From Streptomyces sp. NBC_01197 (GTDB taxonomy: Bacteria; Actinomycetota; Actinomycetes; Streptomycetales; Streptomycetaceae), in contig NZ_CP108569.1 of NCBI RefSeq assembly GCF_036010505.1, positions 6,106,001 through 6,170,000 on the forward strand: a stretch of 64,000 bases of DNA. The letters are read 5' to 3'. The notes under the pieces were generated by a model. The model did not search any database, was not told the DNA's origin, and saw only the letters and a list, made by a program, of their open reading frames with translations. Positions 1 through 64,000 of this stretch are shown in pieces (the stretch's first letter is position 1; the number at the start of each line of letters is the position of its first letter). The position numbers and the translations under genes were made by a program.

Positions 1-744
1 GCGCACAGTGCCGCGCATCGACACCCGCAGCCCGTCCTCCTCGTCGATACCCAGGCCGTGCGCGTACGGCAGGACACCGTAGGTCCGCCGCCCGGTCAGC
101 CCGTGCAGCATGTCGAGCCCCGGTTCGAGCAGGGATACATCCCCGCGGAACTTGTTGACGAGGTACCCGGCGACGAGCGACTGGTCCTCGGCGCTCAGCA
201 GCGCCGTCGTACCGAAGAACGACGCGAAGACACCGCCCCGGTCGATGTCGCCGACGACGACCACCGGGAACCGCGCGGCGCGCGCGACACCCATGTTCAC
301 GATGTCGGTCCGCCGCAGATTGATCTCGGCCGGACTGCCCGCCCCCTCGCAGATCACCGCGTCATACGTGCCCCGGAGCTGAGCCAGACAGTCCGTCACC
401 GTGCCGAGCAGCGCCTCCTGCCGGCCGCCGTGGTAGCCGCGGGCGCTCATCTCGCCCACCGGCTTCCCCATCAGCACGACCTGGCTCGACCTGTCGCTCC
501 CCGGCTTGAGCAGCACCGGGTTCATCAGTGCCGTGGGCTCGACCCGCGCCGCCTGCGCCTGCATCGCCTGGGCCCGCCCGATCTCCGCGCCCTCGCGGGT
601 GACGAACGAGTTGAGCGACATGTTCTGCGCCTTGAAGGGCGCGACCTTCACACCCCGGCGCACCAGCCACCGGCAGATGCCCGCAGTGACCACGCTCTTC
701 CCGGCGTCCGACGTGGTTCCGGCCACCAGCAGTCCGCCACTCAT
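1..744 (-). CDS. cobQ: Cobyric acid synthase (partial, 3' end outside window)
   Basis: The reading frame starts at an ATG at 744 and runs off the left edge, so only about 248 N-terminal residues are seen. The protein opens [20 protein letters not shown], a P-loop of the dethiobiotin-synthetase/CobQ type (G-T-T-S-D-A-G-K-S). This family amidates side chains b, d, e and g of adenosylcobyrinate a,c-diamide with glutamine and ATP in the cytoplasm. The start codon overlaps the cobD stop by 4 bases (ATGA), so the two are translationally coupled. A B12 riboswitch lies upstream of cobD. The C-terminal glutamine amidotransferase domain would lie beyond the window. Confidence 0.93.
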
Positions 745-1670
745 CCGCGTACCTTCCTCACCACGAGAGCTGTCGCGAGCGCCAGCACGGACACCCGGCG
801 CGACAGCCGCACCGCGCGCTCGATGTCGCCGACGGCCACCGGACGGCCGCCGCCGTTGAGCACCGCCCGGTGCTCGACCCGGCCGGCGTACGAGAGGGTG
901 CCGCCGAGCCGTACGCCCAGCGCGCCCGCGAACGACGCCTCCACCGGGCCCGCGTTGGGGCTCGGGTGGCCGCCCGCGTCCGACCGCCAGGCCCGTACGG
1001 CGCCGCGCGGGTCCCCGCCCGCGAGCACCGCGAGTACGGCGGTGAGGCGGGCGCCCGGCCGGCCGGCCAGATCGTCGAGCCGGGCGGAGGCCCAGCCGTA
1101 CCGCAGATACCGGGGCGACCTGTGGCCGACCATCGCGTCCAGGGTGTTCACCGCCCGGAACCCGGCGAGCCCCGGCACCCCGGCCAGGGCGCCCCAGACC
1201 AGCGCGCCCACCACCGCGTCGGAGGTGTTCTCGGCCACGGACTCCACGACGGCCCGCGCGATCTGCTGCGCGTCGAGTGCCTGCGGATCGCGCCCGCACA
1301 GATGCGGCAGCCGCCCCCTGGCGGCCTCGATGTCACCCGCCGCCAGCGCGTCGCCCACCGCGCGCGCCTCCCGTCCCAGCGAAGTGCCGCCGACGACGGC
1401 CCAGGTGGTGGCGGCGGTCAGCGCGACGCCCGCGACGGGACGGCCGCGTACGGCACGCCCGGCCAGTACGGCGGCGCCCACCACGCCCCCGGCGCAGAGC
1501 GCGGTGTGCAGCGCGCCCCACCCGCGGTGGTCACGCCAGAGCCGGCGCTCCACGGCGGCGGCGGCCCGCCCGAAGGCGGCGACGGGGTGCCCGCGCCGGG
1601 GGTCGGCGAAGATGAGGTCTGCCAGGAGGCCCGTGGTGGCGCCGTACACGAAGACACGCTCGGCACGCAT
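741..1670 (-). CDS. cobD: Adenosylcobinamide-phosphate synthase CobD/CbiB
   Basis: A 309-residue CobD/CbiB-family membrane protein. The N-terminus ([20 protein letters not shown]) matches the start typical of this family, followed by a run of hydrophobic segments and the conserved [10 protein letters not shown] and [19 protein letters not shown] stretches. It attaches aminopropanol (or its phosphate) to adenosylcobyric acid at the membrane, giving adenosylcobinamide (phosphate). Length agrees with the family (about 310-320). It is first in a cobD-cobQ unit, overlapping cobQ by 4 bases, and sits about 130 bases downstream of a cobalamin riboswitch that should repress it when B12 is ample. Confidence 0.95.
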
Positions 1671-1799
1671 GGGGTCAGCAGGCCGGTACGTCCGGGACCC
1701 TCACGGCGGCGGCACTCGGTGCATCGGGCGGTTCGGGCAGCAGGCGGCCGCGCATGGCGTAGTCCTCACTCAGGGTGTCCGCGCCCTGGTCCGACGTGA

Positions 1800-1915
1800 T
1801 CGGCGGTGAGAGTTCCTGGCTCCCGGGGGCGACCCCGGTGACAGTGGCGGGACCGCGCCGGATTCGCACCGGACTTCCTCTCCTGCCGCCGTATTGGCCC
1901 CGGAAGTCCACCACG
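1800..1915 (-). promoter_or_regulatory. Cobalamin (B12) riboswitch upstream of cobD-cobQ
   Basis: Read on the minus strand, 1885 down to 1805 carries the full core: AGGAGAGGAAGTCCGGTGCG, then AATCCGGCGCGGTCCCGCC-ACTGT, a short GC stem, and the B12-box-like GCCAGGAACTC. Spacing and order match the AdoCbl riboswitch consensus. It should bind adenosylcobalamin and shut off cobD-cobQ. The 130 bases to cobD hold a 26-codon frame (1758-1678) that I do not call a gene. Outer boundaries are approximate. Confidence 0.9.
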
Positions 1916-2019
1916 GTCGGCGAACACCCGTCAACTCACCCTTGACCTGCGGCGGCGCAGTGTGCCGAGCCCCACACCGGCCACCCGGACGGCCGGGCGC
2001 ACCGGCCGCGCACACCAGA

Positions 2020-2057
2020 CGCCCGCCCGGTGGCCGGTGGAGGCCGCCGGGCGGGCG
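2020..2057 (-). terminator. Strong GC hairpin downstream of the pit operon
   Basis: CGCCCGCCCGGTGGCC (2020-2035) pairs with GGCCGCCGGGCGGGCG (2042-2057): 15 Watson-Crick pairs plus one G-U, with a 6-nt loop. It lies 30 bases past the stop of the small membrane gene of the pit operon. There is no T-run, as usual in Streptomyces. The remaining gap to the B12 riboswitch (1916-2019) shows nothing else I can name. Confidence 0.7.
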
Positions 2058-2086
2058 GAGTGACGAAGTGGCGGGAGGAGCGGCTG

Positions 2087-2350
2087 TCAGGCGACGATCA
2101 GATAGATCCCGTACGCCACGGCCGCCGCGCAGAGTGCGAAGCAGGCGTACGAACCGGCCCGCGCGGCCGATGCCGGGCCCAGGCCCGTACCGGCAGGCGT
2201 CGCGGCGGCGGGTGCGGTGGCGGTGCCTGGTTCCGGCGCTGGCTTCCGCGCCAGGCCCACCACGCCGAGGGTGAACAGGCCCACCAGTCCGACGGTCGCC
2301 ACGAGGCTGACGCCGAAGACGGTGCCGAGAGCTGCCCAGTCGATGTCCAT
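2087..2350 (-). CDS. Small two-TM membrane protein linked to phosphate transporter
   Basis: An 87-residue protein with a first hydrophobic helix at about residues 7-31 (ALGTVFGVSLVATVGLVGLF), an Ala/Pro/Thr-rich linker (about 35-60), and a second helix at about 66-85. It has no known catalytic motif. It follows pitH2 by 19 bases on the same strand, so it is almost certainly co-transcribed. The function is unknown to me; co-occurrence with pitH2 suggests an accessory membrane role in phosphate uptake, which is inference only. Confidence 0.8.
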   Translation of the reverse strand: MDIDWAALGTVFGVSLVATVGLVGLFTLGVVGLARKPAPEPGTATAPAAATPAGTGLGPASAARAGSYACFALCAAAVAYGIYLIVA

Positions 2351-2369
2351 GGTGCGGTGTCCTTCTCCT

Positions 2370-3623
2370 TCAGACCGTGGCGGGCCGGTTGGGCTCCGGT
2401 GCGGCGCCGCCCGGTGCGGGGATGGTGGTGCGGAGAGGGTCGGAGACCGCTCCGACGGGCGGCGGGACGACGGCCGCGATGGCGGCGGTCACCACCCCGG
2501 CCGGCTCCGCGGACCCGGCGGGTTCGTCGGGGGTGACGCTGTGCTGGCCGACCGGCTTGCGGCGGGAGAGCGACCAGATGACACCCGAGCCCGCGACCAG
2601 CAGGACGGCGACGGCGCCGACGCCCCAGGGGCCGCGGCCGGTCAGAAACTCGGCACCCGCGCCGACGAGCGCGGCGGCGGGCAGGGTCAGGCACCAGGCG
2701 ATGGCCATCCGGGTCGCGGTGGACCAGCGGACCACCGCGCCCTTGCGGCCGACGCCCGCGCCCATCACGGCGCCCGAGCAGACCTGGGTGGTGGAGAGCG
2801 AGAAGCCGAGGTGCGAGGAGGCCAGGATCACGGTCGCGGCACCGGTCTGGGCGGCGAAGCCCTGCTGCGGCCTGAGCTCGGTGAGCCCCTTGCCCATGGT
2901 CTTGATGATGCGCCAGCCGCCCAGGTAGGTACCGAGTGCGATGGCGGTGCCCGCGGAGACGATGACCCACAGGGGCGGGTTCGAGCCGGGTGCGATGACG
3001 TTGCCGGTGACCAGGGCGAGGGTGATGACACCCATGGTTTTCTGGGCGTCGTTGGTGCCGTGGGCGAGCGAGACCAGGCCCGCGGAGGCGATCTGGCCGG
3101 CCCGGTAACCCTTGGCGGTGGACTTCTCGTCCGTACGGCGCCCGATCCGGTACGTCAGCCTGGTGGCCAGCAGCGCGGCGAGACCGGCGACGACCGGCGC
3201 GGCGACCGCGGGGAGCAGGACCTTGGTGATGACGACGTGGCCGTTGACACCCGACGAGCCGACCGACATCAGCGTGGCTCCGATGAGCCCGCCGAAGAGT
3301 GCGTGGGAGGAACTGGACGGCAGGCCGAGCAGCCAGGTCAGCAGATTCCAGAGGATGGCACCGACGAGTGCCGCGAAGATCACTTCTGTGGTGATGCCCT
3401 GTTCATTGATGATCCCGCCGGAGATCGTCCTGGCGACCTCGACGGACAGGAATGCCCCGACAAGGTTGAGCACGGCGGACATGGCCACCGCGGTCTTCGG
3501 TTTGAGAGCGCCGGTCGAGATGGTCGTCGCCATCGCGTTGGCAGTGTCGTGGAAACCGTTCGTGAAGTCGAACACGAGAGCGGTAATGATCACGATCCCA
3601 AGGAGCAGGGTCAAGTGTTCCAT
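2370..3623 (-). CDS. pitH2: Low-affinity inorganic phosphate transporter, PiT family (PitH2-like)
   Basis: A 417-residue polytopic membrane protein. The family signature FDFTNGFHDTANAMATTIST sits near residues 19-38, and its internal repeat (GLVSLAHGTNDAQKTMGVI) lies near residues 180-198; both repeats carry the Asn/Asp pair typical of Pit permeases. It should import metal-phosphate in symport with protons. The C-terminal 80 residues are a Pro/Ala/Gly-rich cytoplasmic tail. The ATG at 3623 follows PHO boxes at 3652-3692, implying PhoR-PhoP control. Streptomyces has two pit genes; the copy lacking an upstream pap gene and lying beside the fuculose aldolase is pitH2 in my memory, so the numeral is less certain than the family. 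Confidence 0.93.
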   Translation of the reverse strand: MEHLTLLLGIVIITALVFDFTNGFHDTANAMATTISTGALKPKTAVAMSAVLNLVGAFLSVEVARTISGGIINEQGITTEVIFAALVGAILWNLLTWLLGLPSSSSHALFGGLIGATLMSVGSSGVNGHVVITKVLLPAVAAPVVAGLAALLATRLTYRIGRRTDEKSTAKGYRAGQIASAGLVSLAHGTNDAQKTMGVITLALVTGNVIAPGSNPPLWVIVSAGTAIALGTYLGGWRIIKTMGKGLTELRPQQGFAAQTGAATVILASSHLGFSLSTTQVCSGAVMGAGVGRKGAVVRWSTATRMAIAWCLTLPAAALVGAGAEFLTGRGPWGVGAVAVLLVAGSGVIWSLSRRKPVGQHSVTPDEPAGSAEPAGVVTAAIAAVVPPPVGAVSDPLRTTIPAPGGAAPEPNRPATV

Positions 3624-3651
3624 TTACCTGGGCAATCGTTCGAGGTCATTG

Positions 3652-3692
3652 ACGAGATGAACGTAGGCAACCCGGGTGAACGGAAGATGAAC
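3652..3692 (-). promoter_or_regulatory. PHO boxes (PhoP operator) upstream of pitH2
   Basis: On the minus strand, GTTCATCTTCC (3692-3682) is directly followed by GTTCACCCGGG (3681-3671): two adjacent 11-bp direct repeats fitting the Streptomyces PHO-box consensus (G-T/G-TCAYYYR-G). A third copy, GTTCATCTCGT, lies at 3662-3652, out of 11-bp phase. The array is 29-69 bases before the pitH2 ATG. PhoP normally activates or represses from such sites; direction is not deducible here. Confidence 0.85.
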
Positions 3693-3867
3693 TGAGACGG
3701 GCGCTGTGGTGACTCTGCGCGGAGGCCCCCATTCCACTCGCGGCCGGCGGTTGCCGCGGTGGCGTACCGGGGGCACCCGGAGGGCTGGCATCATCGCGTG
3801 GACGGGCCCAGAATGCCCGGAGCAGCGCAGATGTGGCAGCGGGACAGATGTGACCGGGGAGACAGCA

Positions 3868-4527
3868 GTGGCGCCTGAGGAGACCGACCCGCTCGCGAAG
3901 GCCTGGCACGAGCTCGTCGCCACCGCCCGCAGGACCGCGTCCGAAGGTCTGGTCGTCGGCACATCGGGCAATGTCTCGGTGCGCTGCGGCGACCTCGTCC
4001 TGGTCACCCCGAGCGGAGTGCCGTACGAGAAGCTCGGCCCCGGCGACACCGTCGCCGTGGACCTGGACGGCCGCCAGGTGCTCGGCGAGCTGAGACCGAC
4101 CAGCGAACTGCCCCTGCACCTGGCCGTCCACCGGTCCACCACCGCCACCGCCGTGGTCCACACCCACGCGGTGCACGCGACGGCGGTCTCCACCCTGGTC
4201 CCCGAGCTGCCCGCCGTCCACTACATGGCCGCCGCGCTGGGCGGCCCGGTGCGCGTCGCCCCGTACGCGCTCTACGGCAGCGACGAACTGGCCGTGAACA
4301 TGCTCACCGCCCTCACGGACCGCTCCGGCTGCCTCCTCCAGAACCACGGCACGGTCACCTACGGCAGCTCGCTCGACCAGGCCTACGACCGCACCGCCCA
4401 GCTGGAGTGGATGTGCCGGCTCTGGCTCACCGCGTCCGCGCTGCCCGGCCGCACCCCGTCGCTGCTGTCGCCAGGACAGCTGGCCGAGGCCACCGAGAAG
4501 CTCCTGGGGTACGGCCAGCCCGGTTAG
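3868..4527 (+). CDS. Class II aldolase (L-fuculose-phosphate aldolase family)
   Basis: About 219 residues from a GTG at 3868, preceded by GGGGAGA with 5-base spacing. The open frame extends to 3706 but that part reads as arginine-rich shadow sequence. Motifs: TSGNVSVR (substrate loop), VTPSGVPYEKL, the acid ELRPTSELPLH, the metal-binding VVHTHAVHA and the downstream LQNHGTVTYG histidine. Class II aldolases bind Zn2+ by three His and split sugar phosphates to dihydroxyacetone phosphate plus an aldehyde; the true substrate cannot be read from sequence. An in-frame GTG at 3850 is an alternative start. It diverges from pitH2. Confidence 0.9.
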   Translation: MAPEETDPLAKAWHELVATARRTASEGLVVGTSGNVSVRCGDLVLVTPSGVPYEKLGPGDTVAVDLDGRQVLGELRPTSELPLHLAVHRSTTATAVVHTHAVHATAVSTLVPELPAVHYMAAALGGPVRVAPYALYGSDELAVNMLTALTDRSGCLLQNHGTVTYGSSLDQAYDRTAQLEWMCRLWLTASALPGRTPSLLSPGQLAEATEKLLGYGQPG

Positions 4528-4625
4528 GGACCTTTCGTTCGGATGAGAGGCCGGATCCTCGCAGGCCAGGCCTCATTTGCCCCGGTCGGCTGGCATCCGG
4601 GCCCGCCTCCGCCGACACTGGTGGG

Positions 4626-5753
4626 GTGCGCCCGGCAACCGCGACGGCAACGGCCGTCACCACTCTGATCGGCGCCGGCGCGGCCGCGGCAGCGGTCGGC
4701 CGGCTCGCCGCCGACGCCGCGCTCAGGGCTCCGCACGGCCGGGCCCTGCCCGCCGAGCCCCGGCTCTCCGTACACGCCACGGCCCCCGGCCGGGTCACCC
4801 TCACCCGGTGCCTGGCCTCGCTGCGCCCCGGTGTGTACGGGCTGGAGGGCCCGGGGGTCCACGCGGTCGTCGGACCGGTGATCGACGGCGGCTCCGAGAC
4901 CGCCGACACCGTCGTGCGCCGTCTCGACCGGGTCACCTACGGCACGCTCGCCCCCGGCACCAAGGTCCGGCTCACTCCGCAGGTGTACGTGGGCGACCCG
5001 CGCTCCGCGCTCGGCATCGACCACGCCGACGTGGACATCCCCGGTGAACTCGGCGCCTCTCCGGCCTGGTTCGTGCCCGGCCCACGCTCCACCTGGGTGA
5101 TCACGGTGCACGGTCTGGGCACCGGCAGGGAGCACCCCATGAACGTCCTTGGTTTCCTGCACCGCCAGCAGTTCGCGGTCCTCGACATCTCCTACCGGGG
5201 CGACACCGGCGCCCCCGCGAACCCGGACGGCCTGGGACACCTCGGCGCGTCCGAGTGGCGCGACCTGGACGCGGCCATCCGCTACGCCGTCCGCTACGGC
5301 GCGGAGCGCGTCGTCCTGCACGGCTGGTCCACCGGCGCCGCCATGGCCCTGCACGCCGCGGTGGGTTCGGGGATGCGCGAACGCATCAGCGGCCTGATCC
5401 TCGACTCCCCGGTCCTCGACTGGGAGGCCACCCTCGGCGCGCTGGCCGCCGCCCGGGGCACACCGGCCTTCCTGCTGCCGCTCGCGGTGCGGGCGGCCCA
5501 GGGGCGGACCGGCACCAACGGCGACCGGCTGCGCGCCGCCGCCGACCCGCGGGCGCTGAAGGTGCCCACGCTGGTCGTCCACGGCCCCGGCGACCGGGTG
5601 GCTCCCTGGCAGCGCTCCGTCGAACTCGCCGCGGGCGACCCGTCGTTGGTGGCGATGCGGACCGTCACGGATGCCCCGCACGGCGCCATGTGGAACGCGG
5701 ATCCCGCCGCCTACGAAGAGTCCATGCGGCGCTTCCTGACCCCGCTGATGTAG
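4626..5753 (+). CDS. Alpha/beta hydrolase with N-terminal membrane anchor
   Basis: A 375-residue protein from a GTG at 4626. A hydrophobic Ala/Gly-rich stretch at residues 8-30 suggests a membrane anchor or signal. The C-terminal half is an alpha/beta hydrolase: oxyanion region VHGLG (161-165), nucleophile elbow G-W-S-T-G (Ser235), catalytic Asp in VHGPGDRVAP and catalytic His in DAPHGAMW. The N-terminal 150 residues show no domain I know. Substrate is unknown; esterase or peptidase (S9-like) activity is possible. It follows the aldolase by about 100 bases on the same strand. Confidence 0.85.
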   Translation: MRPATATATAVTTLIGAGAAAAAVGRLAADAALRAPHGRALPAEPRLSVHATAPGRVTLTRCLASLRPGVYGLEGPGVHAVVGPVIDGGSETADTVVRRLDRVTYGTLAPGTKVRLTPQVYVGDPRSALGIDHADVDIPGELGASPAWFVPGPRSTWVITVHGLGTGREHPMNVLGFLHRQQFAVLDISYRGDTGAPANPDGLGHLGASEWRDLDAAIRYAVRYGAERVVLHGWSTGAAMALHAAVGSGMRERISGLILDSPVLDWEATLGALAAARGTPAFLLPLAVRAAQGRTGTNGDRLRAAADPRALKVPTLVVHGPGDRVAPWQRSVELAAGDPSLVAMRTVTDAPHGAMWNADPAAYEESMRRFLTPLM

Positions 5754-5852
5754 CGGTCCGGGCCCGCCGGCCGGCGTCCGTGCGCCCTGCGTCAACCTGT
5801 AGCGAGGGGTTCCGTTTGGGCTTTCGGGCCGTCAGAGGCAAGACTGCTCCCC

Positions 5853-7217
5853 GTGACGTCCCGTAACCCGCGCGACTCCAGACTCCGCCTCGTCCGCCCC
5901 CGACCTCTGGTCACGGCCCGCCGTGTCGTGAGCAACAGGCCCATCCGCCCAGCCCCGCGCCCGCCCGCCGGTACCCCGGCCCCGGCGGAGCTGGCCCGTC
6001 AGGCCAGGACGGTGCTCGCCGACGCCGTCCGGATCGCCCGCTGGGCCGGGGACGCCCGGCCGGTGCAGGGCGGGGCGCTCACCGCCCCGGCCGCCGAACA
6101 CGCCGTACGTACCCTCGCGTTGACCCCGGAGGCGGTCCGCGCGGGCTGGGACCGCGCCCGGCTCGCCGGACTCGTCGAACTGCACGGGGACATCGCCCGC
6201 CCCGGGTGGCGGCTGCGCGCCTGGGACGGTGACGACAGCGCGGTGCTGCGCGGCTGGGTCGCCCTCTTCGACGCCTGGTCGATCGTCCACCCGGCCGCCG
6301 CCGATGTTCCCGCCACCGCGGTGGCCGAGGTCGTCGAGGCCGTACCGCAGGTGCTCTCGCTGCTTCAGCTCTCCGCGGGTCCTGTGACCGTGCCGGCCCT
6401 GCTCGACCTGCTCCAGCAGCGCGTCGTCGAACTGCACGAGGAGCGCTGCGAGGTCCCCTGCGGCCCGCGTCCGCAGCCTGAGCCCCCGATGGCGGCCGGG
6501 ACGCTCGCCGCGCTGCTCGACTGGGCGCTGCGGGGCCTGGCGGCGGTCGGCGCCCTGACGCTGGCGCCCGGCCAGGCGACGCTGACACCGCTCGGCAACT
6601 GGGCGGTCTGGGTCAAGCTGGAGCAGATCTGCGTCGCGGCGCAGAGCCCGGCGGGCAACATCGAGCAGCGCGCCGACGACATGCTGCGCGGCTGTGCGGG
6701 GCTGACACCCGGCCCGGCGCGGGCCGAGTACCGCGCCTGGCTGGCCGCCCGGACCGTGGGCAGCGCGGTCACCGAGCTGCTCGGGGTGGCCCGCGGCGAG
6801 GACGCGCTGCTGCGCGGTCTCGCCTTCGAGGCACTGAGGGTGGTCGGCGCCCCCGCGGAAGCGGCGGTACGGGGCGCGGCCGGTGAGACCTCGCTCCGTC
6901 CGTACGCGGTGCTCTGGCTGGCCGAGTACGAGGGCGCCGACCCGGAGGACGCCCACGACGCCCTCACCCGTGAGGAGGCGACCTGGCTCTGGGTGGACAC
7001 CGCCGCGGCCGTCGCCGACCACGGAGAGAGCACCCTGCTGGTGCGCCATCTGGAATCAGCGGTGCAGGGCACCGTGCCCGCGCTGCTCGAAGAGGTGCGG
7101 GCGGTGGGGCACCCGCGCACCGTGCAGGTGCTGGTGGCGCTGGCTGCCGCGCACCCCGATCCGGCCCTGGCCAAGGCGGTGCGCCGGGCCGCGTTCCAGG
7201 TGCACACCGGGGGCTGA
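5853..7217 (+). CDS. Conserved hypothetical protein
   Basis: A 454-residue, Leu/Ala-rich soluble protein starting at a GTG (5853). The N-terminal 45 residues are Arg/Pro-rich and probably disordered. The rest is predicted helical with HEAT-like spacing near the C-terminus (LLVRHLESAVQGTVPALLEEV and onwards). No signal peptide, catalytic motif or familiar domain is visible. I do not recognise a function. Its frame is consistent across the whole length with strong third-position GC, so it is a real gene, and it converges on the VOC gene with a shared hairpin between them. Confidence 0.75.
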   Translation: MTSRNPRDSRLRLVRPRPLVTARRVVSNRPIRPAPRPPAGTPAPAELARQARTVLADAVRIARWAGDARPVQGGALTAPAAEHAVRTLALTPEAVRAGWDRARLAGLVELHGDIARPGWRLRAWDGDDSAVLRGWVALFDAWSIVHPAAADVPATAVAEVVEAVPQVLSLLQLSAGPVTVPALLDLLQQRVVELHEERCEVPCGPRPQPEPPMAAGTLAALLDWALRGLAAVGALTLAPGQATLTPLGNWAVWVKLEQICVAAQSPAGNIEQRADDMLRGCAGLTPGPARAEYRAWLAARTVGSAVTELLGVARGEDALLRGLAFEALRVVGAPAEAAVRGAAGETSLRPYAVLWLAEYEGADPEDAHDALTREEATWLWVDTAAAVADHGESTLLVRHLESAVQGTVPALLEEVRAVGHPRTVQVLVALAAAHPDPALAKAVRRAAFQVHTGG

Positions 7218-7230
7218 GTTTCCGGGCGGC

Positions 7231-7274
7231 CCTATGTGCCGGGACGGCTCAGACCGGGCCCCCCGGCACATAGG
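7231..7274. terminator. Shared hairpin between convergent genes, overlapping the VOC gene 3' end
   Basis: CCTATGTGCCGGG (7231-7243) and CCCGGCACATAGG (7262-7274) form a perfect 13-bp stem with an 18-nt loop. The right arm lies within the last codons of the VOC gene (stop at 7251-7249). The symmetric stem can end transcription from both convergent genes. Confidence 0.75.
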
Positions 7275-7644
7275 TGCCGAAGCTCCAGACGTTCCCCTCG
7301 GCGTCGCGCGCCACGTAGTCGCGGGAGCCGTAGTCCTGGTCGGTCGGCGGCATCAGGATCTCCACCCCGTGCTCCACGGCCCGCCGGTGGTGGGCGTCGG
7401 TGTCCTCGATGGCGACGTAGACGCCCATCGGCCCGCCCTTCGCCATCGCCTCGGCGAAGAACCCCTCCCGGCGCCGGGTGCTGAGCATCACCATGCCGTC
7501 GCCGTAGGCCAGCTCGGCGTGGGCGACGGCGCCGCTCTCGTCCTCGTACACAGCGACCTCGGTGAAGCCGAAGGCGTCCTTGAGCAGCCGGATGGCCGCC
7601 TTGGCGTCGTCGTACAGAAGCGTCGGACTGATCGTGGCAACCAT
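7249..7644 (-). CDS. VOC/glyoxalase-family protein
   Basis: A 131-residue protein beginning MVATISPTLLYDDAKAAIRL. It has the beta-alpha-beta-beta-beta pattern of the vicinal-oxygen-chelate fold of the PhnB-like type: FGFTEV, AHAELAYGDGMVML, GVYVAIEDTDAHHRRAVEHG and a terminal RDAEGNVWSFGTY. Such proteins are often annotated as glyoxalase/bleomycin resistance or 3-demethylubiquinone-methyltransferase-like; substrate is not deducible. The ATG at 7644 has AAAGGG nine bases upstream; a GTG at 7653 is an in-frame alternative. It is a single gene transcribed away from the ABC-F promoter region. Confidence 0.85.
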   Translation of the reverse strand: MVATISPTLLYDDAKAAIRLLKDAFGFTEVAVYEDESGAVAHAELAYGDGMVMLSTRRREGFFAEAMAKGGPMGVYVAIEDTDAHHRRAVEHGVEILMPPTDQDYGSRDYVARDAEGNVWSFGTYVPGGPV

Positions 7645-7751
7645 GCCGGACACCCTTTCCCGCGGAGTTCGGTCTTCCTGTTTGTCTCACTTGTGCGCGG
7701 TGCGGTCCCAGTCTGGCACCGGGCACCGGCAGAGTGCCCGCGCGGCACCGT

Positions 7752-7788
7752 TAGACTGGGCCGCATGGCATTTCTCCTTGTGCATTAG
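7752..7788 (+). CDS. Seven-codon leader peptide MAFLLVH with predicted leaderless start
   Basis: ATG at 7765 opens a complete 7-codon frame (M-A-F-L-L-V-H-stop) ending at 7788, 61 bases before the ABC-F start. A -10-like TAGACT (7752-7757) ends 7 bases before this ATG, so transcription should begin at or next to the ATG, giving a leaderless mRNA whose first translated item is this peptide. There is no good -35 element. A stalling-sensitive leader peptide controlling an ABC-F gene is plausible from known attenuation systems, but regulation is inferred. Coordinates include the -10 box; the codons span 7765-7788. Confidence 0.5.
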
Positions 7789-7849
7789 CCGGCGTCGAAG
7801 CAACCCTCCGCCTGCCCTTCCGCCGTCCATACCGCCCTGGAGTTTTTCC

Positions 7850-9427
<1,578 letters not shown>

Positions 9428-9448
<21 letters not shown>

Positions 9449-9508
9449 TCCGTCGCCCGGTCCTCCGCCTGATCCACTTCGGATGGATCATTCGGCTCAC
9501 AGGTGATC
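9428..9508 (+). promoter_or_regulatory. Cluster of five GATC sites upstream of gbn
   Basis: GATC tetramers occur at 9428, 9447, 9471, 9486 and 9505, with a sixth at 9763, only 37 bases before the gbn start codon's ribosome-binding region. The downstream gene resembles Gbn, a Streptomyces nucleoid protein named for GATC binding. The cluster is therefore a candidate autoregulatory or nucleation site. The first site is in the ABC-F 3' coding end. The rest of the gap 9509-9803 holds a hairpin (9605-9645) and no gene I can support. Confidence 0.45.
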
Positions 9509-9604
9509 CTTCATCTGAGTGAGCCGCTCTCGTACCCCGGCGCGTCCCGCGACGGCTGCCCGCCCGGCGGGCAGCGCGCGGGCCCGTACCGTGCTTCTTC
9601 CATC

Positions 9605-9645
9605 GGACCGCCGCTGACCAGCGACTTAGCGCTCAGCGGCGGTCC
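9605..9645 (+). terminator. Hairpin terminator between ABC-F and gbn
   Basis: GGACCGCCGCTGA (9605-9617) pairs perfectly with TCAGCGGCGGTCC (9633-9645), leaving a 15-nt loop, and is followed by TTTGTGTGT. A 13-bp GC stem with a short T-rich tail fits intrinsic termination of the ABC-F transcript. The loop itself can form a small AGCG/CGCT extension. It separates the upstream GATC cluster from gbn by about 160 bases. Confidence 0.7.
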
Positions 9646-9803
9646 TTTGTGTGTCCTGCCGGGGCCAGAATTCCGCGGTCCGGTCGGCAGAGTGAGCCGG
9701 GACACAGAAATCCCCGTCGCACAGACCTTGCCGAATGGGTGGCCAGGAAGGCCGGTAGGGGTGATCATGAGAGTCCAGAGCGCACTTCCTTGAGGAGGCA
9801 CGG

Positions 9804-10025
9804 GTGGCCGAGACTCTGAAGAAGGGCAGCCGGGTTACCGGCGCCGCGCGTGACAAGCTCGCGGCAGACCTGAAGAAGAAATACGACTCCGGTGCGAGCA
9901 TCCGGGCACTGGCCGAAGAGACCGGCCGCTCCTACGGATTCGTCCACCGGATGCTCAGCGAGTCCGGTGTGACGCTGCGAGGACGCGGCGGAGCGACACG
10001 AGGCAAGAAGGCCGCAACCGCCTGA
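9804..10025 (+). CDS. gbn: Small helix-turn-helix nucleoid-associated protein, Gbn-like
   Basis: A 73-residue basic protein from a GTG at 9804 with a strong GAGGAGG site (9792-9798). Residues 12-60 form a helix-turn-helix (LAADLKKKYDSGASIRALAE, then TGRSYGFVHRMLSESG), and the Arg/Gly/Lys-rich C-terminus (TLRGRGGATRGKKAATA) suits DNA-backbone contact. Size, sequence style and position (between the ABC-F gene and an enoyl-CoA hydratase) match S. coelicolor SCO1839, described as Gbn, which recognises GATC-centred sites and affects nucleoid compaction and development. The identification rests on memory of that protein, not on a database search. Confidence 0.8.
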   Translation: MAETLKKGSRVTGAARDKLAADLKKKYDSGASIRALAEETGRSYGFVHRMLSESGVTLRGRGGATRGKKAATA

Positions 10026-10149
10026 CAGGGCTGTGGCCAAGGGTTCTGGGATTCACCGGTTCACCACGGTGGCCACCCGGTCGGCCGGAAGGCCGGCAGG
10101 GTGGTTACTGTGCAGTCACTTAACTGTCTGCACCGAACCGGAGACCCCC

Positions 10150-10941
10150 ATGACCTCGCTCGACTACGTGCTCGACAAGGACGGCGTACGGCTGACCGTC
10201 GAGGACGCGGTTGCCACGGTGACGCTGGCCAACCCCGCGAAGCGCAACGCCCAGTCTCCCGCTCTGTGGCGGGCGTTGACAGAAGCGGGACGGTCACTGC
10301 CGGGCAGTGTCCGCGTCGTGGTGCTGCGCGGAGAGGGCAAGTCCTTCTCCGCGGGCCTGGACCGGCAGGCGTTCACGCCTGAGGGTTTCGACGGTGAACC
10401 GTCCTTCCTCGATCTGGCACGAGGTGATGACGCCACGCTCGACGCGGCCATCGCCGAGTACCAGGAGGCGTTCACCTGGTGGCGCCGCACCGACCTGGTC
10501 ACGATCGCCGCCGTACAGGGCCATGCGATCGGTGCCGGGTTCCAGCTCGCTCTCGCGTGCGACCTGCGGGTCGTCGCCGATGACGTGCAGTTCGCCATGC
10601 GTGAGACCAGCCTCGGACTCGTCCCCGACCTCACCGGCACGCACCCGCTGGTGGGGCTCGTCGGCTATGCCCGGGCGCTGGAAATCTGCGCCACCGGCCG
10701 GTTCGTGCACGCCGACGAAGCCGTCCGTACGGGCCTGGCCAATCTGGCCGTCCCCGCCGACGAGCTCGACGGAACGGTCACCGACCTGGCGGCCGCCCTG
10801 CTCGCCGCCCCCCGCGACGCGGTCATCGAGACCAAGGCACTGCTGCTCGGAGCACCGGACCGTACCTACGAGGAGCAGCGGACAGCCGAGCGCGCCGGGC
10901 AGGCCCGCAGGCTGCGTGACCTGGCGGGACTGTCCGACTGA
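10150..10941 (+). CDS. Enoyl-CoA hydratase/isomerase family protein
   Basis: 263 residues from an ATG at 10150; the frame upstream of it reads as non-coding. It shows the crotonase fold: NPAKRNAQSPALWRAL near the N-terminus, the oxyanion-hole element GEGKSFSAGLDRQAF, and the second oxyanion block VQGHAIGAGFQLALACDLRV. The position of catalytic Glu of classical hydratases is occupied in the block MRETSLGLVPDLTGTHPL, where the usual E-x-x-L-G-L-x-P pattern is kept. It could hydrate or isomerise acyl-CoA esters in fatty or amino acid catabolism; the substrate is open. Confidence 0.92.
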   Translation: MTSLDYVLDKDGVRLTVEDAVATVTLANPAKRNAQSPALWRALTEAGRSLPGSVRVVVLRGEGKSFSAGLDRQAFTPEGFDGEPSFLDLARGDDATLDAAIAEYQEAFTWWRRTDLVTIAAVQGHAIGAGFQLALACDLRVVADDVQFAMRETSLGLVPDLTGTHPLVGLVGYARALEICATGRFVHADEAVRTGLANLAVPADELDGTVTDLAAALLAAPRDAVIETKALLLGAPDRTYEEQRTAERAGQARRLRDLAGLSD

Positions 10942-11041
10942 CGGCCCCACTGCCTGTCCGGCTGACCGGTCCGGCTGACGGTCCGTACGGCGTTCCCGGG
11001 CTTTCCGCCGGGCCCCGTGTCCAACACCCGGCACGCTTCGC

Positions 11042-11620
11042 TCAGGTCACCCGGCGCGCGCGGTGCTTCACGGTGCGCAGCTGGACCTCGGCGGGAAGTC
11101 CGGCCAGTCCGGCCGACTCGCGGGCGTGCGCCAGGGCCCCGGTGGTGAGGTCCGAGAGCGCCGACACCGGCTCCGAGTGCGGCGCGAGCGACATACCGAT
11201 CCGGGCAGCGGGGGAGGTGCGCCGGCCGGTCAGCCGCACCATCGCGCTGTCGACGCCGTGCAGCGACTCGGCCTCGGCCGCCAGTACGTTCTCCAGCGCC
11301 CGGCCCCTGAGCCGCGCCCCGTCCCCGTCGCCGCTGTCGACCAGCACCTCGGAGAGCCGCGAGCGGCGCAGCTGGGCGAGCAGCCACCACAGTGCGAGCA
11401 GCACGATGGCGGCGAACGCCGCGATGACCGCCGGCCACCACCAGCTGTCGCCGCGCCACTTGGTGCGGCGCTCCGTGCTGAGCAGGACGTCGTGCGGTCC
11501 GCTCCATGGCCACCACGAGGGAACGGCGAGGTGCAGCCCCGCCGCCAGCACCGCCCCGCCGATGGCGAGCAGTACCAGTCCGGCGAGAGTCAGCAGCACC
11601 CGGTTGACCGTCTTCAGCAT
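11042..11620 (-). CDS. amaP: Alkaline-shock membrane anchor protein AmaP-like
   Basis: 192 residues. Two transmembrane helices (about 7-31 and 62-84) form an N-terminal hairpin, followed by a cytoplasmic domain with Asp23-like features (LENVLAAEAESLHGVDSAMVRLTGRRTSP and onward). This is the layout of AmaP, which anchors Asp23/Gls24 to the membrane. It is the last gene of a five-gene minus-strand operon containing two Asp23-type proteins, which supports the role. Its start is 7 bases after the stop of the preceding DUF6286-type gene. A role in cell-envelope stress is inferred from the family. Confidence 0.85.
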   Translation of the reverse strand: MLKTVNRVLLTLAGLVLLAIGGAVLAAGLHLAVPSWWPWSGPHDVLLSTERRTKWRGDSWWWPAVIAAFAAIVLLALWWLLAQLRRSRLSEVLVDSGDGDGARLRGRALENVLAAEAESLHGVDSAMVRLTGRRTSPAARIGMSLAPHSEPVSALSDLTTGALAHARESAGLAGLPAEVQLRTVKHRARRVT

Positions 11621-11627
11621 CGCGGCA

Positions 11628-12284
11628 TCAGCCCTTCCTGGCCGGACGGCTCACGTGGACGGAGAGCCGCGGCCGCGACGCGAGCCCCAGACCGGTGATC
11701 CCCGTCGCCATCGCACCGTTCAAGTCGGTCCGTACGTCGTCGAGTTCGCGGAAGTGCGAGCGGGCGCGCACCTTGACCTTGGAGCGCTTCATCCGGATGC
11801 GCACGGACTGCACACCGGGCACCTCCATGGCCCGGTCCCGCAGCACCAGCGCCGCCGCGTCCCGTGCGAGCCCTGCCCTCACCTGCGGACTGTCGCGCCG
11901 CATCGGCAGCAGCGAACGCAGCCCCGGGGTGAGCGCCAGGACGATCAGCCAGAGGCCGATGGCCATCACCACCCCCGCGCAGACCTTGATCCAGATGCTG
12001 TCGAGGGGTCGCATCGCCAGATCGTGGGCGACCACATGGCGCCAGTGCATCGCGGGCCGCCCGGCCCGGACCGCCGACACGTCGTACAGCAGCATCCCAG
12101 CCGCCCCGAGCAGCACGAGCGCGAGCAGCGCCGCGGGTGTCCTGCGCCGCGACCAGAAACGCCTCGCCCGGCCACCCGAACCGGGCACCGGTGCGTACGC
12201 CGTGGCGGAGCCGGGACCGCTGGGCCCGGCCGGGGTCTTCTCCATGACGGGAAGCCGCCGCGTCGTGTCGTCCGCTTCGCTCAT
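11628..12284 (-). CDS. DUF6286-type membrane protein of the Asp23/AmaP operon
   Basis: 218 residues from ATG at 12284. Residues 1-40 are hydrophilic (MSEADDTTRRLPVMEKTPAG). Two transmembrane helices follow (about 50-68, and about 104-124), separated by an extracytoplasmic loop with HWRHVVAHDLAMRP. The C-terminal 90 residues (ARDAAALVLRDRAMEVPGVQ, VRIRMKRSKVKVRARSHFRE) resemble the alkaline-shock domain seen in its neighbours. It overlaps the upstream Asp23-type gene by 4 bases. The family is known to me only as an actinobacterial domain of unknown function; it is likely a second membrane partner of the Asp23 proteins. Confidence 0.8.
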   Translation of the reverse strand: MSEADDTTRRLPVMEKTPAGPSGPGSATAYAPVPGSGGRARRFWSRRRTPAALLALVLLGAAGMLLYDVSAVRAGRPAMHWRHVVAHDLAMRPLDSIWIKVCAGVVMAIGLWLIVLALTPGLRSLLPMRRDSPQVRAGLARDAAALVLRDRAMEVPGVQSVRIRMKRSKVKVRARSHFRELDDVRTDLNGAMATGITGLGLASRPRLSVHVSRPARKG

Positions 12285-12625
12285 CGGGCCCTCTCCCCGT
12301 CGGAACGGCGGGTCTGCTCGGAGTGCAGCCGCTCGACCTGTACCGCCACCTCGGGCACCTCCATGCCCGCCAGCGACTCGACCCGCTGGGCCACCCGGCG
12401 GCGTACCGCACCGCACTGCGCGCCGATGTCGGACGGATAGCCGAGGTCCAGACTGACCCGCACCCGCGCCCGGGAGTCCTGCACGGTGACCGTGGCGTGC
12501 GGGGCCGTTCCGCCGTCGGGCACCGGGCCGATCGCCTCACGCGCCGCCTGCGCCGCGATCTTCGACACGACCCGGTCGGCGATGCGGGTCGAACCGCGTT
12601 CCGCAGGCGCCACCTGAGCGGTCAT
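12281..12625 (-). CDS. Asp23/Gls24-like envelope stress protein (short)
   Basis: 114 residues. Core pattern: RIADRVVSKIAAQAAREAIG, then TVTVQDSRARVRVSLDLGYP, then RRRVAQRVESLAGMEVPEVAVQVERLH. This is the alternation of helix, strand pair and helix-strand typical of the Asp23/Gls24 family. It overlaps both neighbours by 4 bases (12281-12284 and 12622-12625), so the operon is tightly coupled. The longer paralogue lies at 12842-13336. No enzymatic residues are seen; the role is probably structural at the membrane through AmaP-type anchors. Confidence 0.82.
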   Translation of the reverse strand: MTAQVAPAERGSTRIADRVVSKIAAQAAREAIGPVPDGGTAPHATVTVQDSRARVRVSLDLGYPSDIGAQCGAVRRRVAQRVESLAGMEVPEVAVQVERLHSEQTRRSDGERAR

Positions 12626-12813
12626 CGCCGCCCGTCGCCGTGGTCGCGGCCGCGGAAGAAGTCACCGGCTTCGAGGTCGCCGTCGGCGAACTTGCCCGCC
12701 ACGAAGCCGATCGCACCGAGTGCGGCCACCAGAAGAAAGGCTCCGAAGCCGCCGAAGTAGCCGGCGAAGCCAAGTGCCATACCGACCAACAGGCCGACCA
12801 CAGCCATACTCAT
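12622..12813 (-). CDS. Small membrane protein of the Asp23 operon
   Basis: A 63-residue protein with one long or two short hydrophobic helices (MSMAVVGLLVGMALGFAGYF to GFVAGKF, residues 1-42) rich in glycine, and a charged acidic/basic tail (DGDLEAGDFFRGRDHGDGRR). The ATG at 12813 follows GGAG by 6 bases. It overlaps the next gene by 4 bases. In other bacteria the comparable operon position is held by a DUF2273 protein; similarity is positional and compositional only. Function unknown. Confidence 0.78.
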   Translation of the reverse strand: MSMAVVGLLVGMALGFAGYFGGFGAFLLVAALGAIGFVAGKFADGDLEAGDFFRGRDHGDGRR

Positions 12814-12841
12814 CGTGCGCTCCTAAGCCGAAGGTACGGGG

Positions 12842-13336
12842 TTACTGAAGTCGGGACTCCGGCTCTTCATCGTCTTCCTCGTCGGGCAGCTTCACATCGC
12901 TGACCGCGATATTGACCTCGACGACCTCAAGTCCCGTCATGCGCTCCACGGCAGAGATGACGTTCTCCCGCACATCGCGGGCGACCTCCGAGATCGACAC
13001 GCCGTACTCGACGACGATCTCCAGATCGAGAGCCGTCTGGACCTCACCGACCTCGGCTTTCACCCCGCGCGTCACGGACTTGGTGCCGCCGCCGGGCACC
13101 CGGTCGCGCACCGCGCCGAACGTACGCGAGATACCGCTGCCCATCGCGTGCACGCCGGGCACGTCGCGCGCCGCCAGACCGGCGATCTTCTCCACCACGC
13201 CGTCCGCGATGGTGGTCCGGCCACGGGAGCCGGGGGCGCCGCCGCCGCGCTTGGTCACATCGGGCCTGCCTGGGCCCTGGCCCGTGGGGCCCTTGTCAGA
13301 GGTGTCGGACTGGTTCTGCTGCGGGGTCTCACTCAT
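12842..13336 (-). CDS. Asp23/Gls24 family envelope stress response protein
   Basis: 164 residues from ATG at 13336; the frame open to 14026 is a shadow of the divergent gene. The N-terminal 45 residues are polar and disordered (Gln/Ser/Gly rich). The domain then runs TTIADGVVEKIAGLAARDVP-GVHAMG, VKAEVGEVQTALDLEIVVEY, DVRENVISAVERMTGLEVVE, VNIAVSDVKL, the canonical Asp23 order. The acidic tail is DEEDDEEPES. It heads the operon that includes a small membrane protein, a second Asp23-like protein and two membrane anchors. Asp23 proteins form membrane-associated clusters in envelope stress; promoter likely lies in 13337-13429. Confidence 0.9.
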   Translation of the reverse strand: MSETPQQNQSDTSDKGPTGQGPGRPDVTKRGGGAPGSRGRTTIADGVVEKIAGLAARDVPGVHAMGSGISRTFGAVRDRVPGGGTKSVTRGVKAEVGEVQTALDLEIVVEYGVSISEVARDVRENVISAVERMTGLEVVEVNIAVSDVKLPDEEDDEEPESRLQ

Positions 13337-13429
13337 CGCCGTACGTCCCTCTCCGAGCGGTAGCCGATTCTGTGCCCACGGTAGGTGTGCTTTCCCGGTT
13401 CCGCGCCGGGAATGCGGCAGGCTGGGGAC

Positions 13430-14161
13430 ATGACGGGTGACGGACAGTGGGGCCATGACGGGTGGGCGCAGGCCGTCCGCAGCAGACTCGGCCTCGGCAG
13501 GCTGCTGCCGCTCGGCGGCGCGGGGGACGGGGCCTGGATCGCCGAGGAGGCGGCCGTCGCGGTGCTGCGGCGCGCTGCCTGCGGGGTGCCGGGGACCGTG
13601 CTCGGGAAGCTCAGGATCGCTCCGGACGGGACCGGTGTGGCCGCCGACGCGGCGGTTCCGGCCCCGCCGAGCGCCCTGCCGCCCGGGCCGTTGCGGGTCG
13701 AGGCGGAGGCCGAAGCGGTGGCCGGGGGAGAGTCGCTGCCTGCGGTCGCCGACCGGCTGCGGGACGCGCTGTTCGGAGCCTGCGCCGACGCGCTGGGGCT
13801 CGGTGTGACCGAGGTGGACGTACGGGTGACAGGGCTGCTGGAGGCCCGCCCGGGTCCGTCGGTGGTGGCCGGTCCGGACGCTCGGCCGGATCCGTCGGCG
13901 GTGGTTGGGCCGGACAGGGGAGCCGCTGCCGTACGGGGCCCCGAGGCGGAGGCGGCGGCCGCCGTTCCCGGCGTCGCCCATCTGACCGGTGTGCTGGGGG
14001 CGGCCGTGCACCGTACCGGCTACCACGTCCGGGTGGAGCTCGCGGTTGCCCCTGGGCGGCGGGCCCTGGATGTGGCGGCGGCGGTGCGGTCGGCGGTGGC
14101 CGCGGCGGCCGGTCCGGACCGGTCGGTCGCCGTGCTGGTCACGGCGGTGGAACTGCCCTGA
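13430..14161 (+). CDS. Hypothetical protein divergent from the Asp23 operon
   Basis: A 243-residue, Ala/Val/Gly-rich protein from ATG 13430 (an in-frame upstream ATG at 13385 lacks support). The N-terminal part (residues 1-125) and the C-terminal part (190-243) both read like degenerate Asp23-type pattern: VAGVAH/VPGVAHLTGVLGAA, YHVRVELAVAPGRRALDVAA, VRSAVAAAAGPDRSVAVLVT. The centre holds a low-complexity repeat (two copies of a block like GPSVVAGPDARPDPS). Streptomyces annotations have called such proteins 'nucleopolyhedrovirus P10 family', which I regard as spurious. Divergent placement suggests shared regulation with the operon. Confidence 0.72.
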   Translation: MTGDGQWGHDGWAQAVRSRLGLGRLLPLGGAGDGAWIAEEAAVAVLRRAACGVPGTVLGKLRIAPDGTGVAADAAVPAPPSALPPGPLRVEAEAEAVAGGESLPAVADRLRDALFGACADALGLGVTEVDVRVTGLLEARPGPSVVAGPDARPDPSAVVGPDRGAAAVRGPEAEAAAAVPGVAHLTGVLGAAVHRTGYHVRVELAVAPGRRALDVAAAVRSAVAAAAGPDRSVAVLVTAVELP

Positions 14162-14179
14162 CCCGTCGCGGCGCCGACG

Positions 14180-14935
14180 TCAGAATCCGCGCCGGGAGCC
14201 GCCGTCGACCGACAGCATGATCCCGGTGAGGTACGAGGCCCCCGGCGACAGCACGAACGCTGCCGTCCTGCCGAACTCCTCAGGCCGCCCGTAGCGCCGT
14301 AGCGGGATCCCCGCCTCGCTCCTCGTGCGCGCGGCCTCCGGGTCACCGCCGAGCGTGTCCAGGTGCCGTACCCGGTCCGTGTCGATCCGGCCGGGCAGCA
14401 GCCCGACCACCCGGATCCCGCGCGGACCCACCTCGTCGGCGAGCGACTTGGCGAAACCGGCGAGGCCGGGGCGGAGCCCGTTGGAGATCGTCAGCCCGCC
14501 GATGGGCTCGTGCACCGAGCCGGAGAGCACCAGGCCGATGACGCCGCCGTCGGACAGCTCGGCCGCGGCGGTGCGGGCGAGCCGCACCGCGCCGAGGAAG
14601 ACCGCCTCGAAGGCCGTCCGCCACTGCTCGTCGGTGTTGTCGGCCGCGGAGCCGGCGGCCGGCCCGCCGACGCTGATGAGGATGCCGTCGAAGCGGCCGA
14701 AATGCTCCCGCGCGGTGGCGATCAGCCGCTCGGCGGCCGCGGGGTCGCTGTTGTCGGCCGCCACCCCGAGCACACCGGGACCGAGTTCGGCCGCCGCCGC
14801 TCGCGCCGTTTCCGCGTCGCGCCCGGTGATGATCACCTTCGCCCCGTCGGCCGCCAGCTCGCGTGCGGAGGCGAACCCGAGCCCCCTGGTGGCTCCGGTG
14901 ACGACGTAGACGCGGTCCTTCAGTCCAAGATCCAT
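14180..14935 (-). CDS. SDR-family oxidoreductase lacking the Tyr/Lys catalytic pair
   Basis: 251 residues from ATG 14935. The Rossmann glycine motif is intact (TGATRGLG, 13-20) and the family block ISVGGPAAG replaces the usual NNAG. Aligned by hand on FabG in this same window, the active-site Y-x-x-x-K reads S151-N-G-L-R155, so both catalytic Tyr and Lys are replaced; Ser138/Ser140 remain. A divergent SDR subgroup with these changes exists among 3-oxoacyl reductase-like proteins. It may bind NAD(P) without classical activity. It lies 5 bases downstream of the GH15 gene on the same strand, suggesting an operon. Confidence 0.85.
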   Translation of the reverse strand: MDLGLKDRVYVVTGATRGLGFASARELAADGAKVIITGRDAETARAAAAELGPGVLGVAADNSDPAAAERLIATAREHFGRFDGILISVGGPAAGSAADNTDEQWRTAFEAVFLGAVRLARTAAAELSDGGVIGLVLSGSVHEPIGGLTISNGLRPGLAGFAKSLADEVGPRGIRVVGLLPGRIDTDRVRHLDTLGGDPEAARTRSEAGIPLRRYGRPEEFGRTAAFVLSPGASYLTGIMLSVDGGSRRGF

Positions 14936-14939
14936 GGCT

Positions 14940-16739
14940 CTATCCTGCATCCTCCTCGGGCGCCCCCAGCGCGCGGGCCAGCCCGAGTGCGGTGTTCACC
15001 AGGCCGATGTGGCTGAACGCCTGCGGGAAGTTGCCGAGTTGGCGCCCGGCCACCGGGTCGTACTCCTCCGCCAGCAGCCCGACGTCGTTGCGGAGCGCCA
15101 GCAGCTTTTCGAGGAGCGCCTCGGCCTCCTTGATCCGCCCGGTCATCCGCAGCGCGTCCGCCAGCCAGAACGAGCAGACCAGGAACGTCCCCTCGCCGCC
15201 CGGCAGTCCGTCCACCGACGGCCCCGCCACGCTGTAGCGGCGGACCAGGCCGTCGTGGCACAGCTCCGCACGTACGGCGTCGACCGTCCCGACCACCCGC
15301 GGGTCGTCCGGCGGCAGGAAGCCGACCTGGGGAATGAGCAGCGTCGCGGCGTCCAGATCGGTGGAGCCGTACGACTGGGTGAAGGTGTTGCGCTCCTTGT
15401 CGAAGCCTTTCTCGCACACCTCCTGGTGTACCGCGTCGCGCATCCGCCGCCACCGCTCCACGTCCCCGCGCAGCTTCGGCGCGGCCTCCAGGGTGCGTAC
15501 GGCGCGGTCGGCGGCCACCCACGCCATCACCTTGGAGTGCACGAAGTGGCGGCGCGGGCCGCGTACTTCCCACAGCCCCTCGTCCGGCTCGCGCCAGCGC
15601 GACTCAAGGAAGCCGAGCAGGGCCAGCTGGAGGCTCCAGGCGTGCGGCTCATTGGCAATACCCGCCGTGCGGGCCAGATGGAGCGAGTCGATGACCTCGC
15701 CGTACACGTCGAGCTGCAGCTGGGTCACGGCTCCGTTCCCGGTACGCACCGGCGCGGATCCCTCGTGGCCGCGCAGCCACTCCAGCTCCGTCTCGGGCAG
15801 CCGCCGCTCGCCCGCGAGCCCGTACATGATCTGCAGATCACCGGGGTTGCCCGCGACCGCGCGCAGCAGCCAGTCGCGCCACGCCCCGGCCTCCTCCAGA
15901 TAGCCGCAGGCCAGCAGTGCGCCGAGGGTGAGCGTGGAGTCGCGCAGCCAGCAGAACCGGTAGTCCCAGTTGCGTACGCCCCCGATCTCCTCCGGGAGGG
16001 AGGTGGTCGGGGCCGCGACGATGCCGCCGGTCGGGGCGAAGGTGAGCGCCTTGAGGGTGATCAGCGAGCGGATCACGGCCTCGCGGTAGGGGCCCCGGTA
16101 CCGGCAGCGCACCGACCACTCGTGCCAGTCCTCCAGCGTGCTGACCAGTGCCTCGTGCGGGTCCACCAGCGGAGGGCGCGGTTCCTGCGAAGGGTGCCAG
16201 GTGAGCACGAACGCCACCTTCTCGCCCGCGGCCACCGTGAACGACGAGCAGGTGGAGAAGTGCTGGCCCCAGGTCTTCACGGCCGGCTCGCTGCGCAGCC
16301 ACACCGCGTCCGGACCCGCCACCGCGACCCGGTGCCCGTCCGAGCGGCGCATCCACGGGATGACCGAGCCGTAGTCGAAGCGCAGGCGTAGCGTTCCCGC
16401 CATCTCCACCTCGCCGCTGACACCTTCGACGATGCGCATGATGTCCGGGGCGGTGTCGCGCTGCGGCATGAAGTCGATGACCTTGACCGTGCCGGTCGCC
16501 GTCTCCCAGACCGACTCCAGGACGAGCGACTCGTCCCGGTAGCTCCGCCTGGTGCAGTTGCCGGCTCCGGCCGGTGCGATGCGCCAGTGGCCGTTCTCGT
16601 CGTCGCCGAGCAGCGAGGCGAAGCACGCCGCCGAGTCGAAGCGGGGCAGGCACAGCCAGTCGATGGAGCCGTCCCTGCCGACCAGGGCCGCGGTCTGCAG
16701 ATCGCCGATGAGGGCGTAGTCCTCGATGCGTTGGGTCAC
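14940..16739 (-). CDS. GH15 family glycosidase (trehalase/glucoamylase-like)
   Basis: 599 residues. The start IEDYALIGDLQTAALVGRDG-SIDWLCLPRFDS is the classic N-terminal beta-domain of actinobacterial GH15 proteins. The (alpha/alpha)6 domain carries GVRNWDYRFCWLRDSTLTL, the acid-rich LLAEEYDPVAGRQLGNFPQA-F-SH block with catalytic glutamates, and EVRGPRRHFVHSKVMAWVA. Members hydrolyse trehalose or alpha-glucans from the non-reducing end. No signal peptide is present, so it is cytoplasmic, consistent with trehalase or storage-glucan turnover. Substrate is unproven. The downstream SDR gene starts 5 bases after its stop. Confidence 0.93.
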   Translation of the reverse strand: MTQRIEDYALIGDLQTAALVGRDGSIDWLCLPRFDSAACFASLLGDDENGHWRIAPAGAGNCTRRSYRDESLVLESVWETATGTVKVIDFMPQRDTAPDIMRIVEGVSGEVEMAGTLRLRFDYGSVIPWMRRSDGHRVAVAGPDAVWLRSEPAVKTWGQHFSTCSSFTVAAGEKVAFVLTWHPSQEPRPPLVDPHEALVSTLEDWHEWSVRCRYRGPYREAVIRSLITLKALTFAPTGGIVAAPTTSLPEEIGGVRNWDYRFCWLRDSTLTLGALLACGYLEEAGAWRDWLLRAVAGNPGDLQIMYGLAGERRLPETELEWLRGHEGSAPVRTGNGAVTQLQLDVYGEVIDSLHLARTAGIANEPHAWSLQLALLGFLESRWREPDEGLWEVRGPRRHFVHSKVMAWVAADRAVRTLEAAPKLRGDVERWRRMRDAVHQEVCEKGFDKERNTFTQSYGSTDLDAATLLIPQVGFLPPDDPRVVGTVDAVRAELCHDGLVRRYSVAGPSVDGLPGGEGTFLVCSFWLADALRMTGRIKEAEALLEKLLALRNDVGLLAEEYDPVAGRQLGNFPQAFSHIGLVNTALGLARALGAPEEDAG

Positions 16740-16769
16740 GGTGTGCCGTCTTCCCGGGAGCGCGGCCCG

Positions 16770-17558
16770 CTAAGCAGCAGCGGGCACCGGTTCGGGTGTG
16801 CTCTCCGACGCCGCCGCGGCCCGTTCGCGCTTCTCACGGCGTACGAGGACCACGAACCCGATGGGCACCCCGGCGGTGAAGAGCCACCACTGGACGGCGT
16901 ACGCCATGTGCGGGCCGATGTCCGAATGCTCGGGCGCGGGGATCAGCTCGGGCGAGCCGCCCCTGGGCTGGGGCGCGGTCTGCTCGATGTAGCCGCCGAG
17001 CACCTGTCGGCCCAGTGCCTTCGACTCCTCGACGCTGTTGATCAGCATCACCTGGTGGGGCGGCAGCCCCTTCTCGTTCTTGATCCCGCTGGCACTGGTC
17101 GTCTCGTCGGCCATCAGCCGGCCGGCCACCGTCAGCCTGCCCTTGGGGGCGGCCGGGATCCTGGGGAGCGTGAGCTGGCTGCCGTTGTCCGCGACCCAGC
17201 CGCGGTTGATGAGTACGGTCTTGCCGCCGTCCAGGACGAAGGGCGTCAGTACGTGGTACCCGACGGTGCCGTCGGCCGAGGTCCTGCGCCGTACGACGAC
17301 CTCGTGCGCGGTGTCGTAGTGGCCGGTCGCCGTCACCTGGCGCCAGTACTGGTCGTACGGCACGGTGTGCCCGGGGGAGGTGAGGTCTCCGACCGGAACG
17401 GGCTTCGACTTGAGGTTCTTGCCGATGAGCGTGTTCTGCGCGACCTTGTGTTCATGGCGGTGCAGTTGCCAGAAGCCAAGCTTGATCATCGTCGGCATCA
17501 GGACGAGTGAGACAAGGGCGAGAATCACCCACTGCCGTGTCAACAGGAAGCGGTACAC
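16770..17558 (-). CDS. SURF1-family cytochrome oxidase assembly protein
   Basis: 262 residues with a transmembrane helix at each end (about 10-28 and 218-236), the SURF1 topology. Family blocks seen: LGFWQLHRHEHK after the first helix, the outward loop with RRRTSADGTVGYHVLTPFVL, VLINRGWVADN, and HMAYAVQWWLFTAGVPIGFV before a basic tail. SURF1 proteins help insert heme a into cytochrome aa3 oxidase. It is isolated from the cta genes. A hairpin at 17586-17614 precedes it. Confidence 0.93.
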   Translation of the reverse strand: MYRFLLTRQWVILALVSLVLMPTMIKLGFWQLHRHEHKVAQNTLIGKNLKSKPVPVGDLTSPGHTVPYDQYWRQVTATGHYDTAHEVVVRRRTSADGTVGYHVLTPFVLDGGKTVLINRGWVADNGSQLTLPRIPAAPKGRLTVAGRLMADETTSASGIKNEKGLPPHQVMLINSVEESKALGRQVLGGYIEQTAPQPRGGSPELIPAPEHSDIGPHMAYAVQWWLFTAGVPIGFVVLVRREKRERAAAASESTPEPVPAAA

Positions 17559-17585
17559 GCCTCTGAAGGTACTCGCCCGGCGAAG

Positions 17586-17614
17586 CCCTCCGGACGGGGG
17601 GTCCGGCCGGAGGG
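17586..17614 (-). terminator. Hairpin downstream of the Cys-rich protein gene
   Basis: CCCTCCGG (17586-17593) pairs with CCGGAGGG (17607-17614) around a 13-nt loop. It lies between the stop of the gene at 17631 and the SURF1 start at 17558, so it may end or attenuate the upstream transcript. The stem is only 8 bp and there is no T-run. Confidence 0.45.
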
Positions 17615-17630
17615 GCAGAACCGGGCAGAG

Positions 17631-17864
17631 TCAGACCTTGTCGACGATGCCCCCCTTCCCCTCCGCGCGGGCGCAGTGCCCGCCGCAGTACCACTCGCCG
17701 TCGGCCTCCACGCCCTGCCCGATGACCTGGACACGGCAGTGCCCGCAGATGGGCGCCATCCGGTGAATGGCGCAGGAGAAGCAGTCGAATACGTGGACCG
17801 CGCCCTGCGCGTGGACCTCGAAGGACATGCCGTAGTCGTTTCCGCATACCTCGCAACGTGCCAT
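17631..17864 (-). CDS. Small zinc-ribbon-like Cys-rich protein
   Basis: 77 residues with four paired-cysteine knuckles: C4-x2-C7, C28-x2-C31, C40-x2-C43, and YCGGHC near residues 59-64, plus histidines between them. This is the look of a protein holding two structural zinc ions. No DNA-binding basic patch is evident. It is conserved in Streptomyces in my memory, sometimes labelled metallothionein-like, with no proven role. It is a single gene preceded by the exonuclease gene at 17929 on the same strand (64-base gap). Confidence 0.8.
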   Translation of the reverse strand: MARCEVCGNDYGMSFEVHAQGAVHVFDCFSCAIHRMAPICGHCRVQVIGQGVEADGEWYCGGHCARAEGKGGIVDKV

Positions 17865-17928
17865 GCGCCACAGGGTGGGACGCGCGGGCGCCGGCGGGCG
17901 AGCGGGCGGTGGGCGAGTCGCCCGCCAA

Positions 17929-18906
17929 TCACCCGTCTGCCGGGGCCGGGGCGACGTCGCGCAGCAGCTGGGTGAAGGCGGCCTCGTCGATCACTGGGGT
18001 GCCGAAGGACTTGGCCTTGACCGTCTTGGACGTGGCGGAGTCCGGGTCGTTGGTGACGAGCAGGCTGGTCAGCCGGGACAGGCTCGTCGCCACATGCAGC
18101 CCGGCTTCGGCCGCCCGGTCCTCCAGCAGCTCGCGGTCGACCGAGGTGTCACCGGAGAACGCCACCCGCATCCCTTGCGCCAGCGGCTTCCCCGGCTCGT
18201 ACCGCCCCGGATTCGGATAGGGACAGGCGGGCCGCTTCCTCGCCGGGCGCCAGCTGCTCTGCCGGTACGAGGCCTGGTAGCCGACGCGCGGCGCGGCCGG
18301 GGCGTCCGACCACTCGGTGAGCGGCCTGCACTCAAGGAGCGGCAGCCGCACCCCGTCCCTGGCCGCCGCGTGCAGACTCGGGCGGAACGCCTCGGCCAGC
18401 ACGCGGGCGTCGTCGAGAGCGTGGTGGGCGTGCTCCTGTACGACGCCGAAGTGCGCGGCGAGCGACTCCAGCTTGTGGTTGGGCAACGGGAGGGCCAGCT
18501 CCTTGGAGAGCGCGATGGTGCACAGCCGCTGGCGGACCGGGGCGGTGCGCTGAGCGCGGGCGTACTCCCTCGAGATCATCTGCCAGTCGAAGATCGCGTT
18601 GTGCGCCACCAGCACGCGCCCGTCGAGCCGTTCGGCGAACTCCGCCGCGATCTCCGGGAAGAGCGGGGCGCCCTCCAGGACATCACTGGTCAGGCCGTGG
18701 ATCCAGACGGGGCCGGGGTCCCGCTCCGGATTGACCAGCGTGTACCAGTGGTCCTCGACCTCGCCCCGGGCGTCCAGCCGGTAGACGGCAGCGGAGATTA
18801 TCCGGTCGTCGCGTGCGAGGCCGGTGGTCTCCACGTCGACGACCGCGTACCCCTGCGGGTACGCGGCCGGCCACGCTGTCGCTGCTGTCTGGCGGTCGTC
18901 GAGCAT
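17929..18906 (-). CDS. DEDDh 3'-5' exonuclease fused to a BRCT domain
   Basis: About 325 residues. The N-terminal DnaQ-type exonuclease has ExoI VVDVETTGLA (Asp and Glu), ExoII LVAHNAIFDWQM, and ExoIII with H-x4-D in HAHHALDDARV, so all DEDDh residues are present. A linker with Arg/Ser/Pro (residues 205-240) leads to a BRCT domain (GMRVAFSGDTSVDRELLEDR, then LLVTNDPDSATSKTVKAKSF-GTPVIDEAAF), as found in DNA ligase. Such proteins act in DNA repair or replication editing. ATG at 18906 is used; GTG at 18912 is also possible. Confidence 0.92.
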   Translation of the reverse strand: MLDDRQTAATAWPAAYPQGYAVVDVETTGLARDDRIISAAVYRLDARGEVEDHWYTLVNPERDPGPVWIHGLTSDVLEGAPLFPEIAAEFAERLDGRVLVAHNAIFDWQMISREYARAQRTAPVRQRLCTIALSKELALPLPNHKLESLAAHFGVVQEHAHHALDDARVLAEAFRPSLHAAARDGVRLPLLECRPLTEWSDAPAAPRVGYQASYRQSSWRPARKRPACPYPNPGRYEPGKPLAQGMRVAFSGDTSVDRELLEDRAAEAGLHVATSLSRLTSLLVTNDPDSATSKTVKAKSFGTPVIDEAAFTQLLRDVAPAPADG

Positions 18907-19017
18907 GGTCACAGAGAATACGGGCCCCTACCGACAACGCCGCAATCCCGGGGGCGGGCCCGCCCGGCCGCCGCCGGAGGCCGGCACCCGTGTCCGGGAC
19001 GGCAGCGCACGGCTTCC

Positions 19018-19030
19018 GTTACGGCGTAAC
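19018..19030. promoter_or_regulatory. 13-bp palindrome between the exonuclease and VIT1 genes
   Basis: GTTACGGCGTAAC is a perfect palindrome with a one-base centre in the divergent intergenic space, followed four bases later by ATATGA, a possible -10 element. It could be an operator for a dimeric regulator of either divergent gene. Only the symmetry and position support this. Confidence 0.3.
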
Positions 19031-19157
19031 CGATATGACGGGGCGTCGGCGCCGCCCCGGGCCGGTACCGCCCTGCCCGTCCCGGCCGCCTGCTGCTCCC
19101 GGGACGCCACGGGCGGGGAGGCGCGGTACGCGGCTGCCCGGATGAGACGCTGGCCCG

Positions 19158-19868
19158 ATGACGGACTCCTCCCACGGCGAACCTCATCACAGAGGCCTCG
19201 GAGCGCGGCTCAACTGGCTCCGGGCAGCGGTGCTCGGTGCCAACGACGGTGTCGTGTCGACCGCAGGCATCGTCGTCGGCGTCGCCGGCGCCACCGGCTC
19301 GCGTACCGCGCTGCTCACCGCCGGTCTCTCCGGACTGCTCGCCGGATCGATGTCGATGGCGGCGGGGGAGTACGTATCGGTGTCCACCCAGCGCGATTCA
19401 GAGAAGGCCGCGCTGGCCCTGGAGAGGCGCGAGCTGCGCGAGACCCCGGACGCCGAACTCGACGAGCTGGCCGGGCTCCTGGAGGGCAAGGGCCTCTCGG
19501 CGGAACTGGCCCGCGAGGCGGCCGAGCAGCTCACCGAGCGCGACGCGCTGCGCGCCCACGCCGAAGTCGAGCTGGGCATCGACCCCGACGACCTCACCAG
19601 TCCCTGGCACGCGGCGGGCGCCAGCTTCGCCGCCTTCACGGCCGGTGCGCTGCTGCCTCTGCTGGCCATGGTGCTGCCGCCGGCCCCGGTCCGGCTGTAC
19701 ATCACGGTGCTCTCGGTCCTGGCGGCGCTGGCCGTGGCGGGCTGGTGGAGCGCCCGGCTGGGCGCCGCACCGGTGCGCCCCGCAGTGGTGCGGAACATGG
19801 CCGGGGGCGCGCTGGCCATGGCGGTGACCTACGCCGCCGGGGCGCTCCTCGGCGCGGCGGGCGTCTGA
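19158..19868 (+). CDS. VIT1/CCC1-family iron/manganese transporter
   Basis: 236 residues. The N-terminal block LNWLRAAVLGANDGVVSTAG-IVVGVAGAT is the VIT1/CCC1 signature, followed by LTAGLSGLLAGSMSMAAGEY-VSVSTQRDSEKAALALERRE, where helix 2 runs into the metal-binding acidic helix. Three further helices (about 155-232) complete the five-helix fold. These proteins move Fe2+ or Mn2+ out of the cytosol. The gene is single and divergent from the exonuclease gene; a 13-bp palindrome lies in its upstream region. Confidence 0.9.
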   Translation: MTDSSHGEPHHRGLGARLNWLRAAVLGANDGVVSTAGIVVGVAGATGSRTALLTAGLSGLLAGSMSMAAGEYVSVSTQRDSEKAALALERRELRETPDAELDELAGLLEGKGLSAELAREAAEQLTERDALRAHAEVELGIDPDDLTSPWHAAGASFAAFTAGALLPLLAMVLPPAPVRLYITVLSVLAALAVAGWWSARLGAAPVRPAVVRNMAGGALAMAVTYAAGALLGAAGV

Positions 19869-20039
19869 GCGGCCGGGCTGCCCAGGCCCGTTCGAGGAAC
19901 CAGCTCAGGGGACTGGCTCAAGGACCCGCCGGGCGGCGCCGATTGGCGGAACTCACCAAAACACGCTGACAGAATGTCTCGCATACTTGTCAGTAACAAC
20001 ATCTAGCCGGGGCCGATCCGGCGGCCGTACCGTGCTGGC

Positions 20040-21002
20040 ATGCCGAATCTGCCCGATGTCGTGCTGTGGTCCATACCGGCCTTCGTCCTGCTCACCGTCG
20101 TGGAGATGGCGAGCTACCGGTTCCATCCCGACGAGGACTCCGCGGGGTACGAGACCAGGGATGCCGTCACCAGCATCGGCATGGGTCTCGGCAGCCTGGT
20201 CTTCGACTTCCTGTGGAAGATCCCCATCGTCGCGATCTACACCGCGGTCTACGAACTGACCCCGCTGCGCGTCCCCGTCCTGTGGTGGACCGTCCCGCTG
20301 ATGCTGCTCGGCCAGGACTTCTTCTACTACTGGTCGCACCGCGGCCACCACGTGGTCCGCGTCCTGTGGGCCTGCCACGTCGTGCACCACTCCAGCCGCA
20401 AGTTCAACCTCACGACCGCGCTGCGCCAGCCCTGGACGTCGCTGACCGTCTGGCCGTTCTACGTCCCGCTGATCGCCCTCGGTGTGCATCCGGCCGCGCT
20501 CGCCTTCTGCTCGTCGGCCAACCTCGTCTACCAGTTCTGGGTGCACACCGAGCGGGTGGGCAAGCTGCCGCGCCCCTTCGAGTACGTACTCAACACGCCC
20601 TCCCACCACCGGGTGCACCACGCCTCCCAGGGCGGTTACCTGGACCGCAACTTCGGCGGGATCCTCATCGTCTGGGACCGGCTGTTCGGATCCTTCACAC
20701 CGGAGACCGTGCGGCCCGTCTTCGGGCTGACCAAGAACATCGAGACCTACAACCCGCTGCGGGTCGCGACCCACGAGTACGCGGCGATCGCCCGGGACGT
20801 ACGGGCCGCGGCGAACTGGCGCGAACGGGCGGGGCGGGTCTTCGGCGGACCGGGCTGGCAGCCGGTACCGGTGACCGGGGCCGCCGCCATGGAGCCGGTG
20901 GGGCCCGCCGTCGCATCCGCTCCCGCACCTTCTCCCGCCGCCGCTCCTGGTCCAGCCACCGCCTCCGCCGTCCGGGAGAACCCGTCCGAGCGGATCGCGT
21001 GA
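20040..21002 (+). CDS. Sterol desaturase/fatty acid hydroxylase family membrane protein
   Basis: 320 residues with four or so transmembrane helices and the eight-histidine di-iron motif: H100-x2-H103-H104, H113-x2-H116-H117, and H189-H190-x2-H193-H194. These ligate two irons at the cytoplasmic membrane face in alkyl hydroxylases and desaturases. The last 45 residues are a Pro/Ala-rich tail. Substrate is likely a lipid (carotenoid, sterol-like or fatty chain), not deducible. A GTGA overlap couples it to the next gene, a YhhN-type protein, suggesting joint action on ether or plasmalogen-like lipids, which is inference. Confidence 0.9.
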   Translation: MPNLPDVVLWSIPAFVLLTVVEMASYRFHPDEDSAGYETRDAVTSIGMGLGSLVFDFLWKIPIVAIYTAVYELTPLRVPVLWWTVPLMLLGQDFFYYWSHRGHHVVRVLWACHVVHHSSRKFNLTTALRQPWTSLTVWPFYVPLIALGVHPAALAFCSSANLVYQFWVHTERVGKLPRPFEYVLNTPSHHRVHHASQGGYLDRNFGGILIVWDRLFGSFTPETVRPVFGLTKNIETYNPLRVATHEYAAIARDVRAAANWRERAGRVFGGPGWQPVPVTGAAAMEPVGPAVASAPAPSPAAAPGPATASAVRENPSERIA

Positions 21003-21664
21003 CGCGGGAGCGGGCCGCGCGGCTGCTGCTGCTCGCCTACGCGCTCGCCGCCCTGACCGACCTCTCCGCGCTCCTTGCGCACGGGCACACCGCCCAGACC
21101 CTCCACGCCGTCGCCAAACCGCTCCTGATGCCGCTGCTCGCCGCCCAGGTGTACACGCGGGGCGCGCCCCGGCTGCTGATCGCGGCGCTGCTGTTCGGCT
21201 GGGGCGGCGACACCCTGCTGCTGATCAACGCGGACCCGGCCTTCCTCGCCGGGATGGCCCTGTTCGCCGCAGGACACGTCTGCTACCTGGTGCTCTTCGG
21301 CCGCGGCCGGACGAACCCGTACCTCGGGGCGGGCTACGCGGTCGCGCTGGCCGCCACCGCCGCCGTGCTGCTGTCCGCCCTCCCGGCCGGGCTGCGGATC
21401 CCGGTGGCGGGCTACTCGCTGCTGCTCACCGCCATGGCGTACCGGGCGAGCGGCCTCGGCCTGCCGGCCGGGCTCGGCGGTGCGCTCTTCCTGGTCTCCG
21501 ACACGCTGATCGCCACCGGCATCGCGGACCTGCCTCAGCCGCCCCTACCCGGTTTCTGGGTCATGGCGACCTATGTGGCGGCCCAGTCCCTGCTGGCCGC
21601 GGGGGTGCTCCGGTCCGCGGGCACGCCGGCTCCCGCGTACCGTGGCAGCCGTACACCTGTCTGA
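20999..21664 (+). CDS. YhhN/TMEM86-family membrane protein (lysoplasmalogenase-like)
   Basis: 221 residues from a GTG at 20999, overlapping the preceding stop by 4 bases. It is a run of about eight hydrophobic helices with the family blocks AVAKPLLMPLLA, FGWGGDTLLLI, AGMALFAAGHVCYLVLFGR, GALFLVSDTLIAT and PGFWVMATYVAAQSLLAAG. Human TMEM86B of this family hydrolyses lysoplasmalogen to an aldehyde and glycerophospho-base. Bacterial function is unproven. Coupling with a di-iron lipid hydroxylase/desaturase supports a lipid role. Confidence 0.87.
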   Translation: MTRERAARLLLLAYALAALTDLSALLAHGHTAQTLHAVAKPLLMPLLAAQVYTRGAPRLLIAALLFGWGGDTLLLINADPAFLAGMALFAAGHVCYLVLFGRGRTNPYLGAGYAVALAATAAVLLSALPAGLRIPVAGYSLLLTAMAYRASGLGLPAGLGGALFLVSDTLIATGIADLPQPPLPGFWVMATYVAAQSLLAAGVLRSAGTPAPAYRGSRTPV

Positions 21665-21682
21665 TCAGCAAGGATTTGTCCC

Positions 21683-22723
21683 ATGCGCGCCACCGTCATC
21701 CACGCCCCTCATGACATCCGGGTGGAGGAGGTGCCGGACCCCGTGGTCCAGCAGCCCACCGATGTCGTCGTCCGGGTCCTGCGGTCCTGTATCTGCGGCA
21801 GCGATCTCTGGGCCTACCGGGGGGTGGCCGCGCGCGTCCCCGGGCAGCGCATAGGCCACGAGTTCCTCGGCACGGTCGAGTCGGCCGGCTCCGACGTGCG
21901 GGGGTTCGCCGCCGGTGACCTCGTCGTCGCGCCCTTCGTCTGGTCCGACGGCGCGTGCGAGTACTGCGCCGAGGGGCTGACCACCTCCTGCCCGCAGGGA
22001 GGGTTCTGGGGCTCGGCCGGCTCCGACGGCGGCCAGGGTGAAGCGGTCAGAGTGCCCTTCGCCGACGCCACGCTCGTCAAGCTCCCGGCCGCCGCAGCGA
22101 CCGACGACCGGCTGCTCACCGGGCTGCTCGCGCTCTCCGACGTCATGGGCACCGGCCACCACGCAGCCCTCGGCGCCGGTGTGCGGCCGGGCAGCGTCGT
22201 CGCCGTCGTCGGTGACGGAGCCGTCGGGCTCTGCGGGGTACTGGCCGCCAGGCGGCTGGGCGCCGAGCGCATCATCGCGCTCGGCCGGCACCAGGCCCGT
22301 ACGGACATCGCCCGGACCTTCGGTGCCACGGACATCGTCGCGGTCCGCGGCGACGAGGCCGTCGCCGCGGTGCGCGAGCTGACCGGCGGCCAGGGCGCGC
22401 ACGCGGTGATCGAGGCCGTCGGCACCGAGCAGTCGATGGCCACCGCCGTCGCCGTCACCCGCGACGGCGGGGCCATCGGATACGTCGGTGTCCCGCACGG
22501 CAGCGGTACGGGCCTGGACCTCAGCGACATGTTCAACCGCAACATCGCCCTGCGCGGTGGTGTCGCGCCGGTCCGCACCTACATCCCCGAGCTGCTGCCC
22601 GACGTACTGGACGGCACGATCGACCCGTCACCGGTCTTCGACCGGACCGTCGGCCTGGACGAGGTGCCGGACGGTTACCGGGCGATGGACGAGCGCACCG
22701 CGCTCAAGGTGCTCGTGAAGTAG
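21683..22723 (+). CDS. Zinc-dependent alcohol dehydrogenase family protein (MDR)
   Basis: 346 residues. Catalytic zinc ligands Cys38 (SCICGSDLW) and His59-Glu60 (GHEF) are present. The structural-zinc loop reads C-E-Y-C-A-E-G-L-T-T-S-C: the third of the usual four cysteines is Gly, so structural zinc may be absent. The Rossmann domain has VAVVGDGAVGLCGVLAAR, and the acidic end of strand 2 is replaced by GRHQAR, suggesting NADP preference. Substrate is unknown. It follows the YhhN gene by 18 bases and may be in the same operon. Confidence 0.9.
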   Translation: MRATVIHAPHDIRVEEVPDPVVQQPTDVVVRVLRSCICGSDLWAYRGVAARVPGQRIGHEFLGTVESAGSDVRGFAAGDLVVAPFVWSDGACEYCAEGLTTSCPQGGFWGSAGSDGGQGEAVRVPFADATLVKLPAAAATDDRLLTGLLALSDVMGTGHHAALGAGVRPGSVVAVVGDGAVGLCGVLAARRLGAERIIALGRHQARTDIARTFGATDIVAVRGDEAVAAVRELTGGQGAHAVIEAVGTEQSMATAVAVTRDGGAIGYVGVPHGSGTGLDLSDMFNRNIALRGGVAPVRTYIPELLPDVLDGTIDPSPVFDRTVGLDEVPDGYRAMDERTALKVLVK

Positions 22724-22760
22724 GGGGCGCAGCGGCCCGGCCCGGTCCGGCGGCCACGTC

Positions 22761-23432
22761 CTACCGGGTGACCGCGTGCAGCGCGTCGGCCAGGCCCGCC
22801 CCGTAGAAGCTGTTGTGGTCCCTGCCGCCCCGGCAGACCGCGTCGGGCCTGCCGTCACCGTCGGCGTCGATGGGGTACGGGTCCGGGCAGGCGAGCCGGT
22901 CGGCCCCCGCGTACAGCAGCGCCTCGATCTGGGCGGGCGAGGCATGCGGATGGCGGGACTTGATCAGCGCCGCGACCCCGGCGGCATGCGGGGACGCCAT
23001 GGACGTACCCGACATGTAGGCATAGCCGCCGCCCGGTACCGGGCCGAGCACCGCGCTGCTGGTCGCGGGCGGCTCGGGGGGCTGGAACGCCACCGAGTCG
23101 CCGCCCGGCGCCGCGATGTCGATGACCCCCAGGCCGTAGTTGGAGTAGGAGGACTTGAGGGTCTTGGCGCCGGTCGCCGCCACCGTGACCACGCCCGGCA
23201 ACTGGCCCGGAATCACTGGGCACCTGGACGGGTCCACCGTGCGGGTGACCGCTGTGCCGTCGTCCGGGCTCAGTGCGTCGGTGACCGCGTGCGAGGCCAG
23301 GTCGAACCCGTCATTGGCGGCGCCGGCGACGTTGACCGTGCCCTTGCGCTCCGCGTAGCGGGCCAGTCCCGCGGGCAGCGCGAGGGCGCGCCACCGCCCG
23401 TATCCCGGATGGGCGTATCTCGGACGAGCCAT
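22761..23432 (-). pseudogene. Truncated subtilisin-like (S8) serine protease remnant
   Basis: A 223-residue frame covering only the C-terminal half of a subtilase catalytic domain. The serine block GTSMASPHAAGVAALI is intact and the oxyanion Asn region is present (VNVAGAANDGFDLASH), but the Asp and His of the triad and the signal peptide/propeptide are absent. The first 20 residues (MARPRYAHPGYGRWRALALP) do not resemble a leader. The stretch 23433-23652 upstream holds no recoverable missing part. It is best read as a decayed gene; expression as a shortened protein cannot be excluded. Confidence 0.75.
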
Positions 23433-23652
23433 GGGTTCTCCACATCATCCCTGCCAACCGACGCCCTGCGAGCCGCAGTTGGGCGCTGCCCGACCAGTGA
23501 AGCCGACGCCGGCCGTTCCTGCCCGGCAATCAGTCCAGCAAGAAGGGCCGGGCGTTGAACCACTCCGCCCCGCGCGCCGTGCCCTTGTCGGAGACCCGTA
23601 CCGCGGGTCCTCCGGAAGCCCACCCACCGTAAGCACGTCGCGAGGAGAATCC

Positions 23653-24024
23653 GTGGCCACCGATGCACCGCAGACCCCGGAAGGAACGGACACCGGGCCC
23701 CGCCCGGACCGGCCCACGACAGAGATGTTCACCGAGGTGCAGCAGAGCGCCGAGTTCGGCGAACTGCGCAGCGCCCACCGCTCCTTCGCCTTCCCGCTGA
23801 CCGTCGGCTTCGTGGCCTGGTACCTGCTGTACGTCCTGCTGTCGAGCTACGCGGGCGGCTTCATGGGCACCACGCTCTTCGGCAACATCAACGTGGCCCT
23901 GGTACTCGGCCTCGGCCAGTTCCTCACCACGTTCCTCATCGCATGGTTCTACTCGCGGCATGCCGCGACCCGGCTCGACCCGAAGGGCGCCGCCATCAAG
24001 TCACGTATGGAGGAGCGCGCATGA
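23653..24024 (+). CDS. DUF485 small membrane subunit paired with acetate symporter
   Basis: 123 residues from a GTG (23653) with GAGGAG directly upstream. After a disordered acidic N-terminus (1-40), the DUF485 domain reads SAEFGELRSAHRSFAFPLTV and carries two transmembrane helices (about 46-66 and 82-104), ending in FYSRHAATRLDP. In E. coli the equivalent gene (yjcH) precedes actP. The stop overlaps the ATG of the symporter by 4 bases, so the two form a coupled pair. It is thought to be a partner of the symporter; mechanism unknown. Confidence 0.92.
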   Translation: MATDAPQTPEGTDTGPRPDRPTTEMFTEVQQSAEFGELRSAHRSFAFPLTVGFVAWYLLYVLLSSYAGGFMGTTLFGNINVALVLGLGQFLTTFLIAWFYSRHAATRLDPKGAAIKSRMEERA

Positions 24025-25643
24025 ACCCCGCAGTCCAGCTCGCCGCGTCGGCGACCACCCAGCACCGGCCCCTGATCATCACGCTCTTCGCGGTCTTCGT
24101 CGTCGCCACGCTCGTCATCACCGTCTGGGCCGGCCGCCGGACCAGGAGCGCAGCCGACTTCTACGCGGGCGGCCGGCAGTTCACCGCGCTGCAGAACGGA
24201 CTCGCGGTCTCCGGCGACTACATGTCGGCCGCTTCGTTCCTCGGCATCGCGGGCGCCATCGCCCTCTTCGGCTACGACGGCTTCCTCTACTCGATCGGCT
24301 TCCTGGTCGCCTGGCTGGTCGCCCTGCTGCTCGTCGCCGAGCCGCTGCGCAACTCCGGCCGCTACACGATGGGCGACGTCCTCGCCTACCGGATGCGCCA
24401 GCGCCCCGTCCGCACCGCCGCGGGTGCGTCCACCATCGTCGTCTCGATCTTCTATCTGCTGGCGCAGATGGCGGGCGCCGGCGTCCTGGTCTCGCTGCTG
24501 CTCGGCATCACCAGCGACGCCGGGAAGATCGCCATCGTCGCGCTGGTCGGTGTCCTGATGATCGTGTACGTCACGATCGGCGGGATGAAGGGCACCACCT
24601 GGGTCCAGATGGTCAAAGCCGTCCTGCTGATCGCCGGAACCATCCTCATCACGTTCCTGATCCTGCTGAAATTCCACTTCAACGTCTCCGACCTGCTCGG
24701 CTCGGCCGCGTCGAACAGCGGCAAGGGGAAGGCGTTCCTGGAACCCGGCCTCAAGTACGGCGCTACGGGGACCTCCAAGCTGGACTTCATCTCGCTGGGC
24801 ATCGCGCTGGTGCTCGGCACCGCGGGCCTGCCGCACATCCTGATCCGCTTCTACACCGTGCCGACGGCCAAGGCCGCCCGGAAGTCGGTGAACTGGGCGA
24901 TCGGCATCATCGGCGCCTTCTATCTGATGACGATCGTGCTCGGGTTCGGTGCCGCGGCCCTGCTCAAGCCCGCCGACATCATCGCGTCCAATCCGGCGGG
25001 CAACACGGCGGCCCCGCTCGCGGCCCTGGAGATCGGCGGCGGCGCCGGCTCCACCGGGGGTTCGGTCCTGCTCGCGGTGATCTCCGCGGTCGCCTTCGCC
25101 ACCATCCTCGCGGTGGTCGCCGGACTGACCCTGGCCTCCTCGTCGTCGTTCGCGCACGACATCTACGCCAACGTCATCCGCAAGGGGCAGGCCACCGAGA
25201 AGGAGGAGATGCGCGCGGCACGCTGGGCGACCGTCGCGATCGGTGCCGTCGCCATCGCGCTGGGGGCCTTCGCCCGCGATCTGAACGTGGCGGGTCTGGT
25301 CGCCCTCGCCTTCGCGGTCGCCGCCTCCGCCAACCTGCCGACCCTGCTCTACAGCCTCTTCTGGAAGAGGTTCACGACCGCGGGCGCTCTGTGGTCCATC
25401 TACGGCGGGCTCGTCTCCTCCGTGGTGCTGGTGCTCTTCTCGCCGGTCGTCTCGGGAAAGCCCACCTCGATGTTCAAGGGCGTCGACTTCGCCTGGTTCC
25501 CCCTGGAGAACCCCGGCCTCATCTCCATCCCGCTGGGATTCCTGCTCGGCTGGCTGGGCTCGCTGCTCTCGCCCGAGAAGCCGGACCAGGACAAGTACGC
25601 CGAGCTGGAGGTCAGGTCCCTCACCGGATTCGGCGCCCACTGA
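24021..25643 (+). CDS. actP: Cation/acetate (monocarboxylate) symporter, SSS family
   Basis: 540 residues with about 13 transmembrane helices from ATG 24021. It shows the sodium:solute symporter marks of ActP/MctP proteins: SAADFYAGGRQFTALQNGLAVSGD opened in two parts, YMSAASFLGIAG, YTMGDVLAYRM, TIGGMKGTTWVQM, GLPHILIRFYTVP, and NLPTLLYSLFWKRF. It should take up acetate or related short acids (propionate, pyruvate) with Na+ or H+. The symbol is by family and by the yjcH-actP-like pairing. Downstream are three 22-bp repeats and a hairpin. Confidence 0.92.
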   Translation: MNPAVQLAASATTQHRPLIITLFAVFVVATLVITVWAGRRTRSAADFYAGGRQFTALQNGLAVSGDYMSAASFLGIAGAIALFGYDGFLYSIGFLVAWLVALLLVAEPLRNSGRYTMGDVLAYRMRQRPVRTAAGASTIVVSIFYLLAQMAGAGVLVSLLLGITSDAGKIAIVALVGVLMIVYVTIGGMKGTTWVQMVKAVLLIAGTILITFLILLKFHFNVSDLLGSAASNSGKGKAFLEPGLKYGATGTSKLDFISLGIALVLGTAGLPHILIRFYTVPTAKAARKSVNWAIGIIGAFYLMTIVLGFGAAALLKPADIIASNPAGNTAAPLAALEIGGGAGSTGGSVLLAVISAVAFATILAVVAGLTLASSSSFAHDIYANVIRKGQATEKEEMRAARWATVAIGAVAIALGAFARDLNVAGLVALAFAVAASANLPTLLYSLFWKRFTTAGALWSIYGGLVSSVVLVLFSPVVSGKPTSMFKGVDFAWFPLENPGLISIPLGFLLGWLGSLLSPEKPDQDKYAELEVRSLTGFGAH

Positions 25644-25657
25644 CGGCCGTCCGCGCG

Positions 25658-25723
25658 GCAGGACGCGGCGTCCGCACAGGCAGGACGCGGTGTCCGTACA
25701 GCCAGGATGCGGTGTCCGCACAG
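25658..25723 (+). repeat. Three tandem 22-bp repeats after the symporter gene
   Basis: Units at 25658-25679, 25680-25701 and 25702-25723 share the pattern CAGGACGCGG-Y-GTCCGCACAG with one to three changes each. Each unit holds the inverted core GGACG-CGG-CGTCC, able to form a 5-bp stem. There are no unique spacers, so this is not a CRISPR array. The block may slow RNA polymerase ahead of the terminator. Confidence 0.85.
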
Positions 25724-25755
25724 GCAGTCCGCCCGGGCAGGACGAGGCGGCACCA

Positions 25756-25799
25756 GGGCCCGGTCGTACATCCAGTCGTAGATCCATACGACCGGGCCC
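25756..25799 (+). terminator. Terminator hairpin after the DUF485-symporter operon
   Basis: GGGCCCGGTCGTA (25756-25768) pairs perfectly with TACGACCGGGCCC (25787-25799), 13 bp with an 18-nt loop. It lies about 110 bases past the symporter stop and about 95 bases before moaA, separating the two units. Confidence 0.75.
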
Positions 25800-25894
25800 C
25801 CGCCCGCCCTGTGGTATTCGGCCAGTGTCACTGTCACCCGTGTCGCGTAGGCTCGGGTCCGTACGCATTTCCGCTATCGGGGAGGGGGCCCACC

Positions 25895-26884
25895 GTGCTT
25901 ATCGACACCTTTGGCCGAGTGGCCACTGACCTGCGAGTGTCACTCACCGACCGCTGCAATCTGCGCTGCACCTACTGCATGCCGGAAGAGGGCCTGCAGT
26001 GGCTTGCCAAGCCCGATCTGCTCACGGACGACGAAATCGTCCGCCTGATCGGCATCGCAGTGACCTGCCTCGGCATCACCGAGGTCCGCTTCACCGGCGG
26101 TGAGCCGCTGCTGCGCCCCGGTCTCGTCGGCATCGTCGAGCGTGTCGCGGCCCTGGAGCCGCGCCCCCGGATGTCCCTGACCACCAACGGCATCGGCCTC
26201 AAGCGCACCGCCCAGGCCCTGGCGGCCGCCGGCCTCGACCGGGTCAACGTCTCGCTCGACACCCTGCGCCCGGACGTCTTCAAGACCCTCACCCGCCGGG
26301 ACCGGCACCGCGACGTGCTGGACGGTATGGCAGCCGCCAGCGCCGCCGGGCTCACCCCGGTCAAGGTCAACACCGTGCTGATGCCGGGACTCAACGACGA
26401 CGAGGCGCCCGACCTGCTCGCCTGGGCCGTGGAGCACGGGTACGAGCTGCGCTTCATCGAGCAGATGCCGCTCGACGCCCAGCACGGCTGGAAGCGCGAC
26501 GGCATGATCACGGCGGGTGACATCCTCCAGTCGCTGCGCACCCGCTTCACGCTGACCGAGGAGGGCAGCGACGAGCGCGGTTCGGCGCCCGCCGAGCGCT
26601 GGGTGGTCGACGGCGGTCCGCACCGGGTCGGCGTCATCGCCTCGGTCACCCGCCCGTTCTGTGCCGCCTGCGACCGCACCCGGCTCACCGCGGACGGACA
26701 GGTGCGCACCTGCCTGTTCGCCCAGGAGGAGTCCGACCTGCGGGCCGCGCTCCGCTCCGGGGAGCCGGACGAGGAGATCGCCCGGCGCTGGAAGCTGGCG
26801 ATGTGGGGAAAGAAGGCCGGATCCGGTCTGGACGACCCGTCGTTCCTCCAGCCCAACCGGCCCATGTCGGCGATCGGCGGCTGA
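25895..26884 (+). CDS. moaA: GTP 3',8-cyclase MoaA
   Basis: 329 residues from a GTG at 25895 with GGGGAGGGGG upstream. The radical-SAM cluster motif is C21-x3-C25-x2-C28 (DRCNLRCTYCMPEE). The second C-terminal [4Fe-4S] site that binds GTP is FCAACDRTRLTADGQVRTCLF. Length and the C-terminal Gly-Gly, needed for activity in MoaA, are conserved. It converts GTP to 3',8-cyclo-7,8-dihydro-GTP, the first step of molybdenum cofactor synthesis. The molybdenum hydroxylase at 37582-39870 in this window would depend on this pathway. Confidence 0.96.
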   Translation: MLIDTFGRVATDLRVSLTDRCNLRCTYCMPEEGLQWLAKPDLLTDDEIVRLIGIAVTCLGITEVRFTGGEPLLRPGLVGIVERVAALEPRPRMSLTTNGIGLKRTAQALAAAGLDRVNVSLDTLRPDVFKTLTRRDRHRDVLDGMAAASAAGLTPVKVNTVLMPGLNDDEAPDLLAWAVEHGYELRFIEQMPLDAQHGWKRDGMITAGDILQSLRTRFTLTEEGSDERGSAPAERWVVDGGPHRVGVIASVTRPFCAACDRTRLTADGQVRTCLFAQEESDLRAALRSGEPDEEIARRWKLAMWGKKAGSGLDDPSFLQPNRPMSAIGG

Positions 26885-26895
26885 CGGCCCTGTGT

Positions 26896-27213
26896 TTATC
26901 CGCCCTGGGCCCGGGCCTGTTCGCCCCCCGTCTCGTCGGCCGGTGTCTCGTCGGCCTGGGCTCGCTGCTCCCACTCGGCCAGGGCCACCACGTCCTTGAG
27001 GAAGCCGCGCACCCCCAGGAACTGCGACAAGTGCTCCCGGTGTTCCGCACAGGCCAGCCACGTCTTCCGGCGCTCCGGGGTGTGCAGTTTCGGGTTGTTC
27101 CACGCCAGCACCCACACGGCGTCGGCCCGGCACCCCTTGGCCGAGCAGACCGGGGCGGGTGTGACTGCGGCGGGCGGGACCGGGGCGGAACCAGTCGAAT
27201 CGGGGGAGTTCAC
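26896..27213 (-). CDS. Small conserved hypothetical protein with Cys/His motif
   Basis: 105 residues. The core VCSAKGCRADAVWVLAWNNP, then KLHTPERRKTWLACAEHREH has C-x4-C followed 27 residues later by C-x2-H-x2-H, a likely single zinc site. The ends are disordered (Pro/Thr/Ala at the N-terminus, Glu/Asp/Gln/Gly at the C-terminus). It is common in actinobacteria; some annotations call it acetone carboxylase, which the size and sequence do not support. It converges on moaA with only 11 bases between the stops. Function unknown. Confidence 0.75.
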   Translation of the reverse strand: MNSPDSTGSAPVPPAAVTPAPVCSAKGCRADAVWVLAWNNPKLHTPERRKTWLACAEHREHLSQFLGVRGFLKDVVALAEWEQRAQADETPADETGGEQARAQGG

Positions 27214-27276
27214 ACCTCAACCCTAGGCCAAAGCATCGCCGTTACGGACGGGCGAGGTGCCGGAGAGAGGTGCCGG

Positions 27277-27320
27277 AAAAAACGACGCCGAGCAGCCACG
27301 GGGGGAGCTGCCCGGCGTCG
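27277..27320 (-). terminator. Intrinsic terminator of the DUF3099 gene
   Basis: CGACGCCGAGCAGC (27283-27296) pairs with GCTGCCCGGCGTCG (27307-27320) with one mismatch. On the minus strand the stem is followed directly by six T residues (27282-27277). This is a textbook Rho-independent terminator for the leftward DUF3099 transcript. The rest of 27321-27452 holds no gene I can support. Confidence 0.85.
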
Positions 27321-27452
27321 GTCCGTCGCTCCGACGGGGGATGCGGAGCGCCTCCAAAGTATGTCACGGGCCCATCGGAGTGCGGCACCGTAACTACATG
27401 ATTGATCTGAGCTTTTCTTGAGCTTTGACACCCGCAGGAATTCGGCCTCGCC

Positions 27453-27827
27453 TCAGCCCTGTTCCGCCGCCCGCTGCTCACGCTCCGTGGTGGGCGCCTC
27501 GTCGGCCGGTTCCGTCCCCGGAACCACGGAAGACGGTTCCAGCGGCGGGCGGAACGGCGCGGGAACGAACGTCGTGGGGAGCCCCGGAGCGTTCTCGCGG
27601 CCCGCGTTCGCGATCACCACGGCGACGTACGGAAGGAGGGCGCCCAGCACCAGCGTCCCGATCGCCACCGGCCGTGTCACGTTCCAGAGGGCCGCCGTCA
27701 GGATGACCGCGACGGTGCGCACCGTCATCGAGATGATGTACCGGCGCTGCCGGCCGCGTACGTCTTCCTCAAGGCCGGTACGGGCACCCGTGATCCGGAA
27801 GACCTCACCGCTGCTCTGCTTCCGCAT
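27453..27827 (-). CDS. DUF3099 membrane protein
   Basis: 124 residues from ATG 27827 (MRKQSSGEVFRITGARTGLE); the longer frame to 28028 is not supported. Residues 1-35 are hydrophilic, ending in the DUF3099 block EEDVRGRQRRYIISM. Two transmembrane helices follow (about 36-55 and 62-81: VRTVAVILTAALW, AIGTLVLGALLPYVAVVIAN). The C-terminal 40 residues are Pro/Glu-rich. The family is actinobacterial and of unknown function. A six-T terminator lies 130 bases downstream. Confidence 0.88.
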   Translation of the reverse strand: MRKQSSGEVFRITGARTGLEEDVRGRQRRYIISMTVRTVAVILTAALWNVTRPVAIGTLVLGALLPYVAVVIANAGRENAPGLPTTFVPAPFRPPLEPSSVVPGTEPADEAPTTEREQRAAEQG

Positions 27828-28039
27828 CACGCTCCACCACCCGATTCCTGCGCCGGACTCTCCCCGGACCGGACGGCACCACGTTACGCCGACGCCCGGC
27901 CGCCCATAAGAGCGGGGCGCGTCCGTGCCGCCCGTACCGAGGCCGCCGGGGCACGTATGGCGGTGTCCGACATGCGCCGTATGGAGGGTGGGCCGAAACT
28001 GAGGCCCGTGCGTATCCAGCAGCCGCATCAGGAGGCGAC

Positions 28040-28315
28040 ATGAATTGGTTGTGGGCCATCATCGTGGGGCTGGTGCTCGGCCTGATCGCGAAGGCGATCA
28101 TCCCGGGCAAGCAGCAGATCCCGCTGTGGCTGACCGTGATCTTCGGTATCCTGGGCAGTGTGCTGGGCAACTGGGTGGCCACCGGGCTGGGGGTCAACGA
28201 CACCCGGGGCATCGACTGGATCAGGCATCTGCTCCAGCTGATCGGCGCCGTGATCATCGTCGGCGTGGGGGACAAGCTCTGGACCTCGGTCCGGGGCAGC
28301 AGACACACCACCTGA
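28040..28315 (+). CDS. GlsB/YeaQ/YmgE-family membrane protein
   Basis: 91 residues, starting MNWLWAIIVGLVLGLIAKAI. It has three hydrophobic segments and the family glycine pattern (LGLIAKAIIPGKQQIPLWLT, then GILGSVLGNWVATGLG). Members are small stress-associated membrane proteins with unknown mechanism. The gene has its own promoter region between divergent DUF3099 and itself, and a strong hairpin after it. Confidence 0.88.
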   Translation: MNWLWAIIVGLVLGLIAKAIIPGKQQIPLWLTVIFGILGSVLGNWVATGLGVNDTRGIDWIRHLLQLIGAVIIVGVGDKLWTSVRGSRHTT

Positions 28316-28327
28316 CGCCACGCACGC

Positions 28328-28364
28328 GTGAGGGCGGCCGGTTCCGCACCGGCCGCCCCCTCAC
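28328..28364. terminator. Bidirectional terminator between the GlsB-like gene and tyrS
   Basis: GTGAGGGCGGCCGG (28328-28341) and CCGGCCGCCCCCTCAC (28349-28364) form a 14-bp stem with a small bulge and a 7-nt loop. It sits between convergent stops (28315 and 28372). Confidence 0.75.
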
Positions 28365-28371
28365 GTATGTA

Positions 28372-29640
28372 CTAAGCGCCCGTGACCTCGACCGCCGCCA
28401 GGTTCTTCTTGCCGCGGCGCAGCACCAGCCACCGCCCGTGCAGCAGATCCCCGGCCGCCGGCACCGCGTCCTCGCTGGTGACCTTCACGTTGTTCACGTA
28501 CGCCCCGCCCTCCTTGACGGCCCGGCGGGCCGCCGACCTGCTCGGCACAAGACCCGTGTCGGCGAGCAGCTCCACGACCGGAACGAGCTTGTCGACCTTG
28601 GTGTGCGGCAGCTCGGAGAGCGCCGCGCTCAGCGTCGCCTCGTCCAGCTCCGTCAGCTCGCCCTGTCCGAAGAGCGCCCTGGACGCCGCGACCACCGCCG
28701 CGCACTGGTCCGCGCCGTGCACCAGTGTCGTCAGCTCTTCGGCCAGCGAGCGCTGGGCGGCCCGCGCCTGCGGCCGATCCCCGGTCAGCTGCTCCAGCTC
28801 CTCCAGCTCCGCGCGGCTCTTGAAGCTGAGGATGCGGTTGTACGTGGAGACGTCGCGGTCGTCCACATTCAGCCAGAACTGGTAGAACGCGTACGGCGTG
28901 GTCATCTCCGCGTCCAGCCAGACGGCCCCGCTCTCGGACTTGCCGAACTTGGTGCCGTCCGCCTTGACCATCAGCGGGGTGCCCAGCGCGTGCACGGACG
29001 CGTCCGGCTCCAGGCGGTGGATCAGGTCGATCCCCGCCGTGAGATTGCCCCACTGGTCGCTGCCGCCCTGCTGGAGCGTGCAGCCGTACCGCCGGTACAG
29101 CTCCAGGAAGTCCATTCCCTGGAGCAGCTGGTAGCTGAACTCCGTGTAGCTGATGCCCTGTTCGGACTCCAGGCGGCGGGCGACCGACTCCTTGGTGAGC
29201 ATCTTGTTCACCCGGAAGTGCTTGCCGATGTCCCGCAGGAACTCGATCGCGGACAGGCCCGCGGTCCAGTCCAGGTTGTTGACCATCACCGCCGCGTTCT
29301 CCCCCTCGAACGAGAGGAACGGCTCGATCTGCGAGCGCAGCCGGCCCACCCAGTTGGCGATGGTCTCCGGGTCGTTCAGCGTCCGCTCGGCGGTCGGCCG
29401 CGGGTCACCGATCTGGCCGGTGGCCCCGCCCACCAGCGCCAGCGGCCGGTGCCCGGCCTGCTGGAGCCTGCGGACGGTGAGGACCTGTACGAGGTGGCCC
29501 ACATGCAGGCTCGCCGCCGTCGGGTCGAAGCCGCAATAGAACGTGACGGGACCGTCCGCGAGCGTCTTGCGCAATGCGTCCTCGTCAGTGGAGAGGGCGA
29601 AGAGCCCCCGCCACTTCAGCTCGTCGACGATGTCCGTCAC
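28372..29640 (-). CDS. tyrS: Tyrosyl-tRNA synthetase
   Basis: 422 residues. Class I signature H46-V-G-H49 follows [12 protein letters not shown], and the KMSKS-equivalent is K231-F-G-K-S235. The tyrosine/tRNA region [14 protein letters not shown] and [15 protein letters not shown] are intact. The C-terminal S4 RNA-binding domain is [18 protein letters not shown]. It charges tRNA-Tyr. Length is normal for the bacterial type. It is transcribed leftward as a single gene, ending at a shared terminator. Confidence 0.97.
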
Positions 29641-29685
29641 GGGTCTCGCGTCTCCTTCGGTGCGGCTGGAAGTACGTCCCAGAGG

Positions 29686-31095
29686 TTATACGCCCTGGCT
29701 GACGGAACTCATATTGAAATCCGGGATGCGCAGGGCGGGCATCGCGGCGCGGGTGAACCAGTCGCCCCACTCGCGCGGCAGCGTCCGCTCCGTACGCCCG
29801 GCCTCGGTGGCCCGGGAGAGCAGATCGACCGGCGACTCGTTGAAGCGGAAGTTGTTCACCTCGCCGGTGACCTCGCCGTTCTCCACCAGGTAGACGCCGT
29901 CCCTGGTCAGCCCGGTCAGCAGCAGGGTGGCCGGGTCGACCTCCCTGATGTACCAGAGGCAGGTCAGCAGCAGGGCGGGTCCGTCGTGCCCCGACGCGGC
30001 CACCATCTCGTCGAGCGAGCGCTCCCCGCCGCCCTCCAGGATCAGATTGCTGATGGGGGGCGCCACCGGGAGGCCGGTCAGCTCCGCGCTGTGCCGGGTG
30101 GTGACCAGGTTCTCCAGCCGGCCGTCGCGCACCCAGTCCGTACGGGAGAGCGGCAGGCCGTTGTCGAAGACCGACGAGTCGTCGCCGGAGGAGTGCGCGA
30201 GGACGAAGGGCGCCGACTCCAGACCCGGCTCGGCCGGATCGCTGCGCAGGGTCATCGGAAGCGGGGAGAGCCGGTCACCGAGCCGGGTCCCGCCACCGGG
30301 CCGGGAGAAGACCGTACGGCCCTCCGCCGCGTCCCGGGCGGCGGACGACCAGAACTGGTAGATCAGCAGATCGGCCACCGCGGTCGGCGGCAGCAGCGTC
30401 TCGTAGCGCCCGGCGGGCAGCGCCACCCTGCGCTCGGCCCAGCGCAGCCGCCGCGCCAGTTCGGCGTCAAGCGCGGCCGGGTCGACGTCGGCGAAGTCCC
30501 GCGTGGCCCGGCCCGCCCAGGCGGAACGGGACCGGTCGGGGGACTTGGCGTTCAGCTCCAGCGTGCCGTTCGGCTGGTCGTGGCGCAGCCGCAGACCGGT
30601 GGACGTACCGAGGTAGCTGGAGGTCATCTCATGGCTGGCGAAGCCGTACAGCTCGCGCCCGCCGGAGCGCGCGCGGGCGAAGGACTCGCCCAGCGCCGGT
30701 GCGAAGGCGTCGAAGACCGCCGACGTGGTCTCGGCGGGCGCTGACGTGAAGCCGGCGGATTCGGGCACCCCGGTGACCAGCGGCCGGGCGTCCTCGGCGG
30801 GGGAGCCGTTGCGGGCGGCCGCCTCGGCGGCCCGGACCAGCGGTTCGAGATCGGCCGCGGTCACCGCCGACCGGGAGACGACACCGGATGCGGTGCCCTC
30901 CTTGCCGTCTACCGTCGCGATGACGGTCAGGGTCCGGCCGCGGGTCACACCGTTGGTCGTCAGCGCGTTCCCGGCCCAGCGCAGATTGGCGCTCGAACGC
31001 TCGTCGGCGATGACGGCGCAGCCGTCCGCGGTGGACAGGGCGAGGGCCCGCTCGACGATCTCGTGCGGCCTGCTGGTGCGGTTCGAGGGGGTCAT
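29686..31095 (-). CDS. TldD/PmbA-family protein (TldE-like subunit)
   Basis: 469 residues from ATG 31095, overlapping the upstream tldD-like stop by 4 bases. It has the N-terminal domain pattern of the family (EIVERALALSTADGCAVIAD) and the C-terminal beta core with YGFASHEMTSSYLGTSTGLR, NLILEGGGERSLDEMV and LLLTCLWYIREVDPATLLLT-GLTRDGVYLVENGEV split over two strands. There is no HExxxH motif, as expected of the TldE/PmbA partner, which forms a heterodimeric protease with TldD. The pair processes modified peptides or unfolded peptides in other bacteria. Confidence 0.9.
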   Translation of the reverse strand: MTPSNRTSRPHEIVERALALSTADGCAVIADERSSANLRWAGNALTTNGVTRGRTLTVIATVDGKEGTASGVVSRSAVTAADLEPLVRAAEAAARNGSPAEDARPLVTGVPESAGFTSAPAETTSAVFDAFAPALGESFARARSGGRELYGFASHEMTSSYLGTSTGLRLRHDQPNGTLELNAKSPDRSRSAWAGRATRDFADVDPAALDAELARRLRWAERRVALPAGRYETLLPPTAVADLLIYQFWSSAARDAAEGRTVFSRPGGGTRLGDRLSPLPMTLRSDPAEPGLESAPFVLAHSSGDDSSVFDNGLPLSRTDWVRDGRLENLVTTRHSAELTGLPVAPPISNLILEGGGERSLDEMVAASGHDGPALLLTCLWYIREVDPATLLLTGLTRDGVYLVENGEVTGEVNNFRFNESPVDLLSRATEAGRTERTLPREWGDWFTRAAMPALRIPDFNMSSVSQGV

Positions 31096-32615
31096 CGCCC
31101 GGCCTCCTGCGTGGTGTTGAGGATGTTCACGCCCCGGAAGAGGGCGGACGGGCAGCCGTGCGAGACCGATGCGACCTGGCCCGGCTGGGCCTTGCCGCAG
31201 TTGAAGGCGCCGCCCAGTACGTACGTCTGCGGGCCGCCGACCTTCTCCATCGAGCCCCAGAAGTCCGTGGTCGTCGCCTGGTAGGCGACGTCCCGCAGCT
31301 GCCCGGCGAGTTGTCCGTTCTTGATGCGATATGCCCTTTGCTGGGTGAACTGGAAGTTGTAGCGCTGCATGTCGATCGACCACGACCGGTCGCCCACCAC
31401 GTAGATCCCCCGCTCGACGCCCCCGATCAGGTCCTCCGTGGAGAGCCCGCCCGGATCCGGCTCGAGCGACACATTGGCCATCCGCTGCACCGGCACATGC
31501 CCCGGCGAATCCGCGTACGCACACCCGTTGGACCGGCCGAGTCCCGTCAGCTTCGCGATCCTGCGGTCCAGCTGGTACCCGACCAGCGTGCCGTCCTTGA
31601 TCAGATCCCAGGACTGCGCCTCCACCCCCTCGTCGTCGAAACCGACCGTGGCCAGGCCGTGTTCGGCGGTCCTGTCGCCCGTCACGTTCATCACGGGGGA
31701 GCCGTACGCCAACGTGCCGAGCTGGTCGAACGTGGCGAATGAGGTCCCGGCGTACGCCGCCTCGTACCCCAGCGCCCGGTCCAGCTCGGTGGCGTGCCCG
31801 ACCGACTCATGGATGGTGAGCCAGAGGTTGGACGGGTCCACCACCAGGTCGTACGCCCCCGCCTCGACACTCGGCGCCCGCATCTTCCCGGCGAGCAGCT
31901 CCGGGATCCGCTCCAGCTCGGCGTCCCAGTCCCAGCCCGTGCCGGTCAGGTACTCCCAGCCGCGCCCGGCCGGCGGCGCGAGGGTGCGCATCGAGTCGAA
32001 CTCACCGGTGTCCGCGTCCACCGCCACCGCGGTGAGCTGCGGATGGAGCCTGACCCGCTGCTGGGTGGTGACGGTGCCCGCGGTGTCCGCGTAGAACTTG
32101 TTCTCGAGCACGGTCATCAGCGAGGCGTCCGCATGGGCGACGCCGTCCGCCCGCAGCAGCCGCGCCGACCAGTCGGCCAGCAGCCCGGTCTTCTCGTCGG
32201 CGGGTACCGAGAAGGGGTCGGTCTCGTACGAGGAGATCCAGGTCCGGTCCGGGTGCACCGGCTCGTCCGCCAGCTCCACTCTCTCTTCCGATCCGGCCGC
32301 CCTGATGACCTTGGCGGAGAGCTTCGCCATCGCTACGGCCTGCCCGGCCACCCGCGCCGCCGCGTCCATCGACAGATCGACACCGGAGGCGAACCCCCAG
32401 CTCCCCCCGTGCACGACCCGTACGGCGTACCCGAGATCCGTGGTGTCCGTGGAGCCCGCGGGCCTGGCGTCCCGCAGCCGCCAGGTCGCGCTGCGGACCC
32501 GCTCGAAGCGGAAGTCGGCGTGGTCGGCGCCGAGCGCGCGGGCGCGGGCGAGCGCCGCGTCGGCCAGGGCGCGCAGCGGCAGAGCCGTGAAGGCTGCGTC
32601 GATCGAATGTGGCAC
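31092..32615 (-). CDS. tldD: TldD-family metalloprotease
   Basis: 507 residues if started at GTG 32615, which has AGGAGA five bases upstream; a GTG at 32633 lies before that site. The zinc motif is HESVGHATE (H-E-x3-H), and a distal Cys is in AFNCGKAQPGQVASVSHGCP. TldD with TldE forms a barrel-like protease able to cut small peptides such as microcin precursors and CcdA. The TldE-like partner follows with ATGA overlap. No peptide natural product genes are nearby, so a housekeeping role is likely. Confidence 0.92.
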   Translation of the reverse strand: MPHSIDAAFTALPLRALADAALARARALGADHADFRFERVRSATWRLRDARPAGSTDTTDLGYAVRVVHGGSWGFASGVDLSMDAAARVAGQAVAMAKLSAKVIRAAGSEERVELADEPVHPDRTWISSYETDPFSVPADEKTGLLADWSARLLRADGVAHADASLMTVLENKFYADTAGTVTTQQRVRLHPQLTAVAVDADTGEFDSMRTLAPPAGRGWEYLTGTGWDWDAELERIPELLAGKMRAPSVEAGAYDLVVDPSNLWLTIHESVGHATELDRALGYEAAYAGTSFATFDQLGTLAYGSPVMNVTGDRTAEHGLATVGFDDEGVEAQSWDLIKDGTLVGYQLDRRIAKLTGLGRSNGCAYADSPGHVPVQRMANVSLEPDPGGLSTEDLIGGVERGIYVVGDRSWSIDMQRYNFQFTQQRAYRIKNGQLAGQLRDVAYQATTTDFWGSMEKVGGPQTYVLGGAFNCGKAQPGQVASVSHGCPSALFRGVNILNTTQEAGR

Positions 32616-32799
32616 GAGGTCTCCTGTCGTCACGACCGGTCGCTCGCATCATGTCGCGCGGACGCGCCCTGCTGCCAGATGCTTTCTGTAGGGACCCGAC
32701 AGGGACCGCCACGCGGCGCTGTCGGAGGCCGATTCCTCCGAAGTGGGGCAGGACCGATAGTTTGCGTGAGTACCACACAGCTATCGAAAGGGTGATCCG

Positions 32800-33516
32800 T
32801 TGAGCCGCTCGGTTCTCGTCACCGGAGGAAACCGGGGCATCGGCCTTGCCATCGCCCGCGCTTTCGCAGACGCAGGCGACAAGGTCGCGATCACGTACCG
32901 CTCCGGCGAGCCGGCAGCGCTTGCCGAACAGGGGTTCCTGGCCGTCAAGTGCGACATCACCGACACCGAGCAGGTGGAGCAGGCCTACAAGGAGATCGAG
33001 GAGAAGCACGGTCCCGTGGAGGTGCTAGTGGCCAACGCCGGTGTCACCAAGGACCAGTTGCTGATGCGGATGTCCGAGGACGACTTCACCGCCGTACTCG
33101 ACACCAACCTCACCGGTACCTTCCGGGTCGTGAAGCGGGCCAACCGTGCGATGCTGCGCGCCAAGAAGGGCCGCGTCGTCCTCATCTCGTCCGTGGTCGG
33201 TCTGCTCGGCTCCGCCGGACAGGCGAACTACGCCGCGTCCAAGGCCGGCCTGGTGGGCTTCGCGCGCTCCCTCGCCCGTGAGCTGGGCTCCCGCAACATC
33301 ACTTTCAACGTAGTCGCACCCGGTTTCGTCGACACCGACATGACCAAGGTGCTCACCGACGAGCAGCGTGCGGGCATCGTCTCGCAGGTGCCGCTCGGCC
33401 GGTACGCCCAGCCGGAGGAGATCGCCGCCACGGTGCGGTTCCTCGCCTCCGACGACGCGTCGTACATCACTGGAGCCGTCATCCCCGTTGACGGCGGATT
33501 GGGCATGGGTCACTGA
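32800..33516 (+). CDS. fabG: 3-oxoacyl-ACP reductase FabG
   Basis: 238 residues from a TTG at 32800 with AAAGGG seven bases upstream. Classical SDR: TGGNRGIG cofactor loop, NAGVTKDQLLMRM, SSVVGLLGSAGQANYAASKA (catalytic Ser, Tyr, Lys) and PGFVDTDMT. It reduces 3-oxoacyl-ACP with NADPH in fatty acid elongation. It is followed 4 bases later by fabI, a pairing known in Streptomyces and mycobacteria (mabA-inhA). Confidence 0.95.
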   Translation: MSRSVLVTGGNRGIGLAIARAFADAGDKVAITYRSGEPAALAEQGFLAVKCDITDTEQVEQAYKEIEEKHGPVEVLVANAGVTKDQLLMRMSEDDFTAVLDTNLTGTFRVVKRANRAMLRAKKGRVVLISSVVGLLGSAGQANYAASKAGLVGFARSLARELGSRNITFNVVAPGFVDTDMTKVLTDEQRAGIVSQVPLGRYAQPEEIAATVRFLASDDASYITGAVIPVDGGLGMGH

Positions 33517-33520
33517 TCAC

Positions 33521-34288
33521 ATGAGCGGAATTCTCGACGGCAAGCGCATCCTCATCACGGGTGTGCTGATGGAGTCCTCCATCGCCTTCCACGCCGCCAA
33601 GGTGGCCCAGGAGCAGGGCGCCGAGGTCATCCTGACCGCCTTCCCGCGGCCCACCCTCACCGAGCGCATCGCCAAGAAGCTGCCCAAGCCCGCCAAGGTC
33701 ATCGAGCTGGATGTCACCAGCACCGAGCACCTCGACCGGCTCGCGGGCCTGGTCCGCGACGAGCTCGGCTCGCTCGACGGGGTCGTGCACTCCATCGGCT
33801 TCGCGCCGCAGGACGCGCTCGGCGGCAACTTCCTCAACACCCCGTTCGAGTCGGTCGCCACGGCCATGCACGTCTCGGCCTTCTCGCTGAAGTCGCTGGC
33901 CATGGCCTGTCTGCCGCTGATGAGCGAGGGCGGCTCGGTCGTCGGCCTCACCTTCGACGCCCAGTACGCCTGGCCGCAGTACGACTGGATGGGCCCGGCC
34001 AAGGCCGCGCTGGAGGCGACATCCCGCTACCTCGCCCGTGACCTGGGCCAGCAGGACATCCGCTGCAACCTGATCTCCGCCGGCCCCATCGGCTCGATGG
34101 CCGCGAAGTCCATCCCGGGCTTCGGGGAACTGGCGGACGTCTGGAACACCCGCTCCCCGCTCGCCTGGGACATGGCCGACCCCGAGCCGGCCGGCCGCGG
34201 CATTGTCGCCCTGCTCTCGGACTTCTTCCCGAAGACGACCGGCGAGATCATCCACGTCGACGGCGGCGTGCACATGATGGGCGCCTGA
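33521..34288 (+). CDS. fabI: NADH-dependent enoyl-ACP reductase FabI/InhA
   Basis: 255 residues from ATG 33521. Typical of InhA-type FabI: ILITGVLMESSIAFHAAKVA-QEQGA with the altered glycine loop, HSIGFAPQDALGGNF, active-site Y-x6-K in YDWMGPAKAALEATSRYLA, and LISAGPIGSMAAKSIPGF. It performs the last reduction of fatty acid elongation and is the triclosan/isoniazid target class. It forms an operon with fabG and converges on the UbiD gene, 14 bases away. Confidence 0.95.
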   Translation: MSGILDGKRILITGVLMESSIAFHAAKVAQEQGAEVILTAFPRPTLTERIAKKLPKPAKVIELDVTSTEHLDRLAGLVRDELGSLDGVVHSIGFAPQDALGGNFLNTPFESVATAMHVSAFSLKSLAMACLPLMSEGGSVVGLTFDAQYAWPQYDWMGPAKAALEATSRYLARDLGQQDIRCNLISAGPIGSMAAKSIPGFGELADVWNTRSPLAWDMADPEPAGRGIVALLSDFFPKTTGEIIHVDGGVHMMGA

Positions 34289-34301
34289 CCGCCTGTATCG
34301 A

Positions 34302-35699
34302 TCAGGGGGCCGCGCGACCGTCGAGCAGACGGCGCGCGGCCTCCGCGCGTCCGGGGGCGATCTCGATCCGTACCCCGTCGAAGTCCGGGCCGCGCGTCGC
34401 GTCCAGGGCCATCCGGGACGTCGTGCCGTCCGCCGTGGACGACGGGTCTAGGGGGCTGCCGGGCAGACCGCCGACCTGGAAGACGTCCCGGTGCGGCTGG
34501 AGATGGGTGGCCATCGCCCACAGCACCTGCGAGTCCTGCGTGATGTCGACGTCCTGGTCGACCGCGACGACCGTCTTGAGGTACGGGTCCCAGCCGAGCA
34601 GCCCCAGCATGATCTGCCGGGCCTGGCCGGGACGGCTGGGGCGCATCGCCACATACGCGTGGAAGTGCGTGCCCGAGGTCGGATAGTGCAGCGCCGTCAC
34701 CTCGGGGAAGCGCTCCATCAGTTTCTGCGCCATCTCCGACTCGCGCGGCACCCGCGCCAGGTTGAGGTGCTCGGCCGTGCTGCCGCCCACCACGTCCAGC
34801 AGCAGCGCGTCCCGGCGCCGCAGGACCGTCTCGACGGTCAGCACGTTGTGGGTCGAGCGGTCCGACGAGTATCCGGAGAACTCACCGAAGGGCCCCTCGT
34901 CGGCACGGCGGTCCGGATCGATGAACCCCTCAAGGACCGTCTCGGCGCTCGCCGGAACACGTATCCCGTACTTCGGGGTGCGCACCACGTCCAGGGGTGC
35001 CCCGAACAGGCCGCCCGCCACGCACCGTTCGTCGGTGTCCGCGCCCACCCGGGCGGACGCCGCCAGCATGAACAGCGGGTGCGAGCCGACGACCATGGCC
35101 ACCGGGAGCCGTTCGCCGTGCTCCTGCGCCAGCCGCAGCAGCTGCCACAGATGGCCGCGCGAGTGGAGGCTGGTGGCCAGTTCGCCCGGGTCGTGCACCA
35201 TCGCGCGGTGGTAGCTGAGATTGCCCGAGCGGCCCTCGGCGTACGGGGGTGCCTCCACCGCGATGATGCCGTTCGTGATGTACGGGCCCCGGTCCGAGGC
35301 GAAGTGCCGGATCATCGGGAGGACGCCGAGGTCCGGTTCCGCCACCACGTCGAGCACCGGGCCCTCCCGCACCACCCGGGGCTCGCAGCGGCGGGCCGAC
35401 GCCGCCTGGTACGCGCGGTGCAGCCCGGCCGTCCCGGTGCCGAGCAGGCGGGCGATACGGCGGCGCGATGCGAACACATTGGTGACCAGGGGGGTACCGA
35501 GCCCCGCGACGTTCCGGCAGACCACCAGCTCGTCCCGGCCGCGCGCCGCCAGCTCCAGGACGAGCGCGGCCACGTCCTCGCCTTCGATCCGGTCGTCGAC
35601 GGTGAGCACGTCGTCGGGGTGGTCGGCCGTGTACCGGGCGAGGAAGTCCCGCAGGTCCTGGGATGCCGGGGGCGCCGCCGACAACGGCTCAGTGGTCAC
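34302..35699 (-). CDS. UbiD-family decarboxylase (prenylated-FMN dependent)
   Basis: 465 residues. The family motif EGPFGEFSGY (268-277) holds the catalytic glutamates. N143 (ITNGIIA) and H164-R165 (NLSYHRAM) fit the metal and prFMN-phosphate binding set. UbiD enzymes reversibly decarboxylate aromatic, heteroaromatic or alpha,beta-unsaturated acids, using prFMN made by UbiX. No ubiX is in this window, so the cofactor must come from elsewhere. It is the last gene of the seven-gene catabolic block and overlaps the racemase-like gene by 11 bases, so the two are translated together. Substrate unknown. Confidence 0.92.
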   Translation of the reverse strand: MTTEPLSAAPPASQDLRDFLARYTADHPDDVLTVDDRIEGEDVAALVLELAARGRDELVVCRNVAGLGTPLVTNVFASRRRIARLLGTGTAGLHRAYQAASARRCEPRVVREGPVLDVVAEPDLGVLPMIRHFASDRGPYITNGIIAVEAPPYAEGRSGNLSYHRAMVHDPGELATSLHSRGHLWQLLRLAQEHGERLPVAMVVGSHPLFMLAASARVGADTDERCVAGGLFGAPLDVVRTPKYGIRVPASAETVLEGFIDPDRRADEGPFGEFSGYSSDRSTHNVLTVETVLRRRDALLLDVVGGSTAEHLNLARVPRESEMAQKLMERFPEVTALHYPTSGTHFHAYVAMRPSRPGQARQIMLGLLGWDPYLKTVVAVDQDVDITQDSQVLWAMATHLQPHRDVFQVGGLPGSPLDPSSTADGTTSRMALDATRGPDFDGVRIEIAPGRAEAARRLLDGRAAP

Positions 35700-36429
35700 A
35701 GCAGATCCCCGCGTGCTGCTCGACCGAGAACAGCTCGCCCCACTCGGGAGCGCCGACCGTCAGGCCCAGCAGATCGAGCCCGGTCCTGATCGCCACCCGG
35801 GCACCGTCGTACACCGGCTTGCCCAGCTCCCGTTCCAGCAGCGCGGCCACGGGCGCGACCGGCAGCTCCGTACCCGTCACCACCAGGCACTCGGCGTCCG
35901 GAGAGTCGGCCCCCGCCAGCAGTCTGCGTACCCGCGACACCGCCAGCCCTGCGGCCTCCCGCGCCGTGGGAAGCCCGAGCGCGGTCACCGAGACCACCCG
36001 GAATCCGGCCGCCAGATACGTGTCGGCGAGCCGCCCCGCGGCCTGTTCGGAGCCCGGTGACACCAGCGCCAGCGAGGCCAGCCCCCGGCGGGCGAGCAGA
36101 TCGAGCTGGCCCAGCGTGACGGTCGACGCGGGGACGCCTGCCACCTCCTCGATCCGGCGCGCCACCGCCCGCCCGTGCGCCGCGCCGTGCAGATCGCTCG
36201 AACTGCCGCTCCAGACCACGGCGTCGGCGCCCGCGTCGGCCAGCAGCGCGGCCGAGCGGGTGAGTTCAGCGGACTGCGAGGGCGCGATCGCAGGACCGTA
36301 CAGCACGTCGGGCAGGGCGGTGCGGGCGACCGGATGGGCGGCCTCGATGGAGACGGAGCGGCAGATCTGGCCCGACCAGCGCTCGACGCCGATGGAGGGG
36401 GAGGGGACGAGATGACCGATGCGCCGCAT
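35689..36429 (-). CDS. Asp/Glu racemase superfamily protein lacking both catalytic cysteines
   Basis: 246 residues with the two-domain pattern of maleate cis-trans isomerase, arylmalonate decarboxylase and hydantoin racemase: MRRIGHLVPSPSIGVERWSG, VWSGSSSDLHG, TLGQLDLLARRGLASLALVS, then ECLVVTGTELPVAPVAALLE-RELGKPVYDG. In maleate isomerases the two active cysteines lie in blocks like C-T-S and S-C-T-N-L; here these read W-S-G-S-S and T-G-T-E-L, with no Cys at either place. The protein may use another mechanism or bind without racemising. It overlaps ubiD and follows the amidohydrolase by 134 bases. Confidence 0.82.
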   Translation of the reverse strand: MRRIGHLVPSPSIGVERWSGQICRSVSIEAAHPVARTALPDVLYGPAIAPSQSAELTRSAALLADAGADAVVWSGSSSDLHGAAHGRAVARRIEEVAGVPASTVTLGQLDLLARRGLASLALVSPGSEQAAGRLADTYLAAGFRVVSVTALGLPTAREAAGLAVSRVRRLLAGADSPDAECLVVTGTELPVAPVAALLERELGKPVYDGARVAIRTGLDLLGLTVGAPEWGELFSVEQHAGICCDH

Positions 36430-36563
36430 GGCGGCACCTGCTTCCGTACCGGGGGCGCCGGGACACCGTGCCCGTGGTGGATGTGCGTCCGTGGTTGACG
36501 GGCGGAGGAGGGCCGGCCCGCTCCCGCGAGGAGGGGGCCGGCCCGTGGGTGGGGCCGCTGCCC

Positions 36564-37499
36564 TCAGACGCGCGACGAACCGGCCGCGTCCAACGACGCG
36601 TAGGTGTCCGTGAGGCGCAGCTGCGCCTCCTCCTGGTCGCGCGGCGGGGGAGTGGGCTTCAGACCCAGCAGCTTCGCCACGTTGTTGCCGAGATACCCCT
36701 CCAGATGCTCCTCGGAGAGGTTCATGCCCTGCGGCGGCGGGCCGCAGAGGACCTCCAGCTCACGGGCCCACATGCCCGGTTCGTTGGGCGGCGAGTCCGT
36801 ACCGAAGACCAGCTGGTGCTTCTCCATCTGCTGGGCGAACTCCACGATCCGCGACTGGAGCAGCCACCCCGACTCGCCGTACACATTGGGCGAGTCGAGG
36901 ATCATGTAGAGCGCCTCGAAGCAGTAGACGCCGCCGGTCTGCACACCGAAGTGCCCGAGGATGAAGTTGACGTTCGGGAACTCGCGGATGATCGGGTAGA
37001 ACTGCGTCGGGATCGAGTACGGCCCGTCGCCGGTGTGGATCAGGACCAGGACACCCAGCTCGTCACAGACCCGCAGCACCGGGCGGAGCCAGTCGAGCGC
37101 CCGGTCGGGCCGGTAGGCATGCATGTTGGCATGCAGCTTGAGCATCTTGTAGCCGTACTCCTTGACGTGGAACTCCAGCTCCTTGGCGCCGTTCTCCGGC
37201 CCGAAGCGCGGGTTGTACATGAAGTTCCCGATGAAGCGGTCGGGGTACGTCGTCACCAGCTCGGTGATGTACGCCATGTAGTCGCGGATGCCCTCGCGGC
37301 CGCCCCGCATCCCGTCCTGCCAGACGCTGTTGCCGGGCGGGGGCATGATGCAGCCGTAGTCGATCCGGCGGGGTTTGCCGTTGATCAGGTACGGGCCGTC
37401 CATCATGGCCAGGGTCCGCTCGCCGGTGAACGGCTCGCCGTCGTGCCGCCACGCCTGGTCCACGACGTTCGTGGGATGCATATGAGTGTCGATGATCAA
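36564..37499 (-). CDS. Metal-dependent amidohydrolase, ACMSD/decarboxylase type
   Basis: 311 residues from a TTG at 37499 that has GGAAGGAA upstream; no ATG or GTG fits the domain start MIIDTHMHP. Metal ligands: H6-x-H8, H123 (KLHAN), H155 (IHTGDGP), H183 (LGHFG) and D235 (GTDSPP). This is the amidohydrolase-2 group that includes aminocarboxymuconate-semialdehyde, gamma-resorcylate and 3,6-dihydroxypicolinate decarboxylases, so it may be a non-oxidative decarboxylase or a lactone/amide hydrolase. It lies 82 bases after the molybdenum hydroxylase gene and overlaps nothing. Confidence 0.87.
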   Translation of the reverse strand: MIIDTHMHPTNVVDQAWRHDGEPFTGERTLAMMDGPYLINGKPRRIDYGCIMPPPGNSVWQDGMRGGREGIRDYMAYITELVTTYPDRFIGNFMYNPRFGPENGAKELEFHVKEYGYKMLKLHANMHAYRPDRALDWLRPVLRVCDELGVLVLIHTGDGPYSIPTQFYPIIREFPNVNFILGHFGVQTGGVYCFEALYMILDSPNVYGESGWLLQSRIVEFAQQMEKHQLVFGTDSPPNEPGMWARELEVLCGPPPQGMNLSEEHLEGYLGNNVAKLLGLKPTPPPRDQEEAQLRLTDTYASLDAAGSSRV

Positions 37500-37581
37500 G
37501 GTGCTGTTCCTTCCCTGCTGGTTCTGGTGGTACGTACGCGGTGCGTGCAGAACCGTCGGGGGACCCGGGGGCGGGCCCGCA

Positions 37582-39870
37582 TCACCTCCCTTCGCTGTCG
37601 GTGAGGCCGCTGTCGGCGGGGCCACTGAGGGCGGGGCCGCTGTCGGTGGGGCCGCTGTGGATCAGGTCGCCGGGGCGCACCGGCACCCTGGTCAGGGCGA
37701 GGCCGGTAGCGTCGCGCAACGCGTTGGCGATGGCCGGGGTCGACGACAGGGTCGGTGGCTCGCCCACCCCGTTCAGCCCGTACGGCGAGTCGGGGTGGGG
37801 CAGTTCGAGCAGGTCGATGGGGACCGACGGCATGTCCGCGATCGTCGGGATCAGATAGTCGGTGAAGGACGGATTACGCACCGTGCCGTCCTGGATGTGG
37901 AGTTCCTCCATGAGCGCGAGCCCGAGGCCCTGGGCGCTGCCGCCCTCGATCTGCCCCTCGACGGCGAGGGGGTTCATCGCCTTGCCGACATCCTGGCTGG
38001 TGGCCAGCTCGACCACCTTCACCAGTCCGAGTTCGGTGTCGACGTCCACGACCGCGCGGTGGGCGGCGAACGCGAAGGCGATGTGGGCGTCGCCCTGGCC
38101 GCGTTCGGGGTCGATGGGAAACGTGCGGCGGTGGCGGTACTGGTACTCGGCCTCGACGGGCCCGTCCGCGAGCAGCGCCTCCAACGGCCCGTCCCCGCGC
38201 GCGGTCAGCTCCTCCCGTACGGCCTTGCAGGCGCCCTGCACCGCGCCGCCGCTCATCCAGCTGATCCGGGACGCCGACGACGAACCCGCGTCGCCCACCA
38301 GGGTGTCGGCGGGCAGAACCACCACCCGCTCGACGCCCAGCTCGGTCCTGGCGATCTGCGCCTGAACGGTCACGATGCCCTGGCCGCACTCGGCGGCGGC
38401 GGTGTGGATCTCGGCCACCGGATCCCCGTTGACCAGGGCGAGCCGGACCCGGGCCACCGAGCGGTCGTCGACCCCGCCGGAGAAGCCGATGGCCTTGACC
38501 CCGATGGCATAGCCGACCCCGCGCCTGACGCCCTCACCGTGTGTGGTGTTGTTCAGCCCGCCCGGCCGGGCGAACGCGCCCTCACCGGCGGGCGGCAGCG
38601 GACGGGCGCGCAGCCGCTCCAGGAGTTCGGCGGCAGGCGCGGGACCGTCCACCGCCTGCCCGGTCGGCAGCACCGACCCCGTCGTCATGGCATTGCGGAT
38701 ACGCAACTCCACCGGGTCCATGGTGAGTTCACGTGCCAGCCGGTCGAGGTTGGACTCCACGCCGTAACACGACTGCACCGCCCCGAAGCCGCGCATCGCC
38801 CCGCACGGAGGGTTGTTGGTGTAGACGCAGTAGCCGTCGATCTCGGCGTGCGGAACGTCGTAGGCGCCCGCCGCGAAGTACGAGCCGTTGGCTATGACCA
38901 CCTGGGATGTGGAGGTGTAGGCACCGCCGTCGAAGAGCAGCCGCGCCCTGACGTACACGAGCTTCCCGTCGCGCGTCGCGCCGTGCTCGAAGCGCATCCG
39001 GGCCGGGTGGCGGTGCACATGCCCGTAGAACGACTCCTCGCGGTTGTAACTCATCTTCACCGGACGGCCGGTGTGCAGTGCGAGCATCGCCGCGTGGATC
39101 TGCACCGAGACGTCCTCGCGTCCGCCGAAGGCCCCGCCGACGCCGGAGAGCGTCAGCCGCACCTTCTCCGGCGGCAGCCCGAGCGCCGCGCACATCTGGT
39201 GCTGGTCGTCGTGCAGCCACTGGGTCGATACATAGACATCGACACCGCCGTCGTCCGCGGGTATCGCCAGGCCCGACTCGGGGCCCAGGAACGCCTGGTC
39301 CTGCATACCGACCTGGTACGTCCCCGAGACCACCACATCGGCGAGCCGCCGGGCCCCGGCCATGTCACCGTGCCGTATCCGGACATGCCGTACGACATTG
39401 CCGGACTTCCCGTCGGCCCGCCGCTCGTGCACCAGCGGGCCCCCGCCGCCGAGCGCCCGCTCGGGGTCGGTCAGTGGTTCGAGCACCTCGTAACCGACGT
39501 CGATCAGCCGCAGCGCGCGGCGGGCGGTCTCCGGGTGGTCGGCCGCGACCAGCGCCACCGGCTCACCCTGGTAGCGCACCCGGTCGGCGGCCAGCACCGG
39601 CTGGTCGGCGACCTTCATCCCGTACAGCGGCTGTCCCGGCACGTCCTCGTGCGTGAGCACCGCGACCACGCCCGGCAGCCGGAGAGCGGCGGTGGTGTCG
39701 AGCCGAACGATCCGCGCGCAGGGGTGCGGGCTGCGCAAGGTCGCGCCCCACACCATCGCGTCGTCGTGCAGATCGGACGCGTACGCGAAGGCCCCCTGGA
39801 CCTTCAGCCGGCCGTCGGGCCGCAGAACGCTCTCGCCGACTCCCTGCCGGATGCCGGTGGCGGTGCTCAC
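37582..39870 (-). CDS. Molybdenum hydroxylase (xanthine dehydrogenase family) large subunit
   Basis: 762 residues. The start (GVGESVLRPDGRLKVQGAFA-YASDL) and NNPPCGAMRGFGAVQSCYGV resemble Bacillus PucD/XdhD. The Mo-cofactor region includes GGAFGGREDVSVQIHA and the catalytic Glu704 in NGVGEPP. Such subunits hydroxylate purines or other N-heterocycles beside ring nitrogen. A [2Fe-2S] and an FAD subunit are normally needed, and neither is encoded next to it or anywhere in the window. The C-terminus ends in imperfect repeats (SGPTDSGPALSGPADSG) from a GC-rich tandem repeat. It follows the gntR gene by 134 bases. Confidence 0.92.
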   Translation of the reverse strand: MSTATGIRQGVGESVLRPDGRLKVQGAFAYASDLHDDAMVWGATLRSPHPCARIVRLDTTAALRLPGVVAVLTHEDVPGQPLYGMKVADQPVLAADRVRYQGEPVALVAADHPETARRALRLIDVGYEVLEPLTDPERALGGGGPLVHERRADGKSGNVVRHVRIRHGDMAGARRLADVVVSGTYQVGMQDQAFLGPESGLAIPADDGGVDVYVSTQWLHDDQHQMCAALGLPPEKVRLTLSGVGGAFGGREDVSVQIHAAMLALHTGRPVKMSYNREESFYGHVHRHPARMRFEHGATRDGKLVYVRARLLFDGGAYTSTSQVVIANGSYFAAGAYDVPHAEIDGYCVYTNNPPCGAMRGFGAVQSCYGVESNLDRLARELTMDPVELRIRNAMTTGSVLPTGQAVDGPAPAAELLERLRARPLPPAGEGAFARPGGLNNTTHGEGVRRGVGYAIGVKAIGFSGGVDDRSVARVRLALVNGDPVAEIHTAAAECGQGIVTVQAQIARTELGVERVVVLPADTLVGDAGSSSASRISWMSGGAVQGACKAVREELTARGDGPLEALLADGPVEAEYQYRHRRTFPIDPERGQGDAHIAFAFAAHRAVVDVDTELGLVKVVELATSQDVGKAMNPLAVEGQIEGGSAQGLGLALMEELHIQDGTVRNPSFTDYLIPTIADMPSVPIDLLELPHPDSPYGLNGVGEPPTLSSTPAIANALRDATGLALTRVPVRPGDLIHSGPTDSGPALSGPADSGLTDSEGR

Positions 39871-40004
39871 TGACCATCACTTCCCTTCTGCTGTAGGGGA
39901 CGCGGTGCGGGGCCGCCGCACGGGAGCCGCGGCGTGGACGACGGGAGCCGGGATTTCCGGCCCGGCCGACGGGCCCCGGGCGGGCGCGACGTCGCGGATA
40001 CGGC

Positions 40005-40730
40005 CTACGGCCCGACCGGGTGTACGGGAGAGGGCCCGCCCTCCGTACGGTCGGGGCCCGGCGCCACCGCCTGCGACAGCCGGATCCGCAGCCGCCTGAT
40101 GTGGTCGCGGGCCGCGAGCTCGGCCGCGTCCGGGTCGCCCGCCGTCATCGCCTCGAAGATCCGGCGGTGCTCCTCGACGGCGAGCCGGGGGGCCTGCGGG
40201 CTGCGCCACAGTGCGTGCAGCGCGAGGTGGGCCTTGCCCTGCACGGTGTCCAGGGCCGAGGTGAGATGGGCGTTGTCCGCGACCTCGCGGATGAGCCGGT
40301 GGTACGCCATGTCCATCTCGGTGTGCGCCTGTTCGTCGTCGCCCGCCGCCACGACCTGCTCATGCCGCTCCAGGAGGTCGCGCAGTTCGGAGACCCTGGT
40401 GGCGTCGAGCCGCTCGGTGGCGAGCCGGGCGGCCAGCCCCTCCATCACCTCGCGGACCAGGTACAGCCGGCGTACGTCCTCGACGTCGACCGTGGCGACC
40501 ACGGCGCCGCGGTGGGCGATATGGGTGGCCAGGCCGTCGTGGATCAGACGCTGCACGGCCTCGCGGACCGGGCTGCGGCTGATGCCCAGCTGAGTGGCGA
40601 GCGCGGGCACGGAGAGCGCGTCGCCGGGGCGCAGCCGGTTGGCGAGCACCGCCCCCTTGAGCTCCTCGTAGGCCCGGTCGGCAAGCAGGCTTCCGGCCGC
40701 GACCGGGTTCACTGCTCTCTCCGTCGACAT
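40005..40730 (-). CDS. GntR-family (FCD/FadR-type) transcriptional regulator of the catabolic block
   Basis: 241 residues from ATG 40730 with AGGGAG seven bases upstream. Winged helix: ADRAYEELKGAVLANRLRPG-DALSVPALATQLGISRSPVR-EAVQRLIHDGL. The C-terminal all-helical FCD domain has metal/ligand residues in EMDMAYHRLIREVADN and EEHRRIFEAMTAGD. It sits inside the block between the permease and the hydroxylase genes, so it very likely controls both sides. The candidate operator TTGCATGTAA occurs at 40832 and 43832. Ligand is presumably the imported compound or an intermediate. Confidence 0.9.
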   Translation of the reverse strand: MSTERAVNPVAAGSLLADRAYEELKGAVLANRLRPGDALSVPALATQLGISRSPVREAVQRLIHDGLATHIAHRGAVVATVDVEDVRRLYLVREVMEGLAARLATERLDATRVSELRDLLERHEQVVAAGDDEQAHTEMDMAYHRLIREVADNAHLTSALDTVQGKAHLALHALWRSPQAPRLAVEEHRRIFEAMTAGDPDAAELAARDHIRRLRIRLSQAVAPGPDRTEGGPSPVHPVGP

Positions 40731-40777
40731 GCCCCAACTCCCTCTGTGACGCTCAGCTGCTGCGTTGTTCATGACGC

Positions 40778-42289
40778 TTACGGCGCCTCGTCCGATGTGC
40801 TGGGTATCCTGCTCTCCAGCTGTTCTTCATGTTGCATGTAATCTTCGGGCGGGTCAATGGACCGCGCAGCCCTCTTCCGGCGGCCCGGCAGCCTGAGATG
40901 GTGGAAGAACAGGTTGAGCAGTACAGCTGTCAGCGTGCCGAGGATGATGCCGCTCTCGAAGAGTGCATGCAGTTGCCGGCCCGGCATCTGATCAGCGAAC
41001 TGGGGGAACGCGGTCGGCAGGAAGCCGACGCCCACGCTCGCCGCGACCAGGATCGTGTTGCGCTGGTCGCCGAGGTCGGCCTGGACCAGGATCTGCACCC
41101 CGACCACGGCGATCGTGGAGAACAGCACGATCGTCGCGCCGCCCAGCACGGAGGCCGGCATCGCGGACACCACCGCGCCCACCTTCGGTACCGCGCCCAG
41201 CACCATCATGATCACGCCGGACGCCGCGACGATCCACCGGCTCTTCACCCGGGTCAGTCCGATCAGCCCGATGTTCTGCGAATAGACCGTGCTGGGAAAG
41301 GAGTTGAGGAGACCGGCGACCATCGTCGCGAGGCCGTCCGCGCGCAGCGCCCGGGTCACCTGCCTGCCGTCCACCTCACGGCCGACGATCCTGCCCACCG
41401 CGAAGAACTGCCCGATGGACTCCACCGCGATGATGATCATCACCAGGACGACGGAGAGCACCGCGGTCGCCTCGAAACGCGGCGCCCCGTAGTGCAGCGG
41501 GGCCGTGACGCCCAGCCAGGCGGAGCCGCCGATCCCCGAGAAGTCGGTCTCGCCCGCGAGCGCGGCCACCACCGTGCCTGCGACCAGGCCGAGCAGCACC
41601 GCCACCGTGGCCAGGAAGCCCCGGGAGAACTTGTGCAGCAACAGGATCACCAGCAGGGTGGCCCCCGCGAGGCCCAGATGGACCGGTGAGCCGAAGGTGT
41701 GCTGCGACGGGTCCCCGCCGCCCACCTGCCGGGCCGCCACCGCGAGCAGGGTGATCCCGACGATGGTCACGATGGTGCCGGTGACCAGCGGCGGGAAGAA
41801 CCTGACCAGCCTGCTGAACACCGGCGCGATCACGAAGAGCGCGAGTCCGGCGGCGATCACCGCCCCGAAGACGGTCGGCAGTCCGGCCTTCGCCCCGCCC
41901 GCGGCCAGCCCCACCGACACGAGCGAGGGCACCGCCGTCGTCGACGTGCCCTGCACCACCGGCAGCCGGATGCCGATCCCGGGCAGCCCCACGGATTGCA
42001 GCAGGGTGGCGAGACCGCAGGTCAGCAGCGAGGCGTTGACCAGCATCCCGATGTCCTCGGCCGGCATCCCGATGCCCTGGGCGACCAGGAGCGGCATGAC
42101 GACCGCACCGGCGTAGAAGGCCAGCACGTGCTGGAGCCCGTAGACGGCCAGCCGCCAGAACGACGGCACCGCGTCGACCGGATCCGGCTCCGGCGGCTCG
42201 GCACCGCCCGCGTCCACCGGGACCGGGACCGGGTCCGGACCGGGCTCCCGGTGCCGGTCCGTACTGCCCTGAACTGCCTTGCGCGACAT
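40778..42289 (-). CDS. NCS2-family nucleobase/urate-type permease
   Basis: 503 residues from ATG 42289 with GGAGGGAG upstream. About 14 transmembrane helices. NCS2 marks: HVLAFYAGAVVMPLLVAQGI in TM1, LPVVQGTSTTAVPSLVSVG in TM3, and the signature Q-N-I-G-L-I-G-L-T-R in YSQNIGLIGLTRVKSRWIVA. The TM8 acidic position lies in VESIGQFFAVGRIVG. Members import uracil, xanthine, urate or related bases with H+. In this cluster it is the likely uptake system for the catabolic substrate. The N-terminal 40 residues are a polar extension. Confidence 0.92.
   Translation of the reverse strand: MSRKAVQGSTDRHREPGPDPVPVPVDAGGAEPPEPDPVDAVPSFWRLAVYGLQHVLAFYAGAVVMPLLVAQGIGMPAEDIGMLVNASLLTCGLATLLQSVGLPGIGIRLPVVQGTSTTAVPSLVSVGLAAGGAKAGLPTVFGAVIAAGLALFVIAPVFSRLVRFFPPLVTGTIVTIVGITLLAVAARQVGGGDPSQHTFGSPVHLGLAGATLLVILLLHKFSRGFLATVAVLLGLVAGTVVAALAGETDFSGIGGSAWLGVTAPLHYGAPRFEATAVLSVVLVMIIIAVESIGQFFAVGRIVGREVDGRQVTRALRADGLATMVAGLLNSFPSTVYSQNIGLIGLTRVKSRWIVAASGVIMMVLGAVPKVGAVVSAMPASVLGGATIVLFSTIAVVGVQILVQADLGDQRNTILVAASVGVGFLPTAFPQFADQMPGRQLHALFESGIILGTLTAVLLNLFFHHLRLPGRRKRAARSIDPPEDYMQHEEQLESRIPSTSDEAP
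40832..40841. promoter_or_regulatory. Candidate GntR operator upstream of the gntR gene
   Basis: TTGCATGTAA, a near-palindrome (TT-R-CATG-Y-AA), lies 102 bases before the gntR start, within the last codons of the permease gene. An identical 10-mer lies at 43832-43841 before the first gene of the block. FCD-type GntR proteins often bind sites of the form TTGnATnCAA. Function is inferred. Confidence 0.5.
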
Positions 42290-42392
42290 GTGCGTTCTCC
42301 CTCCACCCGCCGACGGCGGGGGTTGTTCACTGCGCACGTACGGGGGCCGCGGACGGGCAGCCGACAGGGAAATCGGTCGGTCGGGGGTGTGG

Positions 42393-43784
42393 TCAGTGGT
42401 TCCAGGGGCGGGTCAGCTCACCGAACCCGGCCCGCGTCACGAGCTGTCCGGACCGCTCCTGCGCCTCGGCCAGCAGCGCGTCCTCGTCCACCAGCAGGCA
42501 GCGGCCGTCCTCGAAGACGACCCGCCCGTCGACGACGGTCAGCTCCACGTCGGAGCCGCGCGACGCGTACACGAGAGCGGAGACGGTGCGGTGCAGCGGC
42601 ACCTGGTGCGGGCGGTCCAGGGCGACCACGGCCAGATCCGCTGGGGCGCCGGCGGTCAGTACGCCGGCCCCCGTACCCGCATAGCGGCCGCCCTCCCGGG
42701 TGGCCAGCTCCAGCGCCTCCTCGCAGCGCGCGGCGGCCGGATCGAGGGTGTGCTGGCGCTGACCGAAGAGCGTCTGCTTCATCACTTCGAACATGTCCTG
42801 GCGGTGCCCGGCGCTGGGGCCGTCGGTGCCGAGCGCCACCACGGCGCCCGCCTCCCGCAGTTCGCGCAGCGGCATCACACCCGAGGCCAGATAGGCGTTG
42901 GACACGGGGTTGTGGGCGACACCGGCCCGCCGCTCGCCGATCCGGCGGATCTCGGACCCGTCCAGCCACACGGCGTGCGCGAGGGTGGTCCGCTCGTCCA
43001 GCAGCCCCTCGGCGGCCAGCCACTCGACCGGCCTGATGCCGTACGCGTCCAGATAGCTCTCCGGGTCCTTCGCCCCCTCGCTGCAGTGCGTGTGCCAGCG
43101 CGTCCCGAACTCGGCGGCCAGCGCCGCCGCCCCCCTGACCAGGTCCTGGTCCACATAGCTGAGGTTGAGGGGGGCCGGCCAGATCTCCACGGTGGAGCCG
43201 GGCGGCCGCCGCCGCATGCACTCCCGGGTGAGCTCCAGCTCCTCGGCGACGGAGTACCGGAAGAGTGCGGGAGGCAGCCCCCGCGCGAGCGCCACCGGGG
43301 TCCGGTGCCCGATCATGCCGCGGGCCACCGCGCCGCGCAGCCCCGCCGATTCGACGGCCCCCGCCACCGCGAGCACGGTCTCCGGGTCGGTGGGCGCGTA
43401 GTGGTTGTCGATGACGGTGGTGATGCCCGAGCGCAGCGCCTCCACTGCGCCGAGAGTGGCGGCGGCCCTGGCGTCGTCGGGGGTCACGGCTATGGAGTAC
43501 GGCCACATGAACTCGCACAGCCAGGGCCAGATGGAGAGTCCCTCGCCCAGTCCGCGGGCGAGGGACTGGAACAGGTGGCTGTGCCCGTCGGTGAAGCCGG
43601 GGACGACCGCCCGGCCCCGGCAGTCGACCGTACGGGCCGCCTGCCACGCGGTATCGGTCTCCGCCGCCGGGCCCACCGCCGCGATGCGGTTCCCGGTGAT
43701 GGCGACCGAGCCCGGTTCGTACACGGACCGCCGGTCGTCCACGGTCACCACCCGCCCGCCCGACAGCAGAAGATCGCACTCCAT
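42393..43784 (-). CDS. Amidohydrolase-superfamily deaminase (TrzN/AtzA/guanine deaminase-like)
   Basis: 463 residues. Metal and catalytic residues of subtype III amidohydrolases are intact: H68-x-H70 (GHSHLF), H231-x-H233 with E236 (HTHCSEG), H270 (LAHAVW) and D321 (GTDGPSAGHRQD). Such enzymes deaminate or dechlorinate ring systems (guanine, 8-oxoguanine, triazines, S-adenosylhomocysteine). It is the first gene of the block, upstream of the permease by 103 bases. Its promoter region 43785-43860 has two TGCATGT motifs, one in the operator shared with the gntR site. Confidence 0.9.
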   Translation of the reverse strand: MECDLLLSGGRVVTVDDRRSVYEPGSVAITGNRIAAVGPAAETDTAWQAARTVDCRGRAVVPGFTDGHSHLFQSLARGLGEGLSIWPWLCEFMWPYSIAVTPDDARAAATLGAVEALRSGITTVIDNHYAPTDPETVLAVAGAVESAGLRGAVARGMIGHRTPVALARGLPPALFRYSVAEELELTRECMRRRPPGSTVEIWPAPLNLSYVDQDLVRGAAALAAEFGTRWHTHCSEGAKDPESYLDAYGIRPVEWLAAEGLLDERTTLAHAVWLDGSEIRRIGERRAGVAHNPVSNAYLASGVMPLRELREAGAVVALGTDGPSAGHRQDMFEVMKQTLFGQRQHTLDPAAARCEEALELATREGGRYAGTGAGVLTAGAPADLAVVALDRPHQVPLHRTVSALVYASRGSDVELTVVDGRVVFEDGRCLLVDEDALLAEAQERSGQLVTRAGFGELTRPWNH

Positions 43785-43831
43785 GGGGCCCTCCAGAGGC
43801 TCTGTGGCAGCTAGCTACGGCATACTCAACA

Positions 43832-43864
43832 TTGCATGTAACATATTCCGACCTCTGTGCATGT
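43832..43864. promoter_or_regulatory. Candidate GntR operator region before the first gene of the block
   Basis: TTGCATGTAA at 43832-43841 matches the 40832 site exactly and is set in an AT-rich island (ACATTGCATGTAACATATT). A second TGCATGT occurs at 43858-43864. The site is 48 bases upstream of the deaminase ATG, well placed for repression. The 43865-43993 remainder contains the leader of the small secreted protein and nothing else I can name. Confidence 0.5.
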
Positions 43865-43993
43865 CAACCCTTCTCGCCGTTACTTCCCCCGCCGCCGCCC
43901 CGGCGGTCCCGCCCGACTCGTGGAACGGGGCGAACGACCGCAGACTGATCAGGCCGGGGCACTCCCCGGCTCTCCTGGGGAGGAGGCACGGGT

Positions 43994-44323
43994 ATGCGTT
44001 CGATCCGCTACCGGACAGCGGTCCTGCTCGTGGCCTCGGCCGGGGTGGCGGCGCTCTCGGTCCCCACGAGCGTGCAGGCGGAGCCGGCCCCGTTCGGCGC
44101 CGGCTGCCTCATATCCATCAGGGGTTCGCATACGACGGCCACCTGTCACAACAGATACGTGGGGACCGACCGGGTCGCCCTGCACGTCGAGTGCGCCCGC
44201 TGGTGGGACATCGACATGGACAGCGCGCCGGTCGAGGTCGGCCCCGCGCAGAGCGTGCGGCTCACCGGCCGCTGCTGGAAGGAGATCAGCTCGGTCTGGG
44301 TGACACACCGGCGGGCAGGGTGA
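43994..44323 (+). CDS. Small secreted protein with cysteine pairs
   Basis: 109 residues from ATG 43994 with GGAGGAGG upstream. Residues 1-29 are a Sec signal peptide (RYR, then AVLLVASAGVAALSV, cleavage near VQA-EP). The mature part has four cysteines (CLISIRG, ATCHNR, VECARWW, GRCWKE), likely two disulfides, and is beta-rich. I do not recognise a family with function. It is a single gene between the divergent block and the second gntR gene, converging on the latter. Confidence 0.75.
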   Translation: MRSIRYRTAVLLVASAGVAALSVPTSVQAEPAPFGAGCLISIRGSHTTATCHNRYVGTDRVALHVECARWWDIDMDSAPVEVGPAQSVRLTGRCWKEISSVWVTHRRAG

Positions 44324-44332
44324 ACAACTCCC

Positions 44333-45010
44333 TCAGGCAGAAGTCCCCAGGCAGTTGGTGAACGCGTGGCTCGCCGCCTCGGCGGCCGCCAGGTCCCCGT
44401 CGCCGTTCCGGATCGCGTCGATCAGCCGGCTGTGGTCCATATACCCCTCCGGCCGCAGCTCGCGCCCCACGTCGTCCCGGAGCCAGTCGCGGAGCAGGTC
44501 GCCCAGGTCGGCGTAGAGCTCGGTCAGTACGTCGTTGTGCGAGGCGTTCACGATCGCCAGATGCAGGGTCGCGTCGGCGGCCACGAACGCCTCCGCTTCA
44601 CCCGCCTCCCAGGTCCGCTCCCGCTCGGCGAGCAGTGCCGCCAGCTGCTTCATGTCCCGCTCGGTGCGGCGTTCGGCGGCCAGCCGGGCGGCCGACGACT
44701 CCAGGGTCGAGCGCAGTTCCGCGACGTGCCGCGGGTCAGCCGCGGCGAACCGGCGGTGCATCACCCCGGCCAGCTCACTGGTGGCGACCACATAGGTGCC
44801 GGAGCCCTGGCGGATGTCCAGCAGCCCGTTGTGCGCGAGGGCGCGCACCGCCTCCCGGACGGTGTTGCGGGCCACTCCCAGCTGCTCGACCAGTTCGGGC
44901 TCGGTCGGGATGCGGGCGCCGACCGGCCACTCGCCCGAGGTGATCTGGTTCCGCAGTTCGGTGATCACCTGGTCGGCGAGTGCGGAACGCCGGGGAGAGT
45001 TCAGCGCCAT
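44333..45010 (-). CDS. GntR-family (FCD) regulator divergent from MFS transporter
   Basis: 225 residues from ATG 45010 with GAGGAG upstream. Winged helix: ALADQVITELRNQITSGEWP-VGARIPTEPELVEQLGVARN-TVREAVRALAHNGLLDIRQG. FCD domain: ADATLHLAIVNASHNDVLTE and YMDHSRLIDAIRNGD with conserved ligand histidines. It is divergent from the CynX/NimT-type transporter gene across 109 bases, the standard layout for a local repressor. A 16-bp inverted repeat in that gap is a likely operator. Confidence 0.9.
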   Translation of the reverse strand: MALNSPRRSALADQVITELRNQITSGEWPVGARIPTEPELVEQLGVARNTVREAVRALAHNGLLDIRQGSGTYVVATSELAGVMHRRFAAADPRHVAELRSTLESSAARLAAERRTERDMKQLAALLAERERTWEAGEAEAFVAADATLHLAIVNASHNDVLTELYADLGDLLRDWLRDDVGRELRPEGYMDHSRLIDAIRNGDGDLAAAEAASHAFTNCLGTSA

Positions 45011-45079
45011 GGTGCTCCTCGTTCGGGGGTTGCGTCGTTCGCGGTCGCGTCGTTCGGGGTCGCGGGGCGGGAAAACCGG

Positions 45080-45113
45080 GATTGGACAACCAATCATCCC
45101 ATGATTCTATGAT
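45080..45113 (+). promoter_or_regulatory. Operator and -10 of the MFS transporter gene (predicted leaderless)
   Basis: GATTGG-ACAA-CCAATC (45080-45095) is a perfect inverted repeat. It overlaps the -35 region of a promoter whose -10 is TATGAT (45108-45113). The transporter ATG at 45120 is only 6 bases after the -10, and no Shine-Dalgarno precedes it, so the mRNA should be leaderless. The placement suits repression by the divergent GntR protein. Confidence 0.6.
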
Positions 45114-45119
45114 GTCCTT

Positions 45120-46436
45120 ATGCCAGACGACGAGACGAAGATCCTCGCCCCCGCTGCCGAGCCGCGCACCGCGGCGGACGCCGCCCGCCCGCAGCCCGCC
45201 GGGTGGACCGTGAAACTGGTGATCGCCGGCATCGTTCTCGCCGCCGTCAACCTCCGGCCCGCCATCACGAGTCTCGGCGCGCTCCTCGAAGAGGTGCGGG
45301 ACGGCCTCGGGATGAGCGGCAGCGTCGCCGGTGTCCTCACCTCCGTACCGCCGCTCTGCTTCGCCGTCTTCGGCGTCATGTCACCCCGGCTGGCCCGCCG
45401 CTTCGGGCCGGGCGCCGTCGTCTGCGCCGGGATGGTGGCTATCACCGCGGGCCTGGTGATCCGGCCCTTCACGAGCGGTACGGCCGGCTTCCTGGCCGCC
45501 AGCGCGCTGGCCCTGATGGGTATCGCCGTGAGCAACGTGCTGATGCCGGTGATCGTCAAGCGGTACTTCCCGGACCGCGTCGGAACGATGACCGGGCTCT
45601 ACTCGATGGCCCTCGCCCTGGGCACCGCCCTCGCCGCCGCCCTCACCGTGCCGCTGACCGACGGCCTCGGCGGCAGCTGGCGGCTGGGCCTCGGGGTGTG
45701 GGCGGTACTGGCCGCCGTGGCCGTACTGCCCTGGATCGCGCTCATCAAGGACCACAGCGTCACCGCGGCGAACGCGGCGGGCACGACCGCCGTTGAAGCT
45801 TCGGGCACCGCCGACCTCCCTGGCACCGCTGACGCGGCCCGGCCGCAGCCGGCCGCCCGCCGGATCACCAGCAGCCGCACCGCCTGGGCCCTGGCCTGCT
45901 TCTTCGGCCTCCAGGCCACCGCCGCGTACATCACCATGGGCTGGATGCCGCAGATCTTCCGCGACGCCGGGGTCTCGGCCGGCACAGCGGGGCTGCTGCT
46001 CGCCGTCACGATGGTGATGGGCGTGCCGCTCGCGTTCGTCATCCCCCGACTGGCGAGCCGGATGAAGAACCAGGGCCCCATCGTCATCGCCCTGGGCGCC
46101 TGCGGGCTCGTCGGTTACGCCGGTCTCTATCTGGCCCCGGCCGGCGGCGCCTGGGTCTGGGCGCTGCTGCTCGGCATCTCCAACTGCTCGTTCCCGCTTG
46201 CCCTGACGATGATCGGGATGCGGTCGCGGAGTGGCGCCGGAGTGGTCAGGCTCTCCGCCTTCGCCCAGTCCACCGGCTATCTGATCTCCATCCCGGGACC
46301 GCTGCTCGTCGGTGTCCTCTACCAGCACAGCGGCGGCTGGGGCCTGCCCATCGGGCTGATGGCCGGGCTGATGGTGCCACAGATCGCCGCCGGGATCCTC
46401 GCCGGACGGGACCGGACGATCGAGGACGAATCCTGA
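45120..46436 (+). CDS. CynX/NimT-family MFS transporter
   Basis: 438 residues, 12 transmembrane helices in two six-helix halves joined by a variable Ala/Thr-rich cytoplasmic loop (about 210-245). The first helix block VIAGIVLAAVNLRPAITSLG and GVLTSVPPLCFAVFGVMSPR-LARRFG fit the CynX/NimT (cyanate/nitroimidazole) group. Substrate is unknown. It is divergent from a GntR regulator and followed 17 bases later by a 38-residue membrane peptide gene of a transporter-associated family. Confidence 0.9.
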   Translation: MPDDETKILAPAAEPRTAADAARPQPAGWTVKLVIAGIVLAAVNLRPAITSLGALLEEVRDGLGMSGSVAGVLTSVPPLCFAVFGVMSPRLARRFGPGAVVCAGMVAITAGLVIRPFTSGTAGFLAASALALMGIAVSNVLMPVIVKRYFPDRVGTMTGLYSMALALGTALAAALTVPLTDGLGGSWRLGLGVWAVLAAVAVLPWIALIKDHSVTAANAAGTTAVEASGTADLPGTADAARPQPAARRITSSRTAWALACFFGLQATAAYITMGWMPQIFRDAGVSAGTAGLLLAVTMVMGVPLAFVIPRLASRMKNQGPIVIALGACGLVGYAGLYLAPAGGAWVWALLLGISNCSFPLALTMIGMRSRSGAGVVRLSAFAQSTGYLISIPGPLLVGVLYQHSGGWGLPIGLMAGLMVPQIAAGILAGRDRTIEDES

Positions 46437-46453
46437 GATGCGAGACTGACGTC

Positions 46454-46570
46454 ATGCCAGTGCTCGAACCGAATCCCCAGAACGGTCAGAAGAAGCTCCT
46501 GCTCGTGCTCGGAGCCATGCTCGCGGTCACGGTGATCGTCGCGATCATCGCCACGCTCGCGTCCCCCTGA
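46454..46570 (+). CDS. 38-residue transporter-associated membrane peptide (SGM_5486 family)
   Basis: ATG at 46454 gives 38 residues: MPVLEPNPQNGQKKLLLVLG followed by a hydrophobic helix AMLAVTVIVAIIATLASP and stop. A polar start, two lysines and one transmembrane helix. It follows the CynX/NimT-type transporter by 17 bases. I recall such peptides being named SGM_5486 family transporter-associated proteins. Probably a small partner of the transporter. Confidence 0.78.
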   Translation: MPVLEPNPQNGQKKLLLVLGAMLAVTVIVAIIATLASP

Positions 46571-46598
46571 CCGGTACCCCTGCCCGACGCCCAGGCCC

Positions 46599-46622
46599 GA
46601 CGGTGGTGCTAGCACCACCGTC
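46599..46622. promoter_or_regulatory. Perfect 24-bp palindrome
   Basis: GACGGTGGTGCT followed by its exact complement AGCACCACCGTC, with the core GGTGCTAGCACC. It is next to a 10-bp palindrome CCCCTAGGGG (46622-46631). It lies 29 bases after the small transporter peptide gene and about 110 bases before the gene at 46733. It could be an operator for a dimeric repressor or, as RNA, a terminator with a 10-bp stem. Confidence 0.6.
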
Positions 46623-46732
46623 CCCTAGGGGGCCAGGCTCAGGGTGAAGTGGGTGGGTCACCGGATGGGAGAGCGCCCCCGTACTCCGTAGGTTCAGGTA
46701 CATCAGCCACCGCGAACCTCATGGAGGCGGCC

Positions 46733-46945
46733 ATGCCGGCCCGTCCGCACACCAACCCTCCTCACCACGGCCCCGCCCGGAGCGGGATCGATGTGCGGCT
46801 GCCCTGGTGGGCCATCGCCCTGCCCGCGCTGGCCTTCGCCGTTCTGCTGCTGCTGATCACCGCGCCCGGCCAGGCGCACGCGGACACCGGCGAGGCCACC
46901 GTCACACATGTGCTGGAGCGGATCCAGCAGAGTCTGCCGAGGTAG
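46733..46945 (+). CDS. Small single-TM membrane protein
   Basis: 70 residues from ATG 46733, which has GGAGG four bases upstream (an in-frame ATG at 46721 lies before that site). A Pro/His-rich N-terminus (MPARPHTNPPHHGPARSG) leads to one transmembrane helix (LPWWAIALPALAFAVLLLLI) and an amphipathic tail ending HVLERIQQSLPR. It is a Streptomyces-type small protein; function unknown. The 24-bp palindrome upstream may control it. Confidence 0.72.
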   Translation: MPARPHTNPPHHGPARSGIDVRLPWWAIALPALAFAVLLLLITAPGQAHADTGEATVTHVLERIQQSLPR

Positions 46946-47042
46946 CACAGCCCGGCCGCCGTGGCCGACCCTGTTCACTCGTGCCGGGGGAGCCTCCCAA
47001 CACCCTGCGCCCGATGGTCCGATCCGTGCGAAGCTGGATTGT

Positions 47043-47594
47043 ATGAGCGCCGTTGTGTCATCCGGGGGGACAGCCCCCGGAACCCCCGAGTCCCGCAGGA
47101 TTGTCCTTCTCCGGCACGCGAAGGCCGACTGGCCCGAGGTGTCCGACCACGACCGGCCGCTCGCCGATCGCGGCCGGATGGACGCCGCCGCCGCGGGCAG
47201 CTGGCTCGCCTCCCACGCGTTCCGTTTCGACCTGACCCTCTGCTCGACCGCGGTCAGGACGCGCGAGACCTGGAAGCTGGCCGTCCAGGAACTGCCGGAC
47301 CGGCCACGGACCCTCTACGAGGAGCGGTTGTACGAGGCGTCCCTCGGCGAACTGCTCGCGCTGCTCAACGAGATCCCCGACGACGTCAGCGATCTACTGG
47401 TCATCGGCCACAACCCCGGTACGCACGCACTCGCCGACGCACTGTCGGGCAGTGCCGGGGGAGCCGCGCTGACCAGGATGAACCGCAGCGGGTTCCCGAC
47501 CGCGGGAGTCGCCGTCATCGAGTTCACCGGCCCGTGGAAGTCCGTCGAGCACGGCGTGGGCAGACTGACGGATTTCTGGTCGCCGCACGAGTAG
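47043..47594 (+). CDS. SixA-type histidine phosphatase
   Basis: 183 residues from ATG 47043. Histidine phosphatase superfamily: R-H in VLLRHAKADWP, the second Arg in STAVRTRETW, and the second His in VIGHNPGTHALAD. The short form without the insertion domain resembles SixA, which dephosphorylates phosphohistidine on signalling proteins. Neighbours give no partner. Substrate here is open. It converges on serB across 126 bases. Confidence 0.9.
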   Translation: MSAVVSSGGTAPGTPESRRIVLLRHAKADWPEVSDHDRPLADRGRMDAAAAGSWLASHAFRFDLTLCSTAVRTRETWKLAVQELPDRPRTLYEERLYEASLGELLALLNEIPDDVSDLLVIGHNPGTHALADALSGSAGGAALTRMNRSGFPTAGVAVIEFTGPWKSVEHGVGRLTDFWSPHE

Positions 47595-47720
47595 GACCGG
47601 GCAACGGCCTCCCCCGCGACGAGCGGTGGAGGCCGCAAGCACGAGCACGCAAGGACCGCCCCCGGAGTACCGCCGTACGCGGCCGGGCGCCGGCCCGACC
47701 CCCGGGGGCCGGCGTGGTGG

Positions 47721-48950
47721 TCAGACCCCGTCGTCGACGAGGCCGTCCGCGGCCTCGACCTCTTCACGGGTGATGCCCAGCAGATAGAGCACGGTGTCCA
47801 GGAACGGCACGTTCACCGCCGTGTCGGCGGCCTTGCGGACCACGGGCTTGGCATTGAACGCGACCCCGAGCCCCGCCGCGTTGAGCATGTCCAGGTCGTT
47901 CGCACCGTCCCCGATGGCGACGGTCTGTGCCAGCGGGACGCCCGCCTGCTCGGCGAACCGCCGCAGCAGCCGCGCCTTGCCCGCGCGGTCCACGACCTCA
48001 CCGACGACCCGCCCGGTGAGCCTGCCGTCGACGATCTCCAGCGTGTTGGCCGAGGCGAAATCGAGGCCGAGCCGCTCCTTGAGGTCGTCGGTCACCTGGG
48101 TGAACCCGCCGGACACGACGCCCACTTGGTAGCCGAGCCGCTTCAGCGTACGGATCAGGGTGCGGGCACCGGGCGTGAGCCGTACCTCGGACCGTACTTT
48201 GTCGACGACCGAGGCATCGAGCCCCGCGAGCAGCGCCACCCGCGCGTGCAGCGACTGTTCGAAGTCCAGCTCGCCGCGCATCGCGCGCGCCGTCACCTCC
48301 GCGACCTCCTGCTCGCACCCCGCGTGCGCGGCGAAGAGCTCGATCACCTCGTCCTGGATGACCGTCGAATCGACGTCCATCACGACGAGCCGCTGGGCGC
48401 GTCGGTGCAGACCCGCAGAGATCACGGCCACGTCCACCCCGAGCACCGACGCCTCCAGGGCGAGCGCCGTGCGCAGTGGCTCGGTCTCCACCCCGGACAC
48501 CGCGAACTCCACTGCGGTCACCGGGTACTTGGCCAGCCGGAAGATACGGTCGATGTTGCCGCCCGTGGCGGTGATGCTGGCCGCTATGGCGGCGGTCGAC
48601 TCAGCGGTGAGCGGGTGGCCGAGCACGGTCACATGGGAACGTCCGCTGCCCCGGGGCCGGTTGTCGCCGGTGCCGGAGATGATCTCGGTCTCCAGCCTGA
48701 GGGACTCGGCCCAGCTGTGTACGGTCGCCCGCAGCTCGCCCTCGGCGTTGCCGCTGGGGCCCGGAGCCGTGACGAGGGCGCACAGCACGATCCGGCCACG
48801 GGTGACCACCTGCTCGATGTCGACGACGTCGACGGCGTAGGCGGCGAGGGTGTCGAAGAGACCTGCGGTGATCCCGGGGCGGTCCTTCCCGAAGATCTTG
48901 ACGAGGAGAGTCGGAGAGTCCGCGTGGACTGGGGGCTGCGATGCGCTCAT
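47721..48950 (-). CDS. serB: Phosphoserine phosphatase SerB with ACT domain
   Basis: 409 residues from ATG 48950. An N-terminal ACT domain pair (LLVKIFGKDRPGITAGLFDT, then SHVTVLGHPLTAESTAAIAA) precedes the HAD phosphatase. HAD motifs: D192-V-D194-S-T (MDVDSTVIQDEVIELFA), VVSGGFTQV, and GDGANDLDML. It removes phosphate from phosphoserine in serine synthesis, with serine sensing through ACT. The frame stays open far upstream to 50492, but this is antisense shadow of the FHA/ABC gene. It diverges from that gene. Confidence 0.95.
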   Translation of the reverse strand: MSASQPPVHADSPTLLVKIFGKDRPGITAGLFDTLAAYAVDVVDIEQVVTRGRIVLCALVTAPGPSGNAEGELRATVHSWAESLRLETEIISGTGDNRPRGSGRSHVTVLGHPLTAESTAAIAASITATGGNIDRIFRLAKYPVTAVEFAVSGVETEPLRTALALEASVLGVDVAVISAGLHRRAQRLVVMDVDSTVIQDEVIELFAAHAGCEQEVAEVTARAMRGELDFEQSLHARVALLAGLDASVVDKVRSEVRLTPGARTLIRTLKRLGYQVGVVSGGFTQVTDDLKERLGLDFASANTLEIVDGRLTGRVVGEVVDRAGKARLLRRFAEQAGVPLAQTVAIGDGANDLDMLNAAGLGVAFNAKPVVRKAADTAVNVPFLDTVLYLLGITREEVEAADGLVDDGV

Positions 48951-49223
48951 GGTGCGTCCCACCGTATAGGTCGCGGCCGGGCCGCGGGCAGCCCGTCCCG
49001 AGGACCGGACGTCCCTGGTGGGACCGGTCGGCGGACCGGGCGCGAAGGCCCCTGGCTGCCCGGACGCCGCCCGGACCTGTGCGCCTCCACCCCATTGGTA
49101 CGCGGTCGTCACACGGCCCGCCTTCCCGATGCCTCTCTGTGCCTGAAATAGTTCCCCAGGATGTTCGCCATCCCTAGACTCCCTGCAACGGGGGTACCTC
49201 GGGGGACAATAAGTGGGGCTGGA

Positions 49224-51809
49224 GTGCCGGAACTCGTAGTTGAACTGAATGGCAGGATCTGGACGCTCGATCCGTCCAGGTCGTACACCCTCGGCCGTGA
49301 TCCGCAGGGAGACCTGCCGATCGACGACGCCAGGGTCTCGTGGCGACACGCCACTATCAGCTGGGGAGGCCGTGGCTGGCTCATTGAGGACCACGGCTCG
49401 ACCAACGGCACCTTCGTGCGCGGACAGCGGATCCAGCAGCTGGAGATCGGCCCCGGTTCGGCGGTGCACCTCGGCAACGCGACCGACGGCCCGCTGCTGA
49501 GCCTGTCCGCCGCGGCGGCCGGTGCGCAGCCAGCCCAGGCTCAGGAGCCCGCGGCGATGCAGGCACAGGCGCCCGCTCCGGCGTACGCCCCGCAGGCCGC
49601 CCAGGCCCAGGGGCCGGCGTACGCCCCTCCCCAGCAGCAGGGCGCCCCGGCGGACTGGGCCCCGGCCCAGCAGCCGCCGCAGAGCGCGGCCCCGCAGGGC
49701 TGGCAGCAGCCGCAGGGCCAGACGCCCCAGCAGGACCAGGTGCCTCAGCAGGCCGGTCCGGCGGGCGGGGGCGCGGAGGCCCCGTCGGCGTACGGCGACC
49801 GCAGCCCGACCACCTTCCACCAGCTGGCACTCGGCCGGGTGATGCGCATCGGCCGTGCGCTGGAGAACGAACTGGTCGTCTCCGACCTCCAGGTCTCCCG
49901 CAACCACGCCGAGTTCGTCGCGACACCGGACGGCCGCTTCGAGATCCGTGACCTCGGATCCCACAACGGCACGTACATCAACGGCCAGCCGATGGCCAAG
50001 TCCGGTACGGCCCTGATCGGCCCGAACGACATCGTCGGCGTCGGCCACTCGACCTTCCGGCTGGTCGGCGACCGGCTGGAGGAGTTCGTCGACACCGGCG
50101 AGGTCTCCTTCTCCGCCCGCCACCTCACGGTGACGGTCGACGGCGGCAAGGACATCCTCAAGGACGTCTCGTTCGGCGTGCCCGAGAAGTCGCTCATTGC
50201 GGTCATCGGCCCGTCGGGCTCCGGGAAGTCCACCCTGCTCAAGGCGCTCACCGGCTACCGGCCCGCCAACCGGGGCGATGTCCTCTACGACAACAGGAAC
50301 CTGTACAAGCAGTTCGCCGAGCTGCGCCAGCGCATCGGACTGGTCCCGCAGGACGACATCCTGCACAAGGAGCTCACGGTCCGTAAGGCGATGAAGTACG
50401 CGGCCAAGCTGCGCTTCCCCGCCGACACCACCGAGGCGGAGCGCTCCTCGCGCATCGACGAGGTGCTGCGCGAGCTGAAGCTGGACATCCACAAGGAGAA
50501 GAGGGTCGCCTCCCTCTCCGGTGGCCAGCGCAAGCGGGTCTCGGTCGCGCTCGAACTGCTGACCAAGCCGTCGCTCATCTTCCTGGACGAGCCGACGTCG
50601 GGGCTCGACCCGGGCATGGACCGCGATGTCATGCAGCTGCTGCGCGGCCTCGCCGACGACGGCCGTACGGTCCTAGTCGTCACGCACTCGGTCGCCGAAC
50701 TCGCCATCTGCGACAAGCTCCTGGTGATGGCGCCCGGCGGTTCGGTCGCGTACTTCGGACCGCCCGAGGAGGCACTCAACTTCTTCGGCTACAGCAGCTG
50801 GGCCGATGTCTTCTCGGCCTTCGAGAACTACCGCGACTACGATTGGGCGGGGCGCTGGCGCGGTTCGCAGCACTACCAGATGTACGCGGCGGACATCGAC
50901 TCGGTCGCCGTGCAGTCGGTCCAGATGCCGTCCGCCCAGTCGATGAAGCCGCCGAAGCCGCAGGCCTGGGGCTCCCAGCTGCTCACCCTGATGAGGCGCT
51001 ATGTGTCGGTGATCGTGTCCGACAAGGGCTTCATGGCGCTCTCCCTGCTGCTGCCCGCGGTGCTGGGCACGGTCGGCGCGCTGATCCCCGCGGACTACGG
51101 GCTCGGCTTCGGGCCGCCGGCAGGGCGCCTCAGCAACGGTGACGGCGCGGTGATCCTGCTGATCCTCGCGGTGGGCGCCTGCTTCGCCGGGGCGGCCAAC
51201 TCCGTACGAGAACTGATCAAGGAACGGGTGATCTACGAACGGGAACGGGCCACCGGCCTGTCGCGTTCCGCCTATCTGATGTCCAAGGTGATCGTGCTCG
51301 GCCTGATCACCCTGGTGCAGGGCGCCATCATCGGCGGCATCGGCTTCGGGATGAAGAAGGCGCCCGCCGAGGGCCTGATCTTCGCGACCTCCACCCGGGT
51401 CGAGATGACCCTGCCGATCATGGCGCTCGGCCTCACCTCGATGATGATCGGCCTGATCATCTCCTCGCTGGTGAAGACCTCCGAGAAGACCATGCCGCTC
51501 CTCGTCATGTTCGCCATCACACAGGTCGTCTTCACGGGCTGCCTCTTCACCCTGAACGGCGCCGCGGGGATCAATCAGTTCTCGTTCCTGATGCCTGCCC
51601 GCTGGGCGGTCGCCGCCGCGGGCACCACCGCGTCGCTGAACGTCCTGCTGCCCAACAAGAAGGACCTCGCCAGCACGGACCCGCTCTGGGACCACACGGT
51701 CGGTACCTGGGTGATGGACATGGGGATCCTGCTCGCCATCGGCGTGATCTGCGGTGTCGTGGTGGCGCGGCTGCTGCGCCGTCACGAGCCCGAGGTCATG
51801 CGCAAGTAG
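49224..51809 (+). CDS. Double-FHA ABC transporter (Rv1747-like), ATPase and permease fused
   Basis: 861 residues from a GTG at 49224. A -10-like TAGACT at 49175-49180 lies after the upstream ATG (49161), so the GTG is preferred. Domain order: FHA1 (about 1-95: TLGRDPQGDLPIDD, STNGTFV), a Pro/Gln/Ala-rich linker (about 100-195), FHA2 (about 200-285: RIGRALENELVVSD, GSHNGTYING), ABC ATPase (Walker A GPSGSGKST, LSGGQRKRVS, IFLDEPTSGLD), then an ABC2 permease of six helices. FHA domains bind phosphothreonine, so a Ser/Thr kinase should control it, as PknF does for Rv1747. The exported compound is unknown. Confidence 0.94.
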   Translation: MPELVVELNGRIWTLDPSRSYTLGRDPQGDLPIDDARVSWRHATISWGGRGWLIEDHGSTNGTFVRGQRIQQLEIGPGSAVHLGNATDGPLLSLSAAAAGAQPAQAQEPAAMQAQAPAPAYAPQAAQAQGPAYAPPQQQGAPADWAPAQQPPQSAAPQGWQQPQGQTPQQDQVPQQAGPAGGGAEAPSAYGDRSPTTFHQLALGRVMRIGRALENELVVSDLQVSRNHAEFVATPDGRFEIRDLGSHNGTYINGQPMAKSGTALIGPNDIVGVGHSTFRLVGDRLEEFVDTGEVSFSARHLTVTVDGGKDILKDVSFGVPEKSLIAVIGPSGSGKSTLLKALTGYRPANRGDVLYDNRNLYKQFAELRQRIGLVPQDDILHKELTVRKAMKYAAKLRFPADTTEAERSSRIDEVLRELKLDIHKEKRVASLSGGQRKRVSVALELLTKPSLIFLDEPTSGLDPGMDRDVMQLLRGLADDGRTVLVVTHSVAELAICDKLLVMAPGGSVAYFGPPEEALNFFGYSSWADVFSAFENYRDYDWAGRWRGSQHYQMYAADIDSVAVQSVQMPSAQSMKPPKPQAWGSQLLTLMRRYVSVIVSDKGFMALSLLLPAVLGTVGALIPADYGLGFGPPAGRLSNGDGAVILLILAVGACFAGAANSVRELIKERVIYERERATGLSRSAYLMSKVIVLGLITLVQGAIIGGIGFGMKKAPAEGLIFATSTRVEMTLPIMALGLTSMMIGLIISSLVKTSEKTMPLLVMFAITQVVFTGCLFTLNGAAGINQFSFLMPARWAVAAAGTTASLNVLLPNKKDLASTDPLWDHTVGTWVMDMGILLAIGVICGVVVARLLRRHEPEVMRK

Positions 51810-51844
51810 CTTCATGCCGAGCGGACCGGCAGGCAGCCAGCCAA

Positions 51845-51887
51845 CGCCGAAGGGCGGCACCCGCAGTGTGGGTGCCGCCCTTCGGCG
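51845..51887. terminator. Perfect 18-bp bidirectional terminator
   Basis: CGCCGAAGGGCGGCACCC (51845-51862) and GGGTGCCGCCCTTCGGCG (51870-51887) pair perfectly with a 7-nt loop. It lies between convergent genes (stops at 51809 and 51941). Confidence 0.9.
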
Positions 51888-51940
51888 TGGTCCGGTGGTG
51901 CGCCGGACCCGTGTGCGACCGGTACGTGACCAGTGCCGGA

Positions 51941-52678
51941 TCAGTAGGCGCTGTTGACGTTGTCGATCGAGCCGTAGTTCGCGGCGGCGTAGTTGGCGGC
52001 GGCGGTGATGTTGGCGACCGGGTCGTAGATGTTGAACGACGTGCCGGCGACGTGGTACGCGTTGAACGTCGGCTGGATGGTCTGGAGCAGACCCTTCGAC
52101 GGGATGCCGTTCTGGGCGTTGATATCCCAGTTGTTGATGGCCATCGGGTTGCCGCTGGACTCACGCATGATGTTGCGCTCCAGGCCGTTGTACGAGCCGG
52201 GGATGCCCTTGGCCTGCATGATGGCCAGCGCGTGGCGGATCCAGCCGTCGAGGTTGTTCGCGTAGACGGGCTGGCGGGCGGCGGCGCGGCTGGCAGCAGC
52301 CTTGGCCTCCCGCTCCTTGGCCTTCGCGGCGGCTTCGGCCTTCGCCTTGGCCTTCGCGGCAGCCTCGCTCTTCGCCTTGGCGGCGGCTTCGGCCTTGGCC
52401 TTGGCGACGGCCTTGGCCTTCGCCGCTGCCTTCGCCTTGGCCGCTGCGGCCTTGGCGGCCTGGTCGGCGTGGGCCTGCTGAGTGTGCAGGCTCGCTTCCA
52501 CCGTCTTGGTCTGCGAGGCGAAGGCCACCGGGGCCGCGTCGACGTGCGTGGTCTCGGCGGACGCGTTTCCGGGAACAAGCGTGAAGGCGAGCGCTGCGGC
52601 GCCGACGGCGGCCACACCACCGATCGAGTACTTGTGAGTCTTGGTCAGGCGACGAAGGCCATGGCGGTTCTCGGACAT
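51941..52678 (-). CDS. Secreted transglycosylase-like (SLT) protein with Ala/Lys repeat helix
   Basis: 245 residues from ATG 52678. N-terminal signal: KTHKYSIGGVAAVGAAALAF-TLVPGNASA, cleaved after ASA. Residues about 72-140 are repeats of AKAKA/AAAKAK type, likely one long surface helix. The C-terminal domain (YANNLDGWIRHALAIMQAKG, NGLERNIMRESSGNPMAINN, WDINAQNGIPSKGLLQTIQP) is a lysozyme-like transglycosylase with catalytic Glu in MRESSG. It should cut peptidoglycan glycan strands outside the cell. Upstream 52679-52822 carries the promoter region; I see no ydaO-type riboswitch core. Confidence 0.9.
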   Translation of the reverse strand: MSENRHGLRRLTKTHKYSIGGVAAVGAAALAFTLVPGNASAETTHVDAAPVAFASQTKTVEASLHTQQAHADQAAKAAAAKAKAAAKAKAVAKAKAEAAAKAKSEAAAKAKAKAEAAAKAKEREAKAAASRAAARQPVYANNLDGWIRHALAIMQAKGIPGSYNGLERNIMRESSGNPMAINNWDINAQNGIPSKGLLQTIQPTFNAYHVAGTSFNIYDPVANITAAANYAAANYGSIDNVNSAY

Positions 52679-52822
52679 GCGGGCGTTCCTCTTCGAATAG
52701 CGGAAGTCGCGAGCGCCGGGGGCGGCGAAGCGCCCCTGGGGCGGCGACGGGAGCAATTCTTAGCGGCCGCAAAATCTTGTGGCAAAGGTGTGACGTACGA
52801 TCCCGCTTAGTGGCGTGGGGAA

Positions 52823-52865
52823 GCTCCTGGAGTGCCGGGTGCCCGCGCGTACCCGGTCCAGGAGC
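52823..52865 (-). terminator. Two-tier hairpin after the queA-like gene
   Basis: GCTCCTGGA (52823-52831) pairs with TCCAGGAGC (52857-52865), and inside it CCGGGT (52835-52840) pairs with ACCCGG (52851-52856), separated by a 3-nt bulge. It lies 77 bases past the queA-like stop and upstream of the transglycosylase gene, so it is likely the terminator of the former. Confidence 0.65.
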
Positions 52866-52941
52866 CCATTAAGCATCAACTAGCGAACCTCGTAAGTGAC
52901 GTGCGTCCTATGCGCGGCGTCACACTGTTCGGGCACTGAAA

Positions 52942-54030
52942 TCACGATGCGTTGCTTCCGCAATCCGGAGCGTTAGGTTCCTCATTCGGAAGGATGAGGT
53001 GAACGTCCCCGAATTCGTGCCAGAGGTAGAGCGCCCGTACCGCTTCCGCATAGCCGCGCTCCAGAGCCTCCCGGCCCGCGATCGCCTCCAGCATCAGCAG
53101 ATGCGAGGCCTGCGGCTCGTGCAGCCCGGTCAGCAGCCCGTCCACCACTCGCACCCCGCTGCCAGGCGTGACCACCAGATCCGTCCACCCGGCCAGCGCC
53201 CGCACGACGCCGTCGGCGCCGGCCGCCGTCTCCAGGGCCCGCACCGCCGTCGTCCCCACCGCGACGATCCGCCCGCCGCCCGCCTTAGCCGCGTTGACCA
53301 GCCGGGCGGTGGCCTCCGGCACCTCGAACCGTTCGGGATACGGGGTCTCGTACGCCTCCGCCGAGGCCACCCCGGTGTGCAGCACCACCGGTGCGAACTG
53401 AATCCCCCGGCTCACCAGCTCCGCGACCAGCCCGGCGGTGAAGGGCCGTGCGGCGCTCGGCATCTCCGCCGAGCCCGCCCCGTCCGGCGCGGCCAGCGCG
53501 AACACCGTCTGATACGCGGAGAGTGGCTGGTCGCGGCGGGTGTACGCGTACCGGATCGGGCGACCGTGCCGCCGCAGCAGCTCCGGCACCCCGGCCACCG
53601 ACGGCCGCGCCCACCACAACCGGTCCTCACCGGCGGTCAGCGGCTCCTCCCACACGAGCCGTACGCCCCCGGGCAGTCGCACCACCGACCCCGCCGGGCC
53701 GCCCGAGCACCGCCGCGTGCTCCCGCCCGGCACCGGCTCCCGCAGCTCCACCGCCCACCGGCCGTCGTCCCCGCGGGCGGAGAAGTGCACCACGACACCG
53801 GCGCCCGCCGCTGCTGTCCCGTCGACGGCGGCGGGCAGCGTCCGCGAGGTGTTCACCACCAGTACGTCACCAGCCCGAAGCTGTGCCGGCAGCTCAAGGA
53901 AGGCGTGGTGGGAGACCTCGGTGCCGCGCGACACCATCAGCCGTACGTCGTCCCGCCCGCGACCGCGCTCCTCGGCGGGCACCGTCGCAGGCGGCCCGTC
54001 CGGGACCCGCAGCGCCTGCCGCGCACTCAT
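52942..54030 (-). CDS. QueA-like S-adenosylmethionine:tRNA ribosyltransferase-isomerase paralogue
   Basis: 362 residues. QueA pattern: the VLVVNTSRTLPAAVDG block, HGRPIRYAYTRRDQPLSAYQ-TVFA, PSAARPFTAGLV, VVLHTGVASAEAYETPYPER-FEVPE and VVAVGTTAVRALETAA, with TGLHEPQASHLLMLEA near the end. QueA moves the ribosyl group of SAM onto preQ1 in tRNA. Most Streptomyces lack an obvious queuosine pathway, so this actinobacterial paralogue may act on another substrate. Its ATG overlaps the SDR stop by 4 bases. Confidence 0.85.
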   Translation of the reverse strand: MSARQALRVPDGPPATVPAEERGRGRDDVRLMVSRGTEVSHHAFLELPAQLRAGDVLVVNTSRTLPAAVDGTAAAGAGVVVHFSARGDDGRWAVELREPVPGGSTRRCSGGPAGSVVRLPGGVRLVWEEPLTAGEDRLWWARPSVAGVPELLRRHGRPIRYAYTRRDQPLSAYQTVFALAAPDGAGSAEMPSAARPFTAGLVAELVSRGIQFAPVVLHTGVASAEAYETPYPERFEVPEATARLVNAAKAGGGRIVAVGTTAVRALETAAGADGVVRALAGWTDLVVTPGSGVRVVDGLLTGLHEPQASHLLMLEAIAGREALERGYAEAVRALYLWHEFGDVHLILPNEEPNAPDCGSNAS

Positions 54031-54725
54031 CGCACCTCACCCGCCAGTGCGGGGGCCGAGTACCGCCCGCTCGCCGGCCGCTCGTCGAGCAGCCGCAGAA
54101 ACGCCGGAACCACCTCCGAAGGCGCGGGCCTCTCCTCCTCGTCACCGGGCACCGCGGCCGCGTACAGATCGGTACGCATATCACCCGGGTCCACCGCCCA
54201 CACCCGCAAGCCGGGCTCCTCGGCCGCGAGCACCGCCGACAACCGGTCCAGCGCGGCCTTCGACGCCCCGTACCCGCCCCACGTCGGGTACGCCTCTACA
54301 GCGGCGTCCGAACTCACCGTGACCACCGTCCCCTTGCCGGCCGCCCGCAGCAGCGGCAGCGCCTCCCGCACCAGACCGAGCGCGGCCACCACATTGGTCT
54401 CCAGCGCCGCCCGCAGCCCGTCGGGCGTCAGCTCCTCCAGGCGTACGAGCGGCTCGGCGCCCAGCGCGCTCGCGTTGCTGACCAGCAGATCGAGCCCGCC
54501 CAGACCGCGCGCCGCCTCCACCAGCCGGCTCCGGTGCGCCGCGTCGCCGACATCCCCCGCCACCGCCACTACCCGCGTGCCGTACTCCGCGAGCTCCCGC
54601 GCCGCCCCGTCCAGCACTTCCGGCGTCCTCGCATCGATAACCAGGTCCCAGCCCCGTTCCGCGAGCCCCGCGGCGAGCGCCCGGCCCAGCCCTTTCGATC
54701 CGCCCGTGATGACCGCTACCGCCAT
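54027..54725 (-). CDS. Short-chain dehydrogenase/reductase
   Basis: 232 residues from ATG 54725; the open frame further upstream is a shadow of the histidine kinase. Classical SDR: TGGSKGLG cofactor loop, VSNASALGAEPL, VTVSSDAAVEAYPTWGGYGA-SKAAL (Ser, Tyr, Lys present), and VDPGDMRTDLY. Short C-terminus. It is coupled by ATGA to the QueA-like gene, so the two may act in one pathway. Substrate unknown. Confidence 0.9.
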   Translation of the reverse strand: MAVAVITGGSKGLGRALAAGLAERGWDLVIDARTPEVLDGAARELAEYGTRVVAVAGDVGDAAHRSRLVEAARGLGGLDLLVSNASALGAEPLVRLEELTPDGLRAALETNVVAALGLVREALPLLRAAGKGTVVTVSSDAAVEAYPTWGGYGASKAALDRLSAVLAAEEPGLRVWAVDPGDMRTDLYAAAVPGDEEERPAPSEVVPAFLRLLDERPASGRYSAPALAGEVR

Positions 54726-54938
54726 GGCACGTCCCTCTTCCTTCGACTCTCCGGTCCTGCCGTCGCTTCGTGCCACCAACGTAGGAACGCGCCCCCGCCC
54801 CGCGCCTCGTCCGCGGGACGCAGGGTTCAAGGCACTTCGGCCTAGTGCCGGCGTCCCGGATGACCTGGTCCCCATGGACCGGGCCGGAGCCGTCCACAGC
54901 CCGATACGGCCCGCGCGGCCCGCCGGTACGGTGTGGCC

Positions 54939-56090
54939 ATGTCCCATCGACCCCCCTCCGGCCTGTCCGCGGTGAGCACCGCGCTGCTCGCGATGAGCAG
55001 GCATCTGGAGGTCCGCGACGTCCTCAAGACGATCGTGGCTTCGGCCCGCGAACTGCTGGACGCCGAGTACGCCGCGCTCGGGGTCCCCGACGACCACGGC
55101 GGCTTCGCCCAGTTCGTGGTCGACGGGGTCAGCGACGCCCAGTGGAAGGCCATCGGCCCGCTCCCGCGCCAGCACGGCATCCTCGCCGCGATGCTGCACG
55201 ACGAGAAGCCCCAGCGCCTCGACGACGTGCGCGAGGACCCACGCTTCGGCGGCTGGCCGAACACGCACCCCGACATGTCGGACTTCCTCGGCCTGCCCGT
55301 CCGTGACGGCGACGAGACAATCGCCGCGCTCTTCCTCGCCAACAAGCGGTGCCCCAGGCCCACCGGCCGCTGCGGGTTCACCGAGGAGGACGAGGAGCTG
55401 CTGACGATCCTCGCCCAGCACGCCGCCATCGCCCTCACCAACGCCCGTCTGTACGAGCGGAGCCGTGAGCTCACCATCGCCGAGGAACGCTCCCGGCTGG
55501 CGCACGAGCTCCACGACGCCGTCAGCCAGAAACTCTTCTCCCTCCGGCTGACCGCCCAGGCCGCTGCCACCCTGGTGGACCGCGACCCGGCCCGCGCCAA
55601 GGGCGAGCTCCAGCAGGTCGCCGACCTCGCGGCCGAGGCCGCCGAAGAACTCCGCGCCGCCGTCGTGGAGCTGCGCCCCGCCGCCCTCGACGAGGACGGT
55701 CTGATCCCCACGCTCCGGACGCACATCCAGGTACTCGACCGCGCGCACACCCCGCACGTCACCTTCCGGAGCGGGCCGGTGCGGGCGCTGCCCGCCGCCC
55801 AGGAGGAGGCGCTGCTGCGAGTGGCCCAGGAGGCACTGCACAACGCCCTGCGCCACTCGGGCGCCGGGCGTATCGATGTCGTACTGGAGGGCCGGCAGCT
55901 CGGGCCCGGTGCGGTCCTGCGGATCACCGACGACGGCAACGGATTCGAGCCGTCGGCCGTCCGGCGGGCCGGCCGGCACCTCGGTCTGGTCTCCATGCGG
56001 GACCGGGCGAGCGGTGTCGGGGGCAGGCTCAGAGTGAAATCGGCGCCCGGAGAGGGCGCCACGATCGAGATGGAGGTGCCCGGTGGCTGA
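54939..56090 (+). CDS. GAF-domain sensor histidine kinase
   Basis: 383 residues from ATG 54939 (GTG at 54933 is an alternative). No transmembrane helix. A GAF domain (about 25-170, LKTIVASARELLDAEYAALG to FTEEDEELLTILAQHAAIAL) precedes HisKA_3 with phospho-acceptor His192 in LAHELHDAVSQKLFSL, then the HATPase (EEALLRVAQEALHNALRHSG, ITDDGNGFEPSAV, LGLVSMRDRA). It resembles DevS/DosS-type and LiaS-type cytoplasmic sensors. The GAF ligand (haem, nucleotide or other) is not evident. It overlaps the regulator gene by 8 bases, forming a two-component pair. Confidence 0.93.
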   Translation: MSHRPPSGLSAVSTALLAMSRHLEVRDVLKTIVASARELLDAEYAALGVPDDHGGFAQFVVDGVSDAQWKAIGPLPRQHGILAAMLHDEKPQRLDDVREDPRFGGWPNTHPDMSDFLGLPVRDGDETIAALFLANKRCPRPTGRCGFTEEDEELLTILAQHAAIALTNARLYERSRELTIAEERSRLAHELHDAVSQKLFSLRLTAQAAATLVDRDPARAKGELQQVADLAAEAAEELRAAVVELRPAALDEDGLIPTLRTHIQVLDRAHTPHVTFRSGPVRALPAAQEEALLRVAQEALHNALRHSGAGRIDVVLEGRQLGPGAVLRITDDGNGFEPSAVRRAGRHLGLVSMRDRASGVGGRLRVKSAPGEGATIEMEVPGG

Positions 56091-56742
56091 CACCGCGCCC
56101 AGGCCGAAGGCGGCCATCCGCGTCCTGCTCGTCGACGACCACCAGGTGGTCAGGCGGGGCCTGCGCACCTTTCTGGAGATCCAGGACGACATCGAGGTCG
56201 TGGGCGAGGCGCCGGACGGGGAACAGGGGGTGGCCGCTGCCGAGGAACTGCGCCCCGACATCGTCCTGATGGACATCAAGATGCCGGGCATGGACGGCAT
56301 CGAGGCGCTGCGCAAACTCAGGGAGCTGGCGAATCCCGCCAGAGTGCTGGTGGTCACCAGCTTCACCGAGCAGCGCACCGTGGTCCCCGCCCTGCGCGCG
56401 GGTGCGTCGGGCTACGTGTACAAGGACGTCGACCCGGAGGCGCTGGCCGACGCGATCCGCTCGGTCCACGCCGGACACGTCTTGCTCCAGCCCGAAGTGG
56501 CCGGGGCACTCCTCTCCCAGGAGCCGGGCGGCGGCCAGGGGAGGGGCACCGCGCTCACCGAGCGGGAACGCGAGGTGCTCGGGCTGATCGCCGACGGACG
56601 CTCCAACCGGGAGATCGCACGGGCGCTGGTCCTCTCCGAGAAGACCGTCAAGACGCATGTGTCGAACATCCTGATGAAACTGGACCTCGCCGACCGGACC
56701 CAGGCGGCGCTCTGGGCGGTACGGAACGGGGCGGCGGGCTGA
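56083..56742 (+). CDS. LuxR/NarL-family response regulator
   Basis: 219 residues from a GTG at 56083, inside the kinase 3' end. Receiver: acidic pair in VLLVDDH (Asp18, Asp19), phospho-site Asp64 in VLMDIKMPGMDG, and the Thr/Lys switch residues in VVTSF and YVYKDVD. C-terminal LuxR helix-turn-helix: LTEREREVLGLIADGRSNRE-IARALVLSEKTVKTHVSNIL-MKLDL. Cognate partner of the GAF kinase. It lies just upstream of chpE on the same strand (133 bases), so chpE is a possible target. Confidence 0.94.
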   Translation: MADTAPRPKAAIRVLLVDDHQVVRRGLRTFLEIQDDIEVVGEAPDGEQGVAAAEELRPDIVLMDIKMPGMDGIEALRKLRELANPARVLVVTSFTEQRTVVPALRAGASGYVYKDVDPEALADAIRSVHAGHVLLQPEVAGALLSQEPGGGQGRGTALTEREREVLGLIADGRSNREIARALVLSEKTVKTHVSNILMKLDLADRTQAALWAVRNGAAG

Positions 56743-56875
56743 GCGGACCGTCATATTCCGGTGTGAGATTCATACCGTCGGGTGTAAGTCACCCACATGG
56801 CGTATCCGAACGGGATCTCCGCCGTTCTCCATGCGTGCTGCGGCGCCGGCCGCAGCCAGCTAGGAGGATCCTGAA

Positions 56876-57115
56876 ATGAAGAACCTGAAGAAGGCCGCGG
56901 CCATCACCCTCGTCGCCGGTGGCATGCTGGCCGCCGGAGCCGGTGCCGCATCCGCCGCCGGCCACGCCGCGGGCACGGCGGCCGGCTCCCCGGGCGTCGT
57001 CTCGGGCAACGTCGTGCAGGTCCCGGTGCACGTCCCGGTGAACGCCGTCGGCAACACCGTCTCCGTGATCGGCGTCCTGAACCCGGCCTTCGCCAACCAC
57101 GGCATCAACGGCTGA
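56876..57115 (+). CDS. chpE: Chaplin ChpE (short, cysteine-free)
   Basis: 79 residues from ATG 56876 with AGGAGG upstream. A Sec signal (KKAAAITLVAGGMLAAGAGA, cleavage after ASA) is followed by a single chaplin domain: AGSPGVVSGNVVQVPVHVPV, then NAVGNTVSVIGVLNPAFAN. The mature protein is about 52 residues with no cysteine, which distinguishes ChpE from the other short chaplins ChpD, F, G and H, and it has no sortase signal. Chaplins assemble into amyloid at the hyphal surface, lowering water tension for aerial growth. Locus context agrees with S. coelicolor chpE (SCO1800). Confidence 0.93.
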   Translation: MKNLKKAAAITLVAGGMLAAGAGAASAAGHAAGTAAGSPGVVSGNVVQVPVHVPVNAVGNTVSVIGVLNPAFANHGING

Positions 57116-57270
57116 CCGGACAACGGCCACCGGCCGGCCCCCCGGACACCGCGCCCCTCGGGCGCTGGTCCGGTGGGTCGTTCGGCTGTACGGCGCACTC
57201 GGCCGCGCCGGGGACGGTCCCCCGAGCGGCCCCCGTCAGCCGCGCGGGGCCGGTTGCATGAGGGCCCTGG

Positions 57271-58059
57271 TCAGCCGCGCCGCTCCCGCTCCTCCACATA
57301 CGCGTTGTACGCCGCCACCTGCGCCCGCCGGGCCACCCGCTCAACCGGTCGCAGCGCGTTCCCCCGCGCCGCCATCTCCGACGCGCTCACCGCGCCGCCC
57401 GGCCCGTGCTCGTACGCCACCGAGACCAGCAGCCCGATCCGCCGCGCCAGTTCGAGCACCCGGACCGCGCGCGCCGGATACCCCGGCGCGAGCAGATCCC
57501 CGGCCCCCGCTTCCGACCGGGCCCGGTACGCGTCGATCGCCGCCTCGGCAGCGGGCCCGCCGCCCGCCACATCGAGACCCGAGAGCACCGCGGTCGCCTC
57601 CCGCAGCGCCTCCGCCAGCTCCCGCTCCGCCTCGCCGAGCGAGGGCACGTCGGCCGGCGGCGCCTCGCGGACCGGCAGGCAGTGCCAGACCACCTCCCGG
57701 TGCAGATCGCCCTCCGGGCCCGCCTCGTACAGCTCGGGCACCAGCCCCAGCGGCACGCCGAAGGCGGTGACCGCCTCCTCCGCCTCCAGCGCCCGCGCGT
57801 TGAACTCCGGCGGCCCACTGAGGCCCAGCGGGTGCCCCGCTGTGGGCATCGCCACCCGGTATCCGGTCGCGCCGAGCGCTCTCAGCCGCCCCAGCGCCAG
57901 CGTGAGCCCGACGGCCCCCGGCTCACCCGGCAGCCCCTCCACCCGGTGGACAGCGTCCTCGCCCACAATGGCGAGTGCGGCGTCATCCGGCGACACAATT
58001 CCGGCCAACAGGGCATTTCCCCATGAGGCCAGCCGTCCTGAGCGTGGTTCCGTGAACAT
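57271..58059 (-). CDS. Conserved hypothetical protein
   Basis: 262 residues, Ala/Leu/Glu-rich and without signal peptide, membrane segment or catalytic motif I can name. The N-terminal half is alpha/beta (GATGYRVAMPTAGHPLGLSG, PPEFNARALEAEEAVTAFGV), and the C-terminal half is helical with a basic end (VERVARRAQVAAYNAYVEER). It is a Streptomyces-type conserved gene in my memory. A MITE-like element begins 26 bases upstream of its start. Function unknown. Confidence 0.78.
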   Translation of the reverse strand: MFTEPRSGRLASWGNALLAGIVSPDDAALAIVGEDAVHRVEGLPGEPGAVGLTLALGRLRALGATGYRVAMPTAGHPLGLSGPPEFNARALEAEEAVTAFGVPLGLVPELYEAGPEGDLHREVVWHCLPVREAPPADVPSLGEAERELAEALREATAVLSGLDVAGGGPAAEAAIDAYRARSEAGAGDLLAPGYPARAVRVLELARRIGLLVSVAYEHGPGGAVSASEMAARGNALRPVERVARRAQVAAYNAYVEERERRG

Positions 58060-58083
58060 AGCCCCAGCCTAGGGACTGGACCT

Positions 58084-58275
58084 GGGGCCTGTCGTTGGGA
58101 TCAGGCCGGGCTCGCGGGGTCTGGCACGCACCCCTTCGCGTGGCCTCAATCCTCCGCCTTGCAGCTGCGCTCGGCATCCAAAGGACAAATCAAAGAGCCG
58201 AGACGAAGTGAGCGAAGCGAACGCAGTGCGCCGGACCCCGCTCCCTGATCCGGCCTGACCCGAACGACAGGCCCT
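58084..58275. mobile_element. MITE-like element with terminal inverted repeats
   Basis: About 190 bp. The left arm (58084-58109, GGGGCCTGTCGTTGGGATCA and on) and right arm (58250-58275) match at 23 of 26 positions when one is inverted, and weaker pairing extends inward to about 45 bp. The interior has no reading frame for a transposase. It fills most of the 314-base gap 58060-58373. The ends resemble those of the element at 62078-62318, including an internal CCTTGCAGCTG, so they belong to related families. No clear target duplication is seen. Confidence 0.65.
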
Positions 58276-58373
58276 AGACGTGGCTGCACTTATCAAGTGG
58301 CGTAGGTTTTCCCTGGGAGCTGCGCCCGCAGGCGCACGCGTGAACCGAGACTGCATGGGGAGACAACGCGCTC

Positions 58374-59171
<798 letters not shown>

Positions 59172-59230
59172 CCGGTTCCGCGTCCCTTGCGCACTGTCCC
59201 CGGAGGGGACTGCCGCCCTACCATGACCCC

Positions 59231-59659
59231 GTGGACATCGAGGCATGGGTGTGGTGGCTGATCGGCGCGGCCGGGCTGGGAATCCCGCTCGTCATCACCG
59301 CCATGCCCGAATTCGGGATGCTGGCCGTGGGAGCGGTCGCCGCATCGGCCGCCGCCGGCCTCGGCGTCGGACCGGTGCTCCAGGTCCTCGTCTTCGTGAT
59401 CGTGTCCGTCGCGCTCATCGCCGTGGTGCGTCCGATCGCGAACCGGCACCGGTCTCAGCGACCTGAACTGGCCACCGGGATCGATGCGCTGAAGGGCCGT
59501 CAGGCAGTCGTCCTGGAACGGGTCGACGGCAGCGGCGGCCGCATCAAGCTGGCGGGGGAGGTCTGGTCTGCGCGGGCCCTCGACGGCGACAGCAGCTATC
59601 AGCCAGGTCAGCAGGTTGACGTCGTGGAGATCGACGGAGCGACAGCCGTCGTCCTGTGA
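59231..59659 (+). CDS. NfeD-family membrane protein
   Basis: 142 residues from a GTG at 59231. Three transmembrane helices (about 5-25, 29-50, 52-72: WVWWLIGAAGLGIPLVITAM, FGMLAVGAVAASAAAGLGVG, VLQVLVFVIVSVALIAVV) are followed by an OB-fold-like NfeD C-terminal domain (GIDALKGRQAVVLERVDGSG-GRIKLAGEVWSARALDGDSS). NfeD proteins pair with SPFH/stomatin proteins, and a slipin gene follows here by 111 bases, so the two likely work together in membrane organisation. Confidence 0.9.
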   Translation: MDIEAWVWWLIGAAGLGIPLVITAMPEFGMLAVGAVAASAAAGLGVGPVLQVLVFVIVSVALIAVVRPIANRHRSQRPELATGIDALKGRQAVVLERVDGSGGRIKLAGEVWSARALDGDSSYQPGQQVDVVEIDGATAVVL

Positions 59660-59770
59660 CAGAACCTCCTCTGACAGAGCTCCTCTGACAGAACCTCACA
59701 CACGGCAGACCGAGGTCTGCGAAGATCATTCATCGGGAACTGCCGGCAACCGAAGGGCACGGGGAGCACG

Positions 59771-60712
59771 ATGCCATCCGTCATCATCGTTCTGATCATT
59801 CTGGTGGTGCTGGTCTTCATCGCCCTGATCAAGACGATCCAGGTGATCCCACAGGCCAGCGCCGCCATCGTCGAACGGTTCGGCCGCTACACACGCACTC
59901 TCAACGCCGGGCTGAACATCGTCGTCCCGTTCATCGACTCGATCCGCAACCGGATCGACCTCCGGGAACAGGTCGTTCCCTTCCCGCCGCAGCCGGTGAT
60001 CACCCAGGACAACCTGGTCGTCAACATCGACACGGTCATCTACTACCAGGTGACCGACGCCCGCGCCGCGACCTACGAAGTGGCCAGCTACATCCAGGCG
60101 ATCGAGCAGCTCACCGTCACCACCCTCCGCAACATCATCGGCGGCATGGACCTGGAGCGGACCCTGACCTCCCGTGAGGAGATCAACGCGGCGCTGCGCG
60201 GCGTACTCGACGAGGCCACCGGCAAGTGGGGCATCCGCGTCAACCGCGTCGAGCTCAAGGCCATCGAGCCGCCCACCTCCATCCAGGACTCGATGGAGAA
60301 GCAGATGCGCGCCGACCGTGACAAGCGCGCCGCGATCCTCCAGGCCGAAGGTGTCCGGCAGTCCGAAATCCTGCGCGCCGAGGGCGAGAAGCAGTCGGCC
60401 ATCCTCCGGGCCGAAGGTGAGGCCAAGGCGTCGGCGCTGCGCGCGGAGGGCGAGGCCCAGGCCATCCGTACGGTCTTCGAGTCGATCCACGCGGGTGACG
60501 CCGACCAGAAGCTGCTCGCCTACCAGTACCTCCAGATGCTCCCGAAGATCGCCGAGGGCGACGCCAACAAGCTCTGGATCGTGCCGAGCGAGATCGGCGA
60601 TGCGCTCAAGGGACTCAGCGGAGCCTTCGGGAACCTCGGCGACAACGTCCCCGGGTTCAACACCGGCAAGGAGTCGCCCGCGCCGCCGGCCGCGAGGCGC
60701 CCCTCGGAGTAA
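59771..60712 (+). CDS. SPFH/Band-7 (slipin/stomatin-like) protein
   Basis: 313 residues. An N-terminal transmembrane helix (VIIVLIILVVLVFIALIKTI) precedes the SPFH domain (IPQASAAIVERFGRYTRTLN, DSIRNRIDLREQVVPFPPQP, YYQVTDARAATYEVASYIQA). A coiled coil with an AEG repeat every seven to ten residues (LQAEGVRQSEILRAEGEKQS, then ILRAEGEAKASALRAEGEAQ) follows. The YTRTLNAGLN and PFPPQPVITQDN blocks are typical. It should form oligomeric rings in the membrane with the NfeD protein encoded just upstream. A strong terminator follows. Confidence 0.94.
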   Translation: MPSVIIVLIILVVLVFIALIKTIQVIPQASAAIVERFGRYTRTLNAGLNIVVPFIDSIRNRIDLREQVVPFPPQPVITQDNLVVNIDTVIYYQVTDARAATYEVASYIQAIEQLTVTTLRNIIGGMDLERTLTSREEINAALRGVLDEATGKWGIRVNRVELKAIEPPTSIQDSMEKQMRADRDKRAAILQAEGVRQSEILRAEGEKQSAILRAEGEAKASALRAEGEAQAIRTVFESIHAGDADQKLLAYQYLQMLPKIAEGDANKLWIVPSEIGDALKGLSGAFGNLGDNVPGFNTGKESPAPPAARRPSE

Positions 60713-60767
60713 CCAGCCGCCGGAGTAACTACCGGTTGCAACAATCCGGCGCACCAACGCGGTGCAA

Positions 60768-60814
60768 CGGAGAAGCCCGCCCCTGGAATTCGCTGCCAGG
60801 GGCGGGCTTCTCCG
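60768..60814 (+). terminator. Perfect 19-bp hairpin terminator after the slipin gene
   Basis: CGGAGAAGCCCGCCCCTGG (60768-60786) pairs perfectly with CCAGGGGCGGGCTTCTCCG (60796-60814) around a 9-nt loop. It lies 55 bases past the slipin stop and 36 bases from the convergent HNH gene's stop, so it serves both. Confidence 0.9.
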
Positions 60815-60850
60815 CGTACGGCGAGAGCGGCCGTTCCGCTCGTCCGGCGG

Positions 60851-61354
60851 TTACGCGGTCTGCGGGAGCCAGTCGGGCAGCGCCTGCCGGTCACCGGCAC
60901 CGAGCGCGAGCATCATCGCGTCGGCCGGAGTCGGCACGAACGGCCTGCGCAGCAGCGGCATTCCGGCCTGGTCCGGGGTACGCGCCGCTTTACGGTGGTT
61001 GTCCTCGGCACAGGAGGCCACCGTGTTCAGCCAGGTGTCCTGGCCGCCCTGGGCACGCGGCACCACGTGGTCGACGGTGGTCGCCCGCCGCCCGCAGTAC
61101 GCGCACCGGTGCTGGTCGCGGACCAGCACCCCCCGTCTCGACCACGGTGCCTGTCTTCGGAACGGCACCCGGACGTAGCGGCAGAGCCTGATCACCCGGG
61201 GCACCGGCAGCTCGACAGTGGCCGCACGCACCCGGAGCCCGGGGTGGGCCTGCTCGACCACGGCCTTGTCCTGGAGCACCAGGACCACCGCGCGGTTGAG
61301 CGTCACCGTCGACAGCGGCTCGAAGCTGGCGTTCAGTACCAGTGTGTCCCGCAT
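60851..61354 (-). CDS. HNH endonuclease
   Basis: 167 residues from ATG 61354 with GGAGG nine bases upstream (GTG at 61381 is unlikely). N-terminal domain begins MRDTLVLNASFEPLSTVTLN-RAVVLVLQDKAV. The HNH site is in RCAYCGRRATTVDHVVPRAQ-GG-QDTWLNTVASCAEDNHRKAARTP: C-x2-C, D-H, then N and C-x4-H. It belongs to the widespread actinobacterial and cyanobacterial group next to DNA repair genes or alone; DNA nicking or intein-free homing are not shown. It is a single gene. Confidence 0.92.
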   Translation of the reverse strand: MRDTLVLNASFEPLSTVTLNRAVVLVLQDKAVVEQAHPGLRVRAATVELPVPRVIRLCRYVRVPFRRQAPWSRRGVLVRDQHRCAYCGRRATTVDHVVPRAQGGQDTWLNTVASCAEDNHRKAARTPDQAGMPLLRRPFVPTPADAMMLALGAGDRQALPDWLPQTA

Positions 61355-61436
61355 GGTGCCCACCTCCGTGTGCCGGCCCACCCCCTGGCGGGACTGGGAT
61401 CAACTCTGGCCGGGCACGCCACGATGGACAACGCAA

Positions 61437-61478
61437 TAAAAAGGCCCTGCCCTGATCTCTCCAAGACCGGGGCAGGGC
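61437..61478 (-). terminator. Intrinsic terminator of the PEBP-family gene
   Basis: GCCCTGCCC (61444-61452) pairs with GGGCAGGGC (61470-61478), and the minus strand continues into CCTTTTTATTG (61443-61435). The stem is 9-10 bp with a 17-nt loop. It lies 18 bases past the stop of the gene at 61496. Confidence 0.8.
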
Positions 61479-61495
61479 AAACAGACGCGCGGGCT

Positions 61496-62032
61496 TCAGC
61501 TTTCGGCGGGAGCCGCGTACTCGGCGATGAGCTGGGCTCGTGCCAGCGTGTGGAAACGCAGATTGAAGCCGACCGCGGCCGGCGGCGTGTCCGAGTCGAT
61601 ACCGAGCTGCGGGGTGTCCACCGCGTACACGGTGAAGACATAGCGGTGGTTCTCACCGGCCGGCGGGGCGGCGCCCCCGAACTCCTTCGCACCGTAGTCG
61701 TTGCGGGCCTGGACCGCGCCGGGCGGCAGCCCCTTGAACGCACCACTGCCCGCACCCGCCGGGAGCTCGGTCACGGAGGCCGGAATGTCGAACAGCGACC
61801 AGTGCCAGAACCCGCTGCCCGTGGGCGCGTCGGGGTCGAAGCAGGTCACGGCGAAGCTCCTGGTCTCCGGCGGGAAACCTTCCCACCGCAGCTGCGGCGA
61901 GGTGTTCCCCGCCGCGTACACCTGCGCGTCCTTCAATACGGCCCCCGGTGCGACGTCCTCACTCACCACGGTGAACGAGGGCACCGGCGGATGAAAGTCA
62001 TGGGGGAGCGGCGGCTTGCTGAGCCCGGTCAC
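61496..62032 (-). CDS. YbhB/YbcL-family (PEBP, Raf-kinase-inhibitor-like) protein
   Basis: 178 residues. PEBP fold: [46 protein letters not shown] holds the D-P-D-A-P and the W-H-W anion-site motif, and [20 protein letters not shown] is the second signature. Bacterial members bind phosphate-like or phosphatidylethanolamine-head ligands; cellular role unclear. No signal peptide. It ends at an intrinsic terminator with a T-run. Confidence 0.93.
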
Positions 62033-62077
62033 GACGGCACCTCCTGCATCGGCTGTCAGTTCCGTATCCGACCCTAA

Positions 62078-62318
62078 GGGCTGTCCGGCGGGTCAGGCCG
62101 CAGACGCAGGATCCGGCACGCCCTCCCCCAAGGCCCTAAGGGCCAGGGAGGCGCCCCCATCGGCGTTGTCGTCGGTTGACGACTCCCCCCGGCCTCCGGC
62201 CGGGGCCCCCACCGCGTCGCCGCCCTCCTCAGCCTTGCAGCTGGACACACCAGACCCCGCTCAACAGCACCGAACGGGAACCGCCACCGTCCTGCGACCT
62301 GACCCGCCGGACAGCCCT
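62078..62318. mobile_element. 241-bp MITE-like element with 27-bp terminal inverted repeats, abutting spo0M
   Basis: The left repeat (62078-62104, starting AGGGCTGTCCGGCGGGTCAG) and the right repeat (62292-62318) match at 26 of 27 positions when one is inverted. The last base of the right repeat lies in the spo0M stop codon (62320-62318). No transposase frame is inside. The interior has a hairpin pair (GGCCCTAAGGGCC) and CCTCAGCCTTGCAGCTG, seen also in the 58 kb element. It occupies most of the gap between the PEBP gene and spo0M and may serve as their terminator. Confidence 0.75.
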
Positions 62319-63118
62319 CAGAGCCAGTTCCGTCTGCCACCCACATCGGCCAGCCACTGATGGAGGTATCCGGTCCAGTCGGTGTCCCGGAAGTCGTGCC
62401 GACCCACCCGGAACGCCCGGTACGAGTCGCTGCTCCCGCTGAGAAGACCTGGCTTCTTGTCCATTTCCAGTATTACGTCCATCTCGCGGTCGTCCGTGAC
62501 GAAGGTCAGCTCGACCTGGTTCAGCCCCCGGTACTGCTCCGGCGGGCAGAACTCGATCTCCTGGTAGAAGGGGAGCAGCTGGCGCGTGCCGCGGATGCGG
62601 CCGCGCTCCAGATCCGCACTCACGAACCGGAAACCCAGCTCACCGAAGGCATCGAGAACGGCCTGCTGGGCGGGGAGCGGATGCACCTGGATGGGGTCCA
62701 GGTCCCCGGAGTCCAGCGCCCGCGCGATCTCCAACTCCGTCGTCACCCCTATATGCATCCCGGGCAACGACCGCCCCGCGATGTTCGTGATCGGCGTCTC
62801 CCAGGGGATTTCGAGCCCGAACGGCACGACGTGCAGGGCCCCCGCCGCTATCGTCAGATCCCCGCCCAGGCGTATCTCGGTGAACTCGATGTCCTGCTTG
62901 ACCTCGTGGTCGCCGCCCTCGATCTCCACCCGGCCCTGGAGCCCCACGGAGAGGCCCTCGATCCGCTGGTCGACGGCGCCGCCCCGGATCCGCACCTCCC
63001 CCTGGACCACACCCCCCGGCACGACGTTCGCCTCGGTCAGCTCCGTCTCCACCGAAGCACCGCCGGCCCCCAAGCTCGCGAGCAGTCTCTTGAACCCCAC
63101 GCCCACTCCACTCCTCAT
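62318..63118 (-). CDS. Spo0M-family sporulation-control protein
   Basis: 266 residues if begun at ATG 63118; a GTG at 63106 or 63100 would give the common MGFKRLLASLGAGGASVETE-like start, and the GAGGAG at 63114-63118 favours one of those. It has the arrestin-like double beta-sandwich of Spo0M: VVPGGVVQGEVRIRGGAVDQ, GLEIPWETPITNIAGRSLPG, ALDSGDLDPIQVHPLPAQQA-VLDAFGELGFRF, and LPFYQEIEFCPPEQYRGLNQ-VELTF. The family modulates sporulation in Bacillus and is widespread in Streptomyces. The MITE-like element abuts its stop codon. Confidence 0.92.
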   Translation of the reverse strand: MRSGVGVGFKRLLASLGAGGASVETELTEANVVPGGVVQGEVRIRGGAVDQRIEGLSVGLQGRVEIEGGDHEVKQDIEFTEIRLGGDLTIAAGALHVVPFGLEIPWETPITNIAGRSLPGMHIGVTTELEIARALDSGDLDPIQVHPLPAQQAVLDAFGELGFRFVSADLERGRIRGTRQLLPFYQEIEFCPPEQYRGLNQVELTFVTDDREMDVILEMDKKPGLLSGSSDSYRAFRVGRHDFRDTDWTGYLHQWLADVGGRRNWL

Positions 63119-63200
63119 CGCTCCTTTTTGATCTTGCACCCCCATACATACGCGCCCTCCCGCGGCGACCGCCGGCCGGTCCCCAGTACGCTCGTACGCC

Positions 63201-63842
63201 ATGAGCGCCAGCCCGGACCGTATGCCCCTGCCACGCGACTTCTTCGAACGTTCCGTACAGGAGGTCGCCCCGGATCTCCTGGGCCGCACCCTGGTCCGCC
63301 GTACCCCGGACGGGCCGATGGAACTGCGCCTCACCGAAGTGGAGGCGTACGCGGGGGAGGCCGACCCGGGATCGCACGCCTACCGTGGCCGGACGGCACG
63401 CAACGAGGTCATGTTCGGCCCGCCCGGCCATGTGTACGTCTACTTCACCTACGGCATGTGGCACTGCATGAACCTGGTCTGCGGCCCGGAGGGGATGGCG
63501 AGCGGGGTGCTGCTCCGCGGGGGAGAGGTGACAGCGGGCGCCGAGCTGGTACGCGAACGCCGCCCCTCGGCCCGGCACGACAGAGAACTGGCGAAGGGCC
63601 CGGCCCGGCTGGCGACCGGCCTGGACGTCGACCGCTCACTCAACGGCGCCGATGTCTGCGCACCGGGGGAGGCCGTGCTGTCGATCCTCACGGGTACTCC
63701 GCCCCACCCGGACCGGGTACGGAGCGGCCCCCGCACGGGAGTTGGCGGCGCGGGCGCCCACCAGCCATGGCGCTTCTGGATCGACAGCGATCCCACAGTC
63801 AGCCCGTACCGGGCGCATGTCCCACGCAGGAGGCGGACTTGA
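63201..63842 (+). CDS. 3-methyladenine DNA glycosylase (AAG/MPG family)
   Basis: 213 residues. AAG family: [20 protein letters not shown] at the start, catalytic Glu in [60 protein letters not shown] and [14 protein letters not shown]. It excises alkylated purines and hypoxanthine in base-excision repair. It diverges from spo0M. A promoter-like -35 overlaps its stop codon, directing rightward transcription. Confidence 0.94.
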
Positions 63843-64000
63843 CTCGGCCGGTACGCACGCCTAATGTAGTCCGAGCCGCTTGACACGGGCACTGCTATCG
63901 GAACGGCCCATCGGACCGAACCTGAGCAGCCCGAAGTGGCCAACCACTACCTACGATCTCCCTCAGCGGGTTTGATTTTCGGCGTGCCGAAATTCGAATC
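63839..64000 (+). promoter_or_regulatory. Tandem promoters at the right edge (possible rRNA operon leader)
   Basis: TTGACT (63839-63844) and TAATGT (63862-63867) are spaced by 17 bases, a good sigma-HrdB promoter overlapping the glycosylase stop. A second TTGACA lies at 63880-63885 without a clear -10. The end holds a 16-bp palindrome with arms TTTCGGC/GCCGAAA (63977-63992). Several promoters and no start codon fit a long RNA leader such as an rRNA operon, and I recall an rrn operon near this place in S. coelicolor. No rRNA bases are seen. Confidence 0.45.

Follow-up and report, generated by a model that had tools for sequence, protein, structure and literature searches.

A seven-gene island, with all genes on the minus strand (34302..43784), is inserted between fabI and the regulator gene GntR2 of Streptomyces sp. 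NBC_01197; coordinates refer to the window, i.e., the whole 64,000-nt stretch of DNA that was analysed. The gene set recurs across several bacterial classes, and conserved catalytic or metal-binding residues are found in its two amidohydrolases (AH1 and AH2a) and in its UbiD-family decarboxylase. Judged from its gene families, the island quite probably serves the catabolism of a purine or pteridine ring, a claim carried jointly by the four readings on such rings that are weighed below. Oxidised pterin (pterin, isoxanthopterin, xanthopterin or a lumazine) is tentatively put forward as the substrate. This paper thereby proposes a concrete, testable pathway for a recurring, mobile gene set.

Table 1. 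Genes of the island and of its two edges, with positions in the window
Feature	Position	Strand	Remarks
fabI	33521..34288	+	backbone gene, left island edge; outside pathway
UbiD-family decarboxylase	34302..35699	-	R165, E268, E273 present
RAC, Asp/Glu-racemase / arylmalonate-decarboxylase-like	35689..36429	-	without the cysteine of Burkholderiales relatives
AH2a, amidohydrolase-2 protein	36564..37499	-	311 aa, probable TTG start; proposed ring-contracting hydrolase/cycloisomerase
XdhL, Mo hydroxylase large subunit, pucD type	37582..39870	-	762 aa, GTG start; no partner subunits in block
GntR/FCD regulator	40005..40772	-	255 aa; 5 bp downstream of permease gene
NCS2 permease, xanthine-permease subfamily	40778..42337	-	519 aa, GTG start; TIGR03173 above cut-off
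AH1, amidohydrolase/deaminase	42393..43784	-	463 aa, ATG start; proposed amino-ring deaminase
GntR2	44333..45097	-	backbone regulator, right island edge; outside pathway

Coordinates and domain scores confirm the families that a first-pass annotation had named for the seven same-strand genes, and the results support its view of a single catabolic block for an N-heteroaromatic compound with import, deamination and hydroxylation steps. Its description of that compound as unknown can be narrowed, as the permease, the molybdenum subunit and some neighbours point to purine/pteridine rings. The ubiD gene overlaps the RAC gene by 11 bp, and its end and the stop of fabI are 13 bp apart. The GntR2 gene lies at most 0.8 kb from fabI in 25 of 28 cluster-less Streptomyces loci, and GntR2 and the CynX/NimT-type MFS genes upstream were rejected as block members on comparison with cluster-less loci of this genus. 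Between the two island edges no direct repeats of at least 11 bases and no inverted repeats of at least 12 (one of 11) were shared. The GntR/FCD regulator also occurs in related clusters.

AH2a-centred clusters were found in Actinomycetes, Acidimicrobiia, Alpha- and Betaproteobacteria. The tallies comprise 83 loci, i.e., the best 80 of 316 confirmed stretches plus L031-L033 (chosen among 91 plasmid records); L002 and L003 were excluded as short, L160-L170 were added after the tallies, and 71 of the 83 loci are full-length (at least 20.5 kb). The first-pass annotation would have been refuted by homologues whose genes never travel together, and the outcome is in favour of it: among these full-length loci, UbiD accompanies AH2a in 70, a xanthine-dehydrogenase-type large subunit in 63 and an NCS2 permease in 59, and UbiX is present in 52. 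This co-occurrence exceeds chance, as the set recurs in unrelated bacteria and its partner genes were found around other amidohydrolase-2 genes in none of 20 control loci (all Streptomyces). The constant core is formed by AH2a and UbiD, and deaminase, hydroxylase and importer are variable; XdhL falls into three sequence groups (13 loci listed) and AH1 into at least two, a pattern to be expected of different front ends that feed into a single shared intermediate. UbiD was absent next to AH2a within the available stretch of L081 and L096. Sequence distances of AH2a correlate with those of six other genes (r 0.59-0.89; 0/500 permutations as high), a result for which shared ancestry alone can suffice.

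Besides its Amidohydro_1 domain (179 bits), AH1 has AtzA and 8-oxoguanine deaminase as its nearest PDB entries, and its score against 2paj, which we take to be isoxanthopterin deaminase, is lower than that against AtzA (125 vs 202 bits). AH1 stays below the NCBIfam equivalog cut-offs for 8-oxoguanine deaminase (259 of 532 bits) and 5'-deoxyadenosine deaminase (277 of 522). The metal site had been called intact, and this holds: in an alignment of the window protein, 53 cluster copies and the genome's own second deaminase (n=55), ligands H68, H70, H233 and H270 are present in all 55 sequences and D321 in 54 (one gap). Among the rows listed in three homologue searches of this study (120 of 275, 868 and 221), neither a name such as 'pterin deaminase' nor Alcaligenes occurred. 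The permease matches Xan_ur_permease (322 bits) and exceeds the cut-off of TIGR03173 pbuX (478 vs 414). Extra NCS2 copies, BMP-family ABC importers or NMT1/THI5-like binding proteins are encoded in other carriers; Opp- and Tau-type ABC genes appear in control loci too, so those importers say little. XdhL contains the MoCoBD domain and surpasses the TIGR03196 pucD cut-off (861 vs 784), and thus may be an ordinary xanthine dehydrogenase (XDH); it shares 58-59% identity with the large XDH subunit encoded in this genome's own operon. No Fe-S subunit occurs among the seven block genes, and none of the genome's nine matches to PF00941, searched for the FAD subunit, lies inside the block.

AH2a carries an Amidohydro_2 domain (124 bits), and its start was corrected from 37625 to a probable TTG at 37499. 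Residues H6, H8, K121, H123, H155, H183 and D235 are kept in 84/84 rows. With AH2a as query, phmmer gave no match in the PDB, and a profile was therefore used for the residue comparison. AH2a displays the cog2159 fold and the H-x-H...H...H...D pattern of ACMSD-type decarboxylases, and among the listed folds its named neighbours are mostly decarboxylases (ACMSD, gamma-resorcylate, isoorotate and 5-carboxyvanillate). In weak alignments, K121/H123 correspond to Q/N in 5-carboxyvanillate decarboxylase, which speaks against a close functional match, and to N/N in LigJ. The seven-residue site looks more like that of a ring hydrolase than that of a decarboxylase, and the two decarboxylation-type steps assumed in the first-pass annotation are not supported; KxH is also present in other Streptomyces PF04909 proteins and hence is no proof of hydrolysis. 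AH2a is a candidate gene for the orphan activity EC 5.5.1.3, presumably tetrahydroxypteridine cycloisomerase, whose reaction is proposed for it here. In Proteobacteria, a second amidohydrolase-2 copy without H-x-H (AH2b) was observed.

UbiD contains the UbiD domains, scores 247 bits against TIGR00148 (cut-off 245), and shares R165, E268 and E273, presumably the catalytic Arg-Glu-Glu triad, with at least 95% of 81 sequences. Its best PDB match is 6h6v (185 bits), taken to be HmfF, and 7p9q AnInD also matches (131 bits); both are presumably five-ring heteroaromatic decarboxylases. UbiX is encoded elsewhere in the genome (C1:299957-300502; 248 bits vs cut-off 108.9). RAC has an Amdase domain (43 bits vs cut-off 26), and stays below the cut-offs of Asp_Glu_race (28.7 vs 31) and of arylmalonate decarboxylase NF052327 (44 of 225 bits). 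At the position that we take to be the catalytic cysteine of Asp/Glu racemase and arylmalonate decarboxylase, RAC and 8 other aligned Streptomyces copies have Gly, and Burkholderiales/Pseudonocardia copies keep Cys. The gene was detected in 15 of the 71 full loci, in a search that distant copies could escape. RAC was accordingly rejected as essential, and a role for it in the route is not supported.

In the proposed route, a horizontally acquired island would encode an NCS2 permease that imports the pteridine and a deaminase, AH1, that removes its 2-amino group. XdhL, borrowing FAD and Fe-S subunits from the chromosomal XDH operon, would hydroxylate the pyrazine ring at C6/C7 to yield 2,4,6,7-tetrahydroxypteridine, which AH2a would hydrolyse and reclose to xanthine-8-carboxylate. 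UbiD, with prFMN supplied by the UbiX encoded elsewhere, would convert this compound to xanthine, to be consumed by host XDH and uricase or by salvage enzymes. GntR would control the block, and RAC is assigned no step. More doubtful, yet conceivable, is that aerobic pterin catabolism has its missing genetic basis in this cluster, with AH2a as the ring-contracting EC 5.5.1.3 and UbiD as a xanthine-8-carboxylate decarboxylase, which would be the first prFMN enzyme known to us that acts on a purine, with the carboxylate flanked by C=N. To our knowledge, UbiD chemistry described so far uses C=C, whereas the carboxylate of xanthine-8-carboxylate sits next to C=N; UbiD could instead act on lumazine-6-carboxylate. 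Individual steps have precedents in passages of published work, according to which pterins are substrates of XDH, with hydroxylation at C7 or C6, and isoxantholumazine is the product of isoxanthopterin deaminase (PMC11121863), isoxanthopterin and pterin-6-carboxylate are deaminated by amidohydrolases (PMC5270733), and pterin deaminases occur in bacteria (PMC9513972). A table in PMC5941619 gives equal mass for tetrahydroxypteridine and xanthine-8-carboxylate.

The capacity of the host to use xanthine is known from genes only, with the XDH operon located at C1:1.26 Mb and uricase/HIUase/OHCU at 1.14 Mb. In locus L076, the cluster adjoins a canonical XdhB (1208 bits vs 850), OHCU decarboxylase/HIU hydrolase and the allantoinase PuuE. 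Canonical-type XDH or urate genes were found in 6/71 full loci, four of which are from Nocardia, and in 0/20 controls, where fewer than two were expected. OHCU decarboxylase was searched in 70 of 80 genomes (minus L051, L052, L061, L080, L082, L085, L086, L096, L097 and L106), and it was present in 40/40 actinomycete and 21/21 proteobacterial carriers; all 12 Streptomyces rows listed and 72/396 genomes in the phylum were positive as baseline, so that the carrier count mostly reflects taxonomy. None of nine carriers represented by MAGs of unstated completeness (seven Acidimicrobiia/Acidimicrobiaceae, two 'bacterium') had the gene, which implies that urate is not the common fate of the product.

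That last result would be accounted for by a ring-opening purine route like that of clostridia, in which XdhL forms xanthine, AH2a hydrolyses xanthine or ureido-imidazole-carboxylate, UbiD decarboxylates 4-amino-5-imidazolecarboxylate and AH1 deaminates 4-aminoimidazole. Such a route employs every enzyme and explains the xanthine permease and pucD scores; it is nevertheless quite unlikely, as it needs two AH2 hydrolases whereas actinomycete clusters hold one only, the remaining carriers tested already possess urate degradation, and five loci have a canonical-type XDH close to the cluster. The PDB matches of UbiD to presumed five-ring decarboxylases, as well as the NCS2 permease and purine-type deaminase, would fit 7-deazapurine catabolism (e.g., of 7-carboxy-7-deazaguanine or a queuine-derived base), with UbiD removing the pyrrole carboxylate, AH1 deaminating, XdhL hydroxylating and AH2a opening the ring, but this improbable reading gives no prediction of nearby xanthine/urate genes.

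A role of AH2a as decarboxylase in the breakdown of a non-purine ring (a pyrazine, pyridine or pyrimidine carboxylate), as supposed in the first-pass annotation, would agree with the decarboxylases among the AH2a fold neighbours; fold alone does not show function, however, K121/H123 are unlike 5-carboxyvanillate decarboxylase, and the purine-type permease and molybdenum subunit also make this assignment improbable. Closer to the preferred route is a folate/pterin-6-carboxylate variant, in which UbiD would act on lumazine-6-carboxylate or its 7-hydroxy form and AH2a afterwards. Decarboxylation at C6 looks easier for UbiD, and a passage of PMC9513972 considers lumazine-6-carboxylic acid as a candidate intermediate in the breakdown of folate. 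This variant is unlikely, as AH2a and UbiD persist in L077, L080, L082, L084-L086 and L097, where deaminase/hydroxylase are missing in the stretch (three stretches below 15 kb), a pattern that favours UbiD acting on the AH2a product.

If the pterin route via xanthine-8-carboxylate is true, the island offers candidate genes for orphan pteridine enzymes and connects purine catabolism with the turnover of pterins (folate debris, insect pigments), and purine or pteridine rings join the range of prFMN decarboxylation. Should the substrate be wrong, AH2a and UbiD still form an uncharacterised module for heteroaromatics.

Searches of open-licence literature yielded no assigned pathway with this gene set, in line with the first-pass annotation, to which no described pathway with the exact set was known. 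Picolinate/nicotinate and HMF/furoate routes combine a Mo hydroxylase with an ACMSD-like or UbiD protein, as the island does; these assignments were rejected because the partner genes differ, the island being without ring-opening dioxygenase, amidase and cysteine-bearing maleate isomerase and having a purine-type permease. With UbiD/UbiX prFMN decarboxylases, among which 6h6v is nearest in the PDB, the island UbiD shares domains and R-E-E residues, but its partners are a purine-type permease, a deaminase and AH2a, and the island lacks UbiX. AH2a is 12-20% identical to PF04909 cog2159 enzymes (ACMSD, gamma-resorcylate/isoorotate decarboxylases, LigJ, AibH1H2) and differs from them by K121/H123. 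The canonical purine/urate operons of the same genome have a homologous NCS2 permease, amidohydrolase and XDH large subunit, whereas the island adds AH2a and UbiD, is without uricase, and contains the large Mo subunit only. Bacteria reportedly break down pterin and isoxanthopterin to xanthine by McNutt's route, for which we know of no gene for the ring contraction or decarboxylation step. The step types of that route (deamination, XDH-type hydroxylation, ring contraction and decarboxylation) correspond one-to-one with those proposed for the island.

The seven genes lie on the minus strand in the order AH1 (amidohydrolase/deaminase), NCS2 (permease), GntR (GntR/FCD regulator), XdhL (molybdenum hydroxylase large subunit), AH2a (amidohydrolase-2 protein), RAC (Asp/Glu-racemase- or arylmalonate-decarboxylase-like) and UbiD (UbiD-family decarboxylase), with successive intergenic gaps of 55, 5, 134, 82, 134 and -11 bp. 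Gene calls and family matches bore out the same-strand families named in the first-pass annotation. The AH2a start is most likely the TTG at 37499, the point at which relatives start with MIID. A close fabI was present in 40 of 41 sampled Streptomyces genomes, and the 30 best fabI loci were excised with 1.5 kb per side. UbiD lies directly behind fabI in the window strain and in genome G023, and a close AH2a was not found in the other 28 genomes of this set. In 25 of these 28, fabI and the regulator gene GntR2 lie no more than about 0.8 kb apart, in many cases with the MFS gene next; the seven genes are therefore an island located between two backbone genes, and its edges coincide with the coordinates originally proposed. 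Direct repeats of at least 11 bases were not found at the island edges. Close AH2a copies were detected in 3 of 199 Streptomyces genomes and 2 of 396 genomes of a phylum sample (own genome counted in both), a rare and patchy distribution. ARAGORN called a tRNA-Gly(ccc) within GntR2, which is probably spurious because it is 94 bases long and inside a conserved coding gene.

Coordinates of the island and of genes discussed here (L, loci cut from carrier genomes; C1, the strain's own chromosome contig)
Feature	Sequence	Position	Remark
Seven-gene island	window (C1:6106001-6170000)	34302-43784	minus strand
tRNA-Gly(ccc) call	window	44821-44914	opposite strand to GntR2
UbiX	C1	299957
Second UbiD-like gene	L137	8587-10014	by eye; adjoins UbiX of C1
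UbiD-like stretches	L051	4949-6310, 11322-11954	one distant (32%); one a start cut by the contig end, cluster type by eye
Second amidohydrolase-2 copy	L031	13047-13973
Second amidohydrolase-2 copy	L032	13081-14013
Second amidohydrolase-2 copy	L033	13052-13981
Second amidohydrolase-2 copy	L161-L165		first of two amidohydrolase genes
Annotated aldolase	L161	4366-5154	Ensifer; between deaminase and LysR
Annotated aldolase	L165	5233-6033	Ensifer; between deaminase and LysR
M81/MlrC-type metallopeptidase	L079	1941-3428	MAG; Pfam
M81/MlrC-type metallopeptidase	L090	4145-5608	MAG; by eye
Rieske oxygenase and GCV_T	L081	11708-15500	acidimicrobiial; Pfam
Rieske oxygenase and GCV_T	L096	1676-5639	acidimicrobiial; by eye
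MtmB-family methyltransferase	L088	10891-17424	acidimicrobiial

The original observation is confirmed, and in a sharper form: the gene set of this bounded island recurs across bacterial classes. AH2a relatives (64-93% identity among the 120 matches listed) are encountered in Actinomycetes, Caldilineales, Rhizobiales, Burkholderiales, Acidimicrobiia and Rhodobacterales. Of 72,556 plasmid records, 91 carry such a relative, and Sinorhizobium accounts for 63 of these. Among 83 mapped loci (the best 80 of 316 plus three plasmid loci), 71 had a length of at least 20.5 kb; these full loci contained UbiD in 70 cases (including distant proteins of 39-42% identity in L076 and L087), XdhL in 63, NCS2 in 59, a CobW GTPase in 55, UbiX in 52, AH1 in 47, and RAC in 15. 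Weak AH2 homologues of Streptomyces served as controls: the twenty 20-kb stretches that surround them have no UbiD, UbiX, XdhL, NCS2, AH1 or CobW, although Opp- and Tau-type ABC genes are present in them. The refuting case named in the first-pass annotation, genes that never travel together, was not observed. Annotated clusters include those of Caballeronia NK8 (L032), Ponticoccus (L033) and Ensifer adhaerens (L161), and the cluster on a 141-kb Paracoccus plasmid (L164) adds XdhC and an NTP-transferase-domain gene. Searches of an open-licence paper library found no assigned pathway for this gene set, in agreement with the initial reading. At the position of a Cys in the Burkholderiales and Pseudonocardia copies, the window RAC and the eight other aligned Streptomyces copies carry Gly, and RAC was not found in 56 of the 71 full loci; a racemase role is thus unsupported, and on the latter ground RAC is given no catalytic step.

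AH2a and UbiD are the constant members of the cluster. XdhL forms an actinobacterial group (62-95% identity to the best query; for six listed loci of this group, 68-95% to the window protein) and two more groups, alphaproteobacterial (35-37%) and Burkholderiales (27%). Moreover, the window AH1 resembles AtzA and 8-oxoguanine deaminase, that of S. meliloti resembles cytosine deaminase, and importers are of the NCS2, BMP-type ABC or NMT1/THI5-type ABC kind. A constant core with variable front ends is the pattern expected if varied amino-heterocycles converge on one intermediate handled by AH2a and UbiD. The chromosomal UbiX is a possible prFMN source for the island.

Catabolism of a purine or pteridine ring is, as the wider claim, quite probable. 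In profile searches the island permease scores as a xanthine permease and XdhL as XDH subunit D, the latter with 58-59% identity to the large subunit of the genome's own XDH, which adjoins an FAD subunit and genes resembling XdhC and a permease. Since the island has no small XDH subunits, XdhL may borrow those of this operon. Canonical-type XDH or urate genes were found in 6 of the 71 full loci (L063, L069, L071, L075, L076 and L078), which are not independent because four are from Nocardia, and the family check covered L076 only. There, the cluster lies beside canonical XdhB, OHCU decarboxylase/HIU hydrolase and PuuE allantoinase, each above cut-off, and, by eye only, a protein resembling guanine deaminase (TadA being its best family match, below cut-off) and a PuuD-like protein without family match. 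The annotated aldolase in two Ensifer clusters might trim a side chain; metallopeptidase genes occur near two MAG clusters.

The most specific reading that uses all conserved genes is a putative route of pterin degradation, which combines these gene data with known chemistry but rests on inference. EC 5.5.1.3 converts tetrahydroxypteridine to xanthine-8-carboxylate, a reaction reportedly studied by McNutt. On chemical grounds, the imidazole carboxylate would form if the N8-C7 amide were hydrolysed and the ring then closed again on C6. The one paper found to name both EC 5.5.1.3 compounds lists them with equal mass (PMC5941619). According to PMC11121863, XDH hydroxylates C7 of pterin and C6 of 7,8-dihydropterin, and isoxantholumazine is the product of isoxanthopterin deaminase; bacterial pterin deaminases are described in PMC9513972 (Alcaligenes extracts, Agrobacterium Arad3529, Variovorax). 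One weakness of the pterin route lies in the carboxylate on which UbiD would have to act, since it is next to C=N. The second decarboxylation step originally proposed was not supported.

All 40 actinomycete and all 21 proteobacterial carriers tested encode OHCU decarboxylase, against a phylum baseline of 72/396; this is weak support, because all 12 Streptomyces rows listed in the baseline were positive. It was found in none of nine MAG carriers (seven named Acidimicrobiia or Acidimicrobiaceae, two 'bacterium'), which stands against a uniform route to urate; xanthine salvage would be one way out for these carriers. Some acidimicrobiial AH2a loci contain Rieske oxygenase and GCV_T genes, with no UbiD within the available stretch of L081 and L096, or an MtmB-family methyltransferase; these genes perhaps serve demethylation of methylated substrates.

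In Proteobacteria, a second amidohydrolase-2 copy directly precedes AH2a. The 23 aligned second copies (L161-L165 being outside the alignment) have S-C-Y in place of H-x-H; in this, AH2a and the second copy would resemble a heteromer of an active and a degenerate subunit, and the fold matches include AibH1H2 (8ful).
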